DNA from: Algoriphagus sp. CAU 1675
Lineage (GTDB): Bacteria > Bacteroidota > Bacteroidia > Cytophagales > Cyclobacteriaceae
NCBI RefSeq assembly: GCF_029222925.1
Contig: NZ_JARHUI010000002.1
Location: 1 to 64,000, forward strand
Direction of reading: 5' to 3'
DNA: 64,000 nt
Part shown: in pieces, positions 1 to 64,000 of the stretch
Position numbering within the stretch: position 1 is the first letter of the stretch
How the letters are laid out: every line of letters starts with the position of its first letter
The notes under the pieces: generated by a model
Database searches by the model: none
What the model saw: the letters and a program-made list of their open reading frames with translations, nothing else
What the model was told of the DNA's origin: nothing
Position numbers and translations under genes: made by a program

Positions 1-37
1 CCAAGACCCGGTAGAGCTCGTTTAGACTCTGATTCAT
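1..37 (-). CDS. IS3-type transposase OrfB, N-terminal fragment
   Basis: Only the first twelve codons are inside the window: the ATG at 37 reads MNQSLNELYRVL and continues off the left edge. This N-terminus resembles OrfB integrase subunits of Bacteroidota IS3 elements from memory. The ATG overlaps the orfA stop (TGA at 39-37), which suggests translational coupling. The catalytic DDE domain is outside the window. Confidence 0.6.
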   Translation of the reverse strand, partial: MNQSLNELYRVL

Positions 38-443
38 CACTTGTCGGCTTTTCCAGAAGTACTCGACTGCTCTCCAGAAAATTTTTTTTTAATATCAACC
101 CGATATTCCTCTTCAGCCAGCTCATCTTTTGCTGAAAATCGATAAGAAGTTGCTTCTGACCAACTACCCGCTCTAATTCTGCTACTTTTTTCTTCAGCTC
201 CAGCAACTGAACAGTGTCACTTTGGCTTTCCACGATCAAACGCTCTTGCTTCTGTTTCATACTACCGAATTTAATCATCCAGCGCCGAACTGACATGTCG
301 GATACTTGATATTGTTGTCGAAGATCCCGGATACTCACTAGCCCTAGCTCTAGTTCTCTTACCTTTTCCTTTCTGAAATTGTCACTGAATCTGCGAACTC
401 TACGCTCCGATTCACTCATCGTAAATTGTTCTCGTCTTGCCAT
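37..443 (-). pseudogene. IS3-type OrfA (helix-turn-helix subunit), frameshifted
   Basis: From the ATG at 443 the frame encodes an N-terminal helix-turn-helix region (RKEKVRELELG, IRDLRQQYQVSDMSVRRW) and a leucine-zipper-like coiled coil (LLELKKKVAELERVVGQKQ), as expected for IS3 OrfA. After the residues DFQQKM, near position 123, this frame turns into unrelated sequence without a stop. The family-like continuation ELAEEEYRVDIKKKF and its TGA stop (39-37) are in another frame. A small deletion (for example of one GATG unit) would explain it. Programmed frameshifting is possible but no strong slippery heptamer is present there. Confidence 0.6.
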
Positions 444-498
444 TTTTTATCTAAGTTTTTTCAGACAAAAACGGTCAACTTATTTCAGGCACCGACAG

Positions 499-533
499 GT
501 TGTGAGTTGTGGGTTGTAGGTTTTAGGTTGTTA
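499..533. repeat. Degenerate heptanucleotide tandem repeat, 5 copies
   Basis: Five consecutive 7-mers follow each other in exact register: GTTGTGA, GTTGTGG, GTTGTAG, GTTTTAG, GTTGTTA. The array starts 8 bp after the inferred IS end and lies in non-coding DNA. No function can be assigned from sequence. Confidence 0.8.
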
Positions 534-593
534 ATGGCTATTACTTAGCTCCTACTGTTTACTTTTTAGATTTATTTGTTCAAAAAATGAGAA

Positions 594-623
594 ATAAAAA
601 ACCGCCTCAGGGATCTGAGGCGG
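594..623 (-). terminator. Rho-independent terminator of the S9 peptidase operon
   Basis: A 9-bp perfect stem CCGCCTCAG/CTGAGGCGG (602-610 and 615-623) with a GGAT loop lies immediately after the stop codon at 632. Read on the minus strand it is followed by a T-rich tract. Confidence 0.9.
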
Positions 624-631
624 CTTTCTTA

Positions 632-3445
632 TTATTGGTCTAAGCCATATTTGAGGGTTTTTCCTTTTTCAACAGCCGGAAGACCTTCTGTCATCCACAA
701 AGGTGCCGGAGCTCCTTTCAGGTAGTGATCGAAAAACTGACTCAATCTGATGGAAAGGTCTTTGCGGTTTTTACGCAGGCGTAAGTTGTGATCCTCTCCA
801 TTGTACTGGAGAAGCCAGGCCGGCTGGTTGAGACGCTTCAAAGCCATGAACATCTCAATGCCCTGATACCATGGAACTGCTCCATCTTCATCGTTGTGCA
901 TGATGAGTACAGGAGTCTGAACCCTATCCATATAGAATAGAGGAGAGTTTTCCAGGTAATACAAAGGCTTTTCCCAAAGTGTCCCACCGATTCTGGACTG
1001 GGTTTGTTCGTACTGGAACATACGGCTCATTCCTGTACCCCAACGGATACCGCCATAAGCAGAGGTCATGTTGACCACAGGAGCTCCGGCACCCGCAGCT
1101 TTAAACATATTGGTCTGGGTAATGAGGTAAGCCACTTGGTACCCTCCCCAACTTTGACCTTGGATTGCCATATTGTCTGCATCTACAAAACCTCTGGCCA
1201 CAATGGACTGTACCCCGGGGATGATGCAGTTGTAGGCACTTGGTCCGGGAAGTCCCAAATCATACTTGATATCCGGAACGAAGACCAGGTAGTCGTTACT
1301 GACAAAGTATGGGATATTGATTGTGGAAGCGGAAGGTGCAGGTGCACGGTAATTATGCAACCCGTCACTGTTTCGCTCATAGAAATATACCATCATCGGA
1401 TACTTCTTGCTGGCATCGAAACTTTCCGGTTTGAACAACAAACCCTGCAGGGCTGTACCATCATTGGCCAGGTAATCCACCAATTCTACAGAACCCCAGT
1501 TCACCTGGGCTTGTTGAGGGTTCAGGCTGGAAGCCTTTTTCAGGTTATGGAAGGAAAGATCACCAAGATATAAATCCGGGTTTTCCTGATAGGTACTTCT
1601 CTGAATGGTAATCTCATCTGATTCTTTCGCCTTATTCAAACCAAAATAGCGATGGGCACTCATGATGATTTTCTTAGGCGCAATCTTTCCATCCGTAGAC
1701 CCCTGGTACATTCCAGATTCTTTATTTACCTCATTAAATGCTGTAAGGTAAAGTGGGGATTTAGGGTCAATGCTTTTTTCCTCCCGATCCAAAACCTGTC
1801 TTCTGAAAACAATCTTGTTCTTTCTTCCTTCTCCAGAAGTGATATTTACTGAAGAAGAGGGGTTCTTTGGATCAATTTTCCAGATATCGTAGCGGTCATT
1901 GATCAAAATAGCAGCATCCCCTTTGAGCCATCCTGAAGAACCATAGCTTCCGGGCAAGGAAGGAGAATCATGGAGCTCTTCATAGAAGTCAACTGGAATC
2001 GCCTTGGTCAGATTGATTTTCTTTTTAGAGGCAATATCGTAGACAACCCATGAGGAATCCCCGCTAGCATACCAGGTAACATAGTTGCTTTCCGGAGAAA
2101 TGCTAGGGAAGCCCTGCACGTTTTTCTCAATTAAAGTTCTCTGACCGGTTTCGAAATCAACCAAATACAGGTCTCTTCCAATTTGAATATTCCAGCTATA
2201 CTCCCTTCTATAAGCATTGTCTGTCCAGGCCAGGGCGAAGTCACGTTCTACCTTATCCTCCAAAACTACCTGATCCACCTTCCTATCTCCCAGCTGAGCA
2301 ATACGCTTATCTTTCAGGTCAACGACAGCCAGATAAGACTTTTTCTCTTCTTGGGATTTCCGTCGCAACTGCATAGGCTGTATTTCAGAATCCTGCCAAC
2401 CCCAGATATCCAAACTCACTCTTTCTTCATCAAGAATGGTCGTATCAGACTCATAGTCATAATCCTGATAGTCCTCGGCTACTCCAAAGAACAACCTGCC
2501 TTCATCCTCTGAAAACTTCAGGGAGGCATCCGGGCTAATTCTTCCGTTTTCCAAAATCCCCGGACTATCCTTTGCGACCAAAACCTCTGAAGAAGGCTTG
2601 GATGTATGGGTCAGAAAAATAGAGTGATAAGGCTTTTTGGCTTTGGAGGAATCATTGGTGCTGACAAAAGCCAGAAATCTGGATTTGGGGGAAAATGTCA
2701 CTCGTTCATAAGAGGTATTCCCCTCATGAAGCAATGAGCTTTCCATTGTCTTCAGGTCCAAAAGGTAAATTGCCGCATTATCCAGAGTGTCTTCTTCTGC
2801 CAGTACATACTGAAGAAAATCCCCTTTTGGAGAAAAGCCGTATGACTTTACCCTTTCCAATTCTATGGATTGATCTCCTTTGAGTGTACGAACGATGAGT
2901 TTGCTCCCTTCAGTCTTTTTAGGCTTTTCTGCTTTGGCAGTTGAGTCGGCAGGATCTTTCTTTGCCGGCTTTTCCTTTTCAAAATGGATTGCTATCCAAC
3001 TTCCTTCTTTTTCAGGAATGTCAAAGGATTTCACCTCAGGAAATTTTTCCAAAGTCCCGGAATTCAGTTGAAGGATAAATAGGCTATCCTTTGGCATATC
3101 CTCTTTTTTGGACTTTTTGAGCTTGAGCACTCTCAAGGAATCCTTTTGAGGCAGGATTTTACCGACAACAAAAGCATCATCTGGCGTAAAACTGAACCCT
3201 TGGGCTCTGGGAATTATGGTTTTTTTATCAGGATTATCAAAAGGGAGGATTTCCAGTCTGGCATCACCATCCTGTGGGGAAATCATATAGCCTACCCACT
3301 TGCCATTTTTGGTGATTTTATCAGAGGAAAGACTCTCCCAGGAATCATAGTCCTGATGAGTTAGAGCACGCTTTTGTTTTGCCACTGCGACCTGCCCCAG
3401 CAGGAAAAAAAGGAGCAGGGTAAATTGGCTTAGTTTTCTTAGCAT
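632..3445 (-). CDS. Prolyl oligopeptidase family (S9) serine peptidase, exported
   Basis: A 937-residue protein with an N-terminal signal peptide (hydrophobic residues about 8-22, ending AVA), so it acts in the periplasm or outside. The middle of the protein is a beta-propeller-like region with a lysine-rich low-complexity stretch near residues 150-182. The C-terminal alpha/beta-hydrolase domain has the nucleophile motif GQSWGGY (Ser about 765), an Asp in HNDEDGAVPW (about 854) and His in GEDHNLR (about 886), the S9 triad. The family cleaves peptides, often as dipeptidyl or acylaminoacyl peptidases; exact specificity is not readable. It lies 13 bp downstream of an M14 peptidase on the same strand, suggesting a two-gene peptide-degradation operon that ends at the strong hairpin at 602-623. 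Confidence 0.9.
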   Translation of the reverse strand: MLRKLSQFTLLLFFLLGQVAVAKQKRALTHQDYDSWESLSSDKITKNGKWVGYMISPQDGDARLEILPFDNPDKKTIIPRAQGFSFTPDDAFVVGKILPQKDSLRVLKLKKSKKEDMPKDSLFILQLNSGTLEKFPEVKSFDIPEKEGSWIAIHFEKEKPAKKDPADSTAKAEKPKKTEGSKLIVRTLKGDQSIELERVKSYGFSPKGDFLQYVLAEEDTLDNAAIYLLDLKTMESSLLHEGNTSYERVTFSPKSRFLAFVSTNDSSKAKKPYHSIFLTHTSKPSSEVLVAKDSPGILENGRISPDASLKFSEDEGRLFFGVAEDYQDYDYESDTTILDEERVSLDIWGWQDSEIQPMQLRRKSQEEKKSYLAVVDLKDKRIAQLGDRKVDQVVLEDKVERDFALAWTDNAYRREYSWNIQIGRDLYLVDFETGQRTLIEKNVQGFPSISPESNYVTWYASGDSSWVVYDIASKKKINLTKAIPVDFYEELHDSPSLPGSYGSSGWLKGDAAILINDRYDIWKIDPKNPSSSVNITSGEGRKNKIVFRRQVLDREEKSIDPKSPLYLTAFNEVNKESGMYQGSTDGKIAPKKIIMSAHRYFGLNKAKESDEITIQRSTYQENPDLYLGDLSFHNLKKASSLNPQQAQVNWGSVELVDYLANDGTALQGLLFKPESFDASKKYPMMVYFYERNSDGLHNYRAPAPSASTINIPYFVSNDYLVFVPDIKYDLGLPGPSAYNCIIPGVQSIVARGFVDADNMAIQGQSWGGYQVAYLITQTNMFKAAGAGAPVVNMTSAYGGIRWGTGMSRMFQYEQTQSRIGGTLWEKPLYYLENSPLFYMDRVQTPVLIMHNDEDGAVPWYQGIEMFMALKRLNQPAWLLQYNGEDHNLRLRKNRKDLSIRLSQFFDHYLKGAPAPLWMTEGLPAVEKGKTLKYGLDQ

Positions 3446-3458
3446 AATCAGTTCAATA

Positions 3459-5375
3459 TTACTTTAGGGTAAACTCTTTTGTAAATAGACCACCTCGGGT
3501 GGAAGAAAGCTTGATTTTGCCTTTCACTTCTTCCTCTCCCTTCACCGTCACTTTGAAGGTTGCACTTTTCTTTTCTCCTTTTCCGGTATAACCGCTATAA
3601 ATGGTTTTGTCATACAGATCAGGGCTGGTGATTATCACCTTGGCCTCTTCATAGCCTTTGGTAAGTTCCTTGTCAAAATCCAGGCTCACCCGGTCTTCCT
3701 GAACAATTTTAACCAATTTGGCCTGCTCCAATGCAACAGGAAGGCCGCCCACATTTGTCCATTCCAAAGTAATTTCATATTCCCCTTTTCCGGTTTTTTT
3801 CACTTTAGGTTCGGAAACCTGTAGTTCGGGAAGTCTTTTGGCCATAGCCAGGTTAAACAGAGCCTGCTTTTTGGCCCAGTTTTCCAATTGCCAAGTAGGG
3901 CCATTCTGTCCAAAGAATTTGGGATGAAAACCGCCAATTTCCACCTCGCCCAATTGGGGATGGTTCATAGGAGTCCAGGATTTAAAGCCTCTTCCCTCAT
4001 TTTCTTCCTCATCCCAAACTAGGGCATCGTAATCGTCATAAATTCCATCTCCGTTGTAATCTTTCATCGCTCCATTGTTCCAAAGCTCATCTCCGTACCA
4101 GATGCTTCCGAAGTAGAAATATCCAAAGTCGGGTCCATGTCCGAAAAGAGGGCTTGGCTTCAGGGGATCGCCAGTCATGGAATTGACTTTATATCTTGTG
4201 CTGTAAGTTTCATACACATCTCCTGCCCAAGGATAAGCGGTGAATGAAAGTCCGAGCTGATCCATCTCCTTATATATAGCCAAATCCGAAGGATACATGC
4301 GTTCCTCACTTTTGGAAGTTGAAGGTGGTCTCAGGTGCATAGGAACCCGGGTATCCATTGAGTTGACTACAGAAATATTGGCATGGCTCAACATCCACAG
4401 CACAGTAGACCTGCTTTCCGGTTCGCTCAGAGGGTACTCCCCTGCCCCATATTGGGTATAAGCTCTTCCTGTCAGGTCTCCTCCTATATCCGGTCTCCAG
4501 TTTTCAGGATAATTTCTATGCAGATCCAATCCTCCAATTCCGTCTTCATTATAATCCCCGTCGCCATCATTGTCGATTCCTTCGGTGTAGAGCAAGTAGT
4601 CTCCTTTTCCTGCAAAAACCCTTTTCATCAATTTTCCTGATGGGTGCTCCGGATCGATTATGAAATTGGCTTTTTCCTTTTCCTCAGGAGTAACTGCCTT
4701 CTTTCTGATTTGGTAAATGATACCGTCACCATCCAGGTCCTCTTCCGGATCCTCATCCAAAAGTCCATCCCTGTCGTTGTCATGAGGTCTTACTGTACTT
4801 CTATTTCTCTGTTCGGTGAAAAGATAGAGATTGGATCCATCCGGATTGTTTTGAGGACGGAGGTAGATTGTCTTGGTATCGATCAGATGGGTGATTTCCT
4901 GATCCTTTCCATAATTTTCCAACAGGTGTTGGGTCAGCCAAAGGATGGATTCACTGGATGTGATTTCTCCTGAATGTCTTCCTCCCTCAAAATAGGCGGC
5001 AGGTTTATCCGTATCCTTACCAGTCTTCTTGTTGGTAAGAGTCATTTGGTAGATCGGTCTTCCTTCAAAAGAATAACCGATCACATAAAGGTCTACAATC
5101 TCGGGAAATTCCTGAGCCCATTTTTCATACCAGTGATACATGACGTCCACGGTATGGTATTTATCAAAGGTGAGTTGTTCGCCGGGAGTATACTCTACTT
5201 CAGGAAAAGTGAATTTCTTGAAAAAAGAAGGCCCATGGCGCTCTCCACTTACTGTGTGGAATTTGGCTTTGCTGTCTTTTTCGGGAAAAACTTTCTCTTT
5301 TTTGAAGGGTTCGACCTGGGCTATGGCCAAGGTGCTTACAAAAGTCAAGCCCGCTGCTAGTAGGATTTTATTCAT
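3459..5375 (-). CDS. M14-family zinc carboxypeptidase, exported, with DxDxDG calcium-type loops
   Basis: The open frame extends to 5438, but the methionine at 5375 (MNKILLAAGLTF) starts a clean signal peptide ending AIAQ, so I use it (638 residues). Numbering from there, the zinc ligands are His134 and Glu137 in GRHSGE and His286 in DLHRNYP, and the likely catalytic Glu479 is in VEIGGF: the M14 signature. Unusually, the catalytic region carries four DxDxDG or DxNxDG loops (near 199, 213, 268 and 439) that look like calcium-binding loops. About 110 C-terminal residues form a probable beta-rich domain. The S9 peptidase follows 13 bp downstream. Substrate unknown. Confidence 0.88.
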   Translation of the reverse strand: MNKILLAAGLTFVSTLAIAQVEPFKKEKVFPEKDSKAKFHTVSGERHGPSFFKKFTFPEVEYTPGEQLTFDKYHTVDVMYHWYEKWAQEFPEIVDLYVIGYSFEGRPIYQMTLTNKKTGKDTDKPAAYFEGGRHSGEITSSESILWLTQHLLENYGKDQEITHLIDTKTIYLRPQNNPDGSNLYLFTEQRNRSTVRPHDNDRDGLLDEDPEEDLDGDGIIYQIRKKAVTPEEKEKANFIIDPEHPSGKLMKRVFAGKGDYLLYTEGIDNDGDGDYNEDGIGGLDLHRNYPENWRPDIGGDLTGRAYTQYGAGEYPLSEPESRSTVLWMLSHANISVVNSMDTRVPMHLRPPSTSKSEERMYPSDLAIYKEMDQLGLSFTAYPWAGDVYETYSTRYKVNSMTGDPLKPSPLFGHGPDFGYFYFGSIWYGDELWNNGAMKDYNGDGIYDDYDALVWDEEENEGRGFKSWTPMNHPQLGEVEIGGFHPKFFGQNGPTWQLENWAKKQALFNLAMAKRLPELQVSEPKVKKTGKGEYEITLEWTNVGGLPVALEQAKLVKIVQEDRVSLDFDKELTKGYEEAKVIITSPDLYDKTIYSGYTGKGEKKSATFKVTVKGEEEVKGKIKLSSTRGGLFTKEFTLK

Positions 5376-5443
5376 GTTCAGTTCACATTTTGACTGAATA
5401 AAAATAACCTCCTGATGGGGTCTAATCCAACCGCTCAAAAAAA

Positions 5444-5462
5444 AAGCCGGTTAAACCGGCTT
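5444..5462 (-). terminator. Rho-independent terminator
   Basis: The stem AAGCCGG/CCGGCTT with loop TTAAA is followed, on the minus strand, by a run of nine T. It sits directly after the stop of the small exported protein at 5468 and isolates it from the M14 gene. Confidence 0.9.
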
Positions 5463-5467
5463 ATAAT

Positions 5468-5872
5468 TTATTTTCTGATGACCATTTCGAAAACCTGAGG
5501 CCCATATTGTGTCATTCCCGGAATGGGTTCGCAATTTGGCAACTTTCGAATCACGTAATCTAATCTGTTGATCAATCCTTTGTCTTCGGAGTTCAAAACA
5601 TCAAATCCACTGATTCTTCCCATGGAGTCAACTTCAAGTTGGATTTTCACTTCCTCCATTTCCTGACTTTTCTTGGTTCTGAAAATAAATGGAGAATAAC
5701 TGTCCACCATTTCCAGGGAATTTTCTGCAAAAGCCCAATGAGCGACTGCCTCTTCGGAATTGTCAATAGACTTTACAAGAAGCTTGTCTTCCTTTTCGTT
5801 GGCCAAAATGGAAGAAGCCGAAATCATCAGTAAAAATAAAATCGAGAAGATATTGGAAAGGATCTTTTTCAT
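5468..5872 (-). CDS. Small exported protein, weakly TonB-C-terminus-like
   Basis: From the methionine at 5872 (MKKILSNIF; the open frame starts earlier, at 5905) the protein has 134 residues and a signal peptide ending about SILAN. The second half, beginning EEVKIQLEVDSMGRISGFDVL and ending PQVFEMVIRK, has the strand-helix-strand rhythm of TonB C-terminal or energy-transducer-like domains (hydrophobic strand, DxxGxI turn, helix, final strand). I see no transmembrane anchor beyond the signal and no proline-rich spacer, so it is not a classical TonB. Function unknown. It has its own terminator. Confidence 0.65.
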   Translation of the reverse strand: MKKILSNIFSILFLLMISASSILANEKEDKLLVKSIDNSEEAVAHWAFAENSLEMVDSYSPFIFRTKKSQEMEEVKIQLEVDSMGRISGFDVLNSEDKGLINRLDYVIRKLPNCEPIPGMTQYGPQVFEMVIRK

Positions 5873-6172
5873 GATTTCCTTATTAATAGCTTCAAAGATT
5901 AACAAAAAAACATTTCAAAGCAAGTTTTATGCATTTTATATCTGAGAAAAGGAAACAAAAAAGTCTTGCCAAAAGCAAGACCCTTTTCAGAATATAAACC
6001 CAAATATAACTTTAGAGATTAAAAGTTTTGATTCTAGTAGCTTTAACGTTTTGAAACAGAGGGTAAGTCCAACTATTATTTCAAGAAAACAATAATTATC
6101 AGAATAATTATTTGTAGTTCAAAGCTGAGCCCAAAGTAAAGCGATTTTAGCTTTAATTACAAATTGAAAAAA
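5873..6172. other. AT-rich intergenic region with an isolated hairpin
   Basis: No reading frame is convincing here. A hairpin GTCTTGC/GCAAGAC (5963-5969 and 5975-5981) is followed on the minus strand by a T-run, so it looks like a minus-strand terminator, but no gene on that strand lies upstream of it. A -7-like TATATTTG on the minus strand (6008-6001) would place the hairpin in the 5' leader of the gene at 5468-5872, which could make it an attenuator. Confidence 0.5.
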
Positions 6173-6180
6173 TAATTTTG
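6173..6180 (+). promoter_or_regulatory. Bacteroidota-type -7 element upstream of the Lrp/AsnC gene
   Basis: TAATTTTG is a full match to TAnnTTTG, 68 bp before the ATG at 6249. No clear -33 element is visible. Confidence 0.55.
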
Positions 6181-6248
6181 CAATATTTTGAACAATCTCT
6201 AATTTACAATCGATTTCATTAACAATCATCTAAATCCAAGCGCATAAA

Positions 6249-6731
6249 ATGGATAAAATTTTAGATATCGATAACATAGACCTAAAAATTATTTCGCTTT
6301 TAAATGAGGACGCAAAGACTCCTTACACAGAAATTGCCAAAAAAGTATTCGTTTCCTCCGGTACAGTCCACGTAAGAATGAAGAAACTGGAGGATATGGG
6401 CATAGTAAAAAGCGCCACTTTGAATATAGATTTCTCCAAGCTTGGATATGATATTTCGGCTTTTCTGGGAATCTACCTCGAGAAAAGCTCTTTATATGAC
6501 ACGGTGATCGAAAAACTCAAGGGAATTTCAGAAGTGGTCAGCGCCTATTATACCACCGGTAATTATTCCATTTTCGCCAAAATCATCTGTCGCGATACCA
6601 ATCACCTAAGAACTGTACTTGATAATATCCAAAAAGTAGAAGGGATAGACCGTACAGAGACTTTGATAGTACTTGAGGAAAGCATTAACAGACCCATACA
6701 GTTTTTTGACAAAGAGAAACAAGGTAATTAA
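6249..6731 (+). CDS. Lrp/AsnC family transcriptional regulator
   Basis: A 160-residue protein of normal family length. Residues about 5-60 form the winged helix-turn-helix (DLKIISLLNEDAKTPYTEIAKKV followed by TVHVRMKKLEDMGIV), and residues about 65-145 the ligand-binding RAM domain (YTTGNYSIFAKIICRDTNHL). The family forms octamers that sense amino acids or related metabolites. It precedes the suf operon but is separated from it by its own strong terminator (6775-6811), so co-transcription is unlikely. Whether it regulates suf is unknown; the proximity makes it a reasonable guess only. Confidence 0.9.
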   Translation: MDKILDIDNIDLKIISLLNEDAKTPYTEIAKKVFVSSGTVHVRMKKLEDMGIVKSATLNIDFSKLGYDISAFLGIYLEKSSLYDTVIEKLKGISEVVSAYYTTGNYSIFAKIICRDTNHLRTVLDNIQKVEGIDRTETLIVLEESINRPIQFFDKEKQGN

Positions 6732-6774
6732 GATTAAATCTAAATAAAGAAAATTTGGGGTAAAACCCGTCAAA

Positions 6775-6811
6775 AATGAGACTCGGAAAATTTTCAGTCT
6801 CATTTTTTTTT
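6775..6811 (+). terminator. Rho-independent terminator after the Lrp/AsnC gene
   Basis: The 9-bp stem AATGAGACT/AGTCTCATT (6775-6783 and 6796-6804) is followed by a long T-run. Confidence 0.9.
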
Positions 6812-6919
6812 AGATTAAAATTTGGCCCAAATCAAAAAATAGGGCGATTTTGATCAGATTTTTAAATATCCCATAGATTTTTCAAATGAGCCGGAACATT
6901 ATCTTTTCATTATAAGTTG

Positions 6920-6927
6920 TACATTCG
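6920..6927 (+). promoter_or_regulatory. Possible -7 element of the suf operon
   Basis: TACATTCG matches TAnnTTTG at all but one position and lies 35 bp before the sufB ATG. The 9-mer ATTCGCAAT that starts inside it (6923-6931) recurs exactly in front of the citrate synthase ATG (13623-13631). Confidence 0.4.
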
Positions 6928-6962
6928 CAATCAAAATGTAATTAGTCTAAATAACTCAGCAC

Positions 6963-8408
6963 ATGAGCAAAGACAACCAGATTTTAGAAGAACTTACCTC
7001 AAAGGAATACGAACACGGATGGTCGGTAAACTACGAAGCTGATGAGGCCCCTGTAGGATTGAATGAAGACATTATCCGTTGGATTTCCGCAAAAAAGGAA
7101 GAACCTCAATGGCTTCTTGAATGGAGACTGAAAGCCTTTAAAACCTGGCAATCCATGACAGAGCCTGAATGGGCAAATGTTCATTATCCCAAAGTGGATT
7201 TTCAGGCTTTGAAATATTATTCAGCTCCCAAGCAAAACTCCAAGCCCAAGAGCCTGGATGAGGTGGACCCTGAACTTTTGGCCATCTATGAGCGCCTGGG
7301 TATTTCTTTGAATGAGCAAAAAAGACTACAAGGGATTGCGGTAGATGCAGTACTGGATTCAGTTTCGGTTGCAACTACATTTAAAGGTACCCTTAGCAAA
7401 CTGGGTATTATTTTCTGTTCTTTCAGCGAAGCGGTCAAAGAACATCCCGAACTGGTGAAGAAATATCTGGGTTCTGTAGTCCCGATGACGGACAATTATT
7501 ATGCAGCACTCAATTCGGCAGTATTTTCTGACGGATCCTTCTGCTACATTCCAAAAGGGGTTAGATGCCCAATGGAGCTTTCTACTTATTTCCGGATCAA
7601 CGCTGCCAATACAGGACAATTTGAGCGTACGCTGATTGTAGCTGAGGAAGAATCCTATGTGAGCTATCTAGAAGGATGTACCGCTCCTCAAAGAGACGAA
7701 AACCAGCTTCATGCCGCTGTTGTAGAAATTTATGCTGCAGCCCATGCTGAAGTAAAATATTCTACGGTTCAAAACTGGTTTCCCGGTGATAAAGAAGGAA
7801 AGGGCGGTATTTACAACTTTGTAACCAAAAGGGGTATATGCGCCGGGGATTTCTCCAAAATCTCCTGGACACAAGTTGAGACCGGTTCGGCTGTTACCTG
7901 GAAATATCCTTCCTGTATATTAAAAGGAGACAATTCCATTGGAGAGTTTTACTCTGTGGCAGTCACCAATAATTACCAACAGGCAGATACCGGTACGAAA
8001 ATGATCCATATTGGTAAAAACACCAAGTCAAGAATCGTATCCAAGGGTATTTCCGCAGGAAAATCCCAAAACTCCTACAGAGGTCAGGTTCAGGTGATGA
8101 AGAGAGCCGACAATGCCAGAAACTTTTCCCAGTGTGATTCCTTATTGATGGGCGACCGATGTGGAGCACATACCTTCCCTTACATCGATATCCAAAATCC
8201 AAGTGCCAAAGTGGAGCATGAAGCTACCACCTCCAAAATCGGAGAGGATCAGATTTTCTATTGCAACCAAAGAGGTATTGCGACTGAAGACGCTGTGGCT
8301 CTGATTGTCAACGGTTATGCCAAGGAAGTTTTGAACCAGCTTCCTATGGAGTTTGCTGTAGAAGCCCAAAAGCTTTTGGCGCTAACCCTTGAGGGATCTG
8401 TTGGGTAA
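6963..8408 (+). CDS. sufB: Fe-S cluster assembly scaffold subunit SufB
   Basis: A 481-residue protein. Recognisable SufB segments include [38 protein letters not shown], the Cys/His region [17 protein letters not shown] and [15 protein letters not shown] near the C-terminus. SufB forms the SufBC2D complex in the cytoplasm, on which nascent Fe-S clusters are built with sulfur from SufS-SufE. It is the first gene of the suf operon. Downstream, sufC should follow closely, but a 480-bp segment carrying a four-helix-bundle gene separates them here. Confidence 0.97.
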
Positions 8409-8414
8409 AAACTG

Positions 8415-8866
8415 ATTTGAGATTTGAAATTCAGAATTTGAAATTATGGCAACTGTCACAAAATTCGAAGACCTGGAAGTCTGGAGAAAATCCAGAGAAT
8501 TTTCCAAACAAGTCTTTGAATTGACACAAGCCAATGGCTTTGAAAAGGATTTCGTTCTCAAAAATCAAATCAATTCCTCCTCTGGATCAATTTCAGACAA
8601 CATTGCTGAAGGATTTGAAAGAGAAGGAAAGAAAGAGTTTATTAATTTCTTGAGCATTGCTAAAGGTTCAGCGGGAGAATCTAGATCTCAACTTTACCGA
8701 GCATTTGACAGGAAATATATATCTGAAGAAACGCTTCAGGAAATGCTCAATATGTGTCTTGAAATTTCTAAATCAATTTCAGGCTTTATTAAATATCTGA
8801 AAGATTCGGAATACAAGGGAAACAAGTTCAAATGAACAAAAGAACCTGAGGTTTCAAATCTCAAAT
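8415..8866. repeat. Perfect 15-bp inverted repeat flanking an inserted gene inside the suf operon
   Basis: ATTTGAGATTTGAAA at 8415-8429 is repeated exactly in inverted orientation at 8852-8866. The two arms enclose only the four-helix-bundle gene (8446-8835). Further related ATTTGAAATT-type sequence extends inside the left arm (to 8445) and outside the right arm (to 8879). In RNA the arms would pair into a long stem with the gene in the loop, which is the architecture of intervening sequences in 23S rRNA genes. Limits of the inserted unit are estimated as about 8412-8880. Confidence 0.85.
8446..8835 (+). CDS. Four-helix-bundle protein of the 23S rRNA intervening-sequence (S23/IVP) family
   Basis: A 129-residue protein with the family's characteristic pattern: FEDLEVWRKSREF at the N-terminus, QINSSSGSISDNIAEGFER in the second helix and EFINFLSIAKGSAGESRSQL in the third. 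The family was first described from intervening sequences inside bacterial 23S rRNA genes and is also found as scattered genes; related four-helix proteins (Avd) accompany diversity-generating retroelements. Its biochemical role is not established to my knowledge; a nucleic-acid-binding role is plausible. Here it splits sufB from sufC in the same orientation and is bounded by a perfect inverted repeat, so it looks like an acquired cassette, not a suf component. No reverse transcriptase is nearby. Confidence 0.9.
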   Translation: MATVTKFEDLEVWRKSREFSKQVFELTQANGFEKDFVLKNQINSSSGSISDNIAEGFEREGKKEFINFLSIAKGSAGESRSQLYRAFDRKYISEETLQEMLNMCLEISKSISGFIKYLKDSEYKGNKFK

Positions 8867-8888
8867 TTCAAATGAAATTATTAGTATC

Positions 8889-9653
8889 ATGCTTTCTATA
8901 AAAAATCTACACGCTTCAATTGAAGGGACGCCGATTCTAAGAGGTATTAATCTGGAAGTAAAACCAGGAGAAGTCCATGCGATCATGGGGCCAAATGGTT
9001 CCGGAAAATCAACATTGGCATCTGTGCTTGCAGGAAGAGAAGAATATGAGGTTACTGAAGGAGAAGTTATCTTCCAAGGCAAGGACCTTTTGGAACTCTC
9101 TCCTGAGGACCGAGCCAGGGAGGGTGTTTTTCTTGCCTTCCAGTATCCTGTTGAGATCCCCGGAGTATCCTCTACCAACTTTCTTAGAACAGCGGTAAAT
9201 CAGGTACGTGAGTACAGAGGACTGGAGCCTTTGGATGCAGTCAAATTTCTTTCTCTTATGAAAGAGAAAATGAAGCTGGTTGAGATTGATCAGAAATTGC
9301 TCAGCAGATCCCTTAACGAGGGTTTCTCTGGAGGTGAGAAAAAACGAAACGAAATCTTCCAGATGGCCATGCTTGAGCCAACGCTTTCCATTTTGGATGA
9401 AACAGATTCCGGTTTGGACATCGATGCATTGAGAATCGTTTCCAATGGTGTCAACCAGTTGAAATCAGATAAAACCGCTACCATCGTGGTAACGCATTAC
9501 CAAAGACTTTTGGATTACATTGTTCCGGATTTTGTACACGTATTGTATAAAGGAAGAATCGTAAAATCCGGCACCAAAGAACTGGCTTTGGAACTTGAAG
9601 AAAAAGGCTACGACTGGATCAAAGACGAAGTTGATTCAAAGGCTACTGTCTGA
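8889..9653 (+). CDS. sufC: Fe-S cluster assembly ATPase SufC
   Basis: A 254-residue ABC-type ATPase. Visible motifs are Walker A GPNGSGKST (residues about 34-42), the signature region GFSGGEKKRNE and Walker B with the following Glu in LSILDETDSGLD. SufC is a soluble ATPase that binds SufB and SufD and drives the conformational change needed for cluster assembly; it has no membrane domain. The ATG lies just after the right inverted-repeat arm of the inserted cassette, so translation may depend on read-through transcription from sufB across the stem. Confidence 0.97.
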   Translation: MLSIKNLHASIEGTPILRGINLEVKPGEVHAIMGPNGSGKSTLASVLAGREEYEVTEGEVIFQGKDLLELSPEDRAREGVFLAFQYPVEIPGVSSTNFLRTAVNQVREYRGLEPLDAVKFLSLMKEKMKLVEIDQKLLSRSLNEGFSGGEKKRNEIFQMAMLEPTLSILDETDSGLDIDALRIVSNGVNQLKSDKTATIVVTHYQRLLDYIVPDFVHVLYKGRIVKSGTKELALELEEKGYDWIKDEVDSKATV

Positions 9654-9670
9654 TTTCTAAAACAACAATC

Positions 9671-10939
9671 ATGAGTACCTTGACCAAACAAGATACATTT
9701 AACAGCATATTAGAAGGGGCTCCCAAAAACTTCGAGTCAGAGAGGACTTTGGCAAAGGAAAGTTATTTTGCTCAGGGGCTACCTGCCTTGAAAGCAGAGG
9801 AATACAAGTTTACTTCCATTGCCAAAAAACTGGAGCAGACGATTGAAAACTTCTCTTCTGCCCAGGCTTTCGAAGTGAGCGATGAATTGGTTAAATCCTC
9901 CATTTATCCGGGATTTGAGGGAAATGTATTGGTTTTTTCCAACGGGAAATTCCTTCCTGAACTTTCCTCAAACATTGAAGGGCTGGAAATTTCTGCCCTA
10001 TCTGAAAAACCGGAAACAGCCATTGGAAGCATTGCAAAAGTTGAAAAAGATGCTTTTGCGGCTTTGAATCAGGCTTCATTTGTTGATGGAGCATTCATCT
10101 CTGTTCCTAAAAAGTCACAAGTTGAGAAGCCATTTCTTCTTCTTTCCTTCAACAAGTCCAATGAAGGCCAGGTAATTCAGCCAAGAATTTGGATTGAAGC
10201 AGGGGATTTTGCTGAGGTCACATTTATTGACCAAAGTGTAGATCTAAGCGAGACCAGCTATTTCCTTAATAAGGTAATAGAAATCAAAGGAGGAGTAAAT
10301 ACCCACATTCGTTATTACAGAATCCAAAACGAAGGAAAAAACAGTATTGAGGTAAGCAATATTGAAACAGACATCCAGCAGGATTCCCGTTTCACTTCAG
10401 TCAATATTTCGCTTTCGGGAGATATGGTCAGAAACAACCTCAACCTGAACCTTTTGGGAAGTAATTCAGAGGGGAATATGTATGGTTTATACCTATTGAA
10501 TGGGAAAACCCATGTGGACAACCATACCAATGTGGATCATACCATCCCTCATGCTGAGTCCAATGAACTCTATAAAGGTATCCTTGCCGATCAATCCCGA
10601 GGGGTATTCAACGGGAAAATCTTTGTACGTCAGGACGCTCAAAAAACAAATGCTTTTCAGCAAAACAACAATATCCTGTTATCTGAGGATGCGGTCGTGA
10701 ACACCAAACCTCAGTTGGAAATCTGGGCAGACGATGTCAAATGTTCCCATGGCTGCACCACGGGTCAGCTGGATGAGGAAGCACTTTTCTACCTACAGGC
10801 TCGAGGAATTGATAAAACCCAGGCTAAAGGTTTGTTGTTGTATGCTTTTGCGGGAGAAGTCCTGGAGCATATTGAGGAAGACAGCTTCCGTGAGTATTGC
10901 ATCTCCCTGGTACAAGAACGACTGGGAAGCAAATTTTAA
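9671..10939 (+). CDS. sufD: Fe-S cluster assembly subunit SufD
   Basis: A 422-residue protein, 17 bp after sufC. The conserved C-terminal SufB/SufD core is clear: DHTIPHAESNELYKGIL, GKIFVRQDAQKTNAFQQNN and KCSHGCTTGQLDEEALFYLQ. SufD pairs with SufB in the SufBC2D scaffold and is linked to iron acquisition during cluster assembly. Length and motif content are normal. Confidence 0.96.
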   Translation: MSTLTKQDTFNSILEGAPKNFESERTLAKESYFAQGLPALKAEEYKFTSIAKKLEQTIENFSSAQAFEVSDELVKSSIYPGFEGNVLVFSNGKFLPELSSNIEGLEISALSEKPETAIGSIAKVEKDAFAALNQASFVDGAFISVPKKSQVEKPFLLLSFNKSNEGQVIQPRIWIEAGDFAEVTFIDQSVDLSETSYFLNKVIEIKGGVNTHIRYYRIQNEGKNSIEVSNIETDIQQDSRFTSVNISLSGDMVRNNLNLNLLGSNSEGNMYGLYLLNGKTHVDNHTNVDHTIPHAESNELYKGILADQSRGVFNGKIFVRQDAQKTNAFQQNNNILLSEDAVVNTKPQLEIWADDVKCSHGCTTGQLDEEALFYLQARGIDKTQAKGLLLYAFAGEVLEHIEEDSFREYCISLVQERLGSKF

Positions 10940-10947
10940 ACACCGAC

Positions 10948-12171
10948 ATGAGTTTAAATATTGACCAAATCAGGGGCTTGTTTCCTGTGCTTCATCAAGA
11001 GGTGCATGGCAAGCCCTTGATTTATTTTGACAATGCGGCAACTACCCAGAAGCCCAAGGCGGTTTTGGACTCCCTTTTGAACTACTATGAAAAGGACAAC
11101 TCCAATATCCACCGTGGGGCACATGCATTGGCGGACAGAGCCACGCGATTCTATGAATCTACTCGTGAAGCAGTCCGAGATTTTATCAATGCCCGAGAAG
11201 CTGCTGAAATCATTTTTACGAAGGGAACTACAGAAAGCATCAATCTGGTTGCCCAGACTTTTGGAAGAAAATTCATCGGGAAGGATGATGAGCTCATCAT
11301 TTCCACCATGGAGCATCATTCCAATATTGTACCTTGGCAGATGCTCTGCGAGGAAAAAGGAGCTGTACTGAAAGTGATCCCTATCAATGATTCAGGAGAG
11401 ATCATTTACGAGGAATTTGAAAAACTCCTTTCCCCAAAGACCAAGTTGGTAAGCATTGTTCATGCTTCCAATGCTTTGGGGACCATCAATCCCGTCAAAA
11501 AAATCATCCAAGCTGCTCATGCTGTTGGTGCAAGGGTATTGGTGGATGGGGCTCAGTCCACCTCCCATCTTGAAATCGATGTTCAGGACTTGGATTGCGA
11601 TTTCCTGGCATTTTCCGCCCACAAACTCTACGGACCTACCGGATTGGGAGTACTTTATGGAAAAAGAGAAGTTTTGGAAGCCATGCCGCCATTTTTGGGA
11701 GGAGGAGAAATGATCCGTGAGGTGACTTTTGAAAAGACCACCTACAATGACATCCCATTTAAATTTGAAGCGGGAACTCCCAATATCGGAGATGTGATCG
11801 CATTTGGTGAGTCGCTGAAATTCATCAAGTCTTTGGGAAAAAAGGCTATCAAGGATCATGAAGATGAGCTTCTATCCTATGCCAATGAACTTTTGCTTCC
11901 TATCAAGGGATTTATTCCAGTGGGCACAGCGGCTGAAAAAGTCAGCGTTTTATCCTTCAATATCAACGGAATGCACCCATTTGACGTGGGGCAGATGTTG
12001 GATGCCAAGGGGATAGCCGTACGTACAGGACACCATTGCACCCAGCCTTTGATGCAAAGATTTGGGATTGAAGGAACTGTAAGAGCTTCTTTTTCTGTTT
12101 ACAATTCCAAGTCTGAAATCGAAAAGCTGGCCGAAGGGGTAAGTCAACTAGCCAGAATCAAAAACAAATGA
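10948..12171 (+). CDS. sufS: Cysteine desulfurase SufS
   Basis: The open frame begins at 10897 inside sufD, but the ATG at 10948 (MSLNIDQIRGLFP), 8 bp after the sufD stop, gives the normal N-terminus and 407 residues. It is a type II PLP-dependent cysteine desulfurase: the PLP lysine is K226 in SAHKLYGPTG and the persulfide cysteine is C364 in RTGHHCTQP, the same numbering as in E. coli SufS. It extracts sulfur from L-cysteine and passes it to SufE. The stop overlaps the sufE start (ATGA), indicating coupled translation. Confidence 0.97.
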   Translation: MSLNIDQIRGLFPVLHQEVHGKPLIYFDNAATTQKPKAVLDSLLNYYEKDNSNIHRGAHALADRATRFYESTREAVRDFINAREAAEIIFTKGTTESINLVAQTFGRKFIGKDDELIISTMEHHSNIVPWQMLCEEKGAVLKVIPINDSGEIIYEEFEKLLSPKTKLVSIVHASNALGTINPVKKIIQAAHAVGARVLVDGAQSTSHLEIDVQDLDCDFLAFSAHKLYGPTGLGVLYGKREVLEAMPPFLGGGEMIREVTFEKTTYNDIPFKFEAGTPNIGDVIAFGESLKFIKSLGKKAIKDHEDELLSYANELLLPIKGFIPVGTAAEKVSVLSFNINGMHPFDVGQMLDAKGIAVRTGHHCTQPLMQRFGIEGTVRASFSVYNSKSEIEKLAEGVSQLARIKNK

Positions 12172-12599
12172 GCACAATCAGAGAAATTCAGGACGAGATC
12201 GTATCCGAATTTGAAATTCTGGGGGAGGACCGGGAATCCACCATTTTTTATATCATGGAATTGGGAGGAAACCTGGAAGAGTTTCCCGAAGAGGAGAAAA
12301 AAGAGGAAAACATCATTAAAGGCTGTCAGTCAAAAGTCTGGCTGATTGCGGATGAGCATGATGGCAAAATCCACTATAAGGCAGATTCCAATACTGATAT
12401 AACCAAAGGATTGATTTCCCTTTTGATCCGGGTTTTGAATGACAGAAGCCCGGAAGAAATCATTCAGGCTGAATTGAATTTTATTAACAGGATTGGTATG
12501 GGCAATATCATAGGGAGCCAGAGATCCAATGGATTGGCGGCTATGATCCAGCAAATGAAGCGATATGCCCTAGCTTTTCAAACCAAATTAAATACCTGA
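12168..12599 (+). CDS. sufE: Sulfur acceptor protein SufE
   Basis: A 143-residue SufE. The acceptor cysteine is C53 in IIKGCQSKVWL, and the C-terminal half has the family pattern (ADSNTDITKGLISLL, then GLAAMIQQMKRYA). SufE accepts persulfide sulfur from SufS and delivers it to SufB, strongly stimulating the desulfurase. The start overlaps the sufS stop by 4 bp. Confidence 0.96.
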   Translation: MSTIREIQDEIVSEFEILGEDRESTIFYIMELGGNLEEFPEEEKKEENIIKGCQSKVWLIADEHDGKIHYKADSNTDITKGLISLLIRVLNDRSPEEIIQAELNFINRIGMGNIIGSQRSNGLAAMIQQMKRYALAFQTKLNT

Positions 12600-12600
12600 T

Positions 12601-12939
12601 ATGGAGACTGAAAACAGTGAATCAGCTGGACAAATCAAGGATCTGAAGGAAAAGGTCAAACTTGCGATCAAGCAGGTTTATGATCCGGAAATCCCTGTGG
12701 ATGTATATGAGTTGGGGCTAGTATATGAAATCAGCGTATACCCAGTAAACAATGTCTATGTCCTGATGACCCTGACCTCACCCAACTGTCCCTCTGCAGA
12801 ATTCATTCCTTCTGAAGTAAAGGATAAAATCCAGCAGATCCAAGGTATCAACCATGTGGAAGTAGAGATCACCTTTGATCCCCCCTACTCCCAGGATATG
12901 ATGTCCGAGGCTGCCAAACTTGAATTAGGATTTCTTTAA
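12601..12939 (+). CDS. SUF-associated DUF59/MIP18 family protein (SufT-like)
   Basis: A 112-residue single-domain protein with the DUF59 hallmarks VYDPEIPVDVYELGLVY and LTSPNCPSAEFIP, including the conserved Cys. It begins one base after the sufE stop codon, so it is part of the same transcript. DUF59 proteins act in Fe-S protein maturation (SufT in Gram-positives, MIP18/CIA2 in eukaryotes); a role in cluster transfer or maturation is a reasonable inference. Confidence 0.92.
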   Translation: METENSESAGQIKDLKEKVKLAIKQVYDPEIPVDVYELGLVYEISVYPVNNVYVLMTLTSPNCPSAEFIPSEVKDKIQQIQGINHVEVEITFDPPYSQDMMSEAAKLELGFL

Positions 12940-12965
12940 AACGTAAAATAAAAACAAGAATAAAT

Positions 12966-13388
12966 ATGTATCCTGAAGAACTAATCGCTCCAATGAGAGC
13001 AGAACTTTCAAACGTTGGATTCGAAGAATTCAGAACCGCTAAGCAGGTAGCAGAACACCTGGGAGCATCACACAAGGGAACCACCTTTGTGGTGGTCAAC
13101 TCTGTATGTGGATGTGCTGCCGGAGCGGCGAGACCAGGCGTATTGTATGCTTTAGAGAATGCCTCAAAAAAACCAAGCACCCTTGCTACGGTATTTGCAG
13201 GAAATGACAGAGAAGCCACTGCCAAGTTTAGAGAAATGGTATTACCCTACCCTCCTTCCTCTCCTGCCATGGCCATGTTTAAAGACGGGGAACTGGTTCA
13301 CTTCATCGAAAGACACCACATAGAAGGTAGATCTGCAAAAATGATCGGGGATCATTTGGTTGAAGTTTTCGAGCATTTCTGTGATTAA
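12966..13388 (+). CDS. YphP/YqiW-family bacilliredoxin (BrxA/BrxB type)
   Basis: A 140-residue thioredoxin-fold protein with the CxC active site C48-G-C50 in NSVCGCAAGAARPG, matching the bacilliredoxin family. In Firmicutes these proteins remove bacillithiol from oxidised proteins; Bacteroidota homologues are common, and at the end of suf clusters they may protect or reduce Fe-S assembly thiols (inference). It lies 26 bp after the DUF59 gene and is followed by a terminator, so it closes the operon. Confidence 0.92.
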   Translation: MYPEELIAPMRAELSNVGFEEFRTAKQVAEHLGASHKGTTFVVVNSVCGCAAGAARPGVLYALENASKKPSTLATVFAGNDREATAKFREMVLPYPPSSPAMAMFKDGELVHFIERHHIEGRSAKMIGDHLVEVFEHFCD

Positions 13389-13396
13389 AAAATAAT

Positions 13397-13417
13397 AGCC
13401 CTTCGGGGCTTTTTTTA
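13397..13417 (+). terminator. Terminator closing the suf operon
   Basis: The stem AGCCC/GGGCT is closed by a TTCG tetraloop (13397-13410) and followed by seven T, 8 bp after the bacilliredoxin stop. Confidence 0.93.
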
Positions 13418-13631
13418 CGAAAATTCCGGCTTTTACTGAATTCTTTCCAGGAAAAACCCAATTAAACAAATCACCGAAATTCATTTGGGGACACTTTAAA
13501 TGTTCATTCAATCGATTTCGGATTAATTTATTACCCAAAATCGAATAAACCTCTTAAAAAAGATTTGATTTTATTAACTTAACAGCATCTTTTAAGGTTT
13601 TTCATTCAAAGAAATCCAATCTATTCGCAAT

Positions 13632-14918
13632 ATGTCTGAATCCGTTAAATTGTCTTACAAAGGACAAGATTTTGAGTTTCCGGTTACCGTCGGAACCGAA
13701 CAAGAACCTGCAATTGACATTGCAAAATTAAGAGCCTCAACAGGTCTTATCACCCTAGATCCTGGATACAAAAACACAGGTTCTACCACAAGTGCCATCA
13801 CGTTTTTGGATGGTGAAGAAGGTATCCTTCGTTACAGAGGCTATAGAATTGAAGATCTTGCAGAAAAATCAACGTTTCTGGAAGTAGCTTATCTTCTGAT
13901 TTATGGAGAACTCCCAACTCAGGCTGAGTATGAAGTATTCACCCGGGAAATCACCCACCACACCCTAGTTCATGAGGACATTAAGAAGATTTTGGACGGT
14001 TTTCCTTCCAATGCTCACCCAATGGGCGTTCTTTCTTCCTTAATTTGCTCCCTTTCGGCATTTTATCCAAACTCTCTAAATCCAAACAGAAGTGAGGAAG
14101 AGGTTAATTTGAGCATCATCCGACTGATCGCCAAAATGCCAACCTTTGCTGCATGGGCCTACAAAAATGAGATGGGACATCCGGTGAATTATCCTGATAA
14201 TACCCTGGACTACTGCTCCAACTTCATGAAAATGATGTTTGCGCTTCCTGCAGAGAAATATGAAGTGGATCCAGTTGTTGCAAAGGCTTTGGATTCCCTA
14301 TTGATCCTTCATGCAGATCATGAGCAAAACTGCTCCACCTCTACCGTTAGAATTGTTGGTTCTTCCCAAGCTAGCATCTACGCGTCTATTTCTGCCGGAA
14401 TCAACGCCCTTTGGGGACCTCTTCATGGTGGTGCCAACCAGTCTGTAATCGAAATGCTGGAAGCAATTAAAGCTGATGGTGGAGATGCTAAGAAATATCT
14501 GGACAAGGCTAAGGACAAAAATGATCCTTTCCGATTGATGGGCTTTGGACACAGAGTTTACAAAAACTTTGACCCAAGAGCTAAAATCATCAAGAAGGCT
14601 GCTGACGATGTATTGGGCAAGTTGGGTGTGAATGACCCAATTTTGGAAATTGCCAAAGAATTGGAATACGCCGCATTGAATGACCAGTACTTTGTAGACA
14701 GAAAGCTCTATCCTAACGTAGACTTCTACTCCGGAATCATTTACAGAGCCTTGGGAATTCCTACCGATATGTTTACGGTAATGTTTGCCCTAGGTCGTCT
14801 CCCAGGATGGATCGCACAGTGGAAAGAAATGCGTGAAAACGGAGAGCCTATCGGTAGACCTCGTCAGGTTTATGTAGGTGCCAATGAGCGTGATTATGTT
14901 ACCATGAACAAGAGATAA
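13632..14918 (+). CDS. gltA: Citrate synthase
   Basis: A 428-residue type II (GltA-like) citrate synthase. Catalytic residues are visible: H265 in GPLHGGANQ, H307 in GFGHRVYKNFDP and D364 in NVDFYSG. It condenses oxaloacetate and acetyl-CoA at the entry of the TCA cycle. It is transcribed alone, flanked by terminators. The sequence ATTCGCAAT directly precedes the ATG; if it overlaps a -7 element the mRNA would be nearly leaderless. Confidence 0.97.
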   Translation: MSESVKLSYKGQDFEFPVTVGTEQEPAIDIAKLRASTGLITLDPGYKNTGSTTSAITFLDGEEGILRYRGYRIEDLAEKSTFLEVAYLLIYGELPTQAEYEVFTREITHHTLVHEDIKKILDGFPSNAHPMGVLSSLICSLSAFYPNSLNPNRSEEEVNLSIIRLIAKMPTFAAWAYKNEMGHPVNYPDNTLDYCSNFMKMMFALPAEKYEVDPVVAKALDSLLILHADHEQNCSTSTVRIVGSSQASIYASISAGINALWGPLHGGANQSVIEMLEAIKADGGDAKKYLDKAKDKNDPFRLMGFGHRVYKNFDPRAKIIKKAADDVLGKLGVNDPILEIAKELEYAALNDQYFVDRKLYPNVDFYSGIIYRALGIPTDMFTVMFALGRLPGWIAQWKEMRENGEPIGRPRQVYVGANERDYVTMNKR

Positions 14919-14940
14919 TCAATACTTGGAATAAAATAGA

Positions 14941-14968
14941 AAATGCCAGCCCAAAAGCTGGCATTTTT
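14941..14968 (+). terminator. Rho-independent terminator after gltA
   Basis: A perfect 10-bp stem AAATGCCAGC/GCTGGCATTT (14941-14950 and 14957-14966), loop CCAAAA, followed by T residues. Confidence 0.93.
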
Positions 14969-15044
14969 CATTAACGGTCTGTTTAAATCTTTGAAGTCTT
15001 CGCATATTTAGGAAAACATTACAAACTGAGATTTTAGAAAATTC

Positions 15045-15305
15045 ATGAAACCAACTACACTTGAGGAAGCAGTGGCTTTGACCAAAAGATTTACATCCAA
15101 ACCAAGCAACGAGGAGCTGCTTAGACTTTATGGTTTGTACAAGCAAGCCACAGAAGGAGACAATGAAGGAGAAAGACCTGGAGGGTTTGATTTTAAAGCC
15201 GCTGCAAAATATAATGCCTGGCTCACGCTTAAGGGCAAGTCTAAAGAGGAAGCATCACAAGCCTATTTAGAATTAGTGGAAGAACTTTCAAAAAAATACA
15301 TGTAA
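15045..15305 (+). CDS. Acyl-CoA-binding protein
   Basis: An 86-residue single-domain protein. The ACBP ligand-binding signature is present: LYGLYKQATEGDN and the following KYNAWLTLKGKSKEEA. The family binds long-chain acyl-CoA esters in the cytoplasm and buffers or delivers them to lipid enzymes. Short, soluble and complete. It is convergent with the transporter at 15333, with only 27 bp between the stop codons. Confidence 0.93.
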   Translation: MKPTTLEEAVALTKRFTSKPSNEELLRLYGLYKQATEGDNEGERPGGFDFKAAAKYNAWLTLKGKSKEEASQAYLELVEELSKKYM

Positions 15306-15332
15306 GAAGATTGAGAGACAAATTATGGCAGC

Positions 15333-16328
15333 TCAATTTTGACTTTGTTTTCTTCCAAACCATCCAGCGATGATACTTCCCAAAATCAATTGCTGAATGT
15401 GGTAGAGCATTACCGGAAGAAGAACAAAACCCAATATAGTGGGGTCTGGAAAAATTACTTTCCCAATCACCACCCCATGAACAAGGGACTTCTTGGAACC
15501 ACAAAAAAGAGCGGTAATTCGATCTTCAATCGGAAATTTCAATAGTCGGGAAACCAAGGAAATCAAAAACCAAATCAGCAAAAACAGCGAGAGCATGGTG
15601 AGTGCCACCTGCAGTAAGGTACTTAGGGAATAAGGAGAAAAGACCTTCTGGGAAAAGGATTGGGAAAATGCCGTAAAAACAATCATCATGATTACCGTTT
15701 GATCCACATATTTCAACCTGGACAGATGATTTTTAATCAAGGGGAATAATTTGGAGTGGATTGTAATTCCTAGCGATACAGGCAAAATCACCTTGAAAAA
15801 GAGCTCTATAAATGTTGGTAAAAAATCCACTTCAACCCCTTCTGAACCGGTCAGCACACTCATCCAAGCTGGTGTAATCAACACACCCAACAAGCTGGAG
15901 ATACTGGCATTGAAAATTGCTCCGGGAATATTTCCACCTGCCAATGAAACCATTACCACAGATGCACTGACGGTTGAAGGTAAAGCTGATAAATAACTGA
16001 TTCCCAATTTAAAATCAGAATCTATATAAGGTAATAGATCAAGTATAAAATATACCAGGACAGGAAAGACTAAAAAAGTAAACATCTGCACCAGAACATG
16101 CAATTTCCAATTGCTCAAGCCTTTTTTGAGTTGAACCGGATCGAGTTTGACTCCATAAAAAAAGAAGACCAGCGCAATCCCTACGTCAATCAGTGGCTTC
16201 CAGGGAATGGGGGAATCAGCAGCCCCCACTGAAGGGAAAAGCCATGCCAGAAAGATCGCTGCAAACAGGCCCAGCAAAAATCCATTGATACCTACCTTAG
16301 AAAGCGTGCTGGAAAGTTTGGGGATCAT
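15333..16328 (-). CDS. Bile acid:sodium symporter family (SBF-like) permease
   Basis: A 331-residue, very hydrophobic protein with about nine to ten membrane segments spread over the whole length. The pattern resembles the SBF/YfeH-type subgroup (putative Na+-dependent symporters): FYGVKLDPVQLKKGL near residue 60, and SALPSTVSASVVMVSLAGGN in the middle, a conserved crossover region. The substrate cannot be deduced. The start ATG overlaps the stop of the RNA methyltransferase gene (ATGA), so the two are probably co-translated. Confidence 0.85.
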   Translation of the reverse strand: MIPKLSSTLSKVGINGFLLGLFAAIFLAWLFPSVGAADSPIPWKPLIDVGIALVFFFYGVKLDPVQLKKGLSNWKLHVLVQMFTFLVFPVLVYFILDLLPYIDSDFKLGISYLSALPSTVSASVVMVSLAGGNIPGAIFNASISSLLGVLITPAWMSVLTGSEGVEVDFLPTFIELFFKVILPVSLGITIHSKLFPLIKNHLSRLKYVDQTVIMMIVFTAFSQSFSQKVFSPYSLSTLLQVALTMLSLFLLIWFLISLVSRLLKFPIEDRITALFCGSKKSLVHGVVIGKVIFPDPTILGFVLLPVMLYHIQQLILGSIIAGWFGRKQSQN

Positions 16329-17074
16329 GAGCCAAGAATACGTTTGAAGTTGTCGCAGATGATAGCTGTAGCAATAGCCACATTCAGGGATTCTGCATTT
16401 CCAAAAGCCGGGATGGTCACTTTTTTACTGATCCATTTTTCCAGCTTTTCAGAAATTCCCTTCGATTCATTTCCCATCAAAATGACTCCTGGTTGGACTC
16501 GCTTGATCTGATGGACATTCTCCCCGTCCAAAAAAGCTCCGTACACGGGCAAGTTCCATTTTTGAAAAATCTGTTCCAGATCCCCGTAGAAAAAATTGAC
16601 CCGGGTAAAGGACCCCATGCTGGATTGTATGACTTTTGGATTGTACAGCTCTGCCGTTTGGGGAGAAAAGACCAAATTCTTAATTCCGTACCAATCGGCA
16701 ATCCGAAGAATGGTGCCCAGATTTCCTGGGTCTCGCACATCATCCAAGGCTATTATCAATTCATCCTTTTCGGGGGAAAAAGGCTGATTGGCTTTCATTT
16801 TAACCACGGCAAGACATGAATCATTGCTTTGGTATTGACCAAGGGATTCGAGCTGTTTGGGGGATACAGAAATTAGTTCTCCCCTGAAGGATTCTAGCAG
16901 TTTTTGGTTTTTTTCCAGGAAAAGTTCCGTAGCCAAAAGCAACTCTGTCTCGAAATTGGAGGACAGGACTTCCTGGACACTTTTTTCTCCTTCTACAAAG
17001 AACTTTCCGGACTCGAACCTGTATTTTTTTTGATGTAAGGATTTTATAAACTTAACTGTATTTTTGCTAAGCAT
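16325..17074 (-). CDS. TrmH/SpoU-family RNA 2'-O-methyltransferase
   Basis: I start at the methionine at 17074 (MLSKNTVKFIKSL), which matches family N-termini, giving 249 residues; the open frame extends further to 17161. The N-terminal half is the substrate-binding region found in many TrmH proteins (KFIKSLHQKKYRFESGKFFVEG). The C-terminal knotted SPOUT domain shows motif 1 ALDDVRDPGNLGTILRIADW, motif 2 VILMGNESKGIS and motif 3 IPAFGNAESLNVAIATAI. It methylates rRNA or tRNA ribose using S-adenosylmethionine; the target nucleotide is not identifiable. Its start region overlaps or abuts the divergent TamL gene. Confidence 0.93.
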   Translation of the reverse strand: MLSKNTVKFIKSLHQKKYRFESGKFFVEGEKSVQEVLSSNFETELLLATELFLEKNQKLLESFRGELISVSPKQLESLGQYQSNDSCLAVVKMKANQPFSPEKDELIIALDDVRDPGNLGTILRIADWYGIKNLVFSPQTAELYNPKVIQSSMGSFTRVNFFYGDLEQIFQKWNLPVYGAFLDGENVHQIKRVQPGVILMGNESKGISEKLEKWISKKVTIPAFGNAESLNVAIATAIICDNFKRILGS

Positions 17075-19517
17075 TTGCGTCGATTCTCCTGTTTTGAAAT
17101 TCATCAAATATATACTTTTTCTTCCTCTACTCGGGCTTTGCCTGAGTTGTTCACTCACCAAAAACCTTAAGGAGGGTGAATATGTACTCTATGAATCCGA
17201 ACTGAAGGGAGTAGAAAAATCAGATGAGGAAGAGCTGATGGGGCTCATGCAACAAGAGCCAAATTTCAGAATCCCCTTATTCAATTTTTCCCCGGGCGTT
17301 TTCATCTACAAAACCGGGGAACTATTCTATGACAGCAGCAAAGTCGCCCGAAAAAAACTAAGATTGGAAAATGAGCTTGTCCAGGTAAAAGAACAATTGG
17401 ATAGTCTTTCGGAAAACAGGAAACTATTGAAGCGACAGGATAAGCTACAGACCAAACTGGAAAACGTCAAAAAGAAGGAGGAGTTTGGAAACTCCCTCAT
17501 GAGAACCGGGAATCCAGTCAGCATTTTGGACAGTGTCAAAGTCTATAATTCAGTCCGGAATATGGAAGGCTATCTGAAAAACCATGGTTTCTTTGAGGCC
17601 GAGGTGGATTATGAAGTGCGGACAAAGAAGAAAAAGGCCTATCTCACCTATCTGGCTGAAGAGAAGAAACCTTACTTGATAGACTCTTTTTATACCCGTA
17701 CCAAAAACGAGGAGATTCTGAATCTACTTAAAAAACACAAGGAATCCTCCATGATTTCCAAGGGGAAAATATACAATCAGGATGATCTAATTGGGGAAAG
17801 AAACCGGATTGAGGAACTATTGAAGAACAATGGCTTCTATATGTTTTCCAATTCCTACATAGAGTATTTTGTCTATCAGGATAGCAGTGCCAAAACTGTC
17901 AAAATCGAACAGCTGATCAGCAGACCAACCTTTGCGGAAAAGCACCAGTCCTATACGATTGATTCCATCAATTTCCGGATCAACCCTCCTTCCGATGAGT
18001 TTGCGGATCGCCAAGTCAACCGAGTATTCAGAAACATAGATTTCAATTTTTACAGAGACAGGTATTCCGAAAAAATACTGGCCTCGAGGATATTTTTCCA
18101 AAAGGGCTCTACCTACAATCGCTCTGTGGTACTGGAATCCCAAAGACAGCTCAGCAATCTGGATCTGTTTAGGTTCGTAAATATCACCTTTGATACCTTA
18201 GGGACTTCTTTGACTGCAAAGATTTTTACCCAGCCCAATCAAAAATATCAGCTCACCAATCAAGTCGGGCTAAGCATCACTGAGCAATTGCCGGGCCCCT
18301 TCTTCAGTACATCGTTAAGGAACCGGAATTTTTTCCGCGCTGGTGAGATTTTGGAATTCAACTTCAGAGCTGGCCTGGAAGGGGTCGCCTCTGCTACTGA
18401 CCAAGGGGTTTACCAAAGCCGGGAATTGGGTGTGTCAGCGGCTGTGATCTTTCCAAGATTCTTGATCCCGTTTGCAAAAGGATCATTGCAGCGCTATGGC
18501 CGCTATAATCCCAATACACGAACCCAAATAGGCTTCAATTATACCAACCGTCCTGAATACACCCGAAACAGCCTCAGCGGGCAGCTTTCCTACACTTGGG
18601 CTACCCGAAATCAAAGACAGCGGTATACAATCAATGCAGCCGACGTCAGTTACGTTCGTACTCCCAACATCACCGGAGATTTCCTCAATGTGCTCAACGA
18701 CCTAGCCAGCCAGGGGAACAACCTGATTTATTCCTTTTTGCCTTCCTTTGTGAGCAGTTTTTCAGCTCAGACCATAATCAATTTCAATCAATATGGAGAT
18801 TGGCAAAATAGACCTTCCTCTTTGTTGAGATTGTTTATGGAAAGTGGCGGCACTTCCCTGAATCTCTTCAATGTGCAAAGCAACAACACGGAAGGGATAG
18901 AATATGCCAACTTCCAATGGCTGAAATTTCAAGCCGACTTCAGGAGATATTATCCCTTGGACAAAAAACAGACTGTGGCCTATAGAGCCAACTTTGGTGT
19001 AGCAAGGCCCTATGGAGTCAGTGCAGGAATTCTTCCTTACGAAAAATATTTCTTTGCAGGAGGAGGAACCAGCATCCGTGCCTGGCAGGCCAGGCGACTT
19101 GGTCCGGGGAGTTTCAGTCCTCAAACGGGTTCAGGTGGGGAGTTTGATTACACCTTTGAACAGCCAGCAGAAATGATATTTGAAACCATGCTGGAATACC
19201 GTCGCAAAATCTATGGATATTTTGACATGGCTCTTTTTGTAGACGCGGGTAATTCCTGGGATATCGGGGTGGATCCAAGTAGACCAGGTTCCGACTTTAG
19301 GTTTGACCGATTTTATAAGGAAATAGCTGTGGGATCCGGAATCGGACTGAGAATGGACTTTGATTTCCTGATCATCCGACTTGATTTGGCCACCAAAGCC
19401 ATTGATCCCGCGCAGCCTGAGGGAGAGCGATGGATCTTAGACAATCTTTCATTCAAAAAACCATTTGGAGTCCGAGGCCAAACAGTATTGAATTTTGGCA
19501 TAGGCTATCCATTCTGA
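17064..19517 (+). CDS. tamL: TamL-like BamA/TamA-family outer-membrane assembly lipoprotein
   Basis: Up to 817 residues. The N-terminus has a lipoprotein signal with the box LCLSC (Cys about 29), then a charged region, POTRA-like domains (for example GYLKNHGFFEAEVDYEV) and a C-terminal 16-strand beta-barrel of Omp85 type with the conserved FFAGGGTSIRAWQARRLGPGSF segment near residue 675. Lipoprotein TamA homologues (TamL) are a Bacteroidota trait and work with TamB in outer-membrane protein or lipid transport. No tamB gene is next to it. A TTG at 17094 (KFIKYILF) would give a shorter signal peptide and avoid the overlap with the divergent methyltransferase start. Confidence 0.87.
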   Translation: MLSICVDSPVLKFIKYILFLPLLGLCLSCSLTKNLKEGEYVLYESELKGVEKSDEEELMGLMQQEPNFRIPLFNFSPGVFIYKTGELFYDSSKVARKKLRLENELVQVKEQLDSLSENRKLLKRQDKLQTKLENVKKKEEFGNSLMRTGNPVSILDSVKVYNSVRNMEGYLKNHGFFEAEVDYEVRTKKKKAYLTYLAEEKKPYLIDSFYTRTKNEEILNLLKKHKESSMISKGKIYNQDDLIGERNRIEELLKNNGFYMFSNSYIEYFVYQDSSAKTVKIEQLISRPTFAEKHQSYTIDSINFRINPPSDEFADRQVNRVFRNIDFNFYRDRYSEKILASRIFFQKGSTYNRSVVLESQRQLSNLDLFRFVNITFDTLGTSLTAKIFTQPNQKYQLTNQVGLSITEQLPGPFFSTSLRNRNFFRAGEILEFNFRAGLEGVASATDQGVYQSRELGVSAAVIFPRFLIPFAKGSLQRYGRYNPNTRTQIGFNYTNRPEYTRNSLSGQLSYTWATRNQRQRYTINAADVSYVRTPNITGDFLNVLNDLASQGNNLIYSFLPSFVSSFSAQTIINFNQYGDWQNRPSSLLRLFMESGGTSLNLFNVQSNNTEGIEYANFQWLKFQADFRRYYPLDKKQTVAYRANFGVARPYGVSAGILPYEKYFFAGGGTSIRAWQARRLGPGSFSPQTGSGGEFDYTFEQPAEMIFETMLEYRRKIYGYFDMALFVDAGNSWDIGVDPSRPGSDFRFDRFYKEIAVGSGIGLRMDFDFLIIRLDLATKAIDPAQPEGERWILDNLSFKKPFGVRGQTVLNFGIGYPF

Positions 19518-19529
19518 TTGATTCAAATT

Positions 19530-20441
19530 ATGAGTAGAAAAAGTAAAGAGGAAATAGCAATCATTTACCAAGGTATTCAAGATCATATTTGCAGTGAACT
19601 TGAGATACACGATGGTGGGGGCAGTTTTATGGAAGACCTTTGGGACAGACCCGAAGGAGGAGGAGGCAGGACCAGAATATTCCAAAATGGCAATATCATT
19701 GAAAAGGGAGGCGTTGCCTTTTCGGCAGTTCATGGGCCTACACCTGAAAAAATACTGGCTAAACTTGGGCTTGAAAAATCAGATTTTTTCGCGACTGGAG
19801 TTTCAATTGTGCTCCATCCCAAAAGCCCTATGGTTCCCATCATTCACATGAATATCCGCTATTTTGAGATGGATAATGGTACCCATTGGTTTGGAGGAGG
19901 AATAGACCTCACACCCCACTACATCGTTCCGGAAGATGCCCGATATTTTCACCAGGAAGTAAAAAAAGTCTGTGACCGCTTTGATCCAGCATATTACCCT
20001 AAGTTTAAAGCTTGGGCTGATGAATACTTTTTTGTCAAGCATAGAAATGAAACCCGAGGTGTGGGAGGTATATTCTATGACCGGCTAAGTGCCCAATCAG
20101 ACGAGCATTTTGAAGAAATCCTAAATTTCAGCTTGGCTGTGGGGAGACTGTTCCCGGATGTTTATGGGTATTTTATGGAAAAAAACTCCCCTCTCCCCTA
20201 TGGAGAAAAAGAAAAGCAATGGCAAAACCTGAGACGGGGACGCTATGTGGAATTTAATTTAGTTTGGGATGCAGGCACCAAATTCGGTCTGGACACCAAT
20301 GGACGCACCGAAAGTATATTGATGAGTATGCCTCCGTTAGCGGAATGGAAATACATGCATCAGCCTGCTCCAGGCAGCCCGGAGGAGTTTACTCTTGAGC
20401 ATTTGAAAAAAGATATGGATTGGCTTTCCTATACCCTATGA
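19530..20441 (+). CDS. hemF: Oxygen-dependent coproporphyrinogen III oxidase
   Basis: A 303-residue protein from the ATG at 19530 (a TTG at 19518 opens the frame slightly earlier). Typical HemF segments are FMEDLWDRPEGGGGRTRIF, FSAVHG, HMNIRYFE with HWFGGGIDLTPHY, and GRYVEFNLVWDAGTKFGL. It decarboxylates coproporphyrinogen III to protoporphyrinogen IX with O2 in haem synthesis, consistent with aerobic growth. It follows tamL closely, and its stop overlaps the start of the PAP2 gene (ATGA). Confidence 0.96.
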   Translation: MSRKSKEEIAIIYQGIQDHICSELEIHDGGGSFMEDLWDRPEGGGGRTRIFQNGNIIEKGGVAFSAVHGPTPEKILAKLGLEKSDFFATGVSIVLHPKSPMVPIIHMNIRYFEMDNGTHWFGGGIDLTPHYIVPEDARYFHQEVKKVCDRFDPAYYPKFKAWADEYFFVKHRNETRGVGGIFYDRLSAQSDEHFEEILNFSLAVGRLFPDVYGYFMEKNSPLPYGEKEKQWQNLRRGRYVEFNLVWDAGTKFGLDTNGRTESILMSMPPLAEWKYMHQPAPGSPEEFTLEHLKKDMDWLSYTL

Positions 20442-21013
20442 TCGAAGTTTTCAAAAAATGGGATGAATCACTTTTTCTCTGGCTGAATTCCTTTCATGCG
20501 GACTGGCTGGATCCTATCGTGTTTCAAATGACTGAAACCATTACCTGGTTTCCCCTTTATGGCTTTTTGCTGTATAAAATTTACAAGCTGGACCCGAAAA
20601 ACAGTGTTTGGATATTTGGGGGAGTTGCTTTGACCATTTTGATCACGGATCAGTTGACCTCAGGTTTTATGAAACCTTTTTTTGAGCGTCTTCGCCCCTG
20701 CCATGATGAGCGATGGACAGGGATCATCCACAATTACGGAAGATGCGGTGGGCTTTATGGTTTTGTTTCCTCCCATGCCGCCAACACCTTTGGAATGGCT
20801 GTATTTCTCAACAAGAAGCTTAAAGGTAAAATCCCCTACATACAGTATTTATTTCTATATGCCTTGGTTGTGAGCTATACCCGAATCTACTTGGGTGTTC
20901 ACTATCCATTTGACGTGATTTTGGGTGCCGCGATAGGTATTGTGGCTGGTTTTATGGTTTGGTTTTTAATTGTATTTGTAAAGCGGGAAATCCTTAAAAA
21001 AGCCCTCAAGTAA
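20438..21013 (+). CDS. PAP2-family membrane phosphatase
   Basis: 191 residues from the ATG at 20438, which overlaps the hemF stop. Five to six membrane segments carry the three PAP2 motifs: a KPFFERLRP variant of KxxxxxxRP, SSHAANTF (PSGH-type, His catalytic) and YTRIYLGVHYPFDV (SRxxxxxHxxxD-type). Such enzymes dephosphorylate undecaprenyl pyrophosphate or phosphatidate-type lipids at the membrane; which one is not decidable from sequence. Confidence 0.9.
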   Translation: MIEVFKKWDESLFLWLNSFHADWLDPIVFQMTETITWFPLYGFLLYKIYKLDPKNSVWIFGGVALTILITDQLTSGFMKPFFERLRPCHDERWTGIIHNYGRCGGLYGFVSSHAANTFGMAVFLNKKLKGKIPYIQYLFLYALVVSYTRIYLGVHYPFDVILGAAIGIVAGFMVWFLIVFVKREILKKALK

Positions 21014-21221
21014 TCAAGGATTCCCTTTTTTGACCTTAGTATTTTAATCTGGCAATCATGGATTGCCTTTCGGGTCTCCTTTGTCACTTTTTCGGCTGAC
21101 AAAACTCATAGAAATCCAGGTATAAATTGACTTAATTTATTCTATGTGAATCCATTAAAGAGGGTATTCTTCTCTTTTTACGCAGACAAACTAATGTGAT
21201 AATTTAAAATAAACCAACACC

Positions 21222-21857
21222 ATGAAAGCTTTAAAAATTGCATTTTCCCTTGCGTTAATTTTAATGATGGGATCATGTGGCCCCAACACGAAGATCCTGG
21301 GATCCTGGACCAACCCCAACAAACCGGCAGGTGGTTATGAAAGTATTTTTGTAACAGCACTTACGGACAATATCCTTGCAAGAAGGACAGTAGAAACTGA
21401 TCTAGAACATCTACTTCAAGCAGAAGGGGTAAATGCGCGTAGCAGCTTTGAGGTAATGCCTCCGGGCTTCAAATCTGATGGAGTGGACAAGGATGAAATC
21501 CTTCATGAAATCAGGCAGTATGGAAGTGATGCCATTCTAACCATAGCCTTGCTAGAAAAAACCACTGAAACCCGGTATGTTCCCGGTACTACGACAGTTT
21601 ATTCTCCTATGGTATTCAGGTATCACGGCAGGTTCTGGGTGTATTACAATTACTATAATCCAATCATCTATGATCCCGGATATTATACCACCGATAAGAG
21701 TTATTATTTAGAGGCCAACCTTTATGACTCAGAATCGGAGGAATTAATGTGGTCCTCCCAATCTGAAACGACCAATCCCTATTCATTGGATTCTTTTTCG
21801 GAGGATTTCTCTGAAGTAGTGGTAGGTCAGCTAAAGAAAAACGGGCTTATTCGATAA
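21222..21857 (+). CDS. DUF4136-type lipoprotein
   Basis: A 211-residue protein with a lipoprotein signal peptide (MMGSC, Cys about 19). The body has the arrangement of DUF4136-like proteins: an early WTNPNKPAGGYESIFVTAL strand, a helix, DAILTIALLEKTTETRYVPGT, a tyrosine-rich turn (YYNYYNPIIYDPGYY) and a C-terminal EANLYDSESEELMWSSQSE strand pair. Probably anchored in a membrane facing the periplasm. Function unknown. A single gene followed by a strong bidirectional hairpin. Confidence 0.8.
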   Translation: MKALKIAFSLALILMMGSCGPNTKILGSWTNPNKPAGGYESIFVTALTDNILARRTVETDLEHLLQAEGVNARSSFEVMPPGFKSDGVDKDEILHEIRQYGSDAILTIALLEKTTETRYVPGTTTVYSPMVFRYHGRFWVYYNYYNPIIYDPGYYTTDKSYYLEANLYDSESEELMWSSQSETTNPYSLDSFSEDFSEVVVGQLKKNGLIR

Positions 21858-21878
21858 AAACGATCCCGTTTTAAAAGC

Positions 21879-21907
21879 AAAACCCCGGGAATGTATTCCG
21901 GGGTTTT
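21879..21907. terminator. Bidirectional terminator between the DUF4136 gene and ppc
   Basis: The 10-bp stem AAAACCCCGG/CCGGGGTTTT (21879-21888 and 21898-21907) lies between two convergent genes and has A/T tracts on both sides. Confidence 0.9.
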
Positions 21908-21911
21908 TGTT

Positions 21912-24446
21912 TTAAGCTGCGTTTCTGGCGGCATTAATGATTCCGAACATACTTCTCAAAATGAGTTTTTGGAGAATCTCAGAAGTCTTTCCGGATTCCA
22001 GCATGGACTGAATCGCAAATTGCTGAATCGTAATCAAAGGCAAAACTATACGCTCCCGGATGGCGATGGAAGTTTTGGAAGTGGGATTGTCTCCCATCAA
22101 TTCATCCATTGCAGCCACGGTTTTCAACTTCTGAATACTTCTTTCGTATTCCTCCACCATCAGTTCCCAGAATTGTCCATAATCCTTGTTTTCCTTTAGG
22201 TAACCAGTAGCAGGATAGAAACTCTTGTTGAGGGACTGCATGGAATTTCCCAAAAGGGTTCGGAAGAAGAGACTTTCCTGATAGAGGGATTTCAGCTGAT
22301 CCAGTTTTCCGGATTTTTCCATGGCTTCAATTGCTGCGCCTACCCCATAGAATCCGGGAATATTCTGTTTCATCTGCGCCCAGGATCCCACAAATGGAAT
22401 CGCTCTCAAATCCTCAAACTTCAAGCCTTCTCCTTTTCCTCTTTTCAAGGGACGGGATCCTATATTGGTCATTCCAAAATACTTCAGAGGAGTCACATGT
22501 TCCAAATACGGCACGAATTTCGGATGATTTTTAAAGTCCTTATAAGCCTGATATCCCAAATCTGCCAATTCCTGAATCAAGGCCCTTTGCTGATCGTTGA
22601 GGTTACGTTCTGCATCTGAATACAAATGATTTTCCAGACCAGCACTTAGCAGCTGCTCAAAATTATAGGTACAAGAAGCTTGCTTTCCATAGTTAGCGGA
22701 AATAGTCTGCCCCTGAATGGTTACTTGGATCTCTGAGTTTTCCACCCTTTCCCCTAAGGACGCATAGAAGTTGTGCATATTACCCCCTCCCCTTGCCGGA
22801 GGTCCACCACGGCCATCAAAGAAGACCACCTCTATACCGTTTTCTTTCGATACCCTTGTCAACTCCTCCTTAGCTCTCAAAATGGACCAGTTGGCTTTCA
22901 GATACCCCCCATCTTTTGTTCCATCCGAAAAGCCCAGCATGATGGTCTGCTTGTTCCCTCTTTTAGCAAGGTGCTGTCTATACTCTGGAAGCCCATACAT
23001 CCAAGTCATGATTTCCGGCGCCTCAGCCAAGTCATCTATGGTTTCAAATAAAGGAACAATGTCCAGTGGAATGAACTCCTTCCCTGCACCTAAAGTCAAT
23101 TTCGCCAACTGATACACCTCAATCATATGCTTGGAGGATTGACAGTTGGAGATAATATACCGGTGAAGCGCTTCCTCTCCATTTCTATCATGGATTTCCC
23201 CTATTGCCTGAAAAGACTTCAGCATTTCCTTATGGAAAGAATCCTTAAATAGAGAAAGCTGAGGAAGAGAATCGCAGGCAAGGATCTGATTGATCTGTTC
23301 CGACTCATTCTCTGCCTGAACTATGCCTTTCAATTGAAACAACTCCTCCCAAAGCCCATCATGCTTCCGGCTATCCTGCCGCATGTCCATGTAGGCAAAG
23401 TGAAAACCGAAGACCCTGACTTTCAGAATAAATTGATCAAGCAAATCCAAGAAAAGACCGTCATGGTATTTAATAAGTGCCTCCCTAGCCTGAAGCAGGT
23501 CATTCAACAGATCTTCCTTGGAAGCATAGACTGTCTTTTCTTCGAAGAGAGTTGAATAAATCCCTCTTTCCACCTGAAGCATCACTTCCTCCACTTTTTT
23601 GAAGGTCAGCCTTCTCCTTAGCTTTCGCAAGTCTCTGTAGTAGCATCTCAAAATCCATTTTTTAAGGCGATCTGCGACTTGAAGGGAAGTTTCATGGGTC
23701 ACGAACGGGTTACCGTCCCGATCTCCACCAGGCCAAAAACCTATTTTCAACAGCCCTGGATTTTCCCAGTCATGCAGTGGGATATTCAAACTGTTGAGCA
23801 AGCGGATCATAATGTCCGAAATACTTTGGTAAAATACGTTTTCCAAATACCAGATCAAGCTCACGGCTTCCTCAAAAGGACTTGGTTTTTCCCGGTTGAT
23901 AAATCCTGTTTTTCCCAGTTGTTGAAGCAATTGATTGATTCTGCCGATATCGTCATTTCGGATTGCCTCTTCCAGATCGGTAATGATCCCCAGTACATTT
24001 CCGGGGTAAAATTGTGTAGGGTGGGCAGTCAAAGTCAGCCTTACAGAGAAGGTTTTGAGTTTTTCGATCAGCTCCTCCTTTTTATGGTCATTTTCAGTTC
24101 GGTCTATTAGCGCCTTCATGGAGCCTTTCCCTCTCAAATCATTGATTTTTTCATAGGCAGCATCCTCAATGGAGTCAAAGAGGACCACTTGCCTTTCCAC
24201 ATATTGGATCATTTGAAAAAGCAAATCAGACTGGTCCTTCTCACTTTTTCCGGGGAGCATTTCCTCAAAAAAACCCTGAATGATCTCTTTTGGCGTTTTT
24301 CCGGACTGAAAACCCTTCTGACATGCTGTAGACAACAAGGGAAGCAAGGTCCCTGTACGGAAAATATCATCGAAGGGAAGATCTAAAAATAAACTATTGT
24401 AAATCGTGAAGCGCTTGGCGACTTCCGTATCGTAAGTAGTAAACAT
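21912..24446 (-). CDS. ppc: Phosphoenolpyruvate carboxylase
   Basis: An 844-residue protein. Family motifs are the catalytic His142 in LTLTAHPTQFYPGNVL, WPGGDRDGNPFVT and the glycine-rich FDGRGGPPARGGGNMH, a variant of the usual FHGRGGxxxRGGGP. The enzyme adds bicarbonate to PEP to make oxaloacetate and replenishes the TCA cycle. The C-terminus (INAARNAA) differs from the classic RNTG ending, which is seen in several Bacteroidota-type PEPCs to my knowledge. It is transcribed alone. Confidence 0.94.
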   Translation of the reverse strand: MFTTYDTEVAKRFTIYNSLFLDLPFDDIFRTGTLLPLLSTACQKGFQSGKTPKEIIQGFFEEMLPGKSEKDQSDLLFQMIQYVERQVVLFDSIEDAAYEKINDLRGKGSMKALIDRTENDHKKEELIEKLKTFSVRLTLTAHPTQFYPGNVLGIITDLEEAIRNDDIGRINQLLQQLGKTGFINREKPSPFEEAVSLIWYLENVFYQSISDIMIRLLNSLNIPLHDWENPGLLKIGFWPGGDRDGNPFVTHETSLQVADRLKKWILRCYYRDLRKLRRRLTFKKVEEVMLQVERGIYSTLFEEKTVYASKEDLLNDLLQAREALIKYHDGLFLDLLDQFILKVRVFGFHFAYMDMRQDSRKHDGLWEELFQLKGIVQAENESEQINQILACDSLPQLSLFKDSFHKEMLKSFQAIGEIHDRNGEEALHRYIISNCQSSKHMIEVYQLAKLTLGAGKEFIPLDIVPLFETIDDLAEAPEIMTWMYGLPEYRQHLAKRGNKQTIMLGFSDGTKDGGYLKANWSILRAKEELTRVSKENGIEVVFFDGRGGPPARGGGNMHNFYASLGERVENSEIQVTIQGQTISANYGKQASCTYNFEQLLSAGLENHLYSDAERNLNDQQRALIQELADLGYQAYKDFKNHPKFVPYLEHVTPLKYFGMTNIGSRPLKRGKGEGLKFEDLRAIPFVGSWAQMKQNIPGFYGVGAAIEAMEKSGKLDQLKSLYQESLFFRTLLGNSMQSLNKSFYPATGYLKENKDYGQFWELMVEEYERSIQKLKTVAAMDELMGDNPTSKTSIAIRERIVLPLITIQQFAIQSMLESGKTSEILQKLILRSMFGIINAARNAA

Positions 24447-24615
24447 GGTCTATTAGGTTTTAAGGCATGGCAAATTAATGAATTTTATATTTTTTGAGGA
24501 AAAATTTAAAAATTCCACAAGAAACGAATTAATTTATTTCTCTTTTTTCATCAAACAAGGCAAATGAAAACAGTATAAAAATTCAGATACTATTCAATTT
24601 AACTATCTTCACCCT

Positions 24616-25752
24616 ATGAGAAAAATATTTCAAATAATCTTCATTGCTTTCTTAGCCGCATGTTCGGCTCCGGAGCAGCATACATCCTCTACAAACAGCT
24701 CCATGGAATACAAATTTCTGGTAGGAACCTACACCGATAGCCCGATTGACGGGATCAATATGATCACATTTTCCCCCGACAGCAACCTACTTGTGGTAGA
24801 AACCATTGCAGCGGGAATAGCCAACCCTTCCTTTGTACTGGCGAGCGCAGATGGAAAGAGGGTATTTTCCCTGGAAGAGGAAGCCGGTGAAAAAGGAGGA
24901 AGAGTTTTGAGTTTTGAGAGAAGCGAGGACAATGCCCTTACCCTGATTGACCAAAAGGAGTCCATGGGAGATCATCCCTGCCATATTGCTCTTTCACCTG
25001 AAGAGGATTTTCTGGTAGTCAGCAATTACACTGGAGGAAGTCTCAGCGCTTTTCGGATTTCAGCAGACGGGAATTTGGAATTTCTCCAAAAAATCCAGCA
25101 CGAAGGGAAAAGTATCAATGCAGAGCGACAGGAAGCTCCCCATGTACACAGTGCTAATTTTAGCCCAGATGGGAAAAAAGTTTTAGTAGCAGACTTGGGA
25201 ACTGATAAGGTTTATGTGTACAACTTTGACAAGGGTCAGGCTGAACCACTAAGCCTTTTTGCAGAAATACCTGTCAATCCAGGAGACGGACCAAGACACC
25301 TTGCGTTCTCCAAAGACGGATCAGAAGTGTTTGTTGTCGAGGAATTGACTGCCAGTTTGGACATCTTTTCCTACGAAGGCGGCAAAATGCAGGCAAAACA
25401 AAGACTTTCCTTACTGTCAGAAGGATTTACCGGCGCAGTTGGAGCAGCAGAAGTTCGGGTTTCTCCAGATGGTCAAAACGTCTATGTCTCCAACCGGGGA
25501 GATGCCAACACCATTTCTGTTTTTGGAAAAAATGCCGATGGAGCATATGAGCGAATCCAAAACATCTCTTCTGGTGGGATAATGCCCCGTAATTTCAACC
25601 TGACCTCAGACGGCAAATACCTTTTTGCCGCTCATCAAGCCAGCAATGACATTATCCTCTTCGAAAGAGACCCGGAAACAGGAATACTGAGCCAGACCCT
25701 ATGGAAAGCGGAGGTTCACAAACCGGTGTACCTATTCCCCTTGAAAAACTAG
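24616..25752 (+). CDS. Lactonase family lipoprotein (6-phosphogluconolactonase/YbhE-like beta-propeller)
   Basis: A 378-residue protein with a lipoprotein signal (LAACSAP, Cys about 16). The body is a seven-bladed propeller of the lactonase family: FLVGTYTDSPIDGI near the start, DHPCHIALSPEEDFLVVSNYTGG, PHVHSANFSPDGKKVLVADLG and GPRHLAFSKDGSEVFV are classic blade repeats. Cytoplasmic members hydrolyse 6-phosphogluconolactone, but this one is exported and lipid-anchored, so its substrate is likely different. Its stop codon overlaps that of the convergent menC gene. Confidence 0.88.
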   Translation: MRKIFQIIFIAFLAACSAPEQHTSSTNSSMEYKFLVGTYTDSPIDGINMITFSPDSNLLVVETIAAGIANPSFVLASADGKRVFSLEEEAGEKGGRVLSFERSEDNALTLIDQKESMGDHPCHIALSPEEDFLVVSNYTGGSLSAFRISADGNLEFLQKIQHEGKSINAERQEAPHVHSANFSPDGKKVLVADLGTDKVYVYNFDKGQAEPLSLFAEIPVNPGDGPRHLAFSKDGSEVFVVEELTASLDIFSYEGGKMQAKQRLSLLSEGFTGAVGAAEVRVSPDGQNVYVSNRGDANTISVFGKNADGAYERIQNISSGGIMPRNFNLTSDGKYLFAAHQASNDIILFERDPETGILSQTLWKAEVHKPVYLFPLKN

Positions 25753-26831
25753 GAAGGCGCCTCCCATTTCTGATCCATCCTATAATGAATCTCACCCCCG
25801 CTGATTTCCAGCGGGGATTTTAGATTGTTATGATAGAGCTTTCCGGTACCCAAACCCTGAGGAATTATTGGATTCAAAGAGGAGGCCAATTGGGCAATGG
25901 CATTCAAGCCTATATTACTTTCCAAGGCTGAAGTCATCCACCAACCTATCCCGCGCTCCTCAGCCAGTCTTATCCATTCTTTGCTCTCTTGAAAGCCTCC
26001 CAAAAGCATTGGCTTCAATATAATATGTTGAGGTCTGATAGAATCCAGTAAGCCAGCTTTGTCCTCAACCCCAATCAATTCTTCATCCAATGCTATAGGA
26101 ATAGGAGAGCTTTGACACAGTTTGTGCATTTCCTCAATCTGGCCCGCCCTTATGGGTTGTTCAATGCTGTGGATCTGAAATTCAGCCAATTTTTGAAGCT
26201 TATCCAAAGCCTCTTCGGGGCTAAAAGCCCCATTGGCATCAACCCTGAGCGTGATTTGATCCTCGGAATATTTTGATCTTATATAGGAAAGAAGTTCCAG
26301 TTCCTGCCGAAAATCTATCGCTCCAATTTTCAACTTGATACAATTAAAACCCTCACTGAGCTTCTGGTCAATCTGCTGCAGCATAAAATCCTTATTCCCC
26401 ATCCAAATCAGACCGTTGATTGGAATAGCTTTTTGATTGTCGTAAAAATCATTTTGGAAAAAGCGCTTTTTCCCGCCGTTGACCCAATCCAATAGGGCCA
26501 TTTCCAAACCAAAGCGGATGGAGGGTAACTGGAAAGGAACTCTCTCCTGAATTTGGTAGAGGAGAGTTTCAGGATCTTTGTCCCAAGAATAAGATTCCAT
26601 TTGAACAAGAACATCCTTTAGAACAGATTCAAAATCAGGGATATAATCAACACTCAAGCCTACCAAAGGGGCGGATTCCCCCCAACCTATACGACTGGGA
26701 TGAAGCGGATCAAAAACTTTGATCCACCAAACATCCCGGGTCTTCAGCACTCCTCGGGAGGTACCTGCATCAAATCGAAAAACTAAGGTTCTTTTTATAC
26801 AATCAAATTTCAAAACTGACAAACTGGACAT
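25749..26831 (-). CDS. menC: o-Succinylbenzoate synthase (enolase superfamily)
   Basis: A 360-residue member of the enolase superfamily. Catalytic KxK is K166/K168 in CIKLKIG; metal ligands are D198 (RVDANGAF), E224 (IEQPI) and D249 (ALDE); the second catalytic Lys is K273 (ILKPMLLGG). This is the MLE/OSBS arrangement and the protein is most likely the menaquinone-pathway dehydratase making o-succinylbenzoate. No other men genes are in the window, so an alternative racemase or epimerase activity cannot be excluded. Divergent from queA with 57 bp between. Confidence 0.87.
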   Translation of the reverse strand: MSSLSVLKFDCIKRTLVFRFDAGTSRGVLKTRDVWWIKVFDPLHPSRIGWGESAPLVGLSVDYIPDFESVLKDVLVQMESYSWDKDPETLLYQIQERVPFQLPSIRFGLEMALLDWVNGGKKRFFQNDFYDNQKAIPINGLIWMGNKDFMLQQIDQKLSEGFNCIKLKIGAIDFRQELELLSYIRSKYSEDQITLRVDANGAFSPEEALDKLQKLAEFQIHSIEQPIRAGQIEEMHKLCQSSPIPIALDEELIGVEDKAGLLDSIRPQHIILKPMLLGGFQESKEWIRLAEERGIGWWMTSALESNIGLNAIAQLASSLNPIIPQGLGTGKLYHNNLKSPLEISGGEIHYRMDQKWEAPS

Positions 26832-26872
26832 GGATTAGAAAGGGTTAATAAGGCAATAGGACTTAAAGGACT

Positions 26873-26880
26873 TATATTTG
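26873..26880 (+). promoter_or_regulatory. -7 promoter element of queA
   Basis: TATATTTG is a perfect match to TAnnTTTG ending 8 bp before the ATG at 26889. The mRNA would have almost no leader, or a 12-15 nt leader if ATG 26901 is used. Confidence 0.7.
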
Positions 26881-26888
26881 CCCTGCAA

Positions 26889-28109
26889 ATGAGCAGATCA
26901 ATGAAAGACCCCCAGATAGACCTTAGAGACTACGAATATACATTGCCTGAAGATCGAATTGCCAAATTCCCCTTGGAAAAACGGGATCATTCCAGGCTTT
27001 TACATTATAAAAAGGGAAAGATTGAACATCTTCATTTTTATGATTTACCAGATTTATTGGAATCCAACACCCTACTGGTTTACAATAACACCAAAGTAAT
27101 CCCAGCTAGATTGATCTTTCAGCGGGAAACAGGAGCAAGGATAGAGATATTCCTGCTTCAACCCATTGCTCCGACTAGGGTAATTCCAGAAATCATGCTG
27201 GCCACACATCCGGTCATTTGGGAGGTAATGGTCGGCAACGCCAAAAAATGGAAAGATGAGGAAGTGCTGACAGGTAAAATTCAGATTGAAAATCAGGAAA
27301 TCATCCTGGAGGCAAGATGGATCAACCGGGAGGATAAAAAAGTGGAATTTTCCTGGAACAGTGATAACATTCCTTTTGTCGATTTGGTCGAAGCTTGTGG
27401 AGAAGTGCCACTTCCCCCCTATCTCAACAGAAAACCAATTCAGGAAGACAAATCCAGGTACCAAACCGTTTATTCGGAAAAAGAGGGAGCCGTTGCCGCA
27501 CCTACCGCAGGTCTGCATTTTACCCCTGAAATTTTCGAGAAGATCAGAGAAAAAGGAATCCAAGAAGCTCAAGTGACCCTGCATGTGAGTGCGGGAACTT
27601 TTCAACCGATCAAAGTTGAAAATGTGACTGAACATCCCATGCACAGCGAGCAGATCCATATCTCAAAGGAAACCATAGAGCAACTTCTTCAAAACACCGG
27701 AAAAACTGTTGCAGTAGGGACTACATCAGTAAGGACCCTGGAAAGCTTGTATTGGTACGGAGTAAAACTTCTGGAATCAAATGATCAAGAATTTAAAGTA
27801 GAAAAGCTCTACCCTTATCTGGAGAGGCAAAGTCTTCCTTCGAAACAAAAAGCACTTCAAGCGATTTTGCATCTGATGGAAGAAAGCGGAAAAGACCAAT
27901 TGATGGGTTCAACTGAGATCTTCATTTTCCCCGGCTATCAATTCAAGATGATTGAGGGTTTGATCACAAACTTTCATCAACCCGGATCCACCTTGGTTTT
28001 GCTTATTGCGTCCATTTTAGGGGAAAACTGGAAAAAGGTTTACAGCGAGGCTCTTGAAAACGATTACCGATTCCTGAGTTATGGCGACAGTAGCTTGCTA
28101 TGGCTTTAA
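26889..28109 (+). CDS. queA: S-adenosylmethionine:tRNA ribosyltransferase-isomerase
   Basis: A 406-residue QueA, slightly longer than the E. coli enzyme, as is usual in Bacteroidota to my knowledge. Family segments are LRDYEYTLPEDRIAKFPLEKRDHSRLL near the start, EKEGAVAAPTAGLHFT in the middle, HVSAGTFQPIK, and FHQPGSTLVLLIASILG near the end. It transfers the ribosyl part of SAM to 7-aminomethyl-7-deazaguanine in tRNA during queuosine synthesis. The start may be ATG 26889 or ATG 26901 (MKDPQIDLRDYEY); the promoter position makes the latter plausible. Confidence 0.95.
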   Translation: MSRSMKDPQIDLRDYEYTLPEDRIAKFPLEKRDHSRLLHYKKGKIEHLHFYDLPDLLESNTLLVYNNTKVIPARLIFQRETGARIEIFLLQPIAPTRVIPEIMLATHPVIWEVMVGNAKKWKDEEVLTGKIQIENQEIILEARWINREDKKVEFSWNSDNIPFVDLVEACGEVPLPPYLNRKPIQEDKSRYQTVYSEKEGAVAAPTAGLHFTPEIFEKIREKGIQEAQVTLHVSAGTFQPIKVENVTEHPMHSEQIHISKETIEQLLQNTGKTVAVGTTSVRTLESLYWYGVKLLESNDQEFKVEKLYPYLERQSLPSKQKALQAILHLMEESGKDQLMGSTEIFIFPGYQFKMIEGLITNFHQPGSTLVLLIASILGENWKKVYSEALENDYRFLSYGDSSLLWL

Positions 28110-28158
28110 GAAATAGAAAAAATTTTTGGAGAAAGTTTCAAAGGCGATGAGCAACAAA

Positions 28159-28186
28159 AAAGCCTGATTTTTTCAAATCAGGCTTT
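28159..28186. terminator. Bidirectional terminator between queA and the PAS gene
   Basis: A perfect 12-bp stem AAAGCCTGATTT/AAATCAGGCTTT (28159-28170 and 28175-28186), loop TTTC, between convergent genes, with T-rich flanks on both strands. Confidence 0.93.
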
Positions 28187-28203
28187 CCTTTTTATATCGA
28201 TTA

Positions 28204-29541
28204 TCAGTCCAACACGCTTATTTTTTTAGCATTGCTTCTGATTACATCATCAAGTTCTTTTGCCAAGGGCTTTAAATAGGAGAAGTATTTTTTATTTTCT
28301 TCATCCAATTTCCTTTGATCGATAAGATCCAAAAGCCCCATCATGGATGACAAAGGAGACCGAAGAATATGGGATGGACGAAATGCCAATTCCTTTAATG
28401 CTTCTGATTCCGATTCCAATTGTTGTAGTCTAGTATAGAGCGAGCTGATGTCAATTGCCTGAAGGATTACGTATTTGGCAATTCCTTTGGCATCAGAATA
28501 GGGATTGGCTAAAAACCGCCAAAACCCAGGAGATCCGTTCAGGTTGTTGATCCGAATGTCAATCTGACCAGCACTTCCCTTCAAGGCCATTTCCAGAATC
28601 CTTGCAATTCGGTTGTTTCTACCGGAATCCACTGGCAAACTGAAAAAGTCACCTTCCACAAAATTGCTGTTTTCCCAAACCAATTTCATTCTACCAGCCA
28701 GATGGTTTTGTTGATGAATTATCCTTTCCGGTCCCAAAACCCAAATCGGACCGGTAAAAGCCGCCAAATGAGCCTGAGAAATCGGCTTTTCAATAGATTG
28801 AGCCATGTTATTGGATTTAGTTGGAGCCAATAGAATCAAATATCCGTTTTTGTTTTTCAGAATAATCAGAGCAAACTCCCTGAACAAATTATTCATCGCT
28901 CCTATTCGTAAGCAAAGCGGTTCGTCATTCTCTTCTAATTTGAGGATAGCGGAAGCATCTGTTTTGGAAAAATCCAGAAACCCGTTGTCAAAAATAGAAT
29001 CGCCGATCAACTTTTTACCTTCTTCCCCTATCCAACTCATTACCTTGGAGTCCATTGAATCAATCTTAAGATCCTCAGTGAGTTGTATTTTTGAAAAACT
29101 GAGAACATCCACCAAATTACTCCAAGGCATCTTTTGCTCTAAAAATTTAAGTCCTACTCCAATACCGATCAGTCCAATCAAATCCATATCAGAATTGGTA
29201 ATCACAGAAAACTCCCACCATATAGGTGTTTCGGATATCCCTTTGGAATTTTTAAGGTTGAGCAACAAGTTTCGACTATCTTTAGGGCTGGTCAAAATTG
29301 AATCCAGCATTTCAGAAAACTCCGCTTGAGTTCCTTCACCAATCGCCAGCTTCAGGTCCTCTCCAACCTTCAGATTAGAATTAAAAGCAAACAACTTATT
29401 GTAATCCTGAATATGACCCTCCACATCCAAACGCACCACAAAAAAATGCTTTGAATCCATCAGGAAATCCGGGACTAATTGGTCAGTATTATCTATGCTT
29501 ATCAATTGAAATAATGGGTTAGATGGAACGATTTTCTTCAA
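28204..29541 (-). CDS. PAS-domain protein ending in a lone histidine-kinase phosphoacceptor domain
   Basis: A 445-residue soluble protein. PAS-like folds are suggested around residues 30-125 (HFFVVRLDVEGHIQDYN), about 145-235 and about 250-375 (FRFLANPYSD, YVILQAIDIS). At the end, PSHILRSPLSSMMGLLDLI resembles the H-box of HisKA (His391), followed by a second helix, and the protein stops 54 residues later. There is no HATPase domain, and the space to queA is only a terminator, so the domain is absent, not frameshifted nearby. It cannot autophosphorylate by itself; it may accept phosphate from another kinase or only dimerise. Confidence 0.8.
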   Translation of the reverse strand: MKKIVPSNPLFQLISIDNTDQLVPDFLMDSKHFFVVRLDVEGHIQDYNKLFAFNSNLKVGEDLKLAIGEGTQAEFSEMLDSILTSPKDSRNLLLNLKNSKGISETPIWWEFSVITNSDMDLIGLIGIGVGLKFLEQKMPWSNLVDVLSFSKIQLTEDLKIDSMDSKVMSWIGEEGKKLIGDSIFDNGFLDFSKTDASAILKLEENDEPLCLRIGAMNNLFREFALIILKNKNGYLILLAPTKSNNMAQSIEKPISQAHLAAFTGPIWVLGPERIIHQQNHLAGRMKLVWENSNFVEGDFFSLPVDSGRNNRIARILEMALKGSAGQIDIRINNLNGSPGFWRFLANPYSDAKGIAKYVILQAIDISSLYTRLQQLESESEALKELAFRPSHILRSPLSSMMGLLDLIDQRKLDEENKKYFSYLKPLAKELDDVIRSNAKKISVLD

Positions 29542-29669
29542 ATACCAAATGAAAGATTACCTTTTTTTTTGAATTAAAAAAAGCTCAAAACAACCCTCAA
29601 GTCGCTAAAAAACACCTATTTACATACTCATATTTATTGCAATTCATTAAAAAGTTTCTGCCCAAACAA

Positions 29670-29699
29670 AAAATGCTTTTCATCCCTGAAAAGCATTTT
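29670..29699 (-). terminator. Rho-independent terminator after the 84-residue gene
   Basis: A 13-bp perfect stem (29670-29682 and 29687-29699, loop TCCC) is followed on the minus strand by TTTTTTG-type sequence. A T-rich tract on the other side could make it work in both directions. Confidence 0.85.
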
Positions 29700-29727
29700 A
29701 AAATTTTTTTATTTTTTTTTAAAATAT

Positions 29728-29982
29728 TTACCCCAACACTGAAACAACACTTGAAAAATCGAAATAATCGATCTCTTTGACCATCAAAATCAAGGCGTCT
29801 GAAAACTCCTGTTTGCAGGACTTCACATGAAATGGCAACGTGTGGTTTTCTGATTTATTGATTTCCAAAGATCCAAAATAACGGGCTAAGTCAATCTCTG
29901 AATTACTATGTATAGTAATGCAATCTTTTTGATCCTGGCAAGTTTGAATTAAAAATGAGGCAGTAGAAGTTTGAATAATCAT
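29728..29982 (-). CDS. Small hypothetical protein, 84 residues
   Basis: Not recognised. The protein is soluble, with three cysteines (CQDQKDC near 15-21 and KSCKQEF near 55) and alternating strands and a helix (FSDALILMVKEIDYFDF) in the second half. No signal peptide and no membrane segment. It is followed by a strong terminator and preceded, 50-70 bp upstream of its start, by an ATACCC/GGGTAT inverted repeat that could be an operator. The terminator and clean start support a real gene. Confidence 0.55.
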   Translation of the reverse strand: MIIQTSTASFLIQTCQDQKDCITIHSNSEIDLARYFGSLEINKSENHTLPFHVKSCKQEFSDALILMVKEIDYFDFSSVVSVLG

Positions 29983-30171
29983 TTATAAGAATTTAGATAT
30001 CAAATTTATCGGCTTTGCCTTTTACATAAAATACCCAGTACAGGGTATTTTTTTAAAAATCACCAATTTAAACCATTAATTATTTTATTTGATTATCAGA
30101 TAGTTAAAAAAAAGAGAAAAACAGTGGCTAAACCGTGCCTCTTTCATTTGCTAAAATCTGGGCAATTGACT
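29983..30171. other. Intergenic region with an inverted repeat upstream of the 84-residue gene
   Basis: AAATACCC at 30029-30036 pairs with GGGTATTT at 30043-30050 across AGTACA, followed by T residues on the plus strand. No plus-strand gene precedes it, so it is more likely an operator or promoter-proximal element for the minus-strand gene starting at 29982 than a terminator. The rest is AT-rich with nothing recognisable. Confidence 0.5.
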
Positions 30172-30179
30172 TATATTTG
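30172..30179 (+). promoter_or_regulatory. -7 promoter element for tRNA-Ser
   Basis: TATATTTG fits TAnnTTTG perfectly; a TTTG lies 21 bp upstream at 30147-30150 as a possible -33 element. Transcription from here would pass through the broken tRNA copy before the intact tRNA. Confidence 0.7.
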
Positions 30180-30188
30180 CATCGCTTT

Positions 30189-30244
30189 AGAGAGTTAGGC
30201 GAGTGGCTTATCCTCGATAGTTATCGGGACAGCAGTTTGCTAAA
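30189..30244 (+). pseudogene. Broken 5' copy of tRNA-Ser with a palindrome in its D-loop
   Basis: Positions 30189-30210 match the first 22 bases of the intact tRNA-Ser with two mismatches, and 30230-30244 match its anticodon arm up to the loop. Between them a 19-base palindrome-like sequence (30211-30229, halves TCCTCGATA and TATCGGGA) replaces three bases of the D-loop. The 3' half (variable arm, T arm, acceptor) is missing. It cannot fold as a tRNA and would end up in the 5' leader of the intact tRNA. Confidence 0.8.
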
Positions 30245-30255
30245 TTCAAAAAAAT

Positions 30256-30344
30256 AGAGAGTTGGGTGAGTGGCTTAAACCAGCAGTTTGCTAAACTGTC
30301 GTACGGGTCAAACCGTACCGGGGGTTCGAATCCCCCACTCTCTG
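30256..30344 (+). tRNA. tRNA-Ser (anticodon GCT)
   Basis: Acceptor stem AGAGAGT/ACTCTCT (30256-30262 and 30337-30343), anticodon stem GCAGT/ACTGT around loop TTGCTAA giving anticodon GCT, long variable arm GTACGG/CCGTAC typical of tRNA-Ser, T arm GGGGG-TTCGAAT-CCCCC, discriminator G. The CCA end is not encoded. It reads codons AGC and AGU. Confidence 0.96.
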
Positions 30345-30367
30345 CATTTTAATTCTCAAATCAGTTT

Positions 30368-30400
30368 AAAGCTCAACAAAAGACATTTGTTGAGCTTTTT
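30368..30400 (+). terminator. Rho-independent terminator after tRNA-Ser
   Basis: A perfect 13-bp stem at 30368-30380 and 30386-30398 with loop AGACA, followed by T-rich sequence. Confidence 0.92.
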
Positions 30401-30782
30401 ATTTTTAATAAATCTCAAAGCATAACAGGCTTCGAAAGCTCTGTGCTTCATTATTTTAAAAATTTAAGTTTGACATTTCTGCACCATGATTGAAAAATCT
30501 TTTCAAATGACTTTTTTCCTAAAAACCTGAAAAAATGCGACCGACTAGTCACGTCACATATTCCTTCAAGTCACTGTAAATGGGAACAGCCGGGAAATCT
30601 CCCCCAAACTGGATTGACCTAAAAAGGGATGGAGTACTAAGGCCTGAATGGCTACCGGCTATAAGGAGGATGCATTGCGACTAAATACCTATTGGGTTTC
30701 CATACGTATCAAAGTAATACAAGCCAGGTGAAGCTTCTACCAAAAATTGGTTTTTGATCATAGATGTAGAGGAATAAATTTT
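30401..30782. other. Non-coding region, nothing convincing
   Basis: About 380 bp without a credible gene. A 34-codon frame at 30580-30684 exists but has no supporting features. The part around 30590-30680 is richer in G and C than usual intergenic DNA here, so an eroded gene is possible. Confidence 0.4.
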
Positions 30783-30800
30783 GTTCTCTTTTTACAGAAC
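30783..30800. promoter_or_regulatory. Putative operator 1 of the GbsR/MarR regulator
   Basis: Inverted repeat GTTCT-N8-AGAAC (30783-30787 and 30796-30800, spacer CTTTTTAC). It ends 15 bp upstream of a perfect -7 element, so it covers the -33 region: a repressor position, suggesting autoregulation. A near-identical copy lies at 31334-31351. Confidence 0.7.
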
Positions 30801-30815
30801 CAACAAAACTTTTTC

Positions 30816-30823
30816 TAATTTTG
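30816..30823 (+). promoter_or_regulatory. -7 promoter element of the GbsR/MarR gene
   Basis: TAATTTTG matches TAnnTTTG and lies 32 bp before the ATG at 30855. Confidence 0.65.
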
Positions 30824-30854
30824 CACGGTTACTTACTCGATTTGCCATAACAAC

Positions 30855-31316
30855 ATGGAAGTAAACGAAAAACAAAAAGAGCTCATTGAGCGGATAGGTG
30901 TTTTCTACGAGCGAAAAGGCATGCAGCCGCTGGTAGGAAAAATCATAGGCTTGCTTTTGGTTCATGAGCAGGCAGAAGCCGCGTTTGACGAAATCATCGA
31001 AACCCTTGGCGTAAGCAAAAGCGCAGTAAGCAATGCCCTCACCTTTCTCCAGGCCAAAAATTATGTGATTTACACCTCCAAACTTGGAGAGCGTAAACGC
31101 TACTTCACACTTAAGTCTACGGATTGGAAAGCAGATTTCGAGCAGGAACTGGAACATATCGCAGATATTCAGCGGTTTTTAGAGGAAGTTCTAGCAATCA
31201 GGCCCGGAGAAACCCAAGAATTCAATGACAGGCTTCGGGATTTCTGTGACTTCCTGGAATTTTTCCGAAACGAAATCCCCTCTTTATTTGAGCGATTCAA
31301 AAACCAAAGAGGCTAA
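30855..31316 (+). CDS. GbsR/MarR-family transcriptional regulator of the efflux operon
   Basis: A 153-residue winged-helix protein. The recognition helix region is DEIIETLGVSKSAVSNALTFLQAKNYVIYTSKLGERKRYF (about residues 44-85), the GbsR type, followed by a long helical dimerisation region with acidic residues. It sits directly upstream of a TolC-MFP-RND operon, in the same direction, a common arrangement for local repressors. The same 18-bp palindrome lies in front of this gene and in front of tolC, which supports autoregulation plus control of the pump. Ligand unknown. Confidence 0.9.
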   Translation: MEVNEKQKELIERIGVFYERKGMQPLVGKIIGLLLVHEQAEAAFDEIIETLGVSKSAVSNALTFLQAKNYVIYTSKLGERKRYFTLKSTDWKADFEQELEHIADIQRFLEEVLAIRPGETQEFNDRLRDFCDFLEFFRNEIPSLFERFKNQRG

Positions 31317-31333
31317 AAAAATTTAAACCCTTG

Positions 31334-31351
31334 GTTCTCTTTTAACAGAAC
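31334..31351. promoter_or_regulatory. Putative operator 2, upstream of the efflux operon
   Basis: GTTCT-N8-AGAAC (31334-31338 and 31347-31351, spacer CTTTTAAC). Sixteen of its 18 bases plus flanks match operator 1, with only the spacer differing by one base. It lies between the regulator stop and the tolC start, 34 bp before the ATG. Confidence 0.7.
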
Positions 31352-31385
31352 AAACCACATTAAACTTAATCAACTATCCCACAAA

Positions 31386-32756
31386 ATGTTACGAAAGTAT
31401 CTGTTCTATGCTTTTGCCTCTCTGATTCCCGGTTTGGCAATGGCTCAGAATCCGATGGAAGAAAATTCCAGCTCGGATAAAGTCACGCTAAAGGAGAGTA
31501 TCGAAATCGGTCTCAAAAACAACCGAAATCTCCAAAAAGCACTCTTGGATGAAAAAAAGGCCCAATACCAAAGAAACGAAATCCGGGGTGCCGGCCTACC
31601 TCAATTCTCCGCCTATGGCAATTACAACAACTTTATAAATGTATTTCCACAGGCTGTGCCCGGAGGTATCTTCGGAGGTAATCCCGATGAAATCCAAGTG
31701 ATCGCACTTGGAGTGCCCCAATCCCTAAAAGCCGGGTTTCAGCTTAATCAGCTTATCTACAGCAACTCCTACCTAATCGGACTGAAGGCTGCCCGTACAG
31801 GGGAAGAGTTTTATAGGCTCCTGGCCCAGCAATCGGAGGAAGATGTCATCTATGACATTGCTGCCAACTATTTGGGCACGGTACAGCTTCATTTGCAGCG
31901 GGAAAATCTCCTTGCCACCATTGATCAGTTAAAGGGACTGGAAAGAATCCTTCAGGCCCAATATGACAATGATCTAGCCCGAAAAGTGGATCTGAATAGA
32001 GTAAAAGTGAACCTGACCGCAGTCAGAGCCGAACTCGAAAACCTCGATATTGCCATCTACCAGCGAGAAGGCTACCTCAAGTTGCTGATGGGTATGCCTG
32101 TGGAAAATCCCATTACCCTCGACTTGGAAACAGATTCCTTACAGGGATACCTGTCCTCTTTCAATTCACTGGATTTCTCGGCACAGGACAGAAAGGATTT
32201 GCAGATTCTGGGAGTTCAAAAACAACTCTATGAATATGAGTTCAAAAACATCAAGTCCAATCATCTTCCACAGCTGGTAGGATTTGCGGATTGGAACCGA
32301 AACGCCTTTGCTACGCAATTTGACTTTCTGACGGACGGCAAAGTCTGGAGGCAGGGTTTTCTGATCGGTCTGCAACTACGGGTTCCCATTTTCGACGGAT
32401 TACAAACCCGAAATCGCGCTGCCCAAACCAAAGTCAAGCTGGCTCAACTTGCTCTAGATCAAAGCCAAGCGGAACAGGGGGCTCAACTGGAATACCAAAG
32501 CGCTTCAAACAAGTACAAAAACTCAGTCAACACACTAGTCTCTCTAGACAAAAACCTGCAACTAGCTGAAGAGGTGCTGAAGGAAACTAATCTCCTATAC
32601 AAAGAAGGTCTCAGCCCTCTCACTGACCTGTTGGAAGCAGAGACTACGCAAAGACAAGCACAAACCAACTATAATAATCAACTGATCCAAGTACAAATCG
32701 CCCAACTGGAGCTACTCAAATCCTCCGGACAAATCAAAAATCTAATCCAGAACTAA
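31386..32756 (+). CDS. TolC-family outer-membrane efflux protein
   Basis: A 456-residue protein with a signal peptide (ending GLAMAQ, about residue 21). It has the TolC duplicated helical pattern: VTLKESIEIGLKNNRNLQKALLDEKKAQYQ in the first repeat and RAAQTKVKLAQLALDQSQAEQ and LYKEGLSPLTDLLEAETTQRQAQ in the second. It forms a trimeric channel across the outer membrane for the RND pump encoded downstream. Next gene 14 bp on. Confidence 0.94.
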   Translation: MLRKYLFYAFASLIPGLAMAQNPMEENSSSDKVTLKESIEIGLKNNRNLQKALLDEKKAQYQRNEIRGAGLPQFSAYGNYNNFINVFPQAVPGGIFGGNPDEIQVIALGVPQSLKAGFQLNQLIYSNSYLIGLKAARTGEEFYRLLAQQSEEDVIYDIAANYLGTVQLHLQRENLLATIDQLKGLERILQAQYDNDLARKVDLNRVKVNLTAVRAELENLDIAIYQREGYLKLLMGMPVENPITLDLETDSLQGYLSSFNSLDFSAQDRKDLQILGVQKQLYEYEFKNIKSNHLPQLVGFADWNRNAFATQFDFLTDGKVWRQGFLIGLQLRVPIFDGLQTRNRAAQTKVKLAQLALDQSQAEQGAQLEYQSASNKYKNSVNTLVSLDKNLQLAEEVLKETNLLYKEGLSPLTDLLEAETTQRQAQTNYNNQLIQVQIAQLELLKSSGQIKNLIQN

Positions 32757-32770
32757 TATTCTACCAAGCA

Positions 32771-33823
32771 ATGAAAAATTTTATCATTCTGGCTGTCGTC
32801 ATCCTCGGAATAGGTGCCATTGGCTATACCCTTTACAAAAATAAAACTGAACTCGAAACCTCTGCCAACCTGGCCATGAAGACCAGCGATCACATCGCCG
32901 TGACCATGGAAACGGTGAAAGAAGAGACCATCCTGAGGTCTTTTGAGGCCAACGGGGTATTTGAGCCCTCCCAAGAACTCAAGCTCATGGCAGAAACTGC
33001 CGGAGCGATCGTCAAAATCAATAAGCGAAAAGGTGATTTTGTAAAAAAAGGAGACATCATCCTACAGGTAGATGACCGCCTCATCCAGTCGGAATACACC
33101 ATCGTCAAGCTCAACAGAGATCAGGCCGAAAAAGACATGAAGCGATTTGAAAACCTAGCTTCCACTGATGCGGTGACTCAAAAGCAGCTGGAAGAATACC
33201 AAAAAGCATTCAAAATCTACGATGCACAGTTTTCAGCGCTGCAAAAGCGCCTGGACGACACCCGTGTAGCCGCTCCAATCTCCGGATACATCAATCAAGA
33301 ATACTTTGAAATGGGAGCGCTTGTGAGCCCGGGTATGCCGATCGTTGATATCATCAATTCTTCCCCTTTGAAGTTGACTGTGAAAGTAAGCGAAAGCGAA
33401 GTGTCCAGCATCAAAAAAGGAGACCAGGTTTCCGTCAAAGCAAATGCACTGTCTAACGACAACCTGATTGGCAAAGTCGACTTCATTTCCAACAAGGCTG
33501 ATGGTTCCTTCAAATACGAAGTGATCCTCATTGTGAGTGGAGACAAGCTTCAGGAGATCAAGCCAGGTATGTTTGGCACGGCTACTTTCAAGTCTACAAA
33601 AGAAGAAAAAATCCTGAAAATCAGCAGGAAATCAATTGCCGGAAGCATCAAGGATCCTGGAGTTTACTTAGTAGAAAACGAACAGGCAACCTACCGTCCG
33701 GTAAAAATCAACCCGCTCCAGGATGGTACCGTGGAGATCCTTCAGGGGCTTAAGGTTGGGGAAGAAGTCATCTCCTCCGGACTTATCAACATCAAAGAAG
33801 GAACCAAAGTCAAAATCCAATAA
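32771..33823 (+). CDS. RND efflux membrane fusion protein (periplasmic adaptor)
   Basis: A 350-residue protein with one N-terminal membrane anchor (about residues 3-22). The biotinyl-lipoyl domain halves (ELKLMAETAGAIVKINKRKGDFVKKGDIILQVDD and DTRVAAPISGYINQEYFEMGALVSPGMPIVDI) bracket a short alpha-hairpin, followed by a beta-barrel and membrane-proximal domain. It links the inner-membrane RND transporter to TolC. Two bases separate its stop from the RND gene start, so they are one operon. Confidence 0.94.
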   Translation: MKNFIILAVVILGIGAIGYTLYKNKTELETSANLAMKTSDHIAVTMETVKEETILRSFEANGVFEPSQELKLMAETAGAIVKINKRKGDFVKKGDIILQVDDRLIQSEYTIVKLNRDQAEKDMKRFENLASTDAVTQKQLEEYQKAFKIYDAQFSALQKRLDDTRVAAPISGYINQEYFEMGALVSPGMPIVDIINSSPLKLTVKVSESEVSSIKKGDQVSVKANALSNDNLIGKVDFISNKADGSFKYEVILIVSGDKLQEIKPGMFGTATFKSTKEEKILKISRKSIAGSIKDPGVYLVENEQATYRPVKINPLQDGTVEILQGLKVGEEVISSGLINIKEGTKVKIQ

Positions 33824-33825
33824 TC

Positions 33826-36800
33826 ATGAAAATTACCAAACTTTCCATACAGCGTTCTTCGCTGGTAGTGGTACTGTTCACGGTATTGACTTTGCTGGGG
33901 ATCTTTTCCTACACGCAGCTGTCCTATGAGCTTTTGCCCAAAATGGACACCAATATCCTGACCATCTCTACCATCTATCCGGGAGCGGCACCTTCGGAGG
34001 TGGAAACCTCCGTCACCAAAAAAATCGAAGATGCAGTCGCCTCTTTGGAGGGGATCAAAGCGATGAACTCCATTTCTCAGGAGAGCGTATCCATCATCAC
34101 CATCGAGCTGGCATCTGGGACCGATGTAAACCTTTCTCTTCAGGATGCCCAACGCAAGATCAACGCTATTCTAGGTGATCTACCCGAAAGTGTGGATCCT
34201 CCTAGCTTGGGCAAATTTGACCTGGATGACATGCCCATCATGCAGATGGCAGTGTATTCAAACCTGAATCCGGCGGAGTTTTATGACTTGGTCAAAAACA
34301 AAATCCAACCCTCCCTGGCTAAAATAAACGGCGTGGCCCAAGTGAATATGCTGGGAGGTACCGAGCGGGAAATCAAGGTCAATCTAGACCGAAACAAGAT
34401 GGAAGCCTACGGCATCTCTCCTCTTCAGGTCGTTCAGCAGATTGCCACTTCCAACTTAGACTTCCCTACCGGAAGGCTAAAAAACTCAGACAGTCAGATT
34501 CTCATCCGACTTGCCGGTAAGTTTAATTCTGTGGATGAACTCCAGGAACTCATCATTTCCTACCGCCCCAATGAATCACCGATCAAGCTAAAAGAAATCG
34601 CCGAGGTGGTGGATGACTTCAAAGACGAAAGCGTCCTGACCCGACTCAACAACAATGAGGCAATCGGACTTACCATACAAAAGCAGTCAGATGCGAATGC
34701 CGTAGAAGTGACCGAGATTGTACAGCGGGAACTCCAATCCTTGGAATCTACCTATGTCAATGAAGGACTTTCCTTCCAGATCTCTCAAAACAGTTCCGAA
34801 TTCACCTTGGAAGCAGCAAATGATGTGATCAAGGACTTGGTGATTGCCGTCGTCTTAGTGGCCTTGATCATGTTGCTTTTCCTTCACAGCATTCGAAATG
34901 CAGTTATTGTGATGGTGGCGGTTCCAGCTTCTATCATCGCCACCTTTACAGTGATGTACTTGGCAGGATTCACGCTCAATCTCATGTCCCTGCTTGCCCT
35001 TTCCTTGGTAGTGGGTATCCTTGTGGATGATGCGATTGTGGTCATCGAAAACATCTACCGTCACCTTGAAATGGGTAAATCCATCGCCCAGGCATCCTAT
35101 GACGGGATCAGAGAAATCGGCGGTACAGTCGTTTCTATTACTTTGGTAATTATGGTGGTATTCGTACCATTGGCGCTTACCGGGGGATTGATCGCCGGGA
35201 TCATCAAGCAATTCAGTATCACGGTAGCGGTGGCAACACTTTTCAGTTTGCTGGTGGCCTTTACCCTCATTCCCCTGCTCACTTCCCGGTTTTCCAAATT
35301 GGAACATCTGGATAAGAGTTCCTTTTTGGGAAAAATAATTTATGGCTTTGAGCATGGGATAGATGCTTTCGTGGATTGGTTGCTGGGAATTTTAAGATGG
35401 GGTTTTGCCCATAAAATCGCTCTACTTCTCATCACCTTTGCCCTGTTTATTTCCTCCTTCTTCCTGATCGGAATGGGCTTGATCGGGAGTGAGTTTGTGT
35501 CTCAGGGTGATCGGGGAGAATTCATCATCCGTATGGAACTTCCAAAAGATGCTACCTTAGAACAGACCAATTTCCAAACCCAGGCAGTAGAAAACTATCT
35601 CCGAACCATTCCAGAAGTAAGTGAGGTATTTACCATGGTAGGCATGGCAAGCGGGCAATTTACCGGCTCTCAATCCTCTCCTTTTACTTCGGAAATTTCG
35701 GTGAAGTTGGTTCCAAAAGAAGAAAGAAAGGTCTCAGGACCTGATCTAGCACGACAGGTAGAATCCTATCTGGAAGAAAACCTTACCGGTGCCGAATACA
35801 CCACTGTACCGATCTCCATTATGGGTACGGCAAACGACGCCCCTATTCAGGTCATCGTGTCCGGTCCAGACAAAGACTCGGTAACCGTAACTTCTGAGAA
35901 GATCATGGACATTCTGGCTGGAATCCGAGGAACCCGTAAAATCGAAAGCTCTCTGGAAGCCGGAAACCCGGAAATCCGTGTGGAAGTGAACCGGGTCAAA
36001 ATGAATGAATTGGGGCTATCGATGAATCAGGTCGGTGGCACTCTTCAGGTCGCCTTCAATGGAAACGATGACTCCAAGTACAGTGATGGAGACTATGAAT
36101 ACGATATACAGGTACGCCTCAACGAGTTTGACAGACAATCTATCTCCGATGTAGAGCAGATTACCTTCCTCAACAACAGAGGACAATTGGTCAAGTTGAA
36201 GCAGTTTGCCGAGGTGATTCAGTCAGAAGGACCCACCAAACTGGAGCGTCGTGACCGCGTAGGTTCTGTAAAGATCACCTCCCAAGTGGCCGGAGTACCT
36301 TCAGGGACCGTTGGCGCTCAGCTTACCGAACAGATCAATCAGCTTCAGCTTCCTCCACAGGTAGAAATCAACTATGAAGGTGATTTGAAAAATCAAAGTG
36401 AAGGATTTGGAAGTTTGGGTATCGCCTTGATCGCATCGATCATTCTGATTTACTTAATCATGGTAGCCCTGTATGAGTCCTATGTCTACCCGCTCGTGGT
36501 GATGTTTTCACTGCCTATGGCTTTGATCGGTTCACTTCTAGCCTTGGCACTGACCAAAGGGACCCTGAGTATCTTCAGTATCATGGGTCTGATCATGTTG
36601 ATGGGACTGGTGGCCAAAAACGCCATCCTCCTTGTGGACTTCACCAATGAACTGAAAGCAGCAGGGGTGGAAGTGAAAAAAGCTCTGGAAAAAGCCGTAA
36701 AAATCCGTTTCCGTCCGATTTTGATGACCACGTTGGCCATGGTCATTGGTATGCTTCCAATTGCCTTGGCTTCAGGTGCCGGTGCAGAGTGGAAAAACGG

Positions 36801-36984
36801 TCTGGCATGGGTCATCATTGGTGGATTGATTTCCTCCATGTTTTTGACCTTGGTGGTTGTACCGGTGATTTACTTCCTGTTTGACCGCTTCCTCGTAAAA
36901 ATCGGTAAGTCCGAGAAAAAAGAAATTCCACTGGAAGATACCCCAATGGATGAATTTGAGTCTGAAGCGGCCTCTTACGTCTAA
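33826..36984 (+). CDS. RND-family (HAE1/AcrB-type) efflux transporter
   Basis: A 1052-residue inner-membrane protein of normal family length, with the first transmembrane helix at about 10-32 and eleven more in two blocks around residues 335-540 and 855-1030. The proton-relay Asp pair is visible in VVGILVDDAIVVIENIYRH. The duplicated porter regions (YPGAAPSEVETSVTKKIE and the second half after about 560) are intact. With the preceding two genes it forms a tripartite pump exporting hydrophobic or amphipathic compounds; substrates unknown. Confidence 0.95.
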   Translation: MKITKLSIQRSSLVVVLFTVLTLLGIFSYTQLSYELLPKMDTNILTISTIYPGAAPSEVETSVTKKIEDAVASLEGIKAMNSISQESVSIITIELASGTDVNLSLQDAQRKINAILGDLPESVDPPSLGKFDLDDMPIMQMAVYSNLNPAEFYDLVKNKIQPSLAKINGVAQVNMLGGTEREIKVNLDRNKMEAYGISPLQVVQQIATSNLDFPTGRLKNSDSQILIRLAGKFNSVDELQELIISYRPNESPIKLKEIAEVVDDFKDESVLTRLNNNEAIGLTIQKQSDANAVEVTEIVQRELQSLESTYVNEGLSFQISQNSSEFTLEAANDVIKDLVIAVVLVALIMLLFLHSIRNAVIVMVAVPASIIATFTVMYLAGFTLNLMSLLALSLVVGILVDDAIVVIENIYRHLEMGKSIAQASYDGIREIGGTVVSITLVIMVVFVPLALTGGLIAGIIKQFSITVAVATLFSLLVAFTLIPLLTSRFSKLEHLDKSSFLGKIIYGFEHGIDAFVDWLLGILRWGFAHKIALLLITFALFISSFFLIGMGLIGSEFVSQGDRGEFIIRMELPKDATLEQTNFQTQAVENYLRTIPEVSEVFTMVGMASGQFTGSQSSPFTSEISVKLVPKEERKVSGPDLARQVESYLEENLTGAEYTTVPISIMGTANDAPIQVIVSGPDKDSVTVTSEKIMDILAGIRGTRKIESSLEAGNPEIRVEVNRVKMNELGLSMNQVGGTLQVAFNGNDDSKYSDGDYEYDIQVRLNEFDRQSISDVEQITFLNNRGQLVKLKQFAEVIQSEGPTKLERRDRVGSVKITSQVAGVPSGTVGAQLTEQINQLQLPPQVEINYEGDLKNQSEGFGSLGIALIASIILIYLIMVALYESYVYPLVVMFSLPMALIGSLLALALTKGTLSIFSIMGLIMLMGLVAKNAILLVDFTNELKAAGVEVKKALEKAVKIRFRPILMTTLAMVIGMLPIALASGAGAEWKNGLAWVIIGGLISSMFLTLVVVPVIYFLFDRFLVKIGKSEKKEIPLEDTPMDEFESEAASYV

Positions 36985-36993
36985 TTTAAAAAT

Positions 36994-37038
36994 GGCTGTC
37001 TCATAAGGGCTATCACGTAAAACTACCCTGAGACAGCC
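36994..37038. repeat. 45-bp hairpin with 10-bp arms GGCTGTCTCA/TGAGACAGCC
   Basis: The perfect inverted arms 36994-37003 and 37029-37038 follow the RND stop. T-rich sequence follows the stem on the minus strand, not the plus strand, so it is a poor terminator for the RND operon. The arms resemble terminal repeats of some insertion sequences, so it may be a small MITE-like remnant. Confidence 0.6.
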
Positions 37039-37054
37039 TAATTTCTCTACCCTT

Positions 37055-37285
37055 ATGAAAAATTTCACTGATCTTCGCAAAATCTCAAAGGTTTTTCATC
37101 AATATGGAATCACTTTGACCGGAAAGAAAAAATACGCCTCCTTCGAAAAAGACCTCAATATGGACAAAGTGTTTGTCAATGGTCTGATATTCGAATGTGA
37201 ACTGGAGCTAAGAAAGGAATTGGAGGAAGAAAAAATCCATCAAATTAAAGCTCCTGCCCAAGTAATTGAGCTTTTGGTGGGTTGA
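37055..37285 (+). CDS. Acyl-carrier-protein-like small protein lacking the carrier serine
   Basis: A 76-residue acidic/basic helical protein. The segment SFEKDLNMDKVFVNGLIFECELELRKELEEEKIHQIKAPAQVIELL follows the ACP pattern (helix II, loop, helix III, then a final helix), but where ACPs have the DSL motif with the phosphopantetheine serine this protein reads MDKVF. It therefore could not carry a prosthetic group at that place. No fatty-acid or polyketide genes are adjacent. The ACP assignment is my inference from pattern. Confidence 0.6.
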   Translation: MKNFTDLRKISKVFHQYGITLTGKKKYASFEKDLNMDKVFVNGLIFECELELRKELEEEKIHQIKAPAQVIELLVG

Positions 37286-37345
37286 TGAAAAAACATCCAT
37301 CAAGCGAACCACTTATCGACTTCTTCAATATTTAATGGGATACTT

Positions 37346-37384
37346 GGGAGGATTTACTCACACAAAATGTAGATCCTCCCTTTT
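37346..37384 (+). terminator. Likely terminator after the ACP-like gene
   Basis: Stem GGGAGGAT/ATCCTCCC (37346-37353 and 37373-37380) with a 19-nt loop, followed by TTTT. The large loop lowers certainty. Confidence 0.65.
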
Positions 37385-37924
37385 CTCTGTCTAGACTACA
37401 TTTAGTATAAAGCATGTTATCTATCTGCCAACAGGGGCTGGCTGAATATGCGACTTCACCCTATATCTTCATTACTTTGAAAGGAAAAGGGATGCAATGA
37501 GAAAACACCTTTAGAATTTTTCCTCCATTCCTAAAAAATCGGAAAAACCTTTACACCTACAGCCGTCGGCGTTAACCTGAGCAAGTAGGCGGAAAGGGCT
37601 TTTTCAATCTGTTTACAGTGAATGGATTTTAACTTAAAATTTTTGCATTACCAAAAAAGTAAAAATCCATTAACCTTTAAAATCTGCTCTTATTGAAAGA
37701 GCACTCCCTTTTTCAACTGCTGCCCAAGCAACCTGTTGTTTTTTTTCTCCATCAATGCAAGTACATCAATTTCTAAATCAAGCATCTGAGAATTTTAGGC
37801 CTCAGCGGTCCTTTTATTATCAGCAAATCCCTTGCTCTAAGCTCAGAATGCATGACTGAAGCAATGAATAAGGTTCTTTAGCCTAAACTTTCAAAATGTT
37901 CCATTTAAACTAAATCATTTTATT
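37385..37924. other. 540-bp non-coding stretch with a 10-bp inverted repeat
   Basis: No believable reading frame on either strand. AATGGATTTT at 37621-37630 is repeated in inverted orientation at 37662-37671. Some parts (around 37560-37600) are less AT-rich and could be gene remains, but I cannot identify them. Confidence 0.4.
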
Positions 37925-38347
37925 ATGTTCAAAACCTTAATCGCATCCCTGGCATTTTTCTTAAGTGCTGAAGTCTGTAATGCCCAGGAAAAAGTATTCC
38001 ACTTCCACGAAGAGGGAGAAAAACAATGGAATTATGCCCAAGCCTATCGCTCAGGCAACCTTCTCTTTATTTCCGGAACTGTCGGAAAAGGAACTATGGA
38101 GGAAGCTGTAACAAGGGTTTATGACACATTGGGCAAAACCCTTGAAAAATATGGGTTGGATTTCAATCATGTGGTCAAAGAAGGACTTTTTACCACAAAT
38201 ATGCTTGCCATGCAAAATGCCCAGCCTATCCGACAAAAGTATTATGGCACACATACACCTGCTGCCACTTGGGTGGAGATCAAAAGACTTTTTGATGAGG
38301 ATTCCATCCTTGAAGTAGAACTTATCGCTGAAATCGAAAAGCAGTGA
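37925..38347 (+). CDS. RidA-family protein with signal peptide, missing the catalytic arginine
   Basis: A 140-residue protein with an N-terminal signal (ending CNAQ, about 21). The body is the RidA/YjgF chorismate-mutase-like fold: AYRSGNLLFISGTVGKG, then TPAATWVEIKRLFDEDSILEVELIAEI at the end. In deaminating RidA enzymes the corresponding motif has an Arg (PARSCVEV); here it reads PAATWVEI, so imine deaminase activity is doubtful. The stop overlaps the GTG start of the next gene. Confidence 0.85.
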   Translation: MFKTLIASLAFFLSAEVCNAQEKVFHFHEEGEKQWNYAQAYRSGNLLFISGTVGKGTMEEAVTRVYDTLGKTLEKYGLDFNHVVKEGLFTTNMLAMQNAQPIRQKYYGTHTPAATWVEIKRLFDEDSILEVELIAEIEKQ

Positions 38348-38817
38348 AAAAATTTAAGAAAACACTAATAGAGCGTTTCCAATCCCTTTGGTTAAGCAGT
38401 TTCTTGCTTAGTATTTTTTGGTATTTCATGAGCTGTAGCAATTCCCCTGATCCCCTGGAAACTTTACTGCAAGCCGATCGGGATTTTGCCAAAATGGGAA
38501 GTTCAATTGGGCTGAAGGAAGCATTTCTTTACTATGCTGCCCCAGAGGCTATCCTATTGAGAAACGGGAGTAAACCCATCCAAGGAAAAGAATCCTTAGG
38601 AAGCTTTCTGGAACCAATGAATGGCGGGTTTAAATTGGAATGGGAACCGGAGTCAGGAACCATTGCCTCCTCCGAAGATTTGGGATACACCATGGGAAAT
38701 TTTGTACTTCGGGATTCTTCCAATAAGCTACTGAGCAAGGGAAGCTATTTATCGATCTGGAAAAAAGACCCAGTCGGAGAATGGAAATGGGTGGTAGATG
38801 TGGGAATTAATCACTAG
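38344..38817 (+). CDS. DUF4440 (SnoaL/NTF2-like) exported protein
   Basis: A 157-residue protein starting with GTG that overlaps the preceding stop (GTGA). A long N-terminal hydrophobic segment ends in YFMSCSN, probably a lipoprotein signal. The domain has the DUF4440 layout: ETLLQADRDFAKMGSSIGLKEAFLYYAAPEAILLRNGSKPIQGKE then two paired strands ending KWVVDVGI. NTF2-like folds bind or isomerise small molecules; the role is unknown. Co-transcribed with the RidA-like gene. Confidence 0.82.
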   Translation: MKKFKKTLIERFQSLWLSSFLLSIFWYFMSCSNSPDPLETLLQADRDFAKMGSSIGLKEAFLYYAAPEAILLRNGSKPIQGKESLGSFLEPMNGGFKLEWEPESGTIASSEDLGYTMGNFVLRDSSNKLLSKGSYLSIWKKDPVGEWKWVVDVGINH

Positions 38818-38824
38818 GAAAGGA

Positions 38825-38849
38825 AAAGCCGCATCATGGACGCGGCTTT
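38825..38849 (+). terminator. Terminator after the DUF4440 gene
   Basis: Stem AAAGCCGC/GCGGCTTT (38825-38832 and 38842-38849), loop of nine bases, short T tract within the stem end. Confidence 0.75.
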
Positions 38850-38864
38850 ACCATGAATAAAAAA

Positions 38865-38885
38865 GAGGCTGTTTAACACAGCCTC
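38865..38885 (-). terminator. Terminator of the hemerythrin-like gene
   Basis: Stem GAGGCTGT/ACAGCCTC (38865-38872 and 38878-38885), loop TTAAC; on the minus strand it is followed by six T. Confidence 0.88.
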
Positions 38886-38909
38886 CCAACCAAAAAATAC
38901 CCTAAAAAA

Positions 38910-39572
38910 TTATTTCTCGATAGGCATCTCTAATTCAGCTACCATTTTATCAAAATCAGATTCATTCATTTGGGCTTTTACCACCTTCAAAACTTGCAGA
39001 TAGAAAAACTCAGGGGCATTTGCCCTTAATCCTCCCATAGCCATCCTTCTCTCTGAATAAGTCAGAGAAGGGATGATGTATTTAAACGTTGCCATAATCT
39101 GATCCGGAGTAAAAGATGCCAGGATCCGCTGATGCTGTTCCATCAATTCCTCATCCGAAAAATTCATCCAGATTTTCTCCAAAATATCCTGCTCTTCCAA
39201 TAACATGTGCTTGAGGTACTCAGCCTGGAAATTTGAAAAATCCAGATAAAAATTATTGACCTCCAGCATACTACTCTCCGCATTCAAGGCTTCAAGTTGT
39301 TTTGATAGAGTTCCAATTTGGGCATCCAAATACTCGTGTTCTTCATGATTTTCCAGAGTACTTCCCGGCATTCTCATTTCCAGCGCAGGCAAAATGACCT
39401 GATCCTCAACTTGGGCATGTTCCTCCAAAAAATCATAGAGTTCTTTAAAAAGGAATTTGAGGCTTTGAAGGGATTCTGGAAAGGAGGGATCTGCATTTCC
39501 AGCAGCTATTGACACTTTTCCCAACAAAGTTCTCAAAGCCTTATGAGGAAAGGCATAGGTATTCATTCTCAT
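38910..39572 (-). CDS. Hemerythrin-domain protein
   Basis: A 220-residue all-helical cytoplasmic protein. The hemerythrin-like iron ligands fit: H10 (FPHKALR), H52/E56 (EEHAQVED), H76 or H79 (ENHEEHEYLD) and H122/E126 (EYLKHMLLEEQ). A C-terminal helical extension of about 75 residues (SERRMAMGGLRANAPEFF) is shared by a group of Bacteroidota hemerythrins to my knowledge. Such proteins bind a di-iron centre and sense or scavenge oxygen or nitric oxide, or protect iron centres. Transcribed alone. Confidence 0.87.
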   Translation of the reverse strand: MRMNTYAFPHKALRTLLGKVSIAAGNADPSFPESLQSLKFLFKELYDFLEEHAQVEDQVILPALEMRMPGSTLENHEEHEYLDAQIGTLSKQLEALNAESSMLEVNNFYLDFSNFQAEYLKHMLLEEQDILEKIWMNFSDEELMEQHQRILASFTPDQIMATFKYIIPSLTYSERRMAMGGLRANAPEFFYLQVLKVVKAQMNESDFDKMVAELEMPIEK

Positions 39573-39716
39573 AATATGATGGTTTAAGTTACTCTTGGGA
39601 GATTGAAAAATTTCAATTGTGGTTGCATGAGGTATGAAAAAATAAGCTGAGTCTTACAAGCAACTCACTTTTCTATTTTTCCATCTCTTACCTACTAACT
39701 ATTAATTCATATTGCC

Positions 39717-40376
39717 ATGAAAAATTCACTTTTCACATTAGCTGCAATTGGCTGCCTGGTGTTTCAGGCCAATGCCCAGCAGATCCAAGAACCACAAATC
39801 CCCACTCACCATGATAGCAGAGGGTATGCAATTCTGAAAAACGGAGGGTTGATTGAGGGAAGAATTTATGATACAGAACATTCCAAATCAATCAAGCAAA
39901 TCCATATGGAAATAGCTTCTGGCACTAATAAAAAAATAGCTGCCCAAGAGCTTCATGAATTCGGAATAGTAATATCAGATAAAGCCGAAGCCAACAAAAA
40001 GCTTATTTCCGAGAAAAAAGAAAGTTTGATGCCAGAAGATTTCATCATTTACCGCAATCTGAAAGTCCATGGAAAAAAGGAACTGTTGCTACAGCTCTTG
40101 AACCCAGAGAACAGCGGTATCATTGAGGTTTATTATGCACCATCCACTGAAAAAAGAAGGTTGAAACAGGTTGCACAAGACCCAACTCCTAATCCCAAAG
40201 AAGGAACCTATTACCTTTCAAAAAATGGAGAGAGAGTTCTAAAGGTGAAGTACCAAAACTATTGGAGAGCCTACAAAAAACTATTTAAAGAATGTCCTGA
40301 ATTGATGAAAAACAAGTCTCCGGAACTTTGGGATTTGGAGGAGCATATTCAGGTCTTCACCTCACATGCACACTAA
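39717..40376 (+). CDS. Unknown exported protein, 219 residues
   Basis: Not recognised. It has a signal peptide ending NAQ (about residue 21). The mature part starts with a histidine pair (PTHHDSRGYAILKNGG) and is rich in lysine and glutamate; the middle reads like strands of a small beta-domain (GLIEGRIYDTEHS, GKKELLLQLLNPENSGIIEVYY), and the C-terminus is helical (YWRAYKKLFKECPELM). No enzymatic motif. A DUF4345 membrane protein follows 11 bp later and probably shares its transcript. Confidence 0.7.
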   Translation: MKNSLFTLAAIGCLVFQANAQQIQEPQIPTHHDSRGYAILKNGGLIEGRIYDTEHSKSIKQIHMEIASGTNKKIAAQELHEFGIVISDKAEANKKLISEKKESLMPEDFIIYRNLKVHGKKELLLQLLNPENSGIIEVYYAPSTEKRRLKQVAQDPTPNPKEGTYYLSKNGERVLKVKYQNYWRAYKKLFKECPELMKNKSPELWDLEEHIQVFTSHAH

Positions 40377-40387
40377 TCCATCTTTTT

Positions 40388-40822
40388 ATGAAGTCTTATA
40401 AACATTTAATTATTGCCACCAAAACGTACATGAGTTTGTCGTTGATATCCTTGTTTTATGTAAGCCTGATGGCACTTTTGGATCCCCAGGCGGTCATGGA
40501 TCTGGTCCAAGTTAAGCTTGAAAACAACGACGCCTTGAGTTCTATCAGAGGAGTTTACGGAGGAGTGGGATTCACGATTTGCCTCAGCACCCTTTATCTT
40601 CTAGTCAATTTCCCGGAAAAGGGTGCGGCATTCCTGAGTTTGTTCTGGGGGTCTTATGCATTTTCAAGATTAATCACCTTGCTTTCAGATGGTCCTTTAG
40701 GGGATTTCGGGACTCAATGGTTTTTTATTGAAGGCCTATTTGCCCTGCTGGGACTTGGTCTTTGGTTCGCTCTGAAATCCAAAAGGAGACAACAGAAATT
40801 TATCCCAAAGCAAGGATTTTGA
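40388..40822 (+). CDS. DUF4345-type membrane protein
   Basis: 144 residues from the ATG at 40388 (the open frame starts earlier inside the previous gene). Four membrane helices, with the family-like segment SIRGVYGGVGFTICLSTLYLL in the second and GSYAFSRLITLLSDGPL in the third. Function unknown. It is followed by a terminator. Confidence 0.8.
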   Translation: MKSYKHLIIATKTYMSLSLISLFYVSLMALLDPQAVMDLVQVKLENNDALSSIRGVYGGVGFTICLSTLYLLVNFPEKGAAFLSLFWGSYAFSRLITLLSDGPLGDFGTQWFFIEGLFALLGLGLWFALKSKRRQQKFIPKQGF

Positions 40823-40844
40823 TTTAGAGTCCCTTTCTATTTTT

Positions 40845-40877
40845 CGCCTTGATCTGAAAAACGGTCAAGGCGTTTTT
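40845..40877 (+). terminator. Terminator after the DUF4345 gene
   Basis: Stem CGCCTTGA/TCAAGGCG (40845-40852 and 40865-40872) followed by TTTTT. Confidence 0.85.
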
Positions 40878-41102
40878 ATTTTCTGCTTTTAGAAGAAAGC
40901 CTCTCTCTTTTTTTCAGTGAGGAAGGGAAGATTAAATCGGCACCAAGGTATACGAATTTGCTTTCTGAATTAAGTTTTTGTCGAAAGAGCAAAGCTTAGG
41001 GACCTGTTTTTGAATGATCATCGTTCCATTCAACCTGAGGTAAAAACATTCCTAATGCCTTTCGTCTATACGCCTTCCCTTCTTGAGGAAAAGGCAAAAA
41101 AA
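40878..41102. other. Non-coding stretch between convergent units
   Basis: About 225 bp with no reading frame and no recognisable signal. Together with the flanking terminators it separates the DUF4345 gene from the SDR gene. Confidence 0.5.
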
Positions 41103-41122
41103 AAGCCATCAAAATGATAGCC
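41094..41122 (-). terminator. Terminator of the SDR gene
   Basis: An imperfect stem AGCCATCA/TGATAGCC with loop AAA (about 41104-41122) is followed on the minus strand by a nine-base T-run, 25 bp after the SDR stop. Confidence 0.75.
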
Positions 41123-41146
41123 TTTCCAATTTAACCTGCATTCCAT

Positions 41147-41950
41147 TTATCTTTTTTGGGGCTTGGCCTCCGCTCCGGCCAGGATCCCCCCATCTACAGT
41201 CAGTTCAATTCCTGTGAGATACGAAGATTCATCCGAAGCCAAAAAGAGAGCAGCATAAGCTACTTCTTCAGGCTTTCCAAACCTTCCTAAGGGAATTCCT
41301 GATTCCACCTGCTCGATTATTTTCTCCCGCATCTCCCCTTCTCCAAGCATGGAATCCCACATAGGAGTCATGATGGCAGCAGGATGAATGGAGTTGCATC
41401 GGATGGCATATCCTTTTTCAGCACACAGAAGTGCCACCGATTTACTATGATTTCTCACCGCCGCCTTACTAGCTGCGTAGGCTGCCGCCCCCGGAATCCC
41501 CACGATCCCGCTTCTGGAAGAAATATTCACGATACTTCCTCCTCCCTTTCTCTTCATCAGGGGAATGGCATATTTACAGCCTAACACTGTTCCATTGAGA
41601 TTGACGGCCATTACCTCATTCCAAGAATCCATATCTACCTGTTCGGCATCAAAAGGCCCCTTGGTTTCCAAAAAACCCGTGATTCCAGCGTTGTTTACAA
41701 GGATATCCAGTCCTCCATATTCCAATAAAATCCGTTCGTAAACGAGCTGCCATTCCCCCTCATTTTTCACATCCAGATGGGTATAGCATGCCATTTCTCC
41801 CAATTCTTTTGCTAGCTCCTTACCCTGTTGGTCCAAGATGTCGGAAAGGATCACTCTGGCTCCCTCCTGAATAAATAGTCTAGCGATACTTTCTCCAATA
41901 CCCCTGGCAGCACCTGTGATTAGGGCTGTTTTGTTTTTGAGTCTTTCCAT
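41147..41950 (-). CDS. Short-chain dehydrogenase/reductase
   Basis: 267 residues from the ATG at 41950 (MERLKNKTAL); the open frame starts 18 bp earlier. Classical SDR motifs: NAD(P)-binding TGAARGIG (12-19), NNAG (86-89), catalytic Ser about 144, Tyr158 and Lys162 in AYAASK, and a PAAIMTP segment after the active site. Asp37 after the second strand (ILSDILD) suggests NAD preference. The substrate is unknown. It lies 22 bp downstream of a serine hydrolase on the same strand. Confidence 0.92.
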   Translation of the reverse strand: MERLKNKTALITGAARGIGESIARLFIQEGARVILSDILDQQGKELAKELGEMACYTHLDVKNEGEWQLVYERILLEYGGLDILVNNAGITGFLETKGPFDAEQVDMDSWNEVMAVNLNGTVLGCKYAIPLMKRKGGGSIVNISSRSGIVGIPGAAAYAASKAAVRNHSKSVALLCAEKGYAIRCNSIHPAAIMTPMWDSMLGEGEMREKIIEQVESGIPLGRFGKPEEVAYAALFLASDESSYLTGIELTVDGGILAGAEAKPQKR

Positions 41951-41972
41951 CTGTTTTGGTTTAAACAATTTC

Positions 41973-43043
41973 CTAGTCAGGAATTTCAGGCATTACTAGC
42001 CCTTCAATATAAAATCTGGCAACCCCTCTAGAAAGGAAAGGATAAAAACCTCCTCTGCGGTTGGTAAGAACAATAATACTGATTTTTAAGTCAGGAAACC
42101 GTATCAGATCTGCCAAGGCCGGCCCACCACTGTGGCCCGTCATCTTAAACCCTTGGTATTCCTCGGTAATCCATCCCAAACCAAAATTTGATTGCTTCCC
42201 ATCTTTCAAAGGATTGGGACCAAAAACCATATCCTGAATTTCCTTTCGGATAAAAACTCCACTGTCCAATGCTTGCATGGCTTTCGCCATATCACTTATG
42301 GATGAATAAATGCCTCCTGCAGGGTAAAACCAAATCGGGAATCTCATATCCGAAATAAAGTGGTGATCCGTATCCCATCCATACACAGCTACTCTTTCTT
42401 TGATAAGGTTTGCCGAACGAAACAATCCTCCGTCACTGAGATTATCAAATCCAGTCTGAGTCAAGCCCAATGGTTTCAGAAGGTGTTTGTCCATAGCTTC
42501 CTGAAAAGGCATCCCGGTGATATTTTGGATGATCTGATTTAAAAACGCATAATCCGTGCTGACATAGAATTCCCTAGAACCGGGTTCGTATTCCAAGCCT
42601 GCCTCAACAGCCGCCTTCATCGCAGACCCAAGATCCTGATAGCTTTCCAAGGAAATCATCCGAATCCCAGACTGGTGGGCTGCCAATTGTCGGATCGTGA
42701 TTCCTTTCCAACTATCCGGTATGGAATCCAAGTAGCTGCCCATGGGATCATCCAAAGAAAGTAACCCTTCCTGATGCATTTTTCCCAAGAGCATTCCTGT
42801 GTATATTTTTGTCACAGATGCCAATTGGAAAGGACTGCTTTCCCGCAGCGGGATATTCCATTCCAGGTTAGCCAGGCCATAGGTTTGTTTCTTTATGATT
42901 TCCCCTTCCCGGATCACCGCCACAGCTATTCCGGGAATATGCTGGGCTTGCATCACGCTGTCCAAAAACAAATCAGTTTGATCCTGAGCTTTTACACTAA
43001 AACCCAGAAAGGCCATCAGAGCCAGGGTCATTATCTTTTTCAT
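41973..43043 (-). CDS. Exported serine hydrolase of the beta-lactamase/class C family
   Basis: A 356-residue protein with a signal peptide ending SVKAQ. The nucleophile motif SxxK is S76-VTK79 (FQLASVTKIYTG). The usual Tyr-x-Asn element appears as YVS at 160-162 (the Asn replaced by Ser), and the third element is a HSGG motif (TGHSGGPALAD) in place of KTG, as in esterase or peptidase members. It is more likely a peptidase or esterase than a beta-lactamase. The start overlaps the stop of the upstream lipoprotein gene (ATGA). Confidence 0.88.
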   Translation of the reverse strand: MKKIMTLALMAFLGFSVKAQDQTDLFLDSVMQAQHIPGIAVAVIREGEIIKKQTYGLANLEWNIPLRESSPFQLASVTKIYTGMLLGKMHQEGLLSLDDPMGSYLDSIPDSWKGITIRQLAAHQSGIRMISLESYQDLGSAMKAAVEAGLEYEPGSREFYVSTDYAFLNQIIQNITGMPFQEAMDKHLLKPLGLTQTGFDNLSDGGLFRSANLIKERVAVYGWDTDHHFISDMRFPIWFYPAGGIYSSISDMAKAMQALDSGVFIRKEIQDMVFGPNPLKDGKQSNFGLGWITEEYQGFKMTGHSGGPALADLIRFPDLKISIIVLTNRRGGFYPFLSRGVARFYIEGLVMPEIPD

Positions 43044-44554
43044 TGTAAGTGGTTTTTAAGGATATAAAATTGATTCAACTCTTCAGATGGATTAACCAAC
43101 ACTCTTGCAGAAGCCGGGTTTTTCATTTTGGAATGGAACCTTTCTGCATAATCAAAATACTCATGAGACTTACCCAAAGAGAAATCCCTCAGGAAATCCT
43201 GATAGTCCTCCAATAGATCACTTTCCTCTACAAGTACCCTCCCGAGGGACAGTCCTTCAAGCTGTATTTCAGTTCCTGAAAAAGCAGGGGCCTGAAGGGT
43301 ATTGTTATGGGGATCCTGTATTTGAAAGACCAGCCAAGTCAAATTGGGCTCACTCGCTCCGAACCAAATTGAATAGACCAGATCTAGATCACCAGTTGGG
43401 TTAAGCAGATAATCTGTTTCATTCTTTGCCTGAAGAGAGAAATCCCCTGTAAACAACTCTATTTCCCCTTCAAATTCTTCCCCTCTAAAGCGGGAAAAGG
43501 TCTGGCTATCCTGCTCGAAATACGTGAGTTGAAACTCTACCCATGGGAAAAATTCGGCATAATCTGCAAGGGTGACCTGGTCCTGGTCTTCGAGTAGGTC
43601 TACCTGCAGGTAATATTGGCTTTGAAGATTGTTGGGATTTTCAAAACCAAAGGCCGAAAAGGAACCTGAAACAGATTTTGACAAGCTGATAGTTAAAGAA
43701 TTGAGTTCCTGAAGTTGGGACAAATCAAAATCAAGAGAAGCACCGGAAAGGGTAGCCTGCTGTTGAAAAAATTTCCCCAGTATCCTTTCTCCCTGGTTTA
43801 AACGAAGGAAAAATCGGGATGGGATGTAATCCAAAAAAACAGCAAAGTTGGCTGAAAGAGATGTTCCATGGGAAAAGCCACCTCGGTTGCCAATCCAGTA
43901 TTCCTGATGGGACGGAATATTTCTGAATTTTAGGTTTGCGGAACCAAATGGACTTTCATTCTCTGCATCAACTTTCAAGGGCCAGCTTTTTCCAAAGGGA
44001 ACCTGCTTAAAGATCTGACCTAATCCCTGTTCAAAACCATTTGCTCTGGAAAATATCCCAAAACTGAATTCTGTCCCCAATATCTCTCCCATAGGAATTC
44101 GGATATTGCCTGTTTCCAAGATTTCCTTTTCCAAAAAGGAATTCCCCTCTTCATCCCAAACAAGGAGAAAATGCCGTATATCCTCCGATAAAAAACTTTC
44201 ATCCACCCGTAATTCCAGAAGAAATTCAGCCTTTTCAAAAGGCTTTTGTTTCATGTTCTCAGGGTTGGACTTTTGTCTTGCTTTCAGCAGATGAACTCCT
44301 GCATCCAATTCAGCTATGGAAACTTCATAGGTCCCATTTGCGAGTTTTTGAGGAAAAACCTGCTGGGAGCCTATGAAAAAATCCAAATCTGAGTCCTGAA
44401 TAGTTGGACTGGACTGGATTTCAAACCAAAGAGTGCTACCAAACACACCTGGCTGGCTAATCTCCAACTCAAATGGAGTCAAAGGATTTTCCGGATTCTT
44501 GTCACATGAAAAAAGGATCAATAGAAAAAAAACGGAAAGGATTCGTTGTATCAT
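43040..44554 (-). CDS. Unknown lipoprotein, 504 residues
   Basis: Not recognised. It has a lipoprotein signal with LFSC (Cys about 17) followed by DKNPENPLTPFEL. The body is beta-strand-rich, phenylalanine- and glutamate-rich, with alternating strands suggesting one or more beta-sandwich domains; no catalytic motif seen. The gene ends overlapping the serine hydrolase start, so the two proteins are made from one mRNA and may act at the same membrane. Its promoter region is shared with the divergent sensor kinase, including palindrome site A. Confidence 0.72.
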   Translation of the reverse strand: MIQRILSVFFLLILFSCDKNPENPLTPFELEISQPGVFGSTLWFEIQSSPTIQDSDLDFFIGSQQVFPQKLANGTYEVSIAELDAGVHLLKARQKSNPENMKQKPFEKAEFLLELRVDESFLSEDIRHFLLVWDEEGNSFLEKEILETGNIRIPMGEILGTEFSFGIFSRANGFEQGLGQIFKQVPFGKSWPLKVDAENESPFGSANLKFRNIPSHQEYWIGNRGGFSHGTSLSANFAVFLDYIPSRFFLRLNQGERILGKFFQQQATLSGASLDFDLSQLQELNSLTISLSKSVSGSFSAFGFENPNNLQSQYYLQVDLLEDQDQVTLADYAEFFPWVEFQLTYFEQDSQTFSRFRGEEFEGEIELFTGDFSLQAKNETDYLLNPTGDLDLVYSIWFGASEPNLTWLVFQIQDPHNNTLQAPAFSGTEIQLEGLSLGRVLVEESDLLEDYQDFLRDFSLGKSHEYFDYAERFHSKMKNPASARVLVNPSEELNQFYILKNHLQ

Positions 44555-44647
44555 GGTCTTTAGAGTTTTAAAAAAAGGTTATTGTCTTTTTGTGTTATTG
44601 ATTGAGAAAACATGTGCGGGGTTGCGTATATCCCAGAGAAAAATATC

Positions 44648-44663
44648 TCACATAAACATGTGA
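44648..44663. promoter_or_regulatory. Palindrome site A, TCACAT-N4-ATGTGA (perfect)
   Basis: The first of four copies. It lies in the divergent region between the lipoprotein gene and the sensor kinase, ending 57 bp before the kinase ATG. Probably an operator of the NarL-type regulator encoded at 47786 (inference from co-location). Confidence 0.7.
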
Positions 44664-44720
44664 TTATGAGACAAAAGATCGTGGCTTTCAGAGCGATTCA
44701 CTTATTTTTAGCAGCTGAAA

Positions 44721-47717
44721 ATGATTAAGAAACTCCTGCTTTCCGTTTTATTGTTTCTCTCCGTTCTCACTTTGCTGGCGGAAAGGAGAAAGTATTTTGT
44801 AACCCATTTTGGGACCGAGCAGGGAATGGCCTCTGATCAGATTTTTACACTTTTCAGGGATGATTCTGGATACTTATGGATAGGGACGGTGAATGGACTG
44901 CAGCGCTTTGACGGCAGGTCCTTCATGACCTATCAGATTAAAAGCCCAGAACTCCAACCCAGCAAACCAGTCATGGAAATCCTTAAGGATCTGGAGGGGA
45001 CACTATGGCTAAAAGTTGGAGATGACTATGGATATTATCAGCCGGAACTGGAACTCTTTACTCCTATTCCTTTTGAAAAAGAAGAAAACCGCTTTTTGGG
45101 TGAGCAATTGTGGATGGACAGCAAGGGAAATCTTTTTGTAATTCTCACCAACACCAAGCTTCTGTGGATAGACCAGAAAAACAATAGAATTACTGACCAG
45201 AATCTTCCGGTTCAGATCCCGGATGGATGGAGACCCCGGTCTCTATTTGAAGATAAAAATGGACTCTATTGGATAAGCTGTGTAGAAGGGGTTGCGGTTT
45301 TTGACCCAAGCACTTCCGAAATTTTCACACATCAAAACAATCCAAGAAACCTGGAGGTCCTGAAAAACCAAGACCTCGGGCATGTTATAAATACTATTAT
45401 TGATTCAAAAGGAATTTTTTGGATTAACTACTGGGCTCCGAATGAAAAGCTTGTTTCCTATAATCCACAGACCAATACCTGGAAAGAGCACCAGCAAGAC
45501 TTGGCGAATACTAATTCCAACTACCAGGAGATATTTGGAAGCTTGGAGTTGCCGAATGGCGAACTATGGAGGTATGGAGTCCAGGCTTTTGCAAAACTGA
45601 ACCGGGAAGCGCATCGGTTTGAGGTATTTGAACAGAGCAGTGTAAAATATGACTTGATATCAAAGTTGGTTTATGATCCCTCCGGAGGGCTCTGGGCAGG
45701 AACAGACAGGGGCTTGTATTTCCTTCATTTTGACACACCCAGTATGTATTTCATGGAGCTTTCTACCGAGAATGGAAATTATGAATTCCAGGCTTTGGAA
45801 GAGGTCATTTACCAAGGGGACACTACTTTTTGGCTTGGAAGCTGGGGAAAAGGAATCCAAATCTTTAAAAGCGGATTCCAAACGGTTAATCTCCCTTGGT
45901 TGTATACTACTTCTCCCGGTACAATTGAATCCAAACAAGTATGGGACATTCATTTTGATCCAAAAAGATCTTTGGTCTGGGTGGGACTTCAAAAAGGTCT
46001 GCTTCAGATCATTGATCTTCAAACCAATACTTCCAAATTCATCAAGCCTCCTCTATTCGAAAACTCTACCATTTTGACTATCACCCAAATGGAAAATGGA
46101 GATTTATGGTTTGGCACACAAAGTGGAAGAGTGCTTCGGTACCGTCGGGAAGGATTGGATGAAAATGGATTTGAAATTGTCCGAAGGTTCGATGCACATG
46201 TTCCGAAAATCATCGTCAGTCAGGATCAAAAAATCTGGGTCACCACTTCAGATGAAGGAGTCTATATGCTGGATCCCGAAACCGGGGATATAAACAGGCA
46301 TCTAGACAAGAATCAGCTTAGTTCCAACAAAATGGAAGGTATCCTCCAAGTCAATGACAGCCTTTTTATGATGGGCTTTGAATTGCTCAACAAGTACAAT
46401 GTGAATACCGGTGAAAACGAGGTTTTTTCCTATTCCAATGGCTTGCTGAGCAATAATATTTTTGATATGGAGGTGGATAAAGAAGGCATGGTCTGGGTCT
46501 ATACCCCAAATGGACTAACCAGATTTGACCCTATTTCCAATACCTTTACATCGTTTGGTAAAAACCATATTTTCTCCCATCTGCCCAAAGACGGAAGAAC
46601 CGGAAAAAGATTTTCAAATGGACAGCTGGCCTTTGTGAGCTCCAATGGAATGATCATTTTCGATCCTCTTCAGTTTGACAAAAACCTCCCTCCTCTTACT
46701 CCAACCATAACCAATGTGGAATTATTTGGGGTGTATGTAGGAGATGGCACTTCGGAAAATCCCCTGCAATCCTTCAAATCCCATCAGAACAGTCTGAATT
46801 TTGATTTCAATATCCTAAATTTTTCGCTTCAGGACAGATTCCGCTATCAATACCGGCTTGTAGGGGCCGATCCAGATTGGGTGGAGGCTAAAGGCGAATT
46901 TCGGGCTGTTTATTCACTTTTACCTCCCGGGGAATACCGATTTGAGGTAAGAAGTTACAATGAATCCGGAGTCTTTTCTGAGGCCGCCAGCTATCCTTTT
47001 GAAATCAAGCCCAGCCTTATTCAAACCTGGTGGTTTAAGGCTTTAATGGGTTTGCTGTTTCTGAGCATCATTCTTTTAATCTATAAAATGAATGTCAACC
47101 GGATTCTGGCTGTGGTCAAGCTCCGAAGCAGGTTGGCAAGAGACCTTCATGACGACATGGGATCTACCCTGAGTACCATCAATATTCTTAGCTCCATGGC
47201 TAAAACTAAAATCGGAACCGATCCTGCCAAGTCCAGTGAATATATTTCCAAGATTTCAGAAAACTCCCAACGAATGATGGAATCCATGGATGACATTGTA
47301 TGGAGTATCAAGCCCCAAAATGACACCATGGAAAAGCTCATTGCCAGAATGAGGGAATTTGCCAATCAAGTATTGGAGAGTAAAGGCATTGAGTTTTCTA
47401 TGGAAATCAATGAAAAAGTGCTTGGCATGAAGCTCAGCATGGATGCCAGAAGAGACCTTTTTTTGATTTTCAAGGAGGGTATCAACAATGCCGCAAAGTA
47501 TTCCAAAGCAGAGCGGGTATTGATTTTGTTTTCATTGGATAAAACCAGCTTTACAATGCAGATCAAGGACAACGGAAAAGGTTTTGATTCCGAGAACAAT
47601 CATGAGGGCAATGGGCTTCAAAACATGAAAAAACGGGCAGCGAGCCTTGAAGGAACAATGTACATCTACTCTAAACCCGGAAAAGGAACCGAGTTGATTT
47701 TAACCATTCCTCTGTAA
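44721..47717 (+). CDS. Two-component regulator-propeller sensor histidine kinase
   Basis: A 998-residue membrane protein: signal peptide (1-20), about 14 propeller-type repeats forming a large periplasmic sensor (for example GTEQGMASDQIFTLFRDDSGYLWIGT, LWFGTQSG, EGMVWVYTPNGL), a Y_Y_Y domain before the membrane (FRYQYRLVGADPDW, PPGEYRFEV), one transmembrane helix near 775-795, then the NarL-class dimerisation domain with His810 (ARDLHDDMGSTLS) and an HATPase with N922-N923 and D950-N-GKG. No receiver is fused. Such kinases often sense carbohydrates in Bacteroidota, but this one has no polysaccharide genes beside it. Its partner regulator follows. Confidence 0.94.
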   Translation: MIKKLLLSVLLFLSVLTLLAERRKYFVTHFGTEQGMASDQIFTLFRDDSGYLWIGTVNGLQRFDGRSFMTYQIKSPELQPSKPVMEILKDLEGTLWLKVGDDYGYYQPELELFTPIPFEKEENRFLGEQLWMDSKGNLFVILTNTKLLWIDQKNNRITDQNLPVQIPDGWRPRSLFEDKNGLYWISCVEGVAVFDPSTSEIFTHQNNPRNLEVLKNQDLGHVINTIIDSKGIFWINYWAPNEKLVSYNPQTNTWKEHQQDLANTNSNYQEIFGSLELPNGELWRYGVQAFAKLNREAHRFEVFEQSSVKYDLISKLVYDPSGGLWAGTDRGLYFLHFDTPSMYFMELSTENGNYEFQALEEVIYQGDTTFWLGSWGKGIQIFKSGFQTVNLPWLYTTSPGTIESKQVWDIHFDPKRSLVWVGLQKGLLQIIDLQTNTSKFIKPPLFENSTILTITQMENGDLWFGTQSGRVLRYRREGLDENGFEIVRRFDAHVPKIIVSQDQKIWVTTSDEGVYMLDPETGDINRHLDKNQLSSNKMEGILQVNDSLFMMGFELLNKYNVNTGENEVFSYSNGLLSNNIFDMEVDKEGMVWVYTPNGLTRFDPISNTFTSFGKNHIFSHLPKDGRTGKRFSNGQLAFVSSNGMIIFDPLQFDKNLPPLTPTITNVELFGVYVGDGTSENPLQSFKSHQNSLNFDFNILNFSLQDRFRYQYRLVGADPDWVEAKGEFRAVYSLLPPGEYRFEVRSYNESGVFSEAASYPFEIKPSLIQTWWFKALMGLLFLSIILLIYKMNVNRILAVVKLRSRLARDLHDDMGSTLSTINILSSMAKTKIGTDPAKSSEYISKISENSQRMMESMDDIVWSIKPQNDTMEKLIARMREFANQVLESKGIEFSMEINEKVLGMKLSMDARRDLFLIFKEGINNAAKYSKAERVLILFSLDKTSFTMQIKDNGKGFDSENNHEGNGLQNMKKRAASLEGTMYIYSKPGKGTELILTIPL

Positions 47718-47718
47718 T

Positions 47719-47734
47719 CCACATATTTATGTGA
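47719..47734. promoter_or_regulatory. Palindrome site B, CCACAT-N4-ATGTGA (one mismatch)
   Basis: It lies just after the kinase stop and 51 bp before the regulator ATG at 47786. A -7-like TATCTTTA begins at 47758, so the site centre falls about 31 bp upstream of it, close to a typical activator position. Confidence 0.7.
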
Positions 47735-47785
47735 TTGAATTGGGATAGAACAAGAGGTATCTTTACCAAGATTTTTAGATTCTCT

Positions 47786-48418
47786 ATGATTAAGCTACTG
47801 ATATACGAAGACAATCCACAACTGAGAGAAGGTTTGACCATGTTGATTGACGGCAGTGAGGGTTTCAGCGTATTGGCGGCTTTTAAAAACTGTTCGAATG
47901 TAGCCAACGAGATAAAAACCTACCAACCGGATGTCATATTGATGGATATAGACATGCCCGGTGTCAATGGATTGCAGGGATTAAAGATCATCCGTGAAAC
48001 CAACACGGAAGTCAAAATATTGATGCTCACCGTTTTTGATGATCACCAGAATATTTTTGAAGCCTTGCAAAATGGGGCAAACGGATATATTCTCAAGAAG
48101 ACACCTCCTGCCAAACTATTGGAATACATAGAGGAAGCCTCGACAGGCGGAGCTCCAATGACTGCCTCCGTTGCTACCCAGGTTTTAAAAATGTTTGCCC
48201 AGCTAAATCTTCCATCAGACAAGGACTATAATCTTTCCGAAAGAGAAAAAGAGGTGCTTCAATGGTTGGTCAAAGGCTATTCCTACAAAATGATCGCAGC
48301 AGAAATGTTCATTGCCATGGACACCGTCAGAAGCCATATCAAAAAAATCTACGAAAAGCTTCATGTCAACTCAAAAAGTGAGGCAGTTGCCAAAGCTTTT
48401 CGAGACAAAATTGTTTAG
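47786..48418 (+). CDS. NarL/FixJ-family response regulator (LuxR-type HTH)
   Basis: 210 residues from the ATG at 47786 (MIKLLIYEDNPQL); the open frame starts earlier at 47735 inside palindrome site B, which is unlikely. Receiver domain with phosphorylatable D54 (ILMDIDMPG) and K104; C-terminal LuxR-type HTH with SEREKEVLQWLVKGYSYKMIA and DTVRSHIKKIYEKLHV. It is the cognate regulator of the upstream propeller kinase by position. The palindromes around it are likely its targets, including its own promoter. Confidence 0.94.
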   Translation: MIKLLIYEDNPQLREGLTMLIDGSEGFSVLAAFKNCSNVANEIKTYQPDVILMDIDMPGVNGLQGLKIIRETNTEVKILMLTVFDDHQNIFEALQNGANGYILKKTPPAKLLEYIEEASTGGAPMTASVATQVLKMFAQLNLPSDKDYNLSEREKEVLQWLVKGYSYKMIAAEMFIAMDTVRSHIKKIYEKLHVNSKSEAVAKAFRDKIV

Positions 48419-48434
48419 TGTTGAACTTTTTGCA

Positions 48435-48460
48435 AGCCGCCCAAGGGTGGCTTTTTTTTA
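48435..48460 (+). terminator. Terminator after the NarL-type regulator
   Basis: Stem AGCCGCC/GGTGGCT with loop CAAG (48435-48452) followed by a long T-run. Confidence 0.88.
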
Positions 48461-48500
48461 TTACATCCTCTTCTTCCCAAAATTCGCAACTCACTATTTT

Positions 48501-48516
48501 TCACATATTTATGCGA
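48501..48516. promoter_or_regulatory. Palindrome site C, TCACAT-N4-ATGCGA (one mismatch)
   Basis: It ends 57 bp before the ATG of the small exported-peptide gene, exactly the same distance as site A from the kinase ATG. A CAAATTTG (-7-like) begins at 48540, giving the same 31-bp spacing as at site B. Confidence 0.65.
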
Positions 48517-48573
48517 TTTCAAGATCCGGCCAACACTCGCAAATTTGTACTGTACAAAATGTGAAATACCTAC

Positions 48574-48744
48574 ATGAAAGCCTTCCTGAAAATTACCTTG
48601 ATTTTATGGGGATTGACCTTTTCGGTGAACTATTCCAAACCAAAAAGTCAAAGCACTTACACTCGGGTTGACCTAAAAAGTGACTTTAAAATCACACAAA
48701 CATGTGATCCCTTGTCCATGATCGGGAAAGATCAACTTTCGTAA
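48574..48744 (+). CDS. Putative exported small peptide, 56 residues
   Basis: A short frame with a good signal-peptide-like N-terminus: positively charged start (MKAFLK), a hydrophobic core ITLILWGLTFSV and a polar remainder of about 35 residues (YTRVDLKSDFKITQTCDPLS). It has one cysteine and no recognised domain. Its start lies 57 bp behind palindrome site C, matching the spacing at the kinase gene, which is the main reason to believe it. Palindrome site D overlaps its 3' half. It could be a non-coding leader instead. Confidence 0.45.
   Translation: MKAFLKITLILWGLTFSVNYSKPKSQSTYTRVDLKSDFKITQTCDPLSMIGKDQLS
48692..48707. promoter_or_regulatory. Palindrome site D, TCACAC-N4-ATGTGA (one mismatch)
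   Basis: It lies inside the 3' part of the small peptide frame and 103 bp before the sigma-factor ATG at 48811, so it could control the sigma factor, or be a second site on the peptide gene. Confidence 0.6.
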
Positions 48745-48810
48745 TAATAGCTATCAACCAAAGGCCCTTTTTGAAAATGAAACCAACTACTACCCACAGA
48801 AAAACTAACC

Positions 48811-49395
48811 ATGAAAAAGCCATTGGTGAATCCAAAAGAAATCCAACTTCTTCCCCAAGTTGCCGCCGAAAAACGCTTGTTTTTAGGTTGCTTGGAGGGA
48901 AACCCAAAAATTCAGCGGGAACTTTTTAATAAGCTGTCTCCGAAGATGCTATCCATTTGCCTCAGGTACATTAAGGAGACAGCCGCCGCTGAAGATGTAC
49001 TGATCATCGCCTTCGGAAAAGTGTTCGACAGAATTGGACAATTCCAACAGCGAGGAAGTTTTGAAGGATGGATCAGACGCATTGTAGTCAACGAATGCCT
49101 GATGCATCTGGAAAAAGAAAGAAATCTTTTTAGAGAGATCGGACTGGAAAACATCTACCCTGTTGCCAATCAATACAATCCCTCAGATCTATTGGAGTGG
49201 AACGACATGGTCAGCATGCTAAACTTCCTCCCCTCTGGATATAGAAAAGTCTTCGAACTCTTTGTGCTGAAAGGAATGAGCCATGAAGAAATTGGCAAAA
49301 CCTTGGGAATATCCGAAAACACCTCCAAATCGCAGCTTAGCCGGGCGAGAGTTTACCTACAGCGGCTAATGGAATATAGAAACAATAAAAACTGA
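48811..49395 (+). CDS. ECF-type RNA polymerase sigma factor
   Basis: A 194-residue sigma-70 family protein with only regions 2 and 4. Region 2: LSICLRYIKETAAAEDVLIIAFGKVFDRI and SFEGWIRRIVVNECLMHL. Region 4: LPSGYRKVFELFVLKGMSHEEIGKTLGISENTSKSQLSRARVYL. No anti-sigma factor follows. It is next to a CPBP membrane protease-like gene 7 bp downstream. Possible position under palindrome site D. Confidence 0.92.
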   Translation: MKKPLVNPKEIQLLPQVAAEKRLFLGCLEGNPKIQRELFNKLSPKMLSICLRYIKETAAAEDVLIIAFGKVFDRIGQFQQRGSFEGWIRRIVVNECLMHLEKERNLFREIGLENIYPVANQYNPSDLLEWNDMVSMLNFLPSGYRKVFELFVLKGMSHEEIGKTLGISENTSKSQLSRARVYLQRLMEYRNNKN

Positions 49396-49402
49396 AGCCC
49401 AA

Positions 49403-50251
49403 ATGAAGCCACCAATTAAAATCATTCATTTCCTGATTTTGGCCACTGCACTTACCCTGGTGGCCAACTTCATTCCGGCTTTATCAAGCGCAGGAAATAT
49501 TAAGTCCCTGGTAATCATGTGGACACCTGGTTTGGCAGCCTTGGTTGTCAGTCTAATTCACAAAAGATCGCTCCGGGAAATCGGCTGGGGATTCAGCTTG
49601 AAATGGATTGCTTTGGGCTGGATCATTCCTGTCACCTATGGTAGCATTTCCTATTTCATAATCTGGCTGACCGGTGTTGGAGAATTCCCAAATCCCACAT
49701 TTTTGGAAAGAGCCCAATTTACCATGGGCTTCGAAAGTGAAAATAGTGGCCTCGTCATACTGGCTGCATTTTTCTACATAACCCTGGTTAATTTGCTTCC
49801 TTCCATGTTTTTAGGGTTGGGCGAAGAGATCGGATGGAGAGGTTTTTTGGTCCCCGAACTTTTCAAAAGGGTAGACTTCAAGATGACGGCAATTATCAGC
49901 GGACTGATTTGGGCAATTTGGCACTTGCCCGGAATTATCCAAGGTGAATACGGTGAATCAAGCACCCCATTGGGGTATCGCTTGGTATGCTTTTTCCTAC
50001 TTGTTATTTCAGGCGCAATCATTTTGGCTTGGTTGAGGATTAAATCCGGAAGTATTTGGCCTGTAGCGGTTTTTCATGCCACACATAACGGGGTGATCCA
50101 AACCTTTTTTGACCGACTGACCAAGTATGAGGAGCTTACCCCTTACTTCGCCGGGGAGTTCGGAATAGTCGTTCCGCTTATAAGCATGGCAATTGCCCTT
50201 ATATTTTTAAAAAATTCAGGGACTTCTCTAGGCCTAAACGATAGAAAATAA
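49403..50251 (+). CDS. CPBP-family intramembrane metalloprotease-like protein
   Basis: A 282-residue protein with about eight membrane helices. The CPBP motifs are complete: EE141-142 and R146 in GEEIGWRGFL, H174 in AIWHLP, and H225/H228/N229 in VFHATHNG. These residues coordinate metal in Rce1-like and bacteriocin-processing proteases. The start is 7 bp after the sigma-factor stop, so they are probably co-transcribed, and the protease could act on an exported substrate such as the small peptide (speculative). Confidence 0.9.
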   Translation: MKPPIKIIHFLILATALTLVANFIPALSSAGNIKSLVIMWTPGLAALVVSLIHKRSLREIGWGFSLKWIALGWIIPVTYGSISYFIIWLTGVGEFPNPTFLERAQFTMGFESENSGLVILAAFFYITLVNLLPSMFLGLGEEIGWRGFLVPELFKRVDFKMTAIISGLIWAIWHLPGIIQGEYGESSTPLGYRLVCFFLLVISGAIILAWLRIKSGSIWPVAVFHATHNGVIQTFFDRLTKYEELTPYFAGEFGIVVPLISMAIALIFLKNSGTSLGLNDRK

Positions 50252-50266
50252 AATAATTTCCCCACA

Positions 50267-51079
50267 ATGCTTCAGCATTCTAAGCCTATTCTATTGGTCA
50301 TTGGATCCGAACGTTTTTATTCAAAAGCTCTTCCAAGTTCTTTGGAAGAGCTTTTTACTCTCATACATTTTGACAACTTGGGATTTTCCCATTCTCCAAA
50401 TTATTCAGAAAGTCTATATTCTGATCTCAATTCCATCCTTTTAGATATTGAGTCTTTCCGAAGTCAAAAGCAGCTGAATAATTTTCTGGTTTTTGGACAC
50501 TCGGGCCATGCATATATGGCTCTAGAATATGCGAAAACCTATCCCCAACATGTATCCGCCCTTATTCTTTGTGCTTGTAGTCCCAATCTCCATGAAAATA
50601 CAACCCAGAAAATAGCCGGGTATTTTGAACTGGAAGCAGATACCGAAAGGAAGGAAATTTTTAAAAAGGACATGTCTGGATTATCCGAAAAAATATCAAA
50701 AAATCCCGAGGCCAGATTTGTCCATTTTGCACTGGCACAAAAAGCCAAAAACTGGTTTGATCCTAATTTTGATGCTTCCAAACTTTGGGAGGGAGTCCCA
50801 ACACACCTTCCCACTCTGGATTGGGTCTGGGGAAAACTATTTCATGATTATGAATTAAACCTGGGAGGCATGCCTTTATCCTGCCCAACTTTACTGATTC
50901 ATGGAAAGCATGATTATGTAGGCGGATCATTATCCCTTTGGGATTCTTACTTGTCAGACTTCCTTCATTTGAACACCAAAATTTTTCAGAAAAGCGGACA
51001 TTACCCCATGGTTGAGGAACCAGAATTATTTGAGGAAACGCTTATTTCCTGGTATAAGAGCAGCTGGGAGAAACCCTGA
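50267..51079 (+). CDS. Alpha/beta-hydrolase
   Basis: A 270-residue cytoplasmic protein. The nucleophile elbow is GHSGHA (Ser79), the acidic residue is in LLIHGKHDYVGG, and the His is in KSGHYPMVEEP. The cap region between about 100 and 190 is helical. Substrate not identifiable; the similarity is to proline iminopeptidase/epoxide-hydrolase-type members. It follows the CPBP gene by 15 bp and may belong to the same operon. Confidence 0.88.
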   Translation: MLQHSKPILLVIGSERFYSKALPSSLEELFTLIHFDNLGFSHSPNYSESLYSDLNSILLDIESFRSQKQLNNFLVFGHSGHAYMALEYAKTYPQHVSALILCACSPNLHENTTQKIAGYFELEADTERKEIFKKDMSGLSEKISKNPEARFVHFALAQKAKNWFDPNFDASKLWEGVPTHLPTLDWVWGKLFHDYELNLGGMPLSCPTLLIHGKHDYVGGSLSLWDSYLSDFLHLNTKIFQKSGHYPMVEEPELFEETLISWYKSSWEKP

Positions 51080-51146
51080 ATAAATACCACAGAAATAAAT
51101 AATCCTGTTTATAAAATAGAAATCCCCCAAAAAAAAGATAAAACAT

Positions 51147-51154
51147 CATATTTG
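51147..51154 (+). promoter_or_regulatory. -7-like element before the lone receiver gene
   Basis: CATATTTG, one mismatch from TAnnTTTG, 19 bp before the ATG at 51174. Confidence 0.4.
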
Positions 51155-51173
51155 TATAAAATTCTAAACTCCA

Positions 51174-51623
51174 ATGGAAGAATTCCTAATCAGCGAAGTC
51201 ATGTTTGTGGAAGACGATTTGATCGTCAAAAAAGTAGGCAGCATACTCTTTCGCACCATTGGCTATACGAAAACTATCAGTCTATACGACAACGGAAGCC
51301 ATGCAATCCAGGAAATCCAAAGAAGGATTGAAGAGAAGCAATTTGAAAATCTGGAACTGCCCATTCTATTGCTTCTGGACATCAATATGCCGGTGATGAA
51401 TTCCTGGGACTTCTTGACCGAATATGCTTCCTTGGACCAATCTGTCAAAAAAAGATTCAGAATTGCCATCATCACCAGCTCCATCAACCCAGAGGATGAG
51501 GTAAAAGCTTATTCCTTCCCTGACGTGTTGGATTATATTCAAAAGCCCCTATCCCCTGAATACCTCAAGGATTTTTTGATTCGGCATAAGTTTTTTATTC
51601 AGCCATCAGTCAATGAGCAATAA
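51174..51623 (+). CDS. Single-domain response regulator (receiver only)
   Basis: A 149-residue CheY-like receiver: acidic pocket E13-D14-D15, phosphoacceptor D69 in LLLDINMP, T/S in ITSS and K124 in IQKPLSP. No output domain. It probably relays phosphate to or from a separate partner or binds a protein target. No kinase is adjacent. Confidence 0.92.
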   Translation: MEEFLISEVMFVEDDLIVKKVGSILFRTIGYTKTISLYDNGSHAIQEIQRRIEEKQFENLELPILLLLDINMPVMNSWDFLTEYASLDQSVKKRFRIAIITSSINPEDEVKAYSFPDVLDYIQKPLSPEYLKDFLIRHKFFIQPSVNEQ

Positions 51624-51625
51624 AA

Positions 51626-51650
51626 AAGCCCTCAGCTTTCTGAAGGCTCT
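51626..51650 (+). terminator. Likely terminator after the lone receiver
   Basis: Imperfect stem GCCCTCAG/CTGAAGGC (about 51628-51646) followed by TCTTTTATTG; one mismatch in the stem. Confidence 0.6.
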
Positions 51651-51697
51651 TTTATTGTATTTGGTTCAAACGGGATTCCCACCAACCCACTTTTAGA

Positions 51698-52267
51698 TCA
51701 GTTTTGCTTAATAGTTTGGAAGGCACGTTCGCTTGACCCTTCCAAGAGCTTCAAAGTTACATGTGATCTACCAAGCCCCCAATCCTGGACCTGAAGTCGA
51801 TAGCCCATTTGGAAAGCGCTAGTGGGTTCATTTCTGTCAAAATTCATGGAAGGATTACAGGAACTATGATATTTCTTTCTCCTTATGTCAGGGCTAAAAA
51901 CCAATTGATCATCCACGAACTCAACCTTTCCCTCTAAGTATTCTGCAATATAAGCCTGGCAGCCTCCCACCCCGGTGGATACCACTGTGGACCAAGAAAA
52001 TGTCCCATCTTCAAAAATCTCAATACCAAAGCCTGGCCTAGGATTCATGCTCCAAGGATCATAAGCTCCGTCAAACCACTGCCCAGTTGCCGGATTATAC
52101 AGCTTATCCTTGTAGGCATAGCCACTTGTAAAGCTCCACTCATCCAACCAAGTGCCCAGTAAAATTTCAGGCAATTCGTTGGAATTGGGCAGCGGATCCT
52201 GGTCTTCACCGCAAGATGAAAATCCAATCAGGCAAATCAAGCCTGTCAATATTGATGTACGAAACAT
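51698..52267 (-). CDS. Unknown lipoprotein, lipocalin-like size
   Basis: A 189-residue protein with a lipoprotein signal (IGFSSCGED, Cys about 19). The rest is beta-rich, with the WLDEWSF start, a paired GxFSW strand (FEDGTFSWSTVV), two further Cys residues and a pattern like small lipocalin-type domains of Bacteroidota. No family assigned. Transcribed alone. Confidence 0.7.
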   Translation of the reverse strand: MFRTSILTGLICLIGFSSCGEDQDPLPNSNELPEILLGTWLDEWSFTSGYAYKDKLYNPATGQWFDGAYDPWSMNPRPGFGIEIFEDGTFSWSTVVSTGVGGCQAYIAEYLEGKVEFVDDQLVFSPDIRRKKYHSSCNPSMNFDRNEPTSAFQMGYRLQVQDWGLGRSHVTLKLLEGSSERAFQTIKQN

Positions 52268-52539
52268 AAATGTTGATTAAGTATTAAAACAGAAAATTCA
52301 ATCCTTGAGATGGGAAAAATTGAGCTACAGTTGCTTAGGATAAAGGCTTTATTTGCCTAGAATTACTCCCATCTTTTAGAGTCAGCATATTAAAGGTCCT
52401 TGGAATTCAAATCTTTGGAGTGGAATTCTAATCGGTACCATGCAAAAGGAAGCCTATGACCTATTATTTAGTCATAGGCAAGGGATAAAAAAAAATTATC
52501 CTAATTAAAAACACGAGTAGCATTTAAGTAATTTTTCCC
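52268..52539. other. AT-rich intergenic region with a 9-bp hairpin
   Basis: No gene. GCCTATGAC/GTCATAGGC (52452-52460 and 52471-52479) forms a perfect stem; no T-run follows on the plus strand and only a weak T-rich tract on the minus strand. Purpose unknown; possibly a weak terminator. Confidence 0.45.
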
Positions 52540-52547
52540 TAAGTTTG
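52540..52547 (+). promoter_or_regulatory. -7 promoter element of the tRNA-Pro/tRNA-Leu unit
   Basis: TAAGTTTG fits TAnnTTTG perfectly, 80 bp before tRNA-Pro. A hairpin AAGTTTGT/ACAAACTT (52578-52585 and 52607-52614) lies in the leader. Confidence 0.65.
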
Positions 52548-52627
52548 CATCCGAATTAGGGATTGGCCTATTCAGAAAAGTTTGTTTCAGGTAGTTTACA
52601 ACCAGTACAAACTTACCAAAAAGTCTT

Positions 52628-52701
52628 CGGGGTGTAGCGTAGCCCGGTATCGCGCCACATTTGGGATGTGGAGGTCGTAGGTTCGAATCCTGCCACCCCG
52701 A
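52628..52701 (+). tRNA. tRNA-Pro (anticodon TGG)
   Basis: Acceptor stem CGGGGTG/CACCCCG, anticodon stem CCACA/TGTGG around loop TTTGGGA with anticodon TGG, T arm with TTCGAAT, discriminator A. 74 nt, CCA not encoded. Confidence 0.96.
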
Positions 52702-52729
52702 CTTTTAAATCATTTAATGAAAATCCGTT

Positions 52730-52811
52730 GCGGACGTGGCGAAATTGGTAGACGCACTGTCTTCAGGTGGCAGCGCCTTCGGGTGTGAAGGTTCGAATCC
52801 TTTCGTCCGCA
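52730..52811 (+). tRNA. tRNA-Leu (anticodon CAG)
   Basis: Acceptor stem GCGGACG/CGTCCGC (52730-52736 and 52804-52810), anticodon stem CTGTC/GGCAG around loop TTCAGGT giving CAG, long variable arm (GCCTTCGGGT) typical of Leu, discriminator A. It reads CUG. It lies 28 bp after tRNA-Pro and is followed by a strong hairpin. Confidence 0.95.
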
Positions 52812-52816
52812 CAAAA

Positions 52817-52850
52817 AGAGCCTATACTCACTGTATAGGCTCTTTTTTTG
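52817..52850 (+). terminator. Terminator after tRNA-Leu
   Basis: Perfect 11-bp stem AGAGCCTATAC/GTATAGGCTCT (52817-52827 and 52833-52843), loop TCACT, then a T-run. It may also serve the minus-strand AI-2E gene in part. Confidence 0.93.
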
Positions 52851-52889
52851 TTTCAGTATGCCAATCTTAGTTTTACCAATTTGTCCGAG

Positions 52890-53978
52890 TCAGTTAATCT
52901 TCTTTCTCTTAATCTTTTTCAAAAAGAGTTTTAAGTAATTTTCCTTCTCTTCATTTACCGGCACATCATCGCTAAGCAAATATCCAAATGCTTCCAAACC
53001 GTAACTTCTCTCCAAGGTAATTTTCAAAACTCCCACCATTGGAATAAAAAGAACCATTCCTGAAATTCCCCAAAGCCATCCTCCAAGTAGTATGGCCAAA
53101 ATCACTGCCAAGGCATTAACTTTTACCTGAGACCCTACAATCCATGGAGTGATGATGTTATTTTCCAACAACTGAATACCCCATAATACCACAAAAGTCA
53201 AGAGTGGATACACCATGGAGTCTGTGGTCAAAAACACGTAAAGGATTGCGAAAAAGGAAGAAATCACCACTCCTACATAAGGGATTAGGTTCATCACAGC
53301 AATAAACACCCCAAATAAGAGAAAATATTTGACCCCGATGGAGTAGAAAAACAAACCCGCCAAAACCACCATAATCCCTGTTACCCGAAGCATACCGCTA
53401 AGGTAGGACTGAATGATATGACCACTGTCTCCAACCCAAAGCAGGACTTTCTCATTTGAATCGGCAGAAAGTTTTAATAGAAAAGCCATAAAAAAATCCT
53501 TATAATACATCATTAGAAAGATATACAAAGGAATAATACCTGCCAGAGTCAATGATTTTCCCGTAGAAAAGAGAGTCTCGTCCAGGTTTTCTAATTTCAG
53601 AATCGACCAAACCTCCAATTTATGAGCAGGGTCTCGCCAGTTTTCCCCTAGTAGCAAACTGGCTTCGTCCATATAAATACTTAGCTTTTCCTGAAGTTTT
53701 TCTCCTATTTCGGGTACATCCCGTATCAACCCTACCATTTGATTGAGCAGCAGGTAGAATATACCCACGGCTATCAGGGTAACAATAAGAATACTGATAA
53801 CAATAGCTACTCCCCGAGGAAATCTTCGTTTTTCGAACCAGTTGGAAATGGGATTGAGGGAAAAGGCAAAAAAGACCCCCCAAACCATAGGAACCAGGAT
53901 AAATGAACCTTCCTTGAGCACCAGGGATCCAAAAACCAATATGACAAGAAAGTATGCCGTTTTCTGTAGTGAATTCAT
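52890..53978 (-). CDS. AI-2E/PerM-family transporter
   Basis: 362 residues from the ATG at 53978 (MNSLQKTAYF); the open frame is 24 codons longer. About eight membrane helices with the family layout: two N-terminal helix pairs, a soluble middle portion (residues about 80-140), the conserved FGVFIAVMNLIPYVGVVIS segment and GSQVKVNALAVILAILLGGWLWG near the end. Family members export quorum-sensing molecules (TqsA), exchange ions or remain uncharacterised; no specific substrate is assignable. Transcribed alone. Confidence 0.9.
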   Translation of the reverse strand: MNSLQKTAYFLVILVFGSLVLKEGSFILVPMVWGVFFAFSLNPISNWFEKRRFPRGVAIVISILIVTLIAVGIFYLLLNQMVGLIRDVPEIGEKLQEKLSIYMDEASLLLGENWRDPAHKLEVWSILKLENLDETLFSTGKSLTLAGIIPLYIFLMMYYKDFFMAFLLKLSADSNEKVLLWVGDSGHIIQSYLSGMLRVTGIMVVLAGLFFYSIGVKYFLLFGVFIAVMNLIPYVGVVISSFFAILYVFLTTDSMVYPLLTFVVLWGIQLLENNIITPWIVGSQVKVNALAVILAILLGGWLWGISGMVLFIPMVGVLKITLERSYGLEAFGYLLSDDVPVNEEKENYLKLFLKKIKRKKIN

Positions 53979-54110
53979 CAGGTTTTGATATTGATAGCTG
54001 AATATACTAAATCCATTGAAGGCAAATATTTTCAGCCCATCAATCTTCAAATGAAAACTTCCAAATAATACTTAATTTTCAAAAATCTAGAATTGATCAA
54101 ACTCATACCT

Positions 54111-54968
54111 ATGAAAAAATTAATCGTTGCCTTGGCTTTGTCTATTCCTGCCTTGGGCTTTGCTCAGGCCCGGGTGGACACAATTGAAGTATATTCTTCC
54201 GCCATGAACAAAACCCTGAAGGCTGCTGTCACCACCCCATCAACCTACCAATCCAATGAAAAAAGCTACCCCGTAATTTACCTCCTACATGGTGGAAGTG
54301 GTTCATTCAGTGATTGGCATCAGAAGGTAACCGAGCCAGGATTGGTGAATCGAATGGCAGAAGAACAGGATTTGATCATCGTGACTCCAGGAGTTGGGCC
54401 TTCCTGTTACTATTATGATAGCCCTAAAATGGATTCTGTCCGTTATGAAACCTATCTCATCCAAGAGCTTATCCCTTTTGTTGACGAAAATTACAGGACG
54501 CTCAATCAGAGAGAATCCAGGGCGATTACTGGACTTTCCATGGGAGGACATGGGGCCATTTGGCTTTCTGCCCGCCACCCTGAGCTTTTTGTAGCGGCCG
54601 GGAGTATGAGTGGGGTAATGAATATTGACACCCGTATGTGGAAAGTTCCGGAAGAATTCGGAACCCTCAGAAGTACCCAACAAAAAGCCATGTTGGGCGA
54701 AGACCTGAATTACGATGGACCTGAATTCAACTCCTATACTGCTGTAGGCTATGTGGGAAAAATGAAGGAAAACGGGCTGCATCTTATTCTCGATTGTGGG
54801 GTGGATGATTTTCTCATCGCTACCAATAGGCAAATGCATCAGCTTCTCCTGGAAAACGGCACTCCTCACGAATACATTGAAAGACCGGGAGCCCATACCT
54901 GGCCCTATTGGACTGAAGCTTTACCGGTTCACCTGTTGTTTTTTGACAAGTACCTGAAAAGACAATAA
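54111..54968 (+). CDS. Exported esterase (alpha/beta-hydrolase, EstA/S-formylglutathione-hydrolase-like)
   Basis: 285 residues from the ATG at 54111 (MKKLIVALAL), with a signal peptide ending GFAQ. The triad is visible: Ser143 in GLSMGGHGA, Asp232 or 233 in DCGVDDF and His262 in PGAHTWPYW. This is the putative-esterase (EstA/Est D) family, which hydrolyses short acyl esters. The enzyme is exported. It is a single gene. Confidence 0.9.
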   Translation: MKKLIVALALSIPALGFAQARVDTIEVYSSAMNKTLKAAVTTPSTYQSNEKSYPVIYLLHGGSGSFSDWHQKVTEPGLVNRMAEEQDLIIVTPGVGPSCYYYDSPKMDSVRYETYLIQELIPFVDENYRTLNQRESRAITGLSMGGHGAIWLSARHPELFVAAGSMSGVMNIDTRMWKVPEEFGTLRSTQQKAMLGEDLNYDGPEFNSYTAVGYVGKMKENGLHLILDCGVDDFLIATNRQMHQLLLENGTPHEYIERPGAHTWPYWTEALPVHLLFFDKYLKRQ

Positions 54969-55056
54969 TTAACTTTCCTTCCTCCTACAAAAGCATAAAT
55001 AAATTCCAAAATTCGTCGAATTTTTGCTTTTTGCAGGAGTTTCACTACCCATTACT

Positions 55057-56193
55057 ATGTCCAAATTTGATTCAATCAGGCCTTTTTACGATGCTGAAGT
55101 CCATAATGCATTGATGAGTATCATCGATGATCCCATGCTTGAGGCCATGATGAATTTCACCTTCCCGGAAGACCAAAGCTCTCATTGGAAAGAACAAATG
55201 AGTCATACTCATTCCCTACGGGATTTTCAGATCAACTTCATTTATCCCGGATTGATGAAAGTCCTCGAAAAAAGTTCAGATGGCCTATCCTCTGGAGGTT
55301 TTGATCTTTTGGAACCCAACACCGCATATCTCTTTATCTCCAATCACCGGGACATCATTCTCGATACCTCTCTTCTGAATTCCTGTCTCTATGAAAATGG
55401 GCTGGTGATGACAACATCGGCAATTGGAGACAATTTGATCCAAAAACCATTTCTTCTGACTCTGTCCAAACTCAACCGGAACTTCGCCATTAAAAGAGGC
55501 TTGACCGGAAGGGCTTTACTGGAAAGTTCTCAGCTGGTATCTGAGTATATCCGAAAATCCTTGGTCCATGAAAACCGTTCCGTATGGACAGCACAGCGGG
55601 AAGGAAGGACCAAAGACGGAAATGACATTACTCAAAAAGGAGTGCTAAAAATGCTTACTCTATCAGAGGAAAGTAGAGACTCATTTTCCTATTTCGAAAA
55701 AATCAAGTTGGTTCCTGTATCAATTTCCTATGAATACGATCCCACTGATATCCTAAAAATGCCCGAACTTCTGGCAAAATCAAGAGATGAAAAGTATGTA
55801 AAAAGTGAAAATGAGGATTTCCTCAACTTGCTAAGAGGGATCATGGGTACTAAAAAACGAATTCACATTCAGGTCAATGGGGTTCTGGATCAGGAAATCC
55901 AGCAAATTTCCCAAATGGAAATCAGCCAAGGTGAAAAACTTTCTGCATTGGGCGAGTTAATTGACCAAAAAATCTGGAAAGGCTACAAACTATGGCCTTC
56001 CAACTTCATAGCCCATGACCTGCTTCATGGAAATGAAGAATACAGGAACTTTTATACCCCGGAAGAGAAAAAAGCATTTGAGAATAGGCTGAATTCCAAA
56101 ATTGACACTTCCCATCCTGAAATAGTCAAGAACTTCCTTTCCATGTATGCCTATCCTGTGATTAATCATCAAAAAGTGCTTAGTGTTCATTGA
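55057..56193 (+). CDS. PlsC-type glycerol acyltransferase
   Basis: 378 residues from the ATG at 55057 (MSKFDSIRPFYDAE); an earlier TTG is unlikely. The acyltransferase motif NHxxxxD appears as NHRDIILD with His97 and Asp103, followed by FAIKRGLTG and WTAQREGRTKDG, typical of the 1-acylglycerol-3-phosphate acyltransferase family. The C-terminal half contains an additional helical region. The substrate is probably lysophosphatidate or a related lipid. A hairpin overlaps its stop codon. Confidence 0.88.
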   Translation: MSKFDSIRPFYDAEVHNALMSIIDDPMLEAMMNFTFPEDQSSHWKEQMSHTHSLRDFQINFIYPGLMKVLEKSSDGLSSGGFDLLEPNTAYLFISNHRDIILDTSLLNSCLYENGLVMTTSAIGDNLIQKPFLLTLSKLNRNFAIKRGLTGRALLESSQLVSEYIRKSLVHENRSVWTAQREGRTKDGNDITQKGVLKMLTLSEESRDSFSYFEKIKLVPVSISYEYDPTDILKMPELLAKSRDEKYVKSENEDFLNLLRGIMGTKKRIHIQVNGVLDQEIQQISQMEISQGEKLSALGELIDQKIWKGYKLWPSNFIAHDLLHGNEEYRNFYTPEEKKAFENRLNSKIDTSHPEIVKNFLSMYAYPVINHQKVLSVH

Positions 56194-56202
56194 GCACTTT
56201 TT
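56171..56202 (+). terminator. Terminator hairpin overlapping the acyltransferase stop codon
   Basis: Stem AAAAAGTGCT/AGCACTTTTT (56171-56180 and 56193-56202), loop of twelve bases that contains the TGA stop (56191-56193) at its edge. The five T of the 3' arm act as the tail. Confidence 0.7.
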
Positions 56203-56295
56203 GCTTAAACACCTTATTTGAAAAGACTAGGACGACATTTGGATTTTCTAACAAGGAATGCGCATTCGAAAAATAGAACCCCAAGAGCAAGAGGC

Positions 56296-56892
56296 ATGAA
56301 AAACTTCCTTTTTCTTCTCCTTCTGACTGGTTTCGTGTTGAGTCCAGCCCTCCTTTCAGCCCAATCCCAAGCTGAAAAAATACCGGTAGGCCAGATTCAA
56401 ACCCCTTATGGAACCATTCTGATCTCCCTAGATGAGCGTACTCCAAACCATAAAAAAAGCTTTATCCAACTTGCGGAATCGGGATACTGGGATTCCTTGA
56501 CCTTTAACCGGGTCATTCCGAATTTCGTGGCACAAGGCGGTTGCCCAGACACCCCTGAGGGATTCAATGATCCTGAGTATTTGTTGGAACCGGAATTCCA
56601 CCCTGAACTTAGGCATCGCTACGGGGCTGTAGGAGCAGGAAGGGATGATAACCCCGGCAAATTATCCGCTAGGTGCCAGTTTTATATCGTACAAAATAAG
56701 GAAGGCCTGCACCGCTTGGACAATAATTACACGGTTTTTGGCCAGGTGATCAAAGGCATGGAAATCATCGATCAAATTGTCAATGTTGATCGGGACCAGC
56801 TGGATACTCCGCTACAGCCTGTGAGTTTGGACATTGATATCATTTATCTCAGCCAAGAGGAAATCCAAGGCTTGAAAGCCCCCATTCACTGA
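56296..56892 (+). CDS. Exported cyclophilin-type peptidyl-prolyl isomerase
   Basis: 198 residues from the ATG at 56296 (MKNFLFLLLLTGF), with a signal peptide ending LLSAQ; the longer open frame from 56218 uses a TTG. The cyclophilin fold is clear: FNRVIPNFVAQGG, KLSARCQFYIVQ and DNNYTVFGQVIKGM. It isomerises prolyl bonds and helps protein folding in the periplasm. Confidence 0.92.
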   Translation: MKNFLFLLLLTGFVLSPALLSAQSQAEKIPVGQIQTPYGTILISLDERTPNHKKSFIQLAESGYWDSLTFNRVIPNFVAQGGCPDTPEGFNDPEYLLEPEFHPELRHRYGAVGAGRDDNPGKLSARCQFYIVQNKEGLHRLDNNYTVFGQVIKGMEIIDQIVNVDRDQLDTPLQPVSLDIDIIYLSQEEIQGLKAPIH

Positions 56893-57030
56893 GACCATTT
56901 ATAACCAAAGAAAGCCAAATCATACATTCCCGAAATGGAAACTTGGTAAATCCGTCAAAGAGGATAATTTGGAGAATGGTTTTAGCCCATTAAAAAGATC
57001 AGTCAATTACTAACCTTAATTCCCAAAATA

Positions 57031-58104
57031 ATGCGTAAGCCCATCCGAATCCTGATTGTTGGTTGTGGAAACATGGGTGCTTCCCATGCAACTGCCTATC
57101 ATCACATGGCAGAATTTGAAATCTGCGGACTCGTAGCCCGTGGGGAGAGTAAAGTCCGGTTAAACAAAAACCTGGGAGCGGATTATCCACTTTTCGACGA
57201 TTATGAAAATGCATTGGCGGAAACCAAACCTGATGCTGTCTGCATTTCCACATACCCGGACACCCATGAGGACTTTGCATTGAAAGCCTTAGATTCAGGA
57301 TGCCATATTTTTATTGAAAAACCACTGGCAGATACAGTAATCGGCTGCGAAAAAATCATCTCAAAAGCGAAGGAAACAGGAAAAAAAGTGGTAGTTGGCT
57401 ATATTTTGAGACACCATCCCTCCTGGATCAGATTCATTGAAGAAGCACAGAAACTGGGCAAGCCATTGGTCATGAGAATGAATCTCAACCAGCAAAGTCA
57501 CGGCTTCATGTGGGATGTTCACAGAAATCTCATGAAGAGCCTTAGCCCTATTGTAGACTGTGGAGTACACTACATCGATGTAATGTGCCAAATGACCCGG
57601 TCCAAACCCCTGTCAGTCTCTGCAATTGGAGCACGTCTGACTGATGATATAGCAAAGGATAATTACAATTACGGACAGCTTCAAATCCGCTTTGATGACG
57701 GTTCCGTAGGATGGTATGAGGCAGGTTGGGGTCCAATGATCAGCGAAACTGCATTTTTTGTCAAAGATGTCTTCGGGCCTAAGGGAGCTGTCTCCATTGT
57801 GGCAAAGGATGCCGGTGCCGCAGGCAAATCAGACAACGTGGATTCACACACCAAGACCGAATCCATACGGATCCATCATGCTGACATTGACGACAAAAAT
57901 CATTTCACCAAAAAAGATGAATGGGTGAACATGAAAGACGAACCAGGACACCAAGAGCTGTGTGACCGTGAACAAGCGTATTTTCTGAAAGCCATCCAAG
58001 AAGATCTGGATTTGACTGACCATCTGGATGATGCACTGAACAGTCTTAAAATTGCTTTTGCCTGTGATGAGTCGGTTAGGACAGGAGAAATTGTTAGATT
58101 ATAG
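57031..58104 (+). CDS. Gfo/Idh/MocA-family oxidoreductase
   Basis: A 357-residue cytoplasmic protein. The Rossmann motif is ILIVGCGNMGASHA, and EKP (96-98) in HIFIEKPLAD is the family hallmark; the catalytic region reads DCGVHYIDVM with His. Members oxidise or reduce sugars, inositols and related compounds with NAD(P). The exact substrate is not evident, and no sugar-pathway gene is next to it. Confidence 0.93.
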   Translation: MRKPIRILIVGCGNMGASHATAYHHMAEFEICGLVARGESKVRLNKNLGADYPLFDDYENALAETKPDAVCISTYPDTHEDFALKALDSGCHIFIEKPLADTVIGCEKIISKAKETGKKVVVGYILRHHPSWIRFIEEAQKLGKPLVMRMNLNQQSHGFMWDVHRNLMKSLSPIVDCGVHYIDVMCQMTRSKPLSVSAIGARLTDDIAKDNYNYGQLQIRFDDGSVGWYEAGWGPMISETAFFVKDVFGPKGAVSIVAKDAGAAGKSDNVDSHTKTESIRIHHADIDDKNHFTKKDEWVNMKDEPGHQELCDREQAYFLKAIQEDLDLTDHLDDALNSLKIAFACDESVRTGEIVRL

Positions 58105-58177
58105 ACTAATCTAAGTCAAGGAGACTTGGTTTTTCACCTATGACGAAGAACCTCCACTCAAAAATCATCTATCCAAA

Positions 58178-60532
58178 ATGCCACAAATACCCTCAGATAA
58201 GCAAAATCAAGAAGAAAGAATTTCGAAGGAGCTGATTTCTGAAAAAGCCCAGATGATGGAATTAGTCAGAAAACTGGAATTGGCACAGGAGATTGGCAAA
58301 ATCGGGTACTGGGAACTTGACCTTGTGACCCATGAAATTTTTTGGTCTGATGAAGTATATAAAATCTGGGGAGTCGAAAAAGAATCCTTTAAACCAAAGC
58401 TAAGTACATTTGAGGCCACCATTCATCCAGAAGATTTTCAGGAATTTCTAAAGCATCAGGATGGAGCCATTGCTGGGCTACATCCGCTGGACATGTCTCA
58501 CAGGATCATTCTTCCCTTTGGTGAAATCAAATATGTCCATGAAAAGGGAATTTTGGAAACCGATTCCATTTCAGGGAACCCGCGTTTTAAGGGAACTGTC
58601 CAAGACATCACCCTTCAAAAGACTTTCGAATTGGAATTGGTTAAAAGAAACCAATTCATAGAAGAAACTCTCAAAAATCTTCCTCTTGGAATAACTGTCA
58701 ATCAGATCAGTACAGGAAAAGTCACCTACATCAATCCCGCATTTTCCAAAATTTATGGATGGCCGGAAGAAGATTTTACAGACCTAGGCTCCTTCTTTGA
58801 AAAAATATATCCGAATTTGGAATACCGCAATTATATCACGAACATCATCTTAAATGATATTGAAAGCGGAGTTCCGGAAAGAATGGAATGGAGGGAAATA
58901 CCCATTAGCACTCAACAGGGAGAAACACGCATTATCTCTGCCAAAAACATCCCCCTCCCCGATCAGGACCTGATGATTTCGACTGTTATCGACGAAACGG
59001 ACCGCTATTGGGCTCAACAGGCTCTTCAAAAAAGTAATGAACGTTTCCATCTTGCCACGGAGGCGGTATCAGATGCCGTATCCGATTGGGATATTCCAAG
59101 CGAGAAAATTTTCTGGGGAAAAGGATTTCACCGACTCTTCGGATATCCAGAAACGATGGAATACGTTTCACCGGATTTTTGGGAAAGCAAAGTTCATCCA
59201 GACGATTTACAGAAGATTATGGAATCCATAATCGAAACCAGAAAAAACATCTCTGCGAGTAAATGGACTGGCGAATACCGTTTCCAGAAATTTGACGGTA
59301 CCTATGCCTTTGTTAAAGAAAACACTATAATTATTCGAGATCAAACAGGAATTCCCATCCGAATCGTAGGAGCACTTCAGGACATAACCGAAAGAAAGGA
59401 AGCGGAAAAAAAGATCGAGGAATACAATGAACGGTTTAATATCATAGCCAATGCAACCAACGATGCGATTTGGGACTGGAAGATTGATACGGGAGAGCAT
59501 TTCTGGAGTGAGGGCTTCAACCGCTTTTTGGAGGAAGATGTCGCGGGTATTCATTTTGATTTCAGCAAATGGAGCGACAGAATCCATCCCGAAGACAAAC
59601 AAAAAATCACCGATAATCTCTATAGACTTCTGGGAGACCCTTCGATATATTATTTCCAAACGGAATACAGGTTTATCAAAAAATCCGGGGAAGCTATTTA
59701 CGTAATAGACAAAGGAAGAATTATTAGGGATGAAGAGGGAAAGGCCATCCGTATGGTAGGTGCAATTCAGGACATCACGGAAAGAAAATCCTATGAAGAA
59801 TCCCTGAAAACCTTAAATACCCGACTGGAACAGATCAACCACGATCTGGAAATCAGCAATAAAGAACTTGAGCAATTTGCTTATGTCGCCTCCCATGACC
59901 TACAGGAGCCTTTGCGGATGATTTCAAGCTTTTTGGGTCTAATCGAAAAAAAATACGAGGAAGTCCTGGACGAAAAAGGAAGGCAATACATTCACTTTGC
60001 GGTAGACGGAGCCAAACGAATGCGGGAAATCATGCTGGACTTGTTGGAGTTTTCGAGGGTGGGAGACCATTCTGAAGTCAAAACAAAACTGAACACCCAT
60101 TCGGTGATCCAGGAAATTCTGCTTTACAACAAAAAATTAATCGAGGAAAAAAAGGCAAAAATCCATCTTGGAAGACTTGTGGAAATTTTTGCACACCGAA
60201 ACTCCATTTTCCAACTATTTCAGAATCTGATCCTGAATTCTCTTAAATACCAACCCGAAAATCAGATTCCTGAAATTTGGATTGAATCACAGGATGAAGG
60301 AGATCATTGGAAATTCAGTATAAAGGATAACGGAATTGGGATAGAGCATGAATACCATGAGAAAATATTTATAATCTTCCAAAGACTTCACCAAAGGGAA
60401 GAATATTCCGGATCAGGAATAGGCTTGGCCATCTGCAAAAAAATCGTCGAAATTCACGGAGGAAAAATCTGGCTGGAATCAATACCGGGTCAGGGAAGCA
60501 CCTTTTTCTTTTCGATTAAAAAACCCTTCTAA
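58178..60532 (+). CDS. Cytoplasmic multi-PAS sensor histidine kinase
   Basis: 784 residues, no membrane segments. At least four PAS/PAC units are visible (for example IGYWELDLVTHEIFWSDEVYKIWG, HRIILPFGEIKYVHEKG, GTVQDITLQK, VGALQDITERK and VGAIQDITERK), followed by a HisKA with H573 (YVASHDLQEPLRMISSF) and an HATPase with the N-box NLILNSLKYQ and the DNGIGIE and SGSGIGLA motifs. PAS units suggest redox, light or ligand sensing. It is followed 2 bp later by a second kinase, and later by Rcp-type receivers, so it belongs to a signalling cluster. Confidence 0.94.
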   Translation: MPQIPSDKQNQEERISKELISEKAQMMELVRKLELAQEIGKIGYWELDLVTHEIFWSDEVYKIWGVEKESFKPKLSTFEATIHPEDFQEFLKHQDGAIAGLHPLDMSHRIILPFGEIKYVHEKGILETDSISGNPRFKGTVQDITLQKTFELELVKRNQFIEETLKNLPLGITVNQISTGKVTYINPAFSKIYGWPEEDFTDLGSFFEKIYPNLEYRNYITNIILNDIESGVPERMEWREIPISTQQGETRIISAKNIPLPDQDLMISTVIDETDRYWAQQALQKSNERFHLATEAVSDAVSDWDIPSEKIFWGKGFHRLFGYPETMEYVSPDFWESKVHPDDLQKIMESIIETRKNISASKWTGEYRFQKFDGTYAFVKENTIIIRDQTGIPIRIVGALQDITERKEAEKKIEEYNERFNIIANATNDAIWDWKIDTGEHFWSEGFNRFLEEDVAGIHFDFSKWSDRIHPEDKQKITDNLYRLLGDPSIYYFQTEYRFIKKSGEAIYVIDKGRIIRDEEGKAIRMVGAIQDITERKSYEESLKTLNTRLEQINHDLEISNKELEQFAYVASHDLQEPLRMISSFLGLIEKKYEEVLDEKGRQYIHFAVDGAKRMREIMLDLLEFSRVGDHSEVKTKLNTHSVIQEILLYNKKLIEEKKAKIHLGRLVEIFAHRNSIFQLFQNLILNSLKYQPENQIPEIWIESQDEGDHWKFSIKDNGIGIEHEYHEKIFIIFQRLHQREEYSGSGIGLAICKKIVEIHGGKIWLESIPGQGSTFFFSIKKPF

Positions 60533-60534
60533 TC

Positions 60535-62919
60535 TTGAATCCTCCAAAAGATACCTCGCTCATTTTAAAGTTGCTGTTCAGGAGGCCAATCCTAACGGGC
60601 ATCATAATTTTTTTACTAAGCATTGCCTTTTCATTTTACACAAGTTTTAGTGAGTACAAATTCATCAAATTGGATCAGGATCAGTTGGTCACCTTAAAGC
60701 TTAATGAGCTTAGAAAATCCATTATTTCAACCATTGATGAAGGGAAGACTGCAATGAAAACCCTTGCCTTTATCTCAGAAAATTATCCTGTTGATACCAA
60801 TTTCGAATTAATTGGTAAAGAAATCCTTGAAAGCAACCCTAAAATCGATGTTATCCAATTGTTGGACAGTGGCAAAATCATAGCAGTTTATCCGATCCAT
60901 GGAAATGAATCTGTTCTAGGTTATGATATTTTGTCGGATACAGTCACAAAAAGTGAGGCTCTTGAAGCAATCCGAAGAAGGGACGTATATTTTGCAGGTC
61001 CTATTGATCTCAAACAAGGGGGAAGAGGTCTCGTAGGAAGATTTCCCATTTTTAAAGGGGGACAATTCAAAGGTTTTTCTGCCTGCATCATTTTTCAGAA
61101 TTCCTTGGTGTCAAGCCTACAGCTCGATCAGGAAAATGACCTCTTCTATTACCAGCTTGACAAGTTCAATCCAAATACAGGCAAAAGGGATTATTTGCTA
61201 CCTCTACCAGATGAAAAAAAAGAAATCTTGGGGCAAAAAGCAGAAACAACTATTGAAGAGGGAGGCTTAACACTTTCGGTTCAATATATAGACTCCCCAA
61301 TAAGTTCTAGATTAATTACACAGGCAATCATTCAAGGCCTATTTTCAATACTTTTGGGCTTTTTTGCCTGGAACTTCGCCAGGCAGCCTGCCCATCTTGC
61401 CAAAAAAGTGGAAGAACAATCAAAGGCTCTTAAGGAATCCAACCAAAGATATGAGTATGCCACTATTGCCACCTCCGATGTGATTTGGGATTGGGATTTA
61501 AAAACAGGTCATATTTATCGCTCCTCTCAGTTTTATAAAATGCTGGGATTTAAACCCGATGAATATACTGGAATAGTGGATGTTTTTCGGAGTAGAATCC
61601 ATCCCCAAGACCGAGAAGAAGCTGTAAACGAACTAAATGAAACTATAGCAGGGGAAAAATCTTATTGGGAAAATGAATTCAGAATCCAAAACGGGGAGGG
61701 AGAATATATCTATGTAATTGACAAAGGTCATATCCTCAGGGACAAAAATGGAAAAGCAATTCGAATGATTGGTGCGACTCAGGACATCACCAAGAGAAAA
61801 AATACGGAATTGGCCTTGAAGAAAGAAAAAGATCGGCTCAACTATGTGATTGATGGTACCCAAGCTGGAACATGGGAGTGGAATGTCCAGACTGGAGAGA
61901 CGGTGTTCAATGAATCATGGGCCAAAATTATCGGCTATACCCTAGATGAAATTCAACCAGTATCCATCGATACCTGGATTAAATTCTCACATCCGGAAGA
62001 TCTAAAAAAATCCAATGAGGAATTAAAACTATACTTTGAAGGCAAAAAAGACAGGTACGAAGCCGAAGTGCGAATGAAGCATAAAAACGGTTCCTGGAGA
62101 TGGGTACTGGATAGAGGAAGGGCCTTTTCATGGACAGAAGATGGGAAACCTTTGATGATGTTTGGTACCCACCTCGACATTACCCATATAAAAACCCAAG
62201 AGGAGGAAATACAGAAAACCAACCAAAAATTGCTCGCCGCCAATGAGGAATTGAAAGTGTTTGCGAGTTTGGCGTCTCATGATATGAAAGAGCCTTTGCG
62301 AATGATCAGTTCCTTTCTTTCCCTTTTGAAGAAAAAGTACCAAGAGGTCTTGGATGCAAAGGGAAACCAATTCATTGATTTCGCAGTAGATGGATCCAAA
62401 AGGCTTACAGCTCTGATTGACAACCTTTTAGAATACTCAAAAATCGGATTTGACCTCAATCTTGCTGAAAATATTAACACCAAAAAATTGCTTGATGAGA
62501 TTTTGGAACTAAAAAAACAAGTAATTCTCGAAATTGGAGCCGAAATCACTATCGGAGATCTTCCAAACATTCGTGGAGTAAAAACACCTATTCAATCTCT
62601 ATTTCAGAATCTAATAAGCAATGCACTGAAATTCCGCCAAAAAGGCAAAGTCCCGAAAATTGTAATTAATGGCCATGAAACGGAAAATTTCTGGGAATTT
62701 TCTGTATCGGATAATGGGATAGGTATTGAATCCGAGTATATTGATAAAATCTTTGAAATTCTGGTTAAACTCCATTCAAAAGATGAATATTCAGGAACAG
62801 GCTTAGGACTTGCAATGTGTAAAAAAATCGTCAATCAACATGGAGGGAATATTTGGGTAGAGTCTACCCCTGGCCTAGGAAGTAAATTTAACTTTTCAAT
62901 TAAAAAGAATGGAATATAA
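60535..62919 (+). CDS. CHASE-PAS membrane sensor histidine kinase
   Basis: A 794-residue protein that begins with TTG, 2 bp after the upstream kinase stop; no upstream ATG exists and the N-terminus (KLLFRRPILTGIIIFLLSIAF) is a good membrane helix, so TTG is likely. Topology: helix, periplasmic CHASE-like sensor (residues about 40-255, with GGRGLVGRFPIFKGG), second helix, two PAS/PAC units (IGATQDITKRK, FGTHLDITH), HisKA H582 (ASHDMKEPLRMISSF) and HATPase. Its catalytic half closely resembles the neighbouring kinase, suggesting duplication. It overlaps the downstream receiver gene by 11 bp. Confidence 0.93.
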   Translation: MNPPKDTSLILKLLFRRPILTGIIIFLLSIAFSFYTSFSEYKFIKLDQDQLVTLKLNELRKSIISTIDEGKTAMKTLAFISENYPVDTNFELIGKEILESNPKIDVIQLLDSGKIIAVYPIHGNESVLGYDILSDTVTKSEALEAIRRRDVYFAGPIDLKQGGRGLVGRFPIFKGGQFKGFSACIIFQNSLVSSLQLDQENDLFYYQLDKFNPNTGKRDYLLPLPDEKKEILGQKAETTIEEGGLTLSVQYIDSPISSRLITQAIIQGLFSILLGFFAWNFARQPAHLAKKVEEQSKALKESNQRYEYATIATSDVIWDWDLKTGHIYRSSQFYKMLGFKPDEYTGIVDVFRSRIHPQDREEAVNELNETIAGEKSYWENEFRIQNGEGEYIYVIDKGHILRDKNGKAIRMIGATQDITKRKNTELALKKEKDRLNYVIDGTQAGTWEWNVQTGETVFNESWAKIIGYTLDEIQPVSIDTWIKFSHPEDLKKSNEELKLYFEGKKDRYEAEVRMKHKNGSWRWVLDRGRAFSWTEDGKPLMMFGTHLDITHIKTQEEEIQKTNQKLLAANEELKVFASLASHDMKEPLRMISSFLSLLKKKYQEVLDAKGNQFIDFAVDGSKRLTALIDNLLEYSKIGFDLNLAENINTKKLLDEILELKKQVILEIGAEITIGDLPNIRGVKTPIQSLFQNLISNALKFRQKGKVPKIVINGHETENFWEFSVSDNGIGIESEYIDKIFEILVKLHSKDEYSGTGLGLAMCKKIVNQHGGNIWVESTPGLGSKFNFSIKKNGI

Positions 62920-63346
62920 ACCAATCAAAATTTTACTGGTCGAAGACAACGAAGGCGATATTTTCCTGACAAAAGAAGCCTTATCAGAAGCCAGAATCAA
63001 AAACGTAACGGAGGTTGTTCGAGACGGTGAACAGGCTATTTCTTTATTGGAGAACAGACTGAAAAAAAATCCAGACGAACTACCCGACCTGATCATTCTC
63101 GATATCAACCTTCCCAAAAAAAATGGGCATGAAGTTTTGATGCACCTCAAAAAAAATAAAGGCTTAACACATGTACCCATTATCATTTTAAGCACCTCAT
63201 TTTCAGATCAGGATGTTTTAAAAGCATATCAAGAACATGCCAATTGCTATATAGTTAAACCTATTGATGTCTTTGATTTTATGCAAGTTGTTTCGAAAAT
63301 TGAGGACTTTTGGTTTAATATTATCAAATACCCTAAAATTAAATAA
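62909..63346 (+). CDS. Rcp1-type single-domain response regulator
   Basis: A 145-residue receiver that overlaps the previous kinase stop. It follows the Rcp pattern: LLVEDNEGDIFLTKEAL at the start, D65 in IILDINLPK, STSFSDQD and VKPIDVFDFM with the conserved Lys. Rcp-type proteins accept phosphate from PAS/phytochrome kinases. Overlap and position make the two upstream kinases the obvious partners. Confidence 0.94.
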   Translation: MEYKPIKILLVEDNEGDIFLTKEALSEARIKNVTEVVRDGEQAISLLENRLKKNPDELPDLIILDINLPKKNGHEVLMHLKKNKGLTHVPIIILSTSFSDQDVLKAYQEHANCYIVKPIDVFDFMQVVSKIEDFWFNIIKYPKIK

Positions 63347-63358
63347 TTAGGCTATTTC

Positions 63359-64000
63359 ATGAGAAAGGACAAAAAAATATACACTTTCCTAGTAATTGAA
63401 GATAATCTAGGCGACTATGTATTGATTGATGAGTACCTTTCTGAAGTTTTTGTCAACCCAATTTCGGTCAATTGCCGTTCCTTTCAAGAAGCAAAATCAA
63501 TACTTGAAGGACCCGAAAAAATCGATTTGGTATTTTTAGACCTTTCCCTTCCTGATCTCTCCGGAGAAACCCTGATTAAAGCAGTGGTAGAATCTGCGCA
63601 GGAAATTCCAGTCATTGCCTTAACTGGATTTTCTGATCTGGATTTTAGCATTCGGTCCCTTTCTTTGGGAATATCAGATTACCTTCTCAAAGACGAATTG
63701 ACTCCTACGGTTCTATACAAGAGCATCATTTATTCTATAGAAAGAAACAAACACATTGAGGAACTTCAGCATTCGGAAAAGCGATACAGTGACTTATTCC
63801 ACCTCAATCCTACCCCTATGATGGTTTATGATTTGGCCACATTGAAAATATTGAATGTCAATGAAGCTGCAATTGAGGCATATGGCTATTCTCATCAGGA
63901 GTTTATTTCTATGACATTGAAAGATATTCGCCCCGATGAGGATGTTCCCAAGCTTCTTCAATCAGTGGAAGACTTTTGGGTAAATAACAACCCCAACTAC
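63359..64000 (+). CDS. Receiver-PAS signalling protein, N-terminal part (cut by window end)
   Basis: The ATG at 63359 opens a frame of 214 codons that runs off the window. Residues 1-120 are a receiver with D61 (VFLDLSLPD) and K111 (YLLKDEL), followed by a PAS domain (from about 137: DLFHLNPTPMMVYDLATLKILNVNEAAIEAYGY). A C-terminal output (kinase or other) probably lies beyond the window. It follows the Rcp-type receiver by 12 bp in the same cluster. Confidence 0.85.
   Translation, partial: MRKDKKIYTFLVIEDNLGDYVLIDEYLSEVFVNPISVNCRSFQEAKSILEGPEKIDLVFLDLSLPDLSGETLIKAVVESAQEIPVIALTGFSDLDFSIRSLSLGISDYLLKDELTPTVLYKSIIYSIERNKHIEELQHSEKRYSDLFHLNPTPMMVYDLATLKILNVNEAAIEAYGYSHQEFISMTLKDIRPDEDVPKLLQSVEDFWVNNNPNY

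Follow-up and report, generated by a model that had tools for sequence, protein, structure and literature searches.

Organization of the locus

The window analysed is a stretch of 64,000 nucleotides of Algoriphagus sp. CAU 1675 (contig NZ_JARHUI010000002.1, positions 1 to 64,000), in which the gene of a propeller-type sensor kinase is followed by those of a NarL-type response regulator, a small protein and an ECF sigma factor (Table 1). The regulator, which starts at an ATG (47786), carries a receiver domain followed by a GerE (LuxR-type) helix-turn-helix (PF00072, 1.9e-26; PF00196, 9.3e-20), and its best match by sequence among solved structures was NarL (1a04). With 147.5 bits it stayed under the 250-bit cutoff of the NCBIfam NarL equivalog and is therefore not NarL proper, the nitrate regulator. 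It was also under the cutoff of the best 25 of 115 NCBIfam models, and the kinase under that of all 24 NCBIfam models listed. The divergently encoded 504-aa protein had no match in Pfam or NCBIfam; four of the 23 loci from close relatives have a homolog of its gene (43-45% identity) on the upstream side of the kinase. A CPBP/Rce1-like homolog stands beside the ECF gene in only one of these 23 loci (L076), and the ECF neighbours scanned included no anti-sigma gene or domain.

Table 1. Coordinates of the genes, palindromes and putative promoter elements in the window.
Feature	Position	Strand	Remarks
504-aa exported-looking protein gene	43040..44554	-	divergent from kinase gene
Site A, TCACATAAACATGTGA	44648..44663	.	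0 mismatches; operator candidate before kinase
Putative -7 box TATTTTTA, kinase promoter	44703..44710	+	39 nt after site A, not 23
Sensor kinase, 998 aa	44721..47717	+	Reg_prop, Y_Y_Y, HisKA_3, HATPase_c
Site B, CCACATATTTATGTGA	47719..47734	.	1 mismatch; operator candidate before response regulator
Putative regulator promoter	47735..47765	+	TTG -33-like (47735-47737), 20 bp, TATCTTTA -7-like (47758-47765)
NarL-type response regulator, 210 aa	47786..48418	+	Response_reg, GerE
Intrinsic-terminator-like hairpin and T run	48434..48459	+	3' of regulator gene
Site C, TCACATATTTATGCGA	48501..48516	.	1 mismatch; operator candidate before peptide/ECF unit
Putative -7 box CAAATTTG	48540..48547	+	23 nt after site C
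Small protein, 56 aa, signal-peptide-like N-terminus	48574..48744	+	reading frame
Site D, TCACACAAACATGTGA	48692..48707	.	1 mismatch; within peptide reading frame, codes ITQTCD
Conserved leader element TATCAACCAAAGGCCCTTTTTGAAAATGAAACC	48752..48784	+	upstream of ECF gene
ECF sigma factor, 194 aa	48811..49395	+	domain search
CPBP/Rce1-like membrane protease	49403..50251	+	7 bp after ECF gene

Copies of the palindrome in the window and in the genome

The original prediction placed four copies of the palindrome TCACAT-N4-ATGTGA, here named A to D, in this block, and both their coordinates and their mismatch counts proved exact. It also claimed no further copy in the window, and none was found at up to one mismatch. 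At up to two mismatches the window holds eight matches (3.37 expected; none of 100 shuffles reached eight), and the four additional ones all carry two. The suggested genome-wide scan (3.81 Mb) gave ten places at up to one mismatch, four of them in this block; the six others are to be compared with five for the reversed control pattern, from which about 0.005 sites would be expected per 4 kb. The flanks of the copies are unlike each other, and the fuller consensus reads YCACAT-AWWY-ATGTGAT. Sites A, B and C do stand before the kinase, the regulator and the peptide, and the distance between site and start codon is 57 bp for both the kinase (44721) and the peptide (48574), as foreseen. The placement of all sites between genes or at gene ends failed for D, which falls within the reading frame of the 56-aa peptide (48574-48744). 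Site A also faces the divergent 504-aa gene.

Conservation and association with the regulator

Among 24 Cyclobacteriaceae loci (the window and 23 others; kinase identity 41-66%), site A was present in all 24, a C-type site in 21 (up to two mismatches; before another gene in one, L081) and site B in 17 at up to two mismatches, the latter not being found in seven. Site D was detected in 13 of the 14 loci of the Algoriphagus-Cyclobacterium-Mariniradius clade (13 among the 24 Cyclobacteriaceae loci). Outside the family, 56 loci were used (80 of 165 kept, 58 of these covered, minus the Cyclobacteriaceae loci L154 and L184), and the regulator could be placed in 48 of them for a ranking of palindromes in which the motif was not assumed. 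Upstream of the regulator, TCACAT-N4-ATGTGA ranked first of 4096 palindromes, with 39 of 48 loci; the median arm scored 0 and, in shuffled sequence, TCACAT scored 0 and the best other arm 6. Upstream of the kinase, CCACAT (29/56) and TCACAT (27/56) were the top two arms.

The 24 genomes with a kinase ortholog contain 72 matches to the exact pattern (3.0 per genome; control, 1), of which, by hand count, 58 lie within 15 kb of the kinase and 14 elsewhere (0.58 per genome). The strict 18-bp pattern had no in-locus match in two of these genomes (G016, G136), where looser sites are present. In 26 genomes of the same genera without the regulator, absence being defined as no match above 49% identity with only matches at E<=1e-45 considered, 19 matches were counted (0.73 per genome; control, 3). 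Ranking and co-occurrence thus suggest that the conserved palindrome is tied to the regulator. The idea of a local regulon stands insofar as the operator set goes with the kinase/regulator pair, but the set is not peculiar to this locus: it recurs in several families and has other targets.

The fall from 3.0 to 0.73 matches per genome in the absence of the regulator argues against the view that the palindrome is the operator of another regulator, e.g. a Crp-like protein, and merely travels with the gene cluster. The same can be said of tblastn searches (at least 60 bits) in L139-L196, where only the kinase and the regulator recur among six proteins of the window region, with hits for the ECF protein confined to L154, L194 and L195 and no hit for the peptide. 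Among the distant homologs read, the presence of sites moreover goes along with the regulator helix in the majority of cases, though not in every one: the site before the regulator is kept in L092 (49% identity, similar helix), no site precedes kinase or regulator in L090 and L093-L096 (other helices), and L088 and L089 (62% identity, near-identical helix) show degenerate candidate sites only. This alternative is nevertheless favoured by the TCACA/TGTGA arms, which we take to resemble CRP half-sites in opposite order, by proteins of Crp-like appearance (judged by eye) whose genes lie close to the cluster in some relatives (L156, L181, L190 and L112 among the loci listed) and by operator-like matches in some regulator-less genomes (G033, G303, G354). 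On balance we consider it very unlikely.

Position of the palindrome relative to promoter elements

The pattern TAnnTTTG was used for the -7 box. The -7-like elements announced at sites B (TATCTTTA, 47758) and C (CAAATTTG, 48540) begin 23 nt past the 16-mer, which equals the predicted 31 bp from its centre; the regulator promoter was delineated with the -33/-7 consensus given in PMC7366714. Of 255 oriented sites, 57 are followed by a -7 box at exactly 23 nt, and these 57 are spread over 26 of the 33 genus-level representatives. The mean was 2.15 and the maximum 9 for all offsets except 23 and 39, and 60 decoys reached at most 3 at the 23-nt offset. The binomial value for offset 23 (4.5e-62) is only a guide, because the decoy patterns had fewer sites (mean 54.8, maximum 176) and the representatives share ancestry. 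The other 198 oriented sites (each palindrome counted in both directions) have no -7 box at 23 nt, nor has any site in 6 of the 56 non-Cyclobacteriaceae loci. When sites having a box at either distance (23 or 39 nt) were entered in a tally by gene, 23 being checked first, regulator genes showed 23 nt in 54 of 54 entries (53 loci) and kinase genes 39 nt in 23 of 28, one of these 23 sites (L154) lying within the kinase gene. The operator, presumably the regulator's own, is hence found at an activator position before both genes. Its use by the divergent 504-aa gene was rejected on the basis of two Cyclobacterium loci read, where the -7 box at 23 nt is absent.

Binding of the regulator as a repressor, i.e. 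negative autoregulation, would be compatible with site B, which touches the -33-like TTG, 20 bp from the -7 box, so that the bound protein could also block polymerase. With the 23-nt spacing, however, the site meets the -33 element at its upstream edge and leaves the -7 box uncovered, and this spacing is constant across many genera where a repressor would tolerate variable positions. The absence of a TTG at the -33 position of site C in the window fits what is expected of an activator-dependent promoter, and the kinase sites are located 16 bp further upstream. Repression appears highly improbable to us. Chance palindromes or a functionless repeat family, to which the near-control number of the six other genome copies would lend itself, can be dismissed in view of the four sites in 4 kb, the unlike flanks and the comparative tests (shuffles, conservation with site A in 24/24 loci, first rank of 4096 palindromes, single-offset spacing).

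Site D and the ECF sigma factor gene

The codons of site D are constrained as DNA (synonymous constraint). No conserved -7 box was found at 23 or 39 nt from it, and a promoter starting from site D at either distance was rejected for this reason. In at least eight other loci (L131, L132, L136, L137, L138, L194, L195 and L101) the ECF gene is preceded by its own site and, 23 nt on, a -7 box. In the window, the upstream operator would be either site C, with the peptide gene in between, or D, which has no recognised -7 box. The predicted driving of the ECF gene therefore gains support from the link seen in the other loci, but not from site D, owing to its location within the peptide gene and the missing box. 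The conserved leader of the ECF gene was also considered as an ECF-dependent promoter and discarded: copies with up to one mismatch occur only at this locus (4 of the 9 genomes searched), and three-mismatch matches elsewhere in the nine genomes numbered 7 versus 6 for the control.

Proposed mechanism and comparison with known systems

On the basis of the sites and their conservation, of the two fixed spacings and of co-occurrence with the regulator, we propose, with a probability of about 0.83, that the palindrome serves the NarL-type regulator as activator operator. Through it the regulator would raise expression of the kinase gene and of its own gene and drive the exported-peptide/ECF unit. 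Stimulation of the propeller-sensor kinase would result in binding of the phosphorylated regulator dimer to the operator and in activation of the housekeeping RNA polymerase of Bacteroidota. In front of the regulator gene, the peptide/ECF unit and most other targets, the operator would adjoin the -33 region in a class-II-like arrangement, its distance to the -7 box being 23 nt; its position 16 bp further upstream at the kinase gene (39 nt) would be class-I-like. The system would thereby raise its own two components and switch on the unit of the small exported protein and the ECF sigma factor, the latter possibly passing the signal on. As regards the positively autoregulated system of the original prediction, the operator set, the fixed activator-like spacing and the sites before kinase, regulator and peptide are in agreement with it; the regulator as binder and the positive sign are what we infer from this architecture.

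The pair is similar to NarL/FixJ regulators with HisKA_3 kinases (NarXL, LiaSR, UhpBA, VraSR) in its REC and GerE domains, its HisKA_3/HATPase_c kinase and its putative palindromic operator, and differs from them in the sensor part, a two-component propeller with a Y_Y_Y domain. NarL heptamers differ from TCACAT-N4-ATGTGA. A Reg_prop/Y_Y_Y periplasmic sensor is shared with the HTCS of Bacteroides polysaccharide loci, in which an AraC-type regulator belongs to the same polypeptide, whereas the present kinase ends with HATPase_c at 998 and the LuxR-type regulator is a separate protein. Two-component control of an ECF sigma gene, as proposed here, is known from CseBC-SigE of Streptomyces, which turns on transcription of the sigma gene with an OmpR-type regulator in another phylum; we know of no exported-peptide gene in the same unit there. 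To our knowledge, few operators of LuxR-type regulators have been described in Bacteroidota, and a literature search at the level of paper records found no account of this one.

According to PMC4800418, the PorXY two-component system of Porphyromonas gingivalis exerts its effect via the ECF sigma factor SigP: a porX mutant retained 41% of the sigP mRNA, PorX binds SigP as a protein and does not bind the target upstream regions, and PorX and PorY are encoded apart. The present system resembles it as a Bacteroidota two-component system with an ECF sigma factor but differs in that the ECF gene is apparently controlled by a NarL-type DNA-binding regulator via an operator. As the operator, the two promoter spacings and the likely regulator could be fixed from sequence over several families, targets become predictable genome by genome, and the predictions could be tested with one reporter.

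Small exported proteins as likely targets

Small, fast-evolving exported proteins are likely recurrent targets of the operator: of the 80 offset-23 promoters that lack a large ORF, 34 are followed by a signal-like ORF of 40-100 aa, compared with 1.2% of 3000 random positions. Such proteins, easily missed in annotation, would then be likely direct targets of a propeller-sensor system. The window peptide had no Pfam or NCBIfam match and, of five of the 34 relatives' small proteins searched against NCBIfam, four had no above-cutoff match and the fifth none at all. In Algoriphagus and relatives, the signal part of the peptide is constrained (pN/pS 0.37) and its middle evolves almost freely (pN/pS 0.87) with fixed length. 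These ratios and the 34/80 count favour a bolder and rather unlikely reading, in which the exported proteins would be fast-evolving signals or modulators of the propeller kinase, or a new class of envelope-stress mini-proteins. One operator raising kinase, regulator and peptide would then create an autocrine or self-limiting loop in Gram-negative Bacteroidota. The loop is weakened by the 14 close loci (window included), where the peptide frame is altered in three (L072, L075, L076) and extended at its end in one (L077) with the kinase intact, and by other families, in which many direct targets are larger envelope proteins.

Composite pattern in the phylum

Operator, 23-nt gap and TAnnTTTG joined into one strict composite pattern gave 4 matches in 345 genomes of the phylum, versus 1 for the control, and 0 in the four of these genomes that hold the regulator (E<=1e-70). 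Two of the matches, in regulator-less Cyclobacteriaceae genomes (G122, G178), precede genes of about 500 codons (L198, L199).

Proposed operator sites in the window and the genome

The original prediction described four copies of the palindrome TCACAT-N4-ATGTGA (sites A to D) around the genes of a propeller-sensor kinase, a NarL-type regulator and an ECF factor. All four were recovered (see table below) and, as had been claimed, the window holds no further copy at one mismatch. In the proposed genome-wide scan (3.81 Mb), 10 places had no more than one mismatch, including the four in these 4 kb, and the reversed control had 5; the cluster is therefore real, the remainder of the genome being near control level. 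With up to two mismatches allowed, the window has 8 matches in all versus 3.37 expected, and none of 100 shuffles attained 8. The N4 centres form two pairs, AAAC in A and D and ATTT in B and C, and a T directly follows each copy. Since a terminator-like hairpin stands 3' of the regulator gene, a new transcription unit probably begins at site C. The leader ahead of the ECF gene is strongly conserved, and in the nine genomes searched its copies at one mismatch or fewer were confined to this locus.

Features of the locus and of related loci (L-numbers, kinase/regulator loci in relatives)
Feature	Position or locus	Remarks
Site A	44648-44663	0 mismatches
Sensor kinase	44721-47717	Reg_prop, Y_Y_Y, HisKA_3, HATPase_c
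Site B	47719-47734	1 mismatch
Response regulator	47786-48418	receiver, GerE domain
Terminator-like hairpin	48434-48453	3' of regulator gene
Site C	48501-48516	1 mismatch
56-aa peptide frame	48574-48744	
Site D	48692-48707	1 mismatch
Leader	48752-48784	TATCAACCAAnGnCCCTTTTTGAnAAT
ECF factor	48811-49395	regions 2 and 4
CPBP/Rce1-like protease		3' of ECF gene
S41 peptidase	L190	directly after site
DUF2807 proteins	L155, L156	directly after site
PF00144 serine hydrolase	L156	directly after site
Cytochrome c protein	L158	directly after site
Hemerythrin gene	L131	beside site
Sites 5' of kinase	L109:2157, L112:1954, L115:1787, L131:4395	second Cyclobacteriaceae clade
Small exported proteins	L152:15315-15494, L153 after 13902, L172 after 12877, L169:15011-15196; L158 after 14737, L177:13863-14090, L183:8325-8552	common endings
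LLPxLEEMP protein	L105:3569, L114:7503, L184:13039	3' of operator
HGYNL protein gene	L156:11068-12174; equivalents L152, L153, L155, L158, L171, L181, L190	
CCACTYTTTGATGTGATT	L097:2145, L099:1921	repeated sequence

Conservation in close and distant relatives

Judged by the relatives that bear names, the window probably belongs in or close to Algoriphagus. A family search of 390 genomes gave 23 more kinase genes of 41-66% identity, the next ones falling to 32%. With no more than two mismatches, and Y/R permitted at the ends, site A was found in all 24 loci, counting the window; site B was present in 17 and site D in 13, and 21 had a C-type site (before another gene in L081). Site D occurs only within the Algoriphagus-Cyclobacterium-Mariniradius clade (13/14 loci). 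Among the best 80 of 165 loci of a genome scan, distant kinase homologs (about 33-37% identity), paired with regulators of 63-80% identity, are carried by Arenibacter, Chitinophagaceae, Sphingobacteriia, Prolixibacteraceae and others. A motif-free ranking of 4096 six-base arms, each followed by N4 and its reverse complement, with two mismatches, was applied to the 150 bp upstream of the regulator. TCACAT ranked first (39 of 48 distant loci; median arm 0); in shuffled sequence it scored 0 and the best other arm 6. Upstream of the kinase, the top two arms were CCACAT (29/56) and TCACAT (27/56).

Probable binding protein

In the 24 genomes with a kinase ortholog, the exact 18-bp pattern gave 72 matches versus 1 for the control; by hand count, 58 of these lay no more than 15 kb from the kinase, and 14 (0.58 per genome) were in other places. 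In 26 same-genus genomes without the regulator (none above 49% identity at E<=1e-45), 19 matches (0.73 per genome) were found versus 3 for the control, and thus the out-of-locus matches are at the level of system-less genomes. This level exceeds the reversed control partly because CCACTTTTTGATGTGATT and TCACACTATAATGTGATT recur (4 and 3 times); regulator-less genomes G033, G303 and G354 contain a few operator-like matches. The L092 regulator (49% identity, similar recognition helix) is accompanied by TCACCCAATCATGTGA, then by TACTTTTA 22 nt on. Only degenerate candidates, before the kinase, were seen in L088 and L089 (62% regulator identity), and no site precedes kinase or regulator in L090 and L093-L096, which have other helices. 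The match counts by genome and the sites in the loci of distant regulators suggest that the NarL-type regulator is most likely the operator-binding protein. CCACTYTTTGATGTGATT, which is repeated both in genomes that have the regulator and in genomes that lack it, falls within a 610-aa gene in both loci read, and is therefore probably coding sequence and not an operator.

Promoter spacing

Bacteroidota promoters are described in PMC7366714 as carrying TAnnTTTG at -7 and TTTG around -33. Oriented sites scoring at least 10/12 were collected from 33 representatives, each genus or MAG group contributing a single locus, and a -7 box was accepted at 5 of 6 or better. The box stood exactly 23 nt past the 16-mer at 57 of 255 oriented sites, in 26/33 representatives, and at 39 nt at 12/255; other offsets had a mean of 2.15 and a maximum of 9. 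Among sixty scrambled decoys, which yielded fewer sites (mean 54.8, maximum 176), the highest count was 3 at offset 23 and 6 over all offsets. In lists restricted to sites with a box at 23 or 39, 23 being examined first, 39 nt is chiefly the spacing of kinase genes (23/28 kinase entries, one inside the L154 kinase gene), including, outside Cyclobacteriaceae, those of L165, L166, L187, L192 and L193, and all 54 regulator entries use 23. In the window, site A has its box at 39 nt; B and C have it at 23 nt, in agreement with the predicted element about 31 bp from the site centre. The site adjoining -33 is reminiscent of class-II activation, and the one lying 16 bp further upstream of class-I activation; activation is therefore preferred over repression as the probable mode.

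The small peptide and site D

The peptide, which has no Pfam match, is exactly 56 codons long without indels in the window and 10 relatives. Its pN/pS is 0.37 in the signal-like part (constrained), 0.87 in the middle (nearly free) and 1.15 in the tail. Codons 39-45, which hold site D, have a pS of 0.09 versus 0.52-0.73 in the other three segments; site D is therefore constrained as DNA. It lies 118-119 nt past the ATG in 13/13 loci with D. The 56-aa frame is found in 10/14 close loci, being altered in L072, L075 and L076 and extended at its end in L077; D is retained in L072, L075 and L077 and absent in L076. Indibacter (L136) and L101 have a site, the peptide, a second site and the ECF gene, in that order, and their second site has a -7 box at 23 nt. 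Algoriphagus site D, at which no promoter is recognisable, may derive from such an ECF site.

Comparison with known systems and wider targets

Self-activating two-component systems, and ones working through an ECF factor, are known already. The nearest system found in the phylum is PorXY-SigP, in which, according to PMC4800418, PorX binds the SigP protein. Judged by titles and abstract openings, none of the papers found for this operator, for propeller kinases with NarL-type regulators or for Algoriphagus ECF control describes the present system. Its operator grammar is unusually well defined, and it has an as yet unexplained branch of small proteins.

In other families, an S41 peptidase, DUF2807 proteins, a PF00144 serine hydrolase and a cytochrome c protein are among the products of genes placed immediately 3' of such sites (see table). 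Where an offset-23 promoter lacks a large ORF, a signal-like small ORF (simple hydropathy rule, no trained predictor) follows in 34 of 80 cases, versus 1.2% of 3000 random positions; 15 of the 34 belong to Cyclobacteriaceae, and many of these are orthologous to the window peptide, whereas the other 19 come from elsewhere. By eye, small exported proteins 3' of the operator in several distant loci have common C-terminal endings and differing middles; the ending is W-[IVL]-L-x-x-x-[FL] for one set and RFACW for another. In several Cyclobacteriaceae the gene downstream of the operator encodes a protein of 234-271 aa that looks exported and has an LLPxLEEMP motif, without Pfam match for that of L184. 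The sites lying a few kb 5' of the kinase in the second clade adjoin a hemerythrin gene (Pfam for L131) and genes that are ApbE-like or Crp-like by eye. Finally, in at least eight distant loci the gene of a 368-369-aa, probably membrane, protein with an HGYNL motif stands between kinase and regulator.
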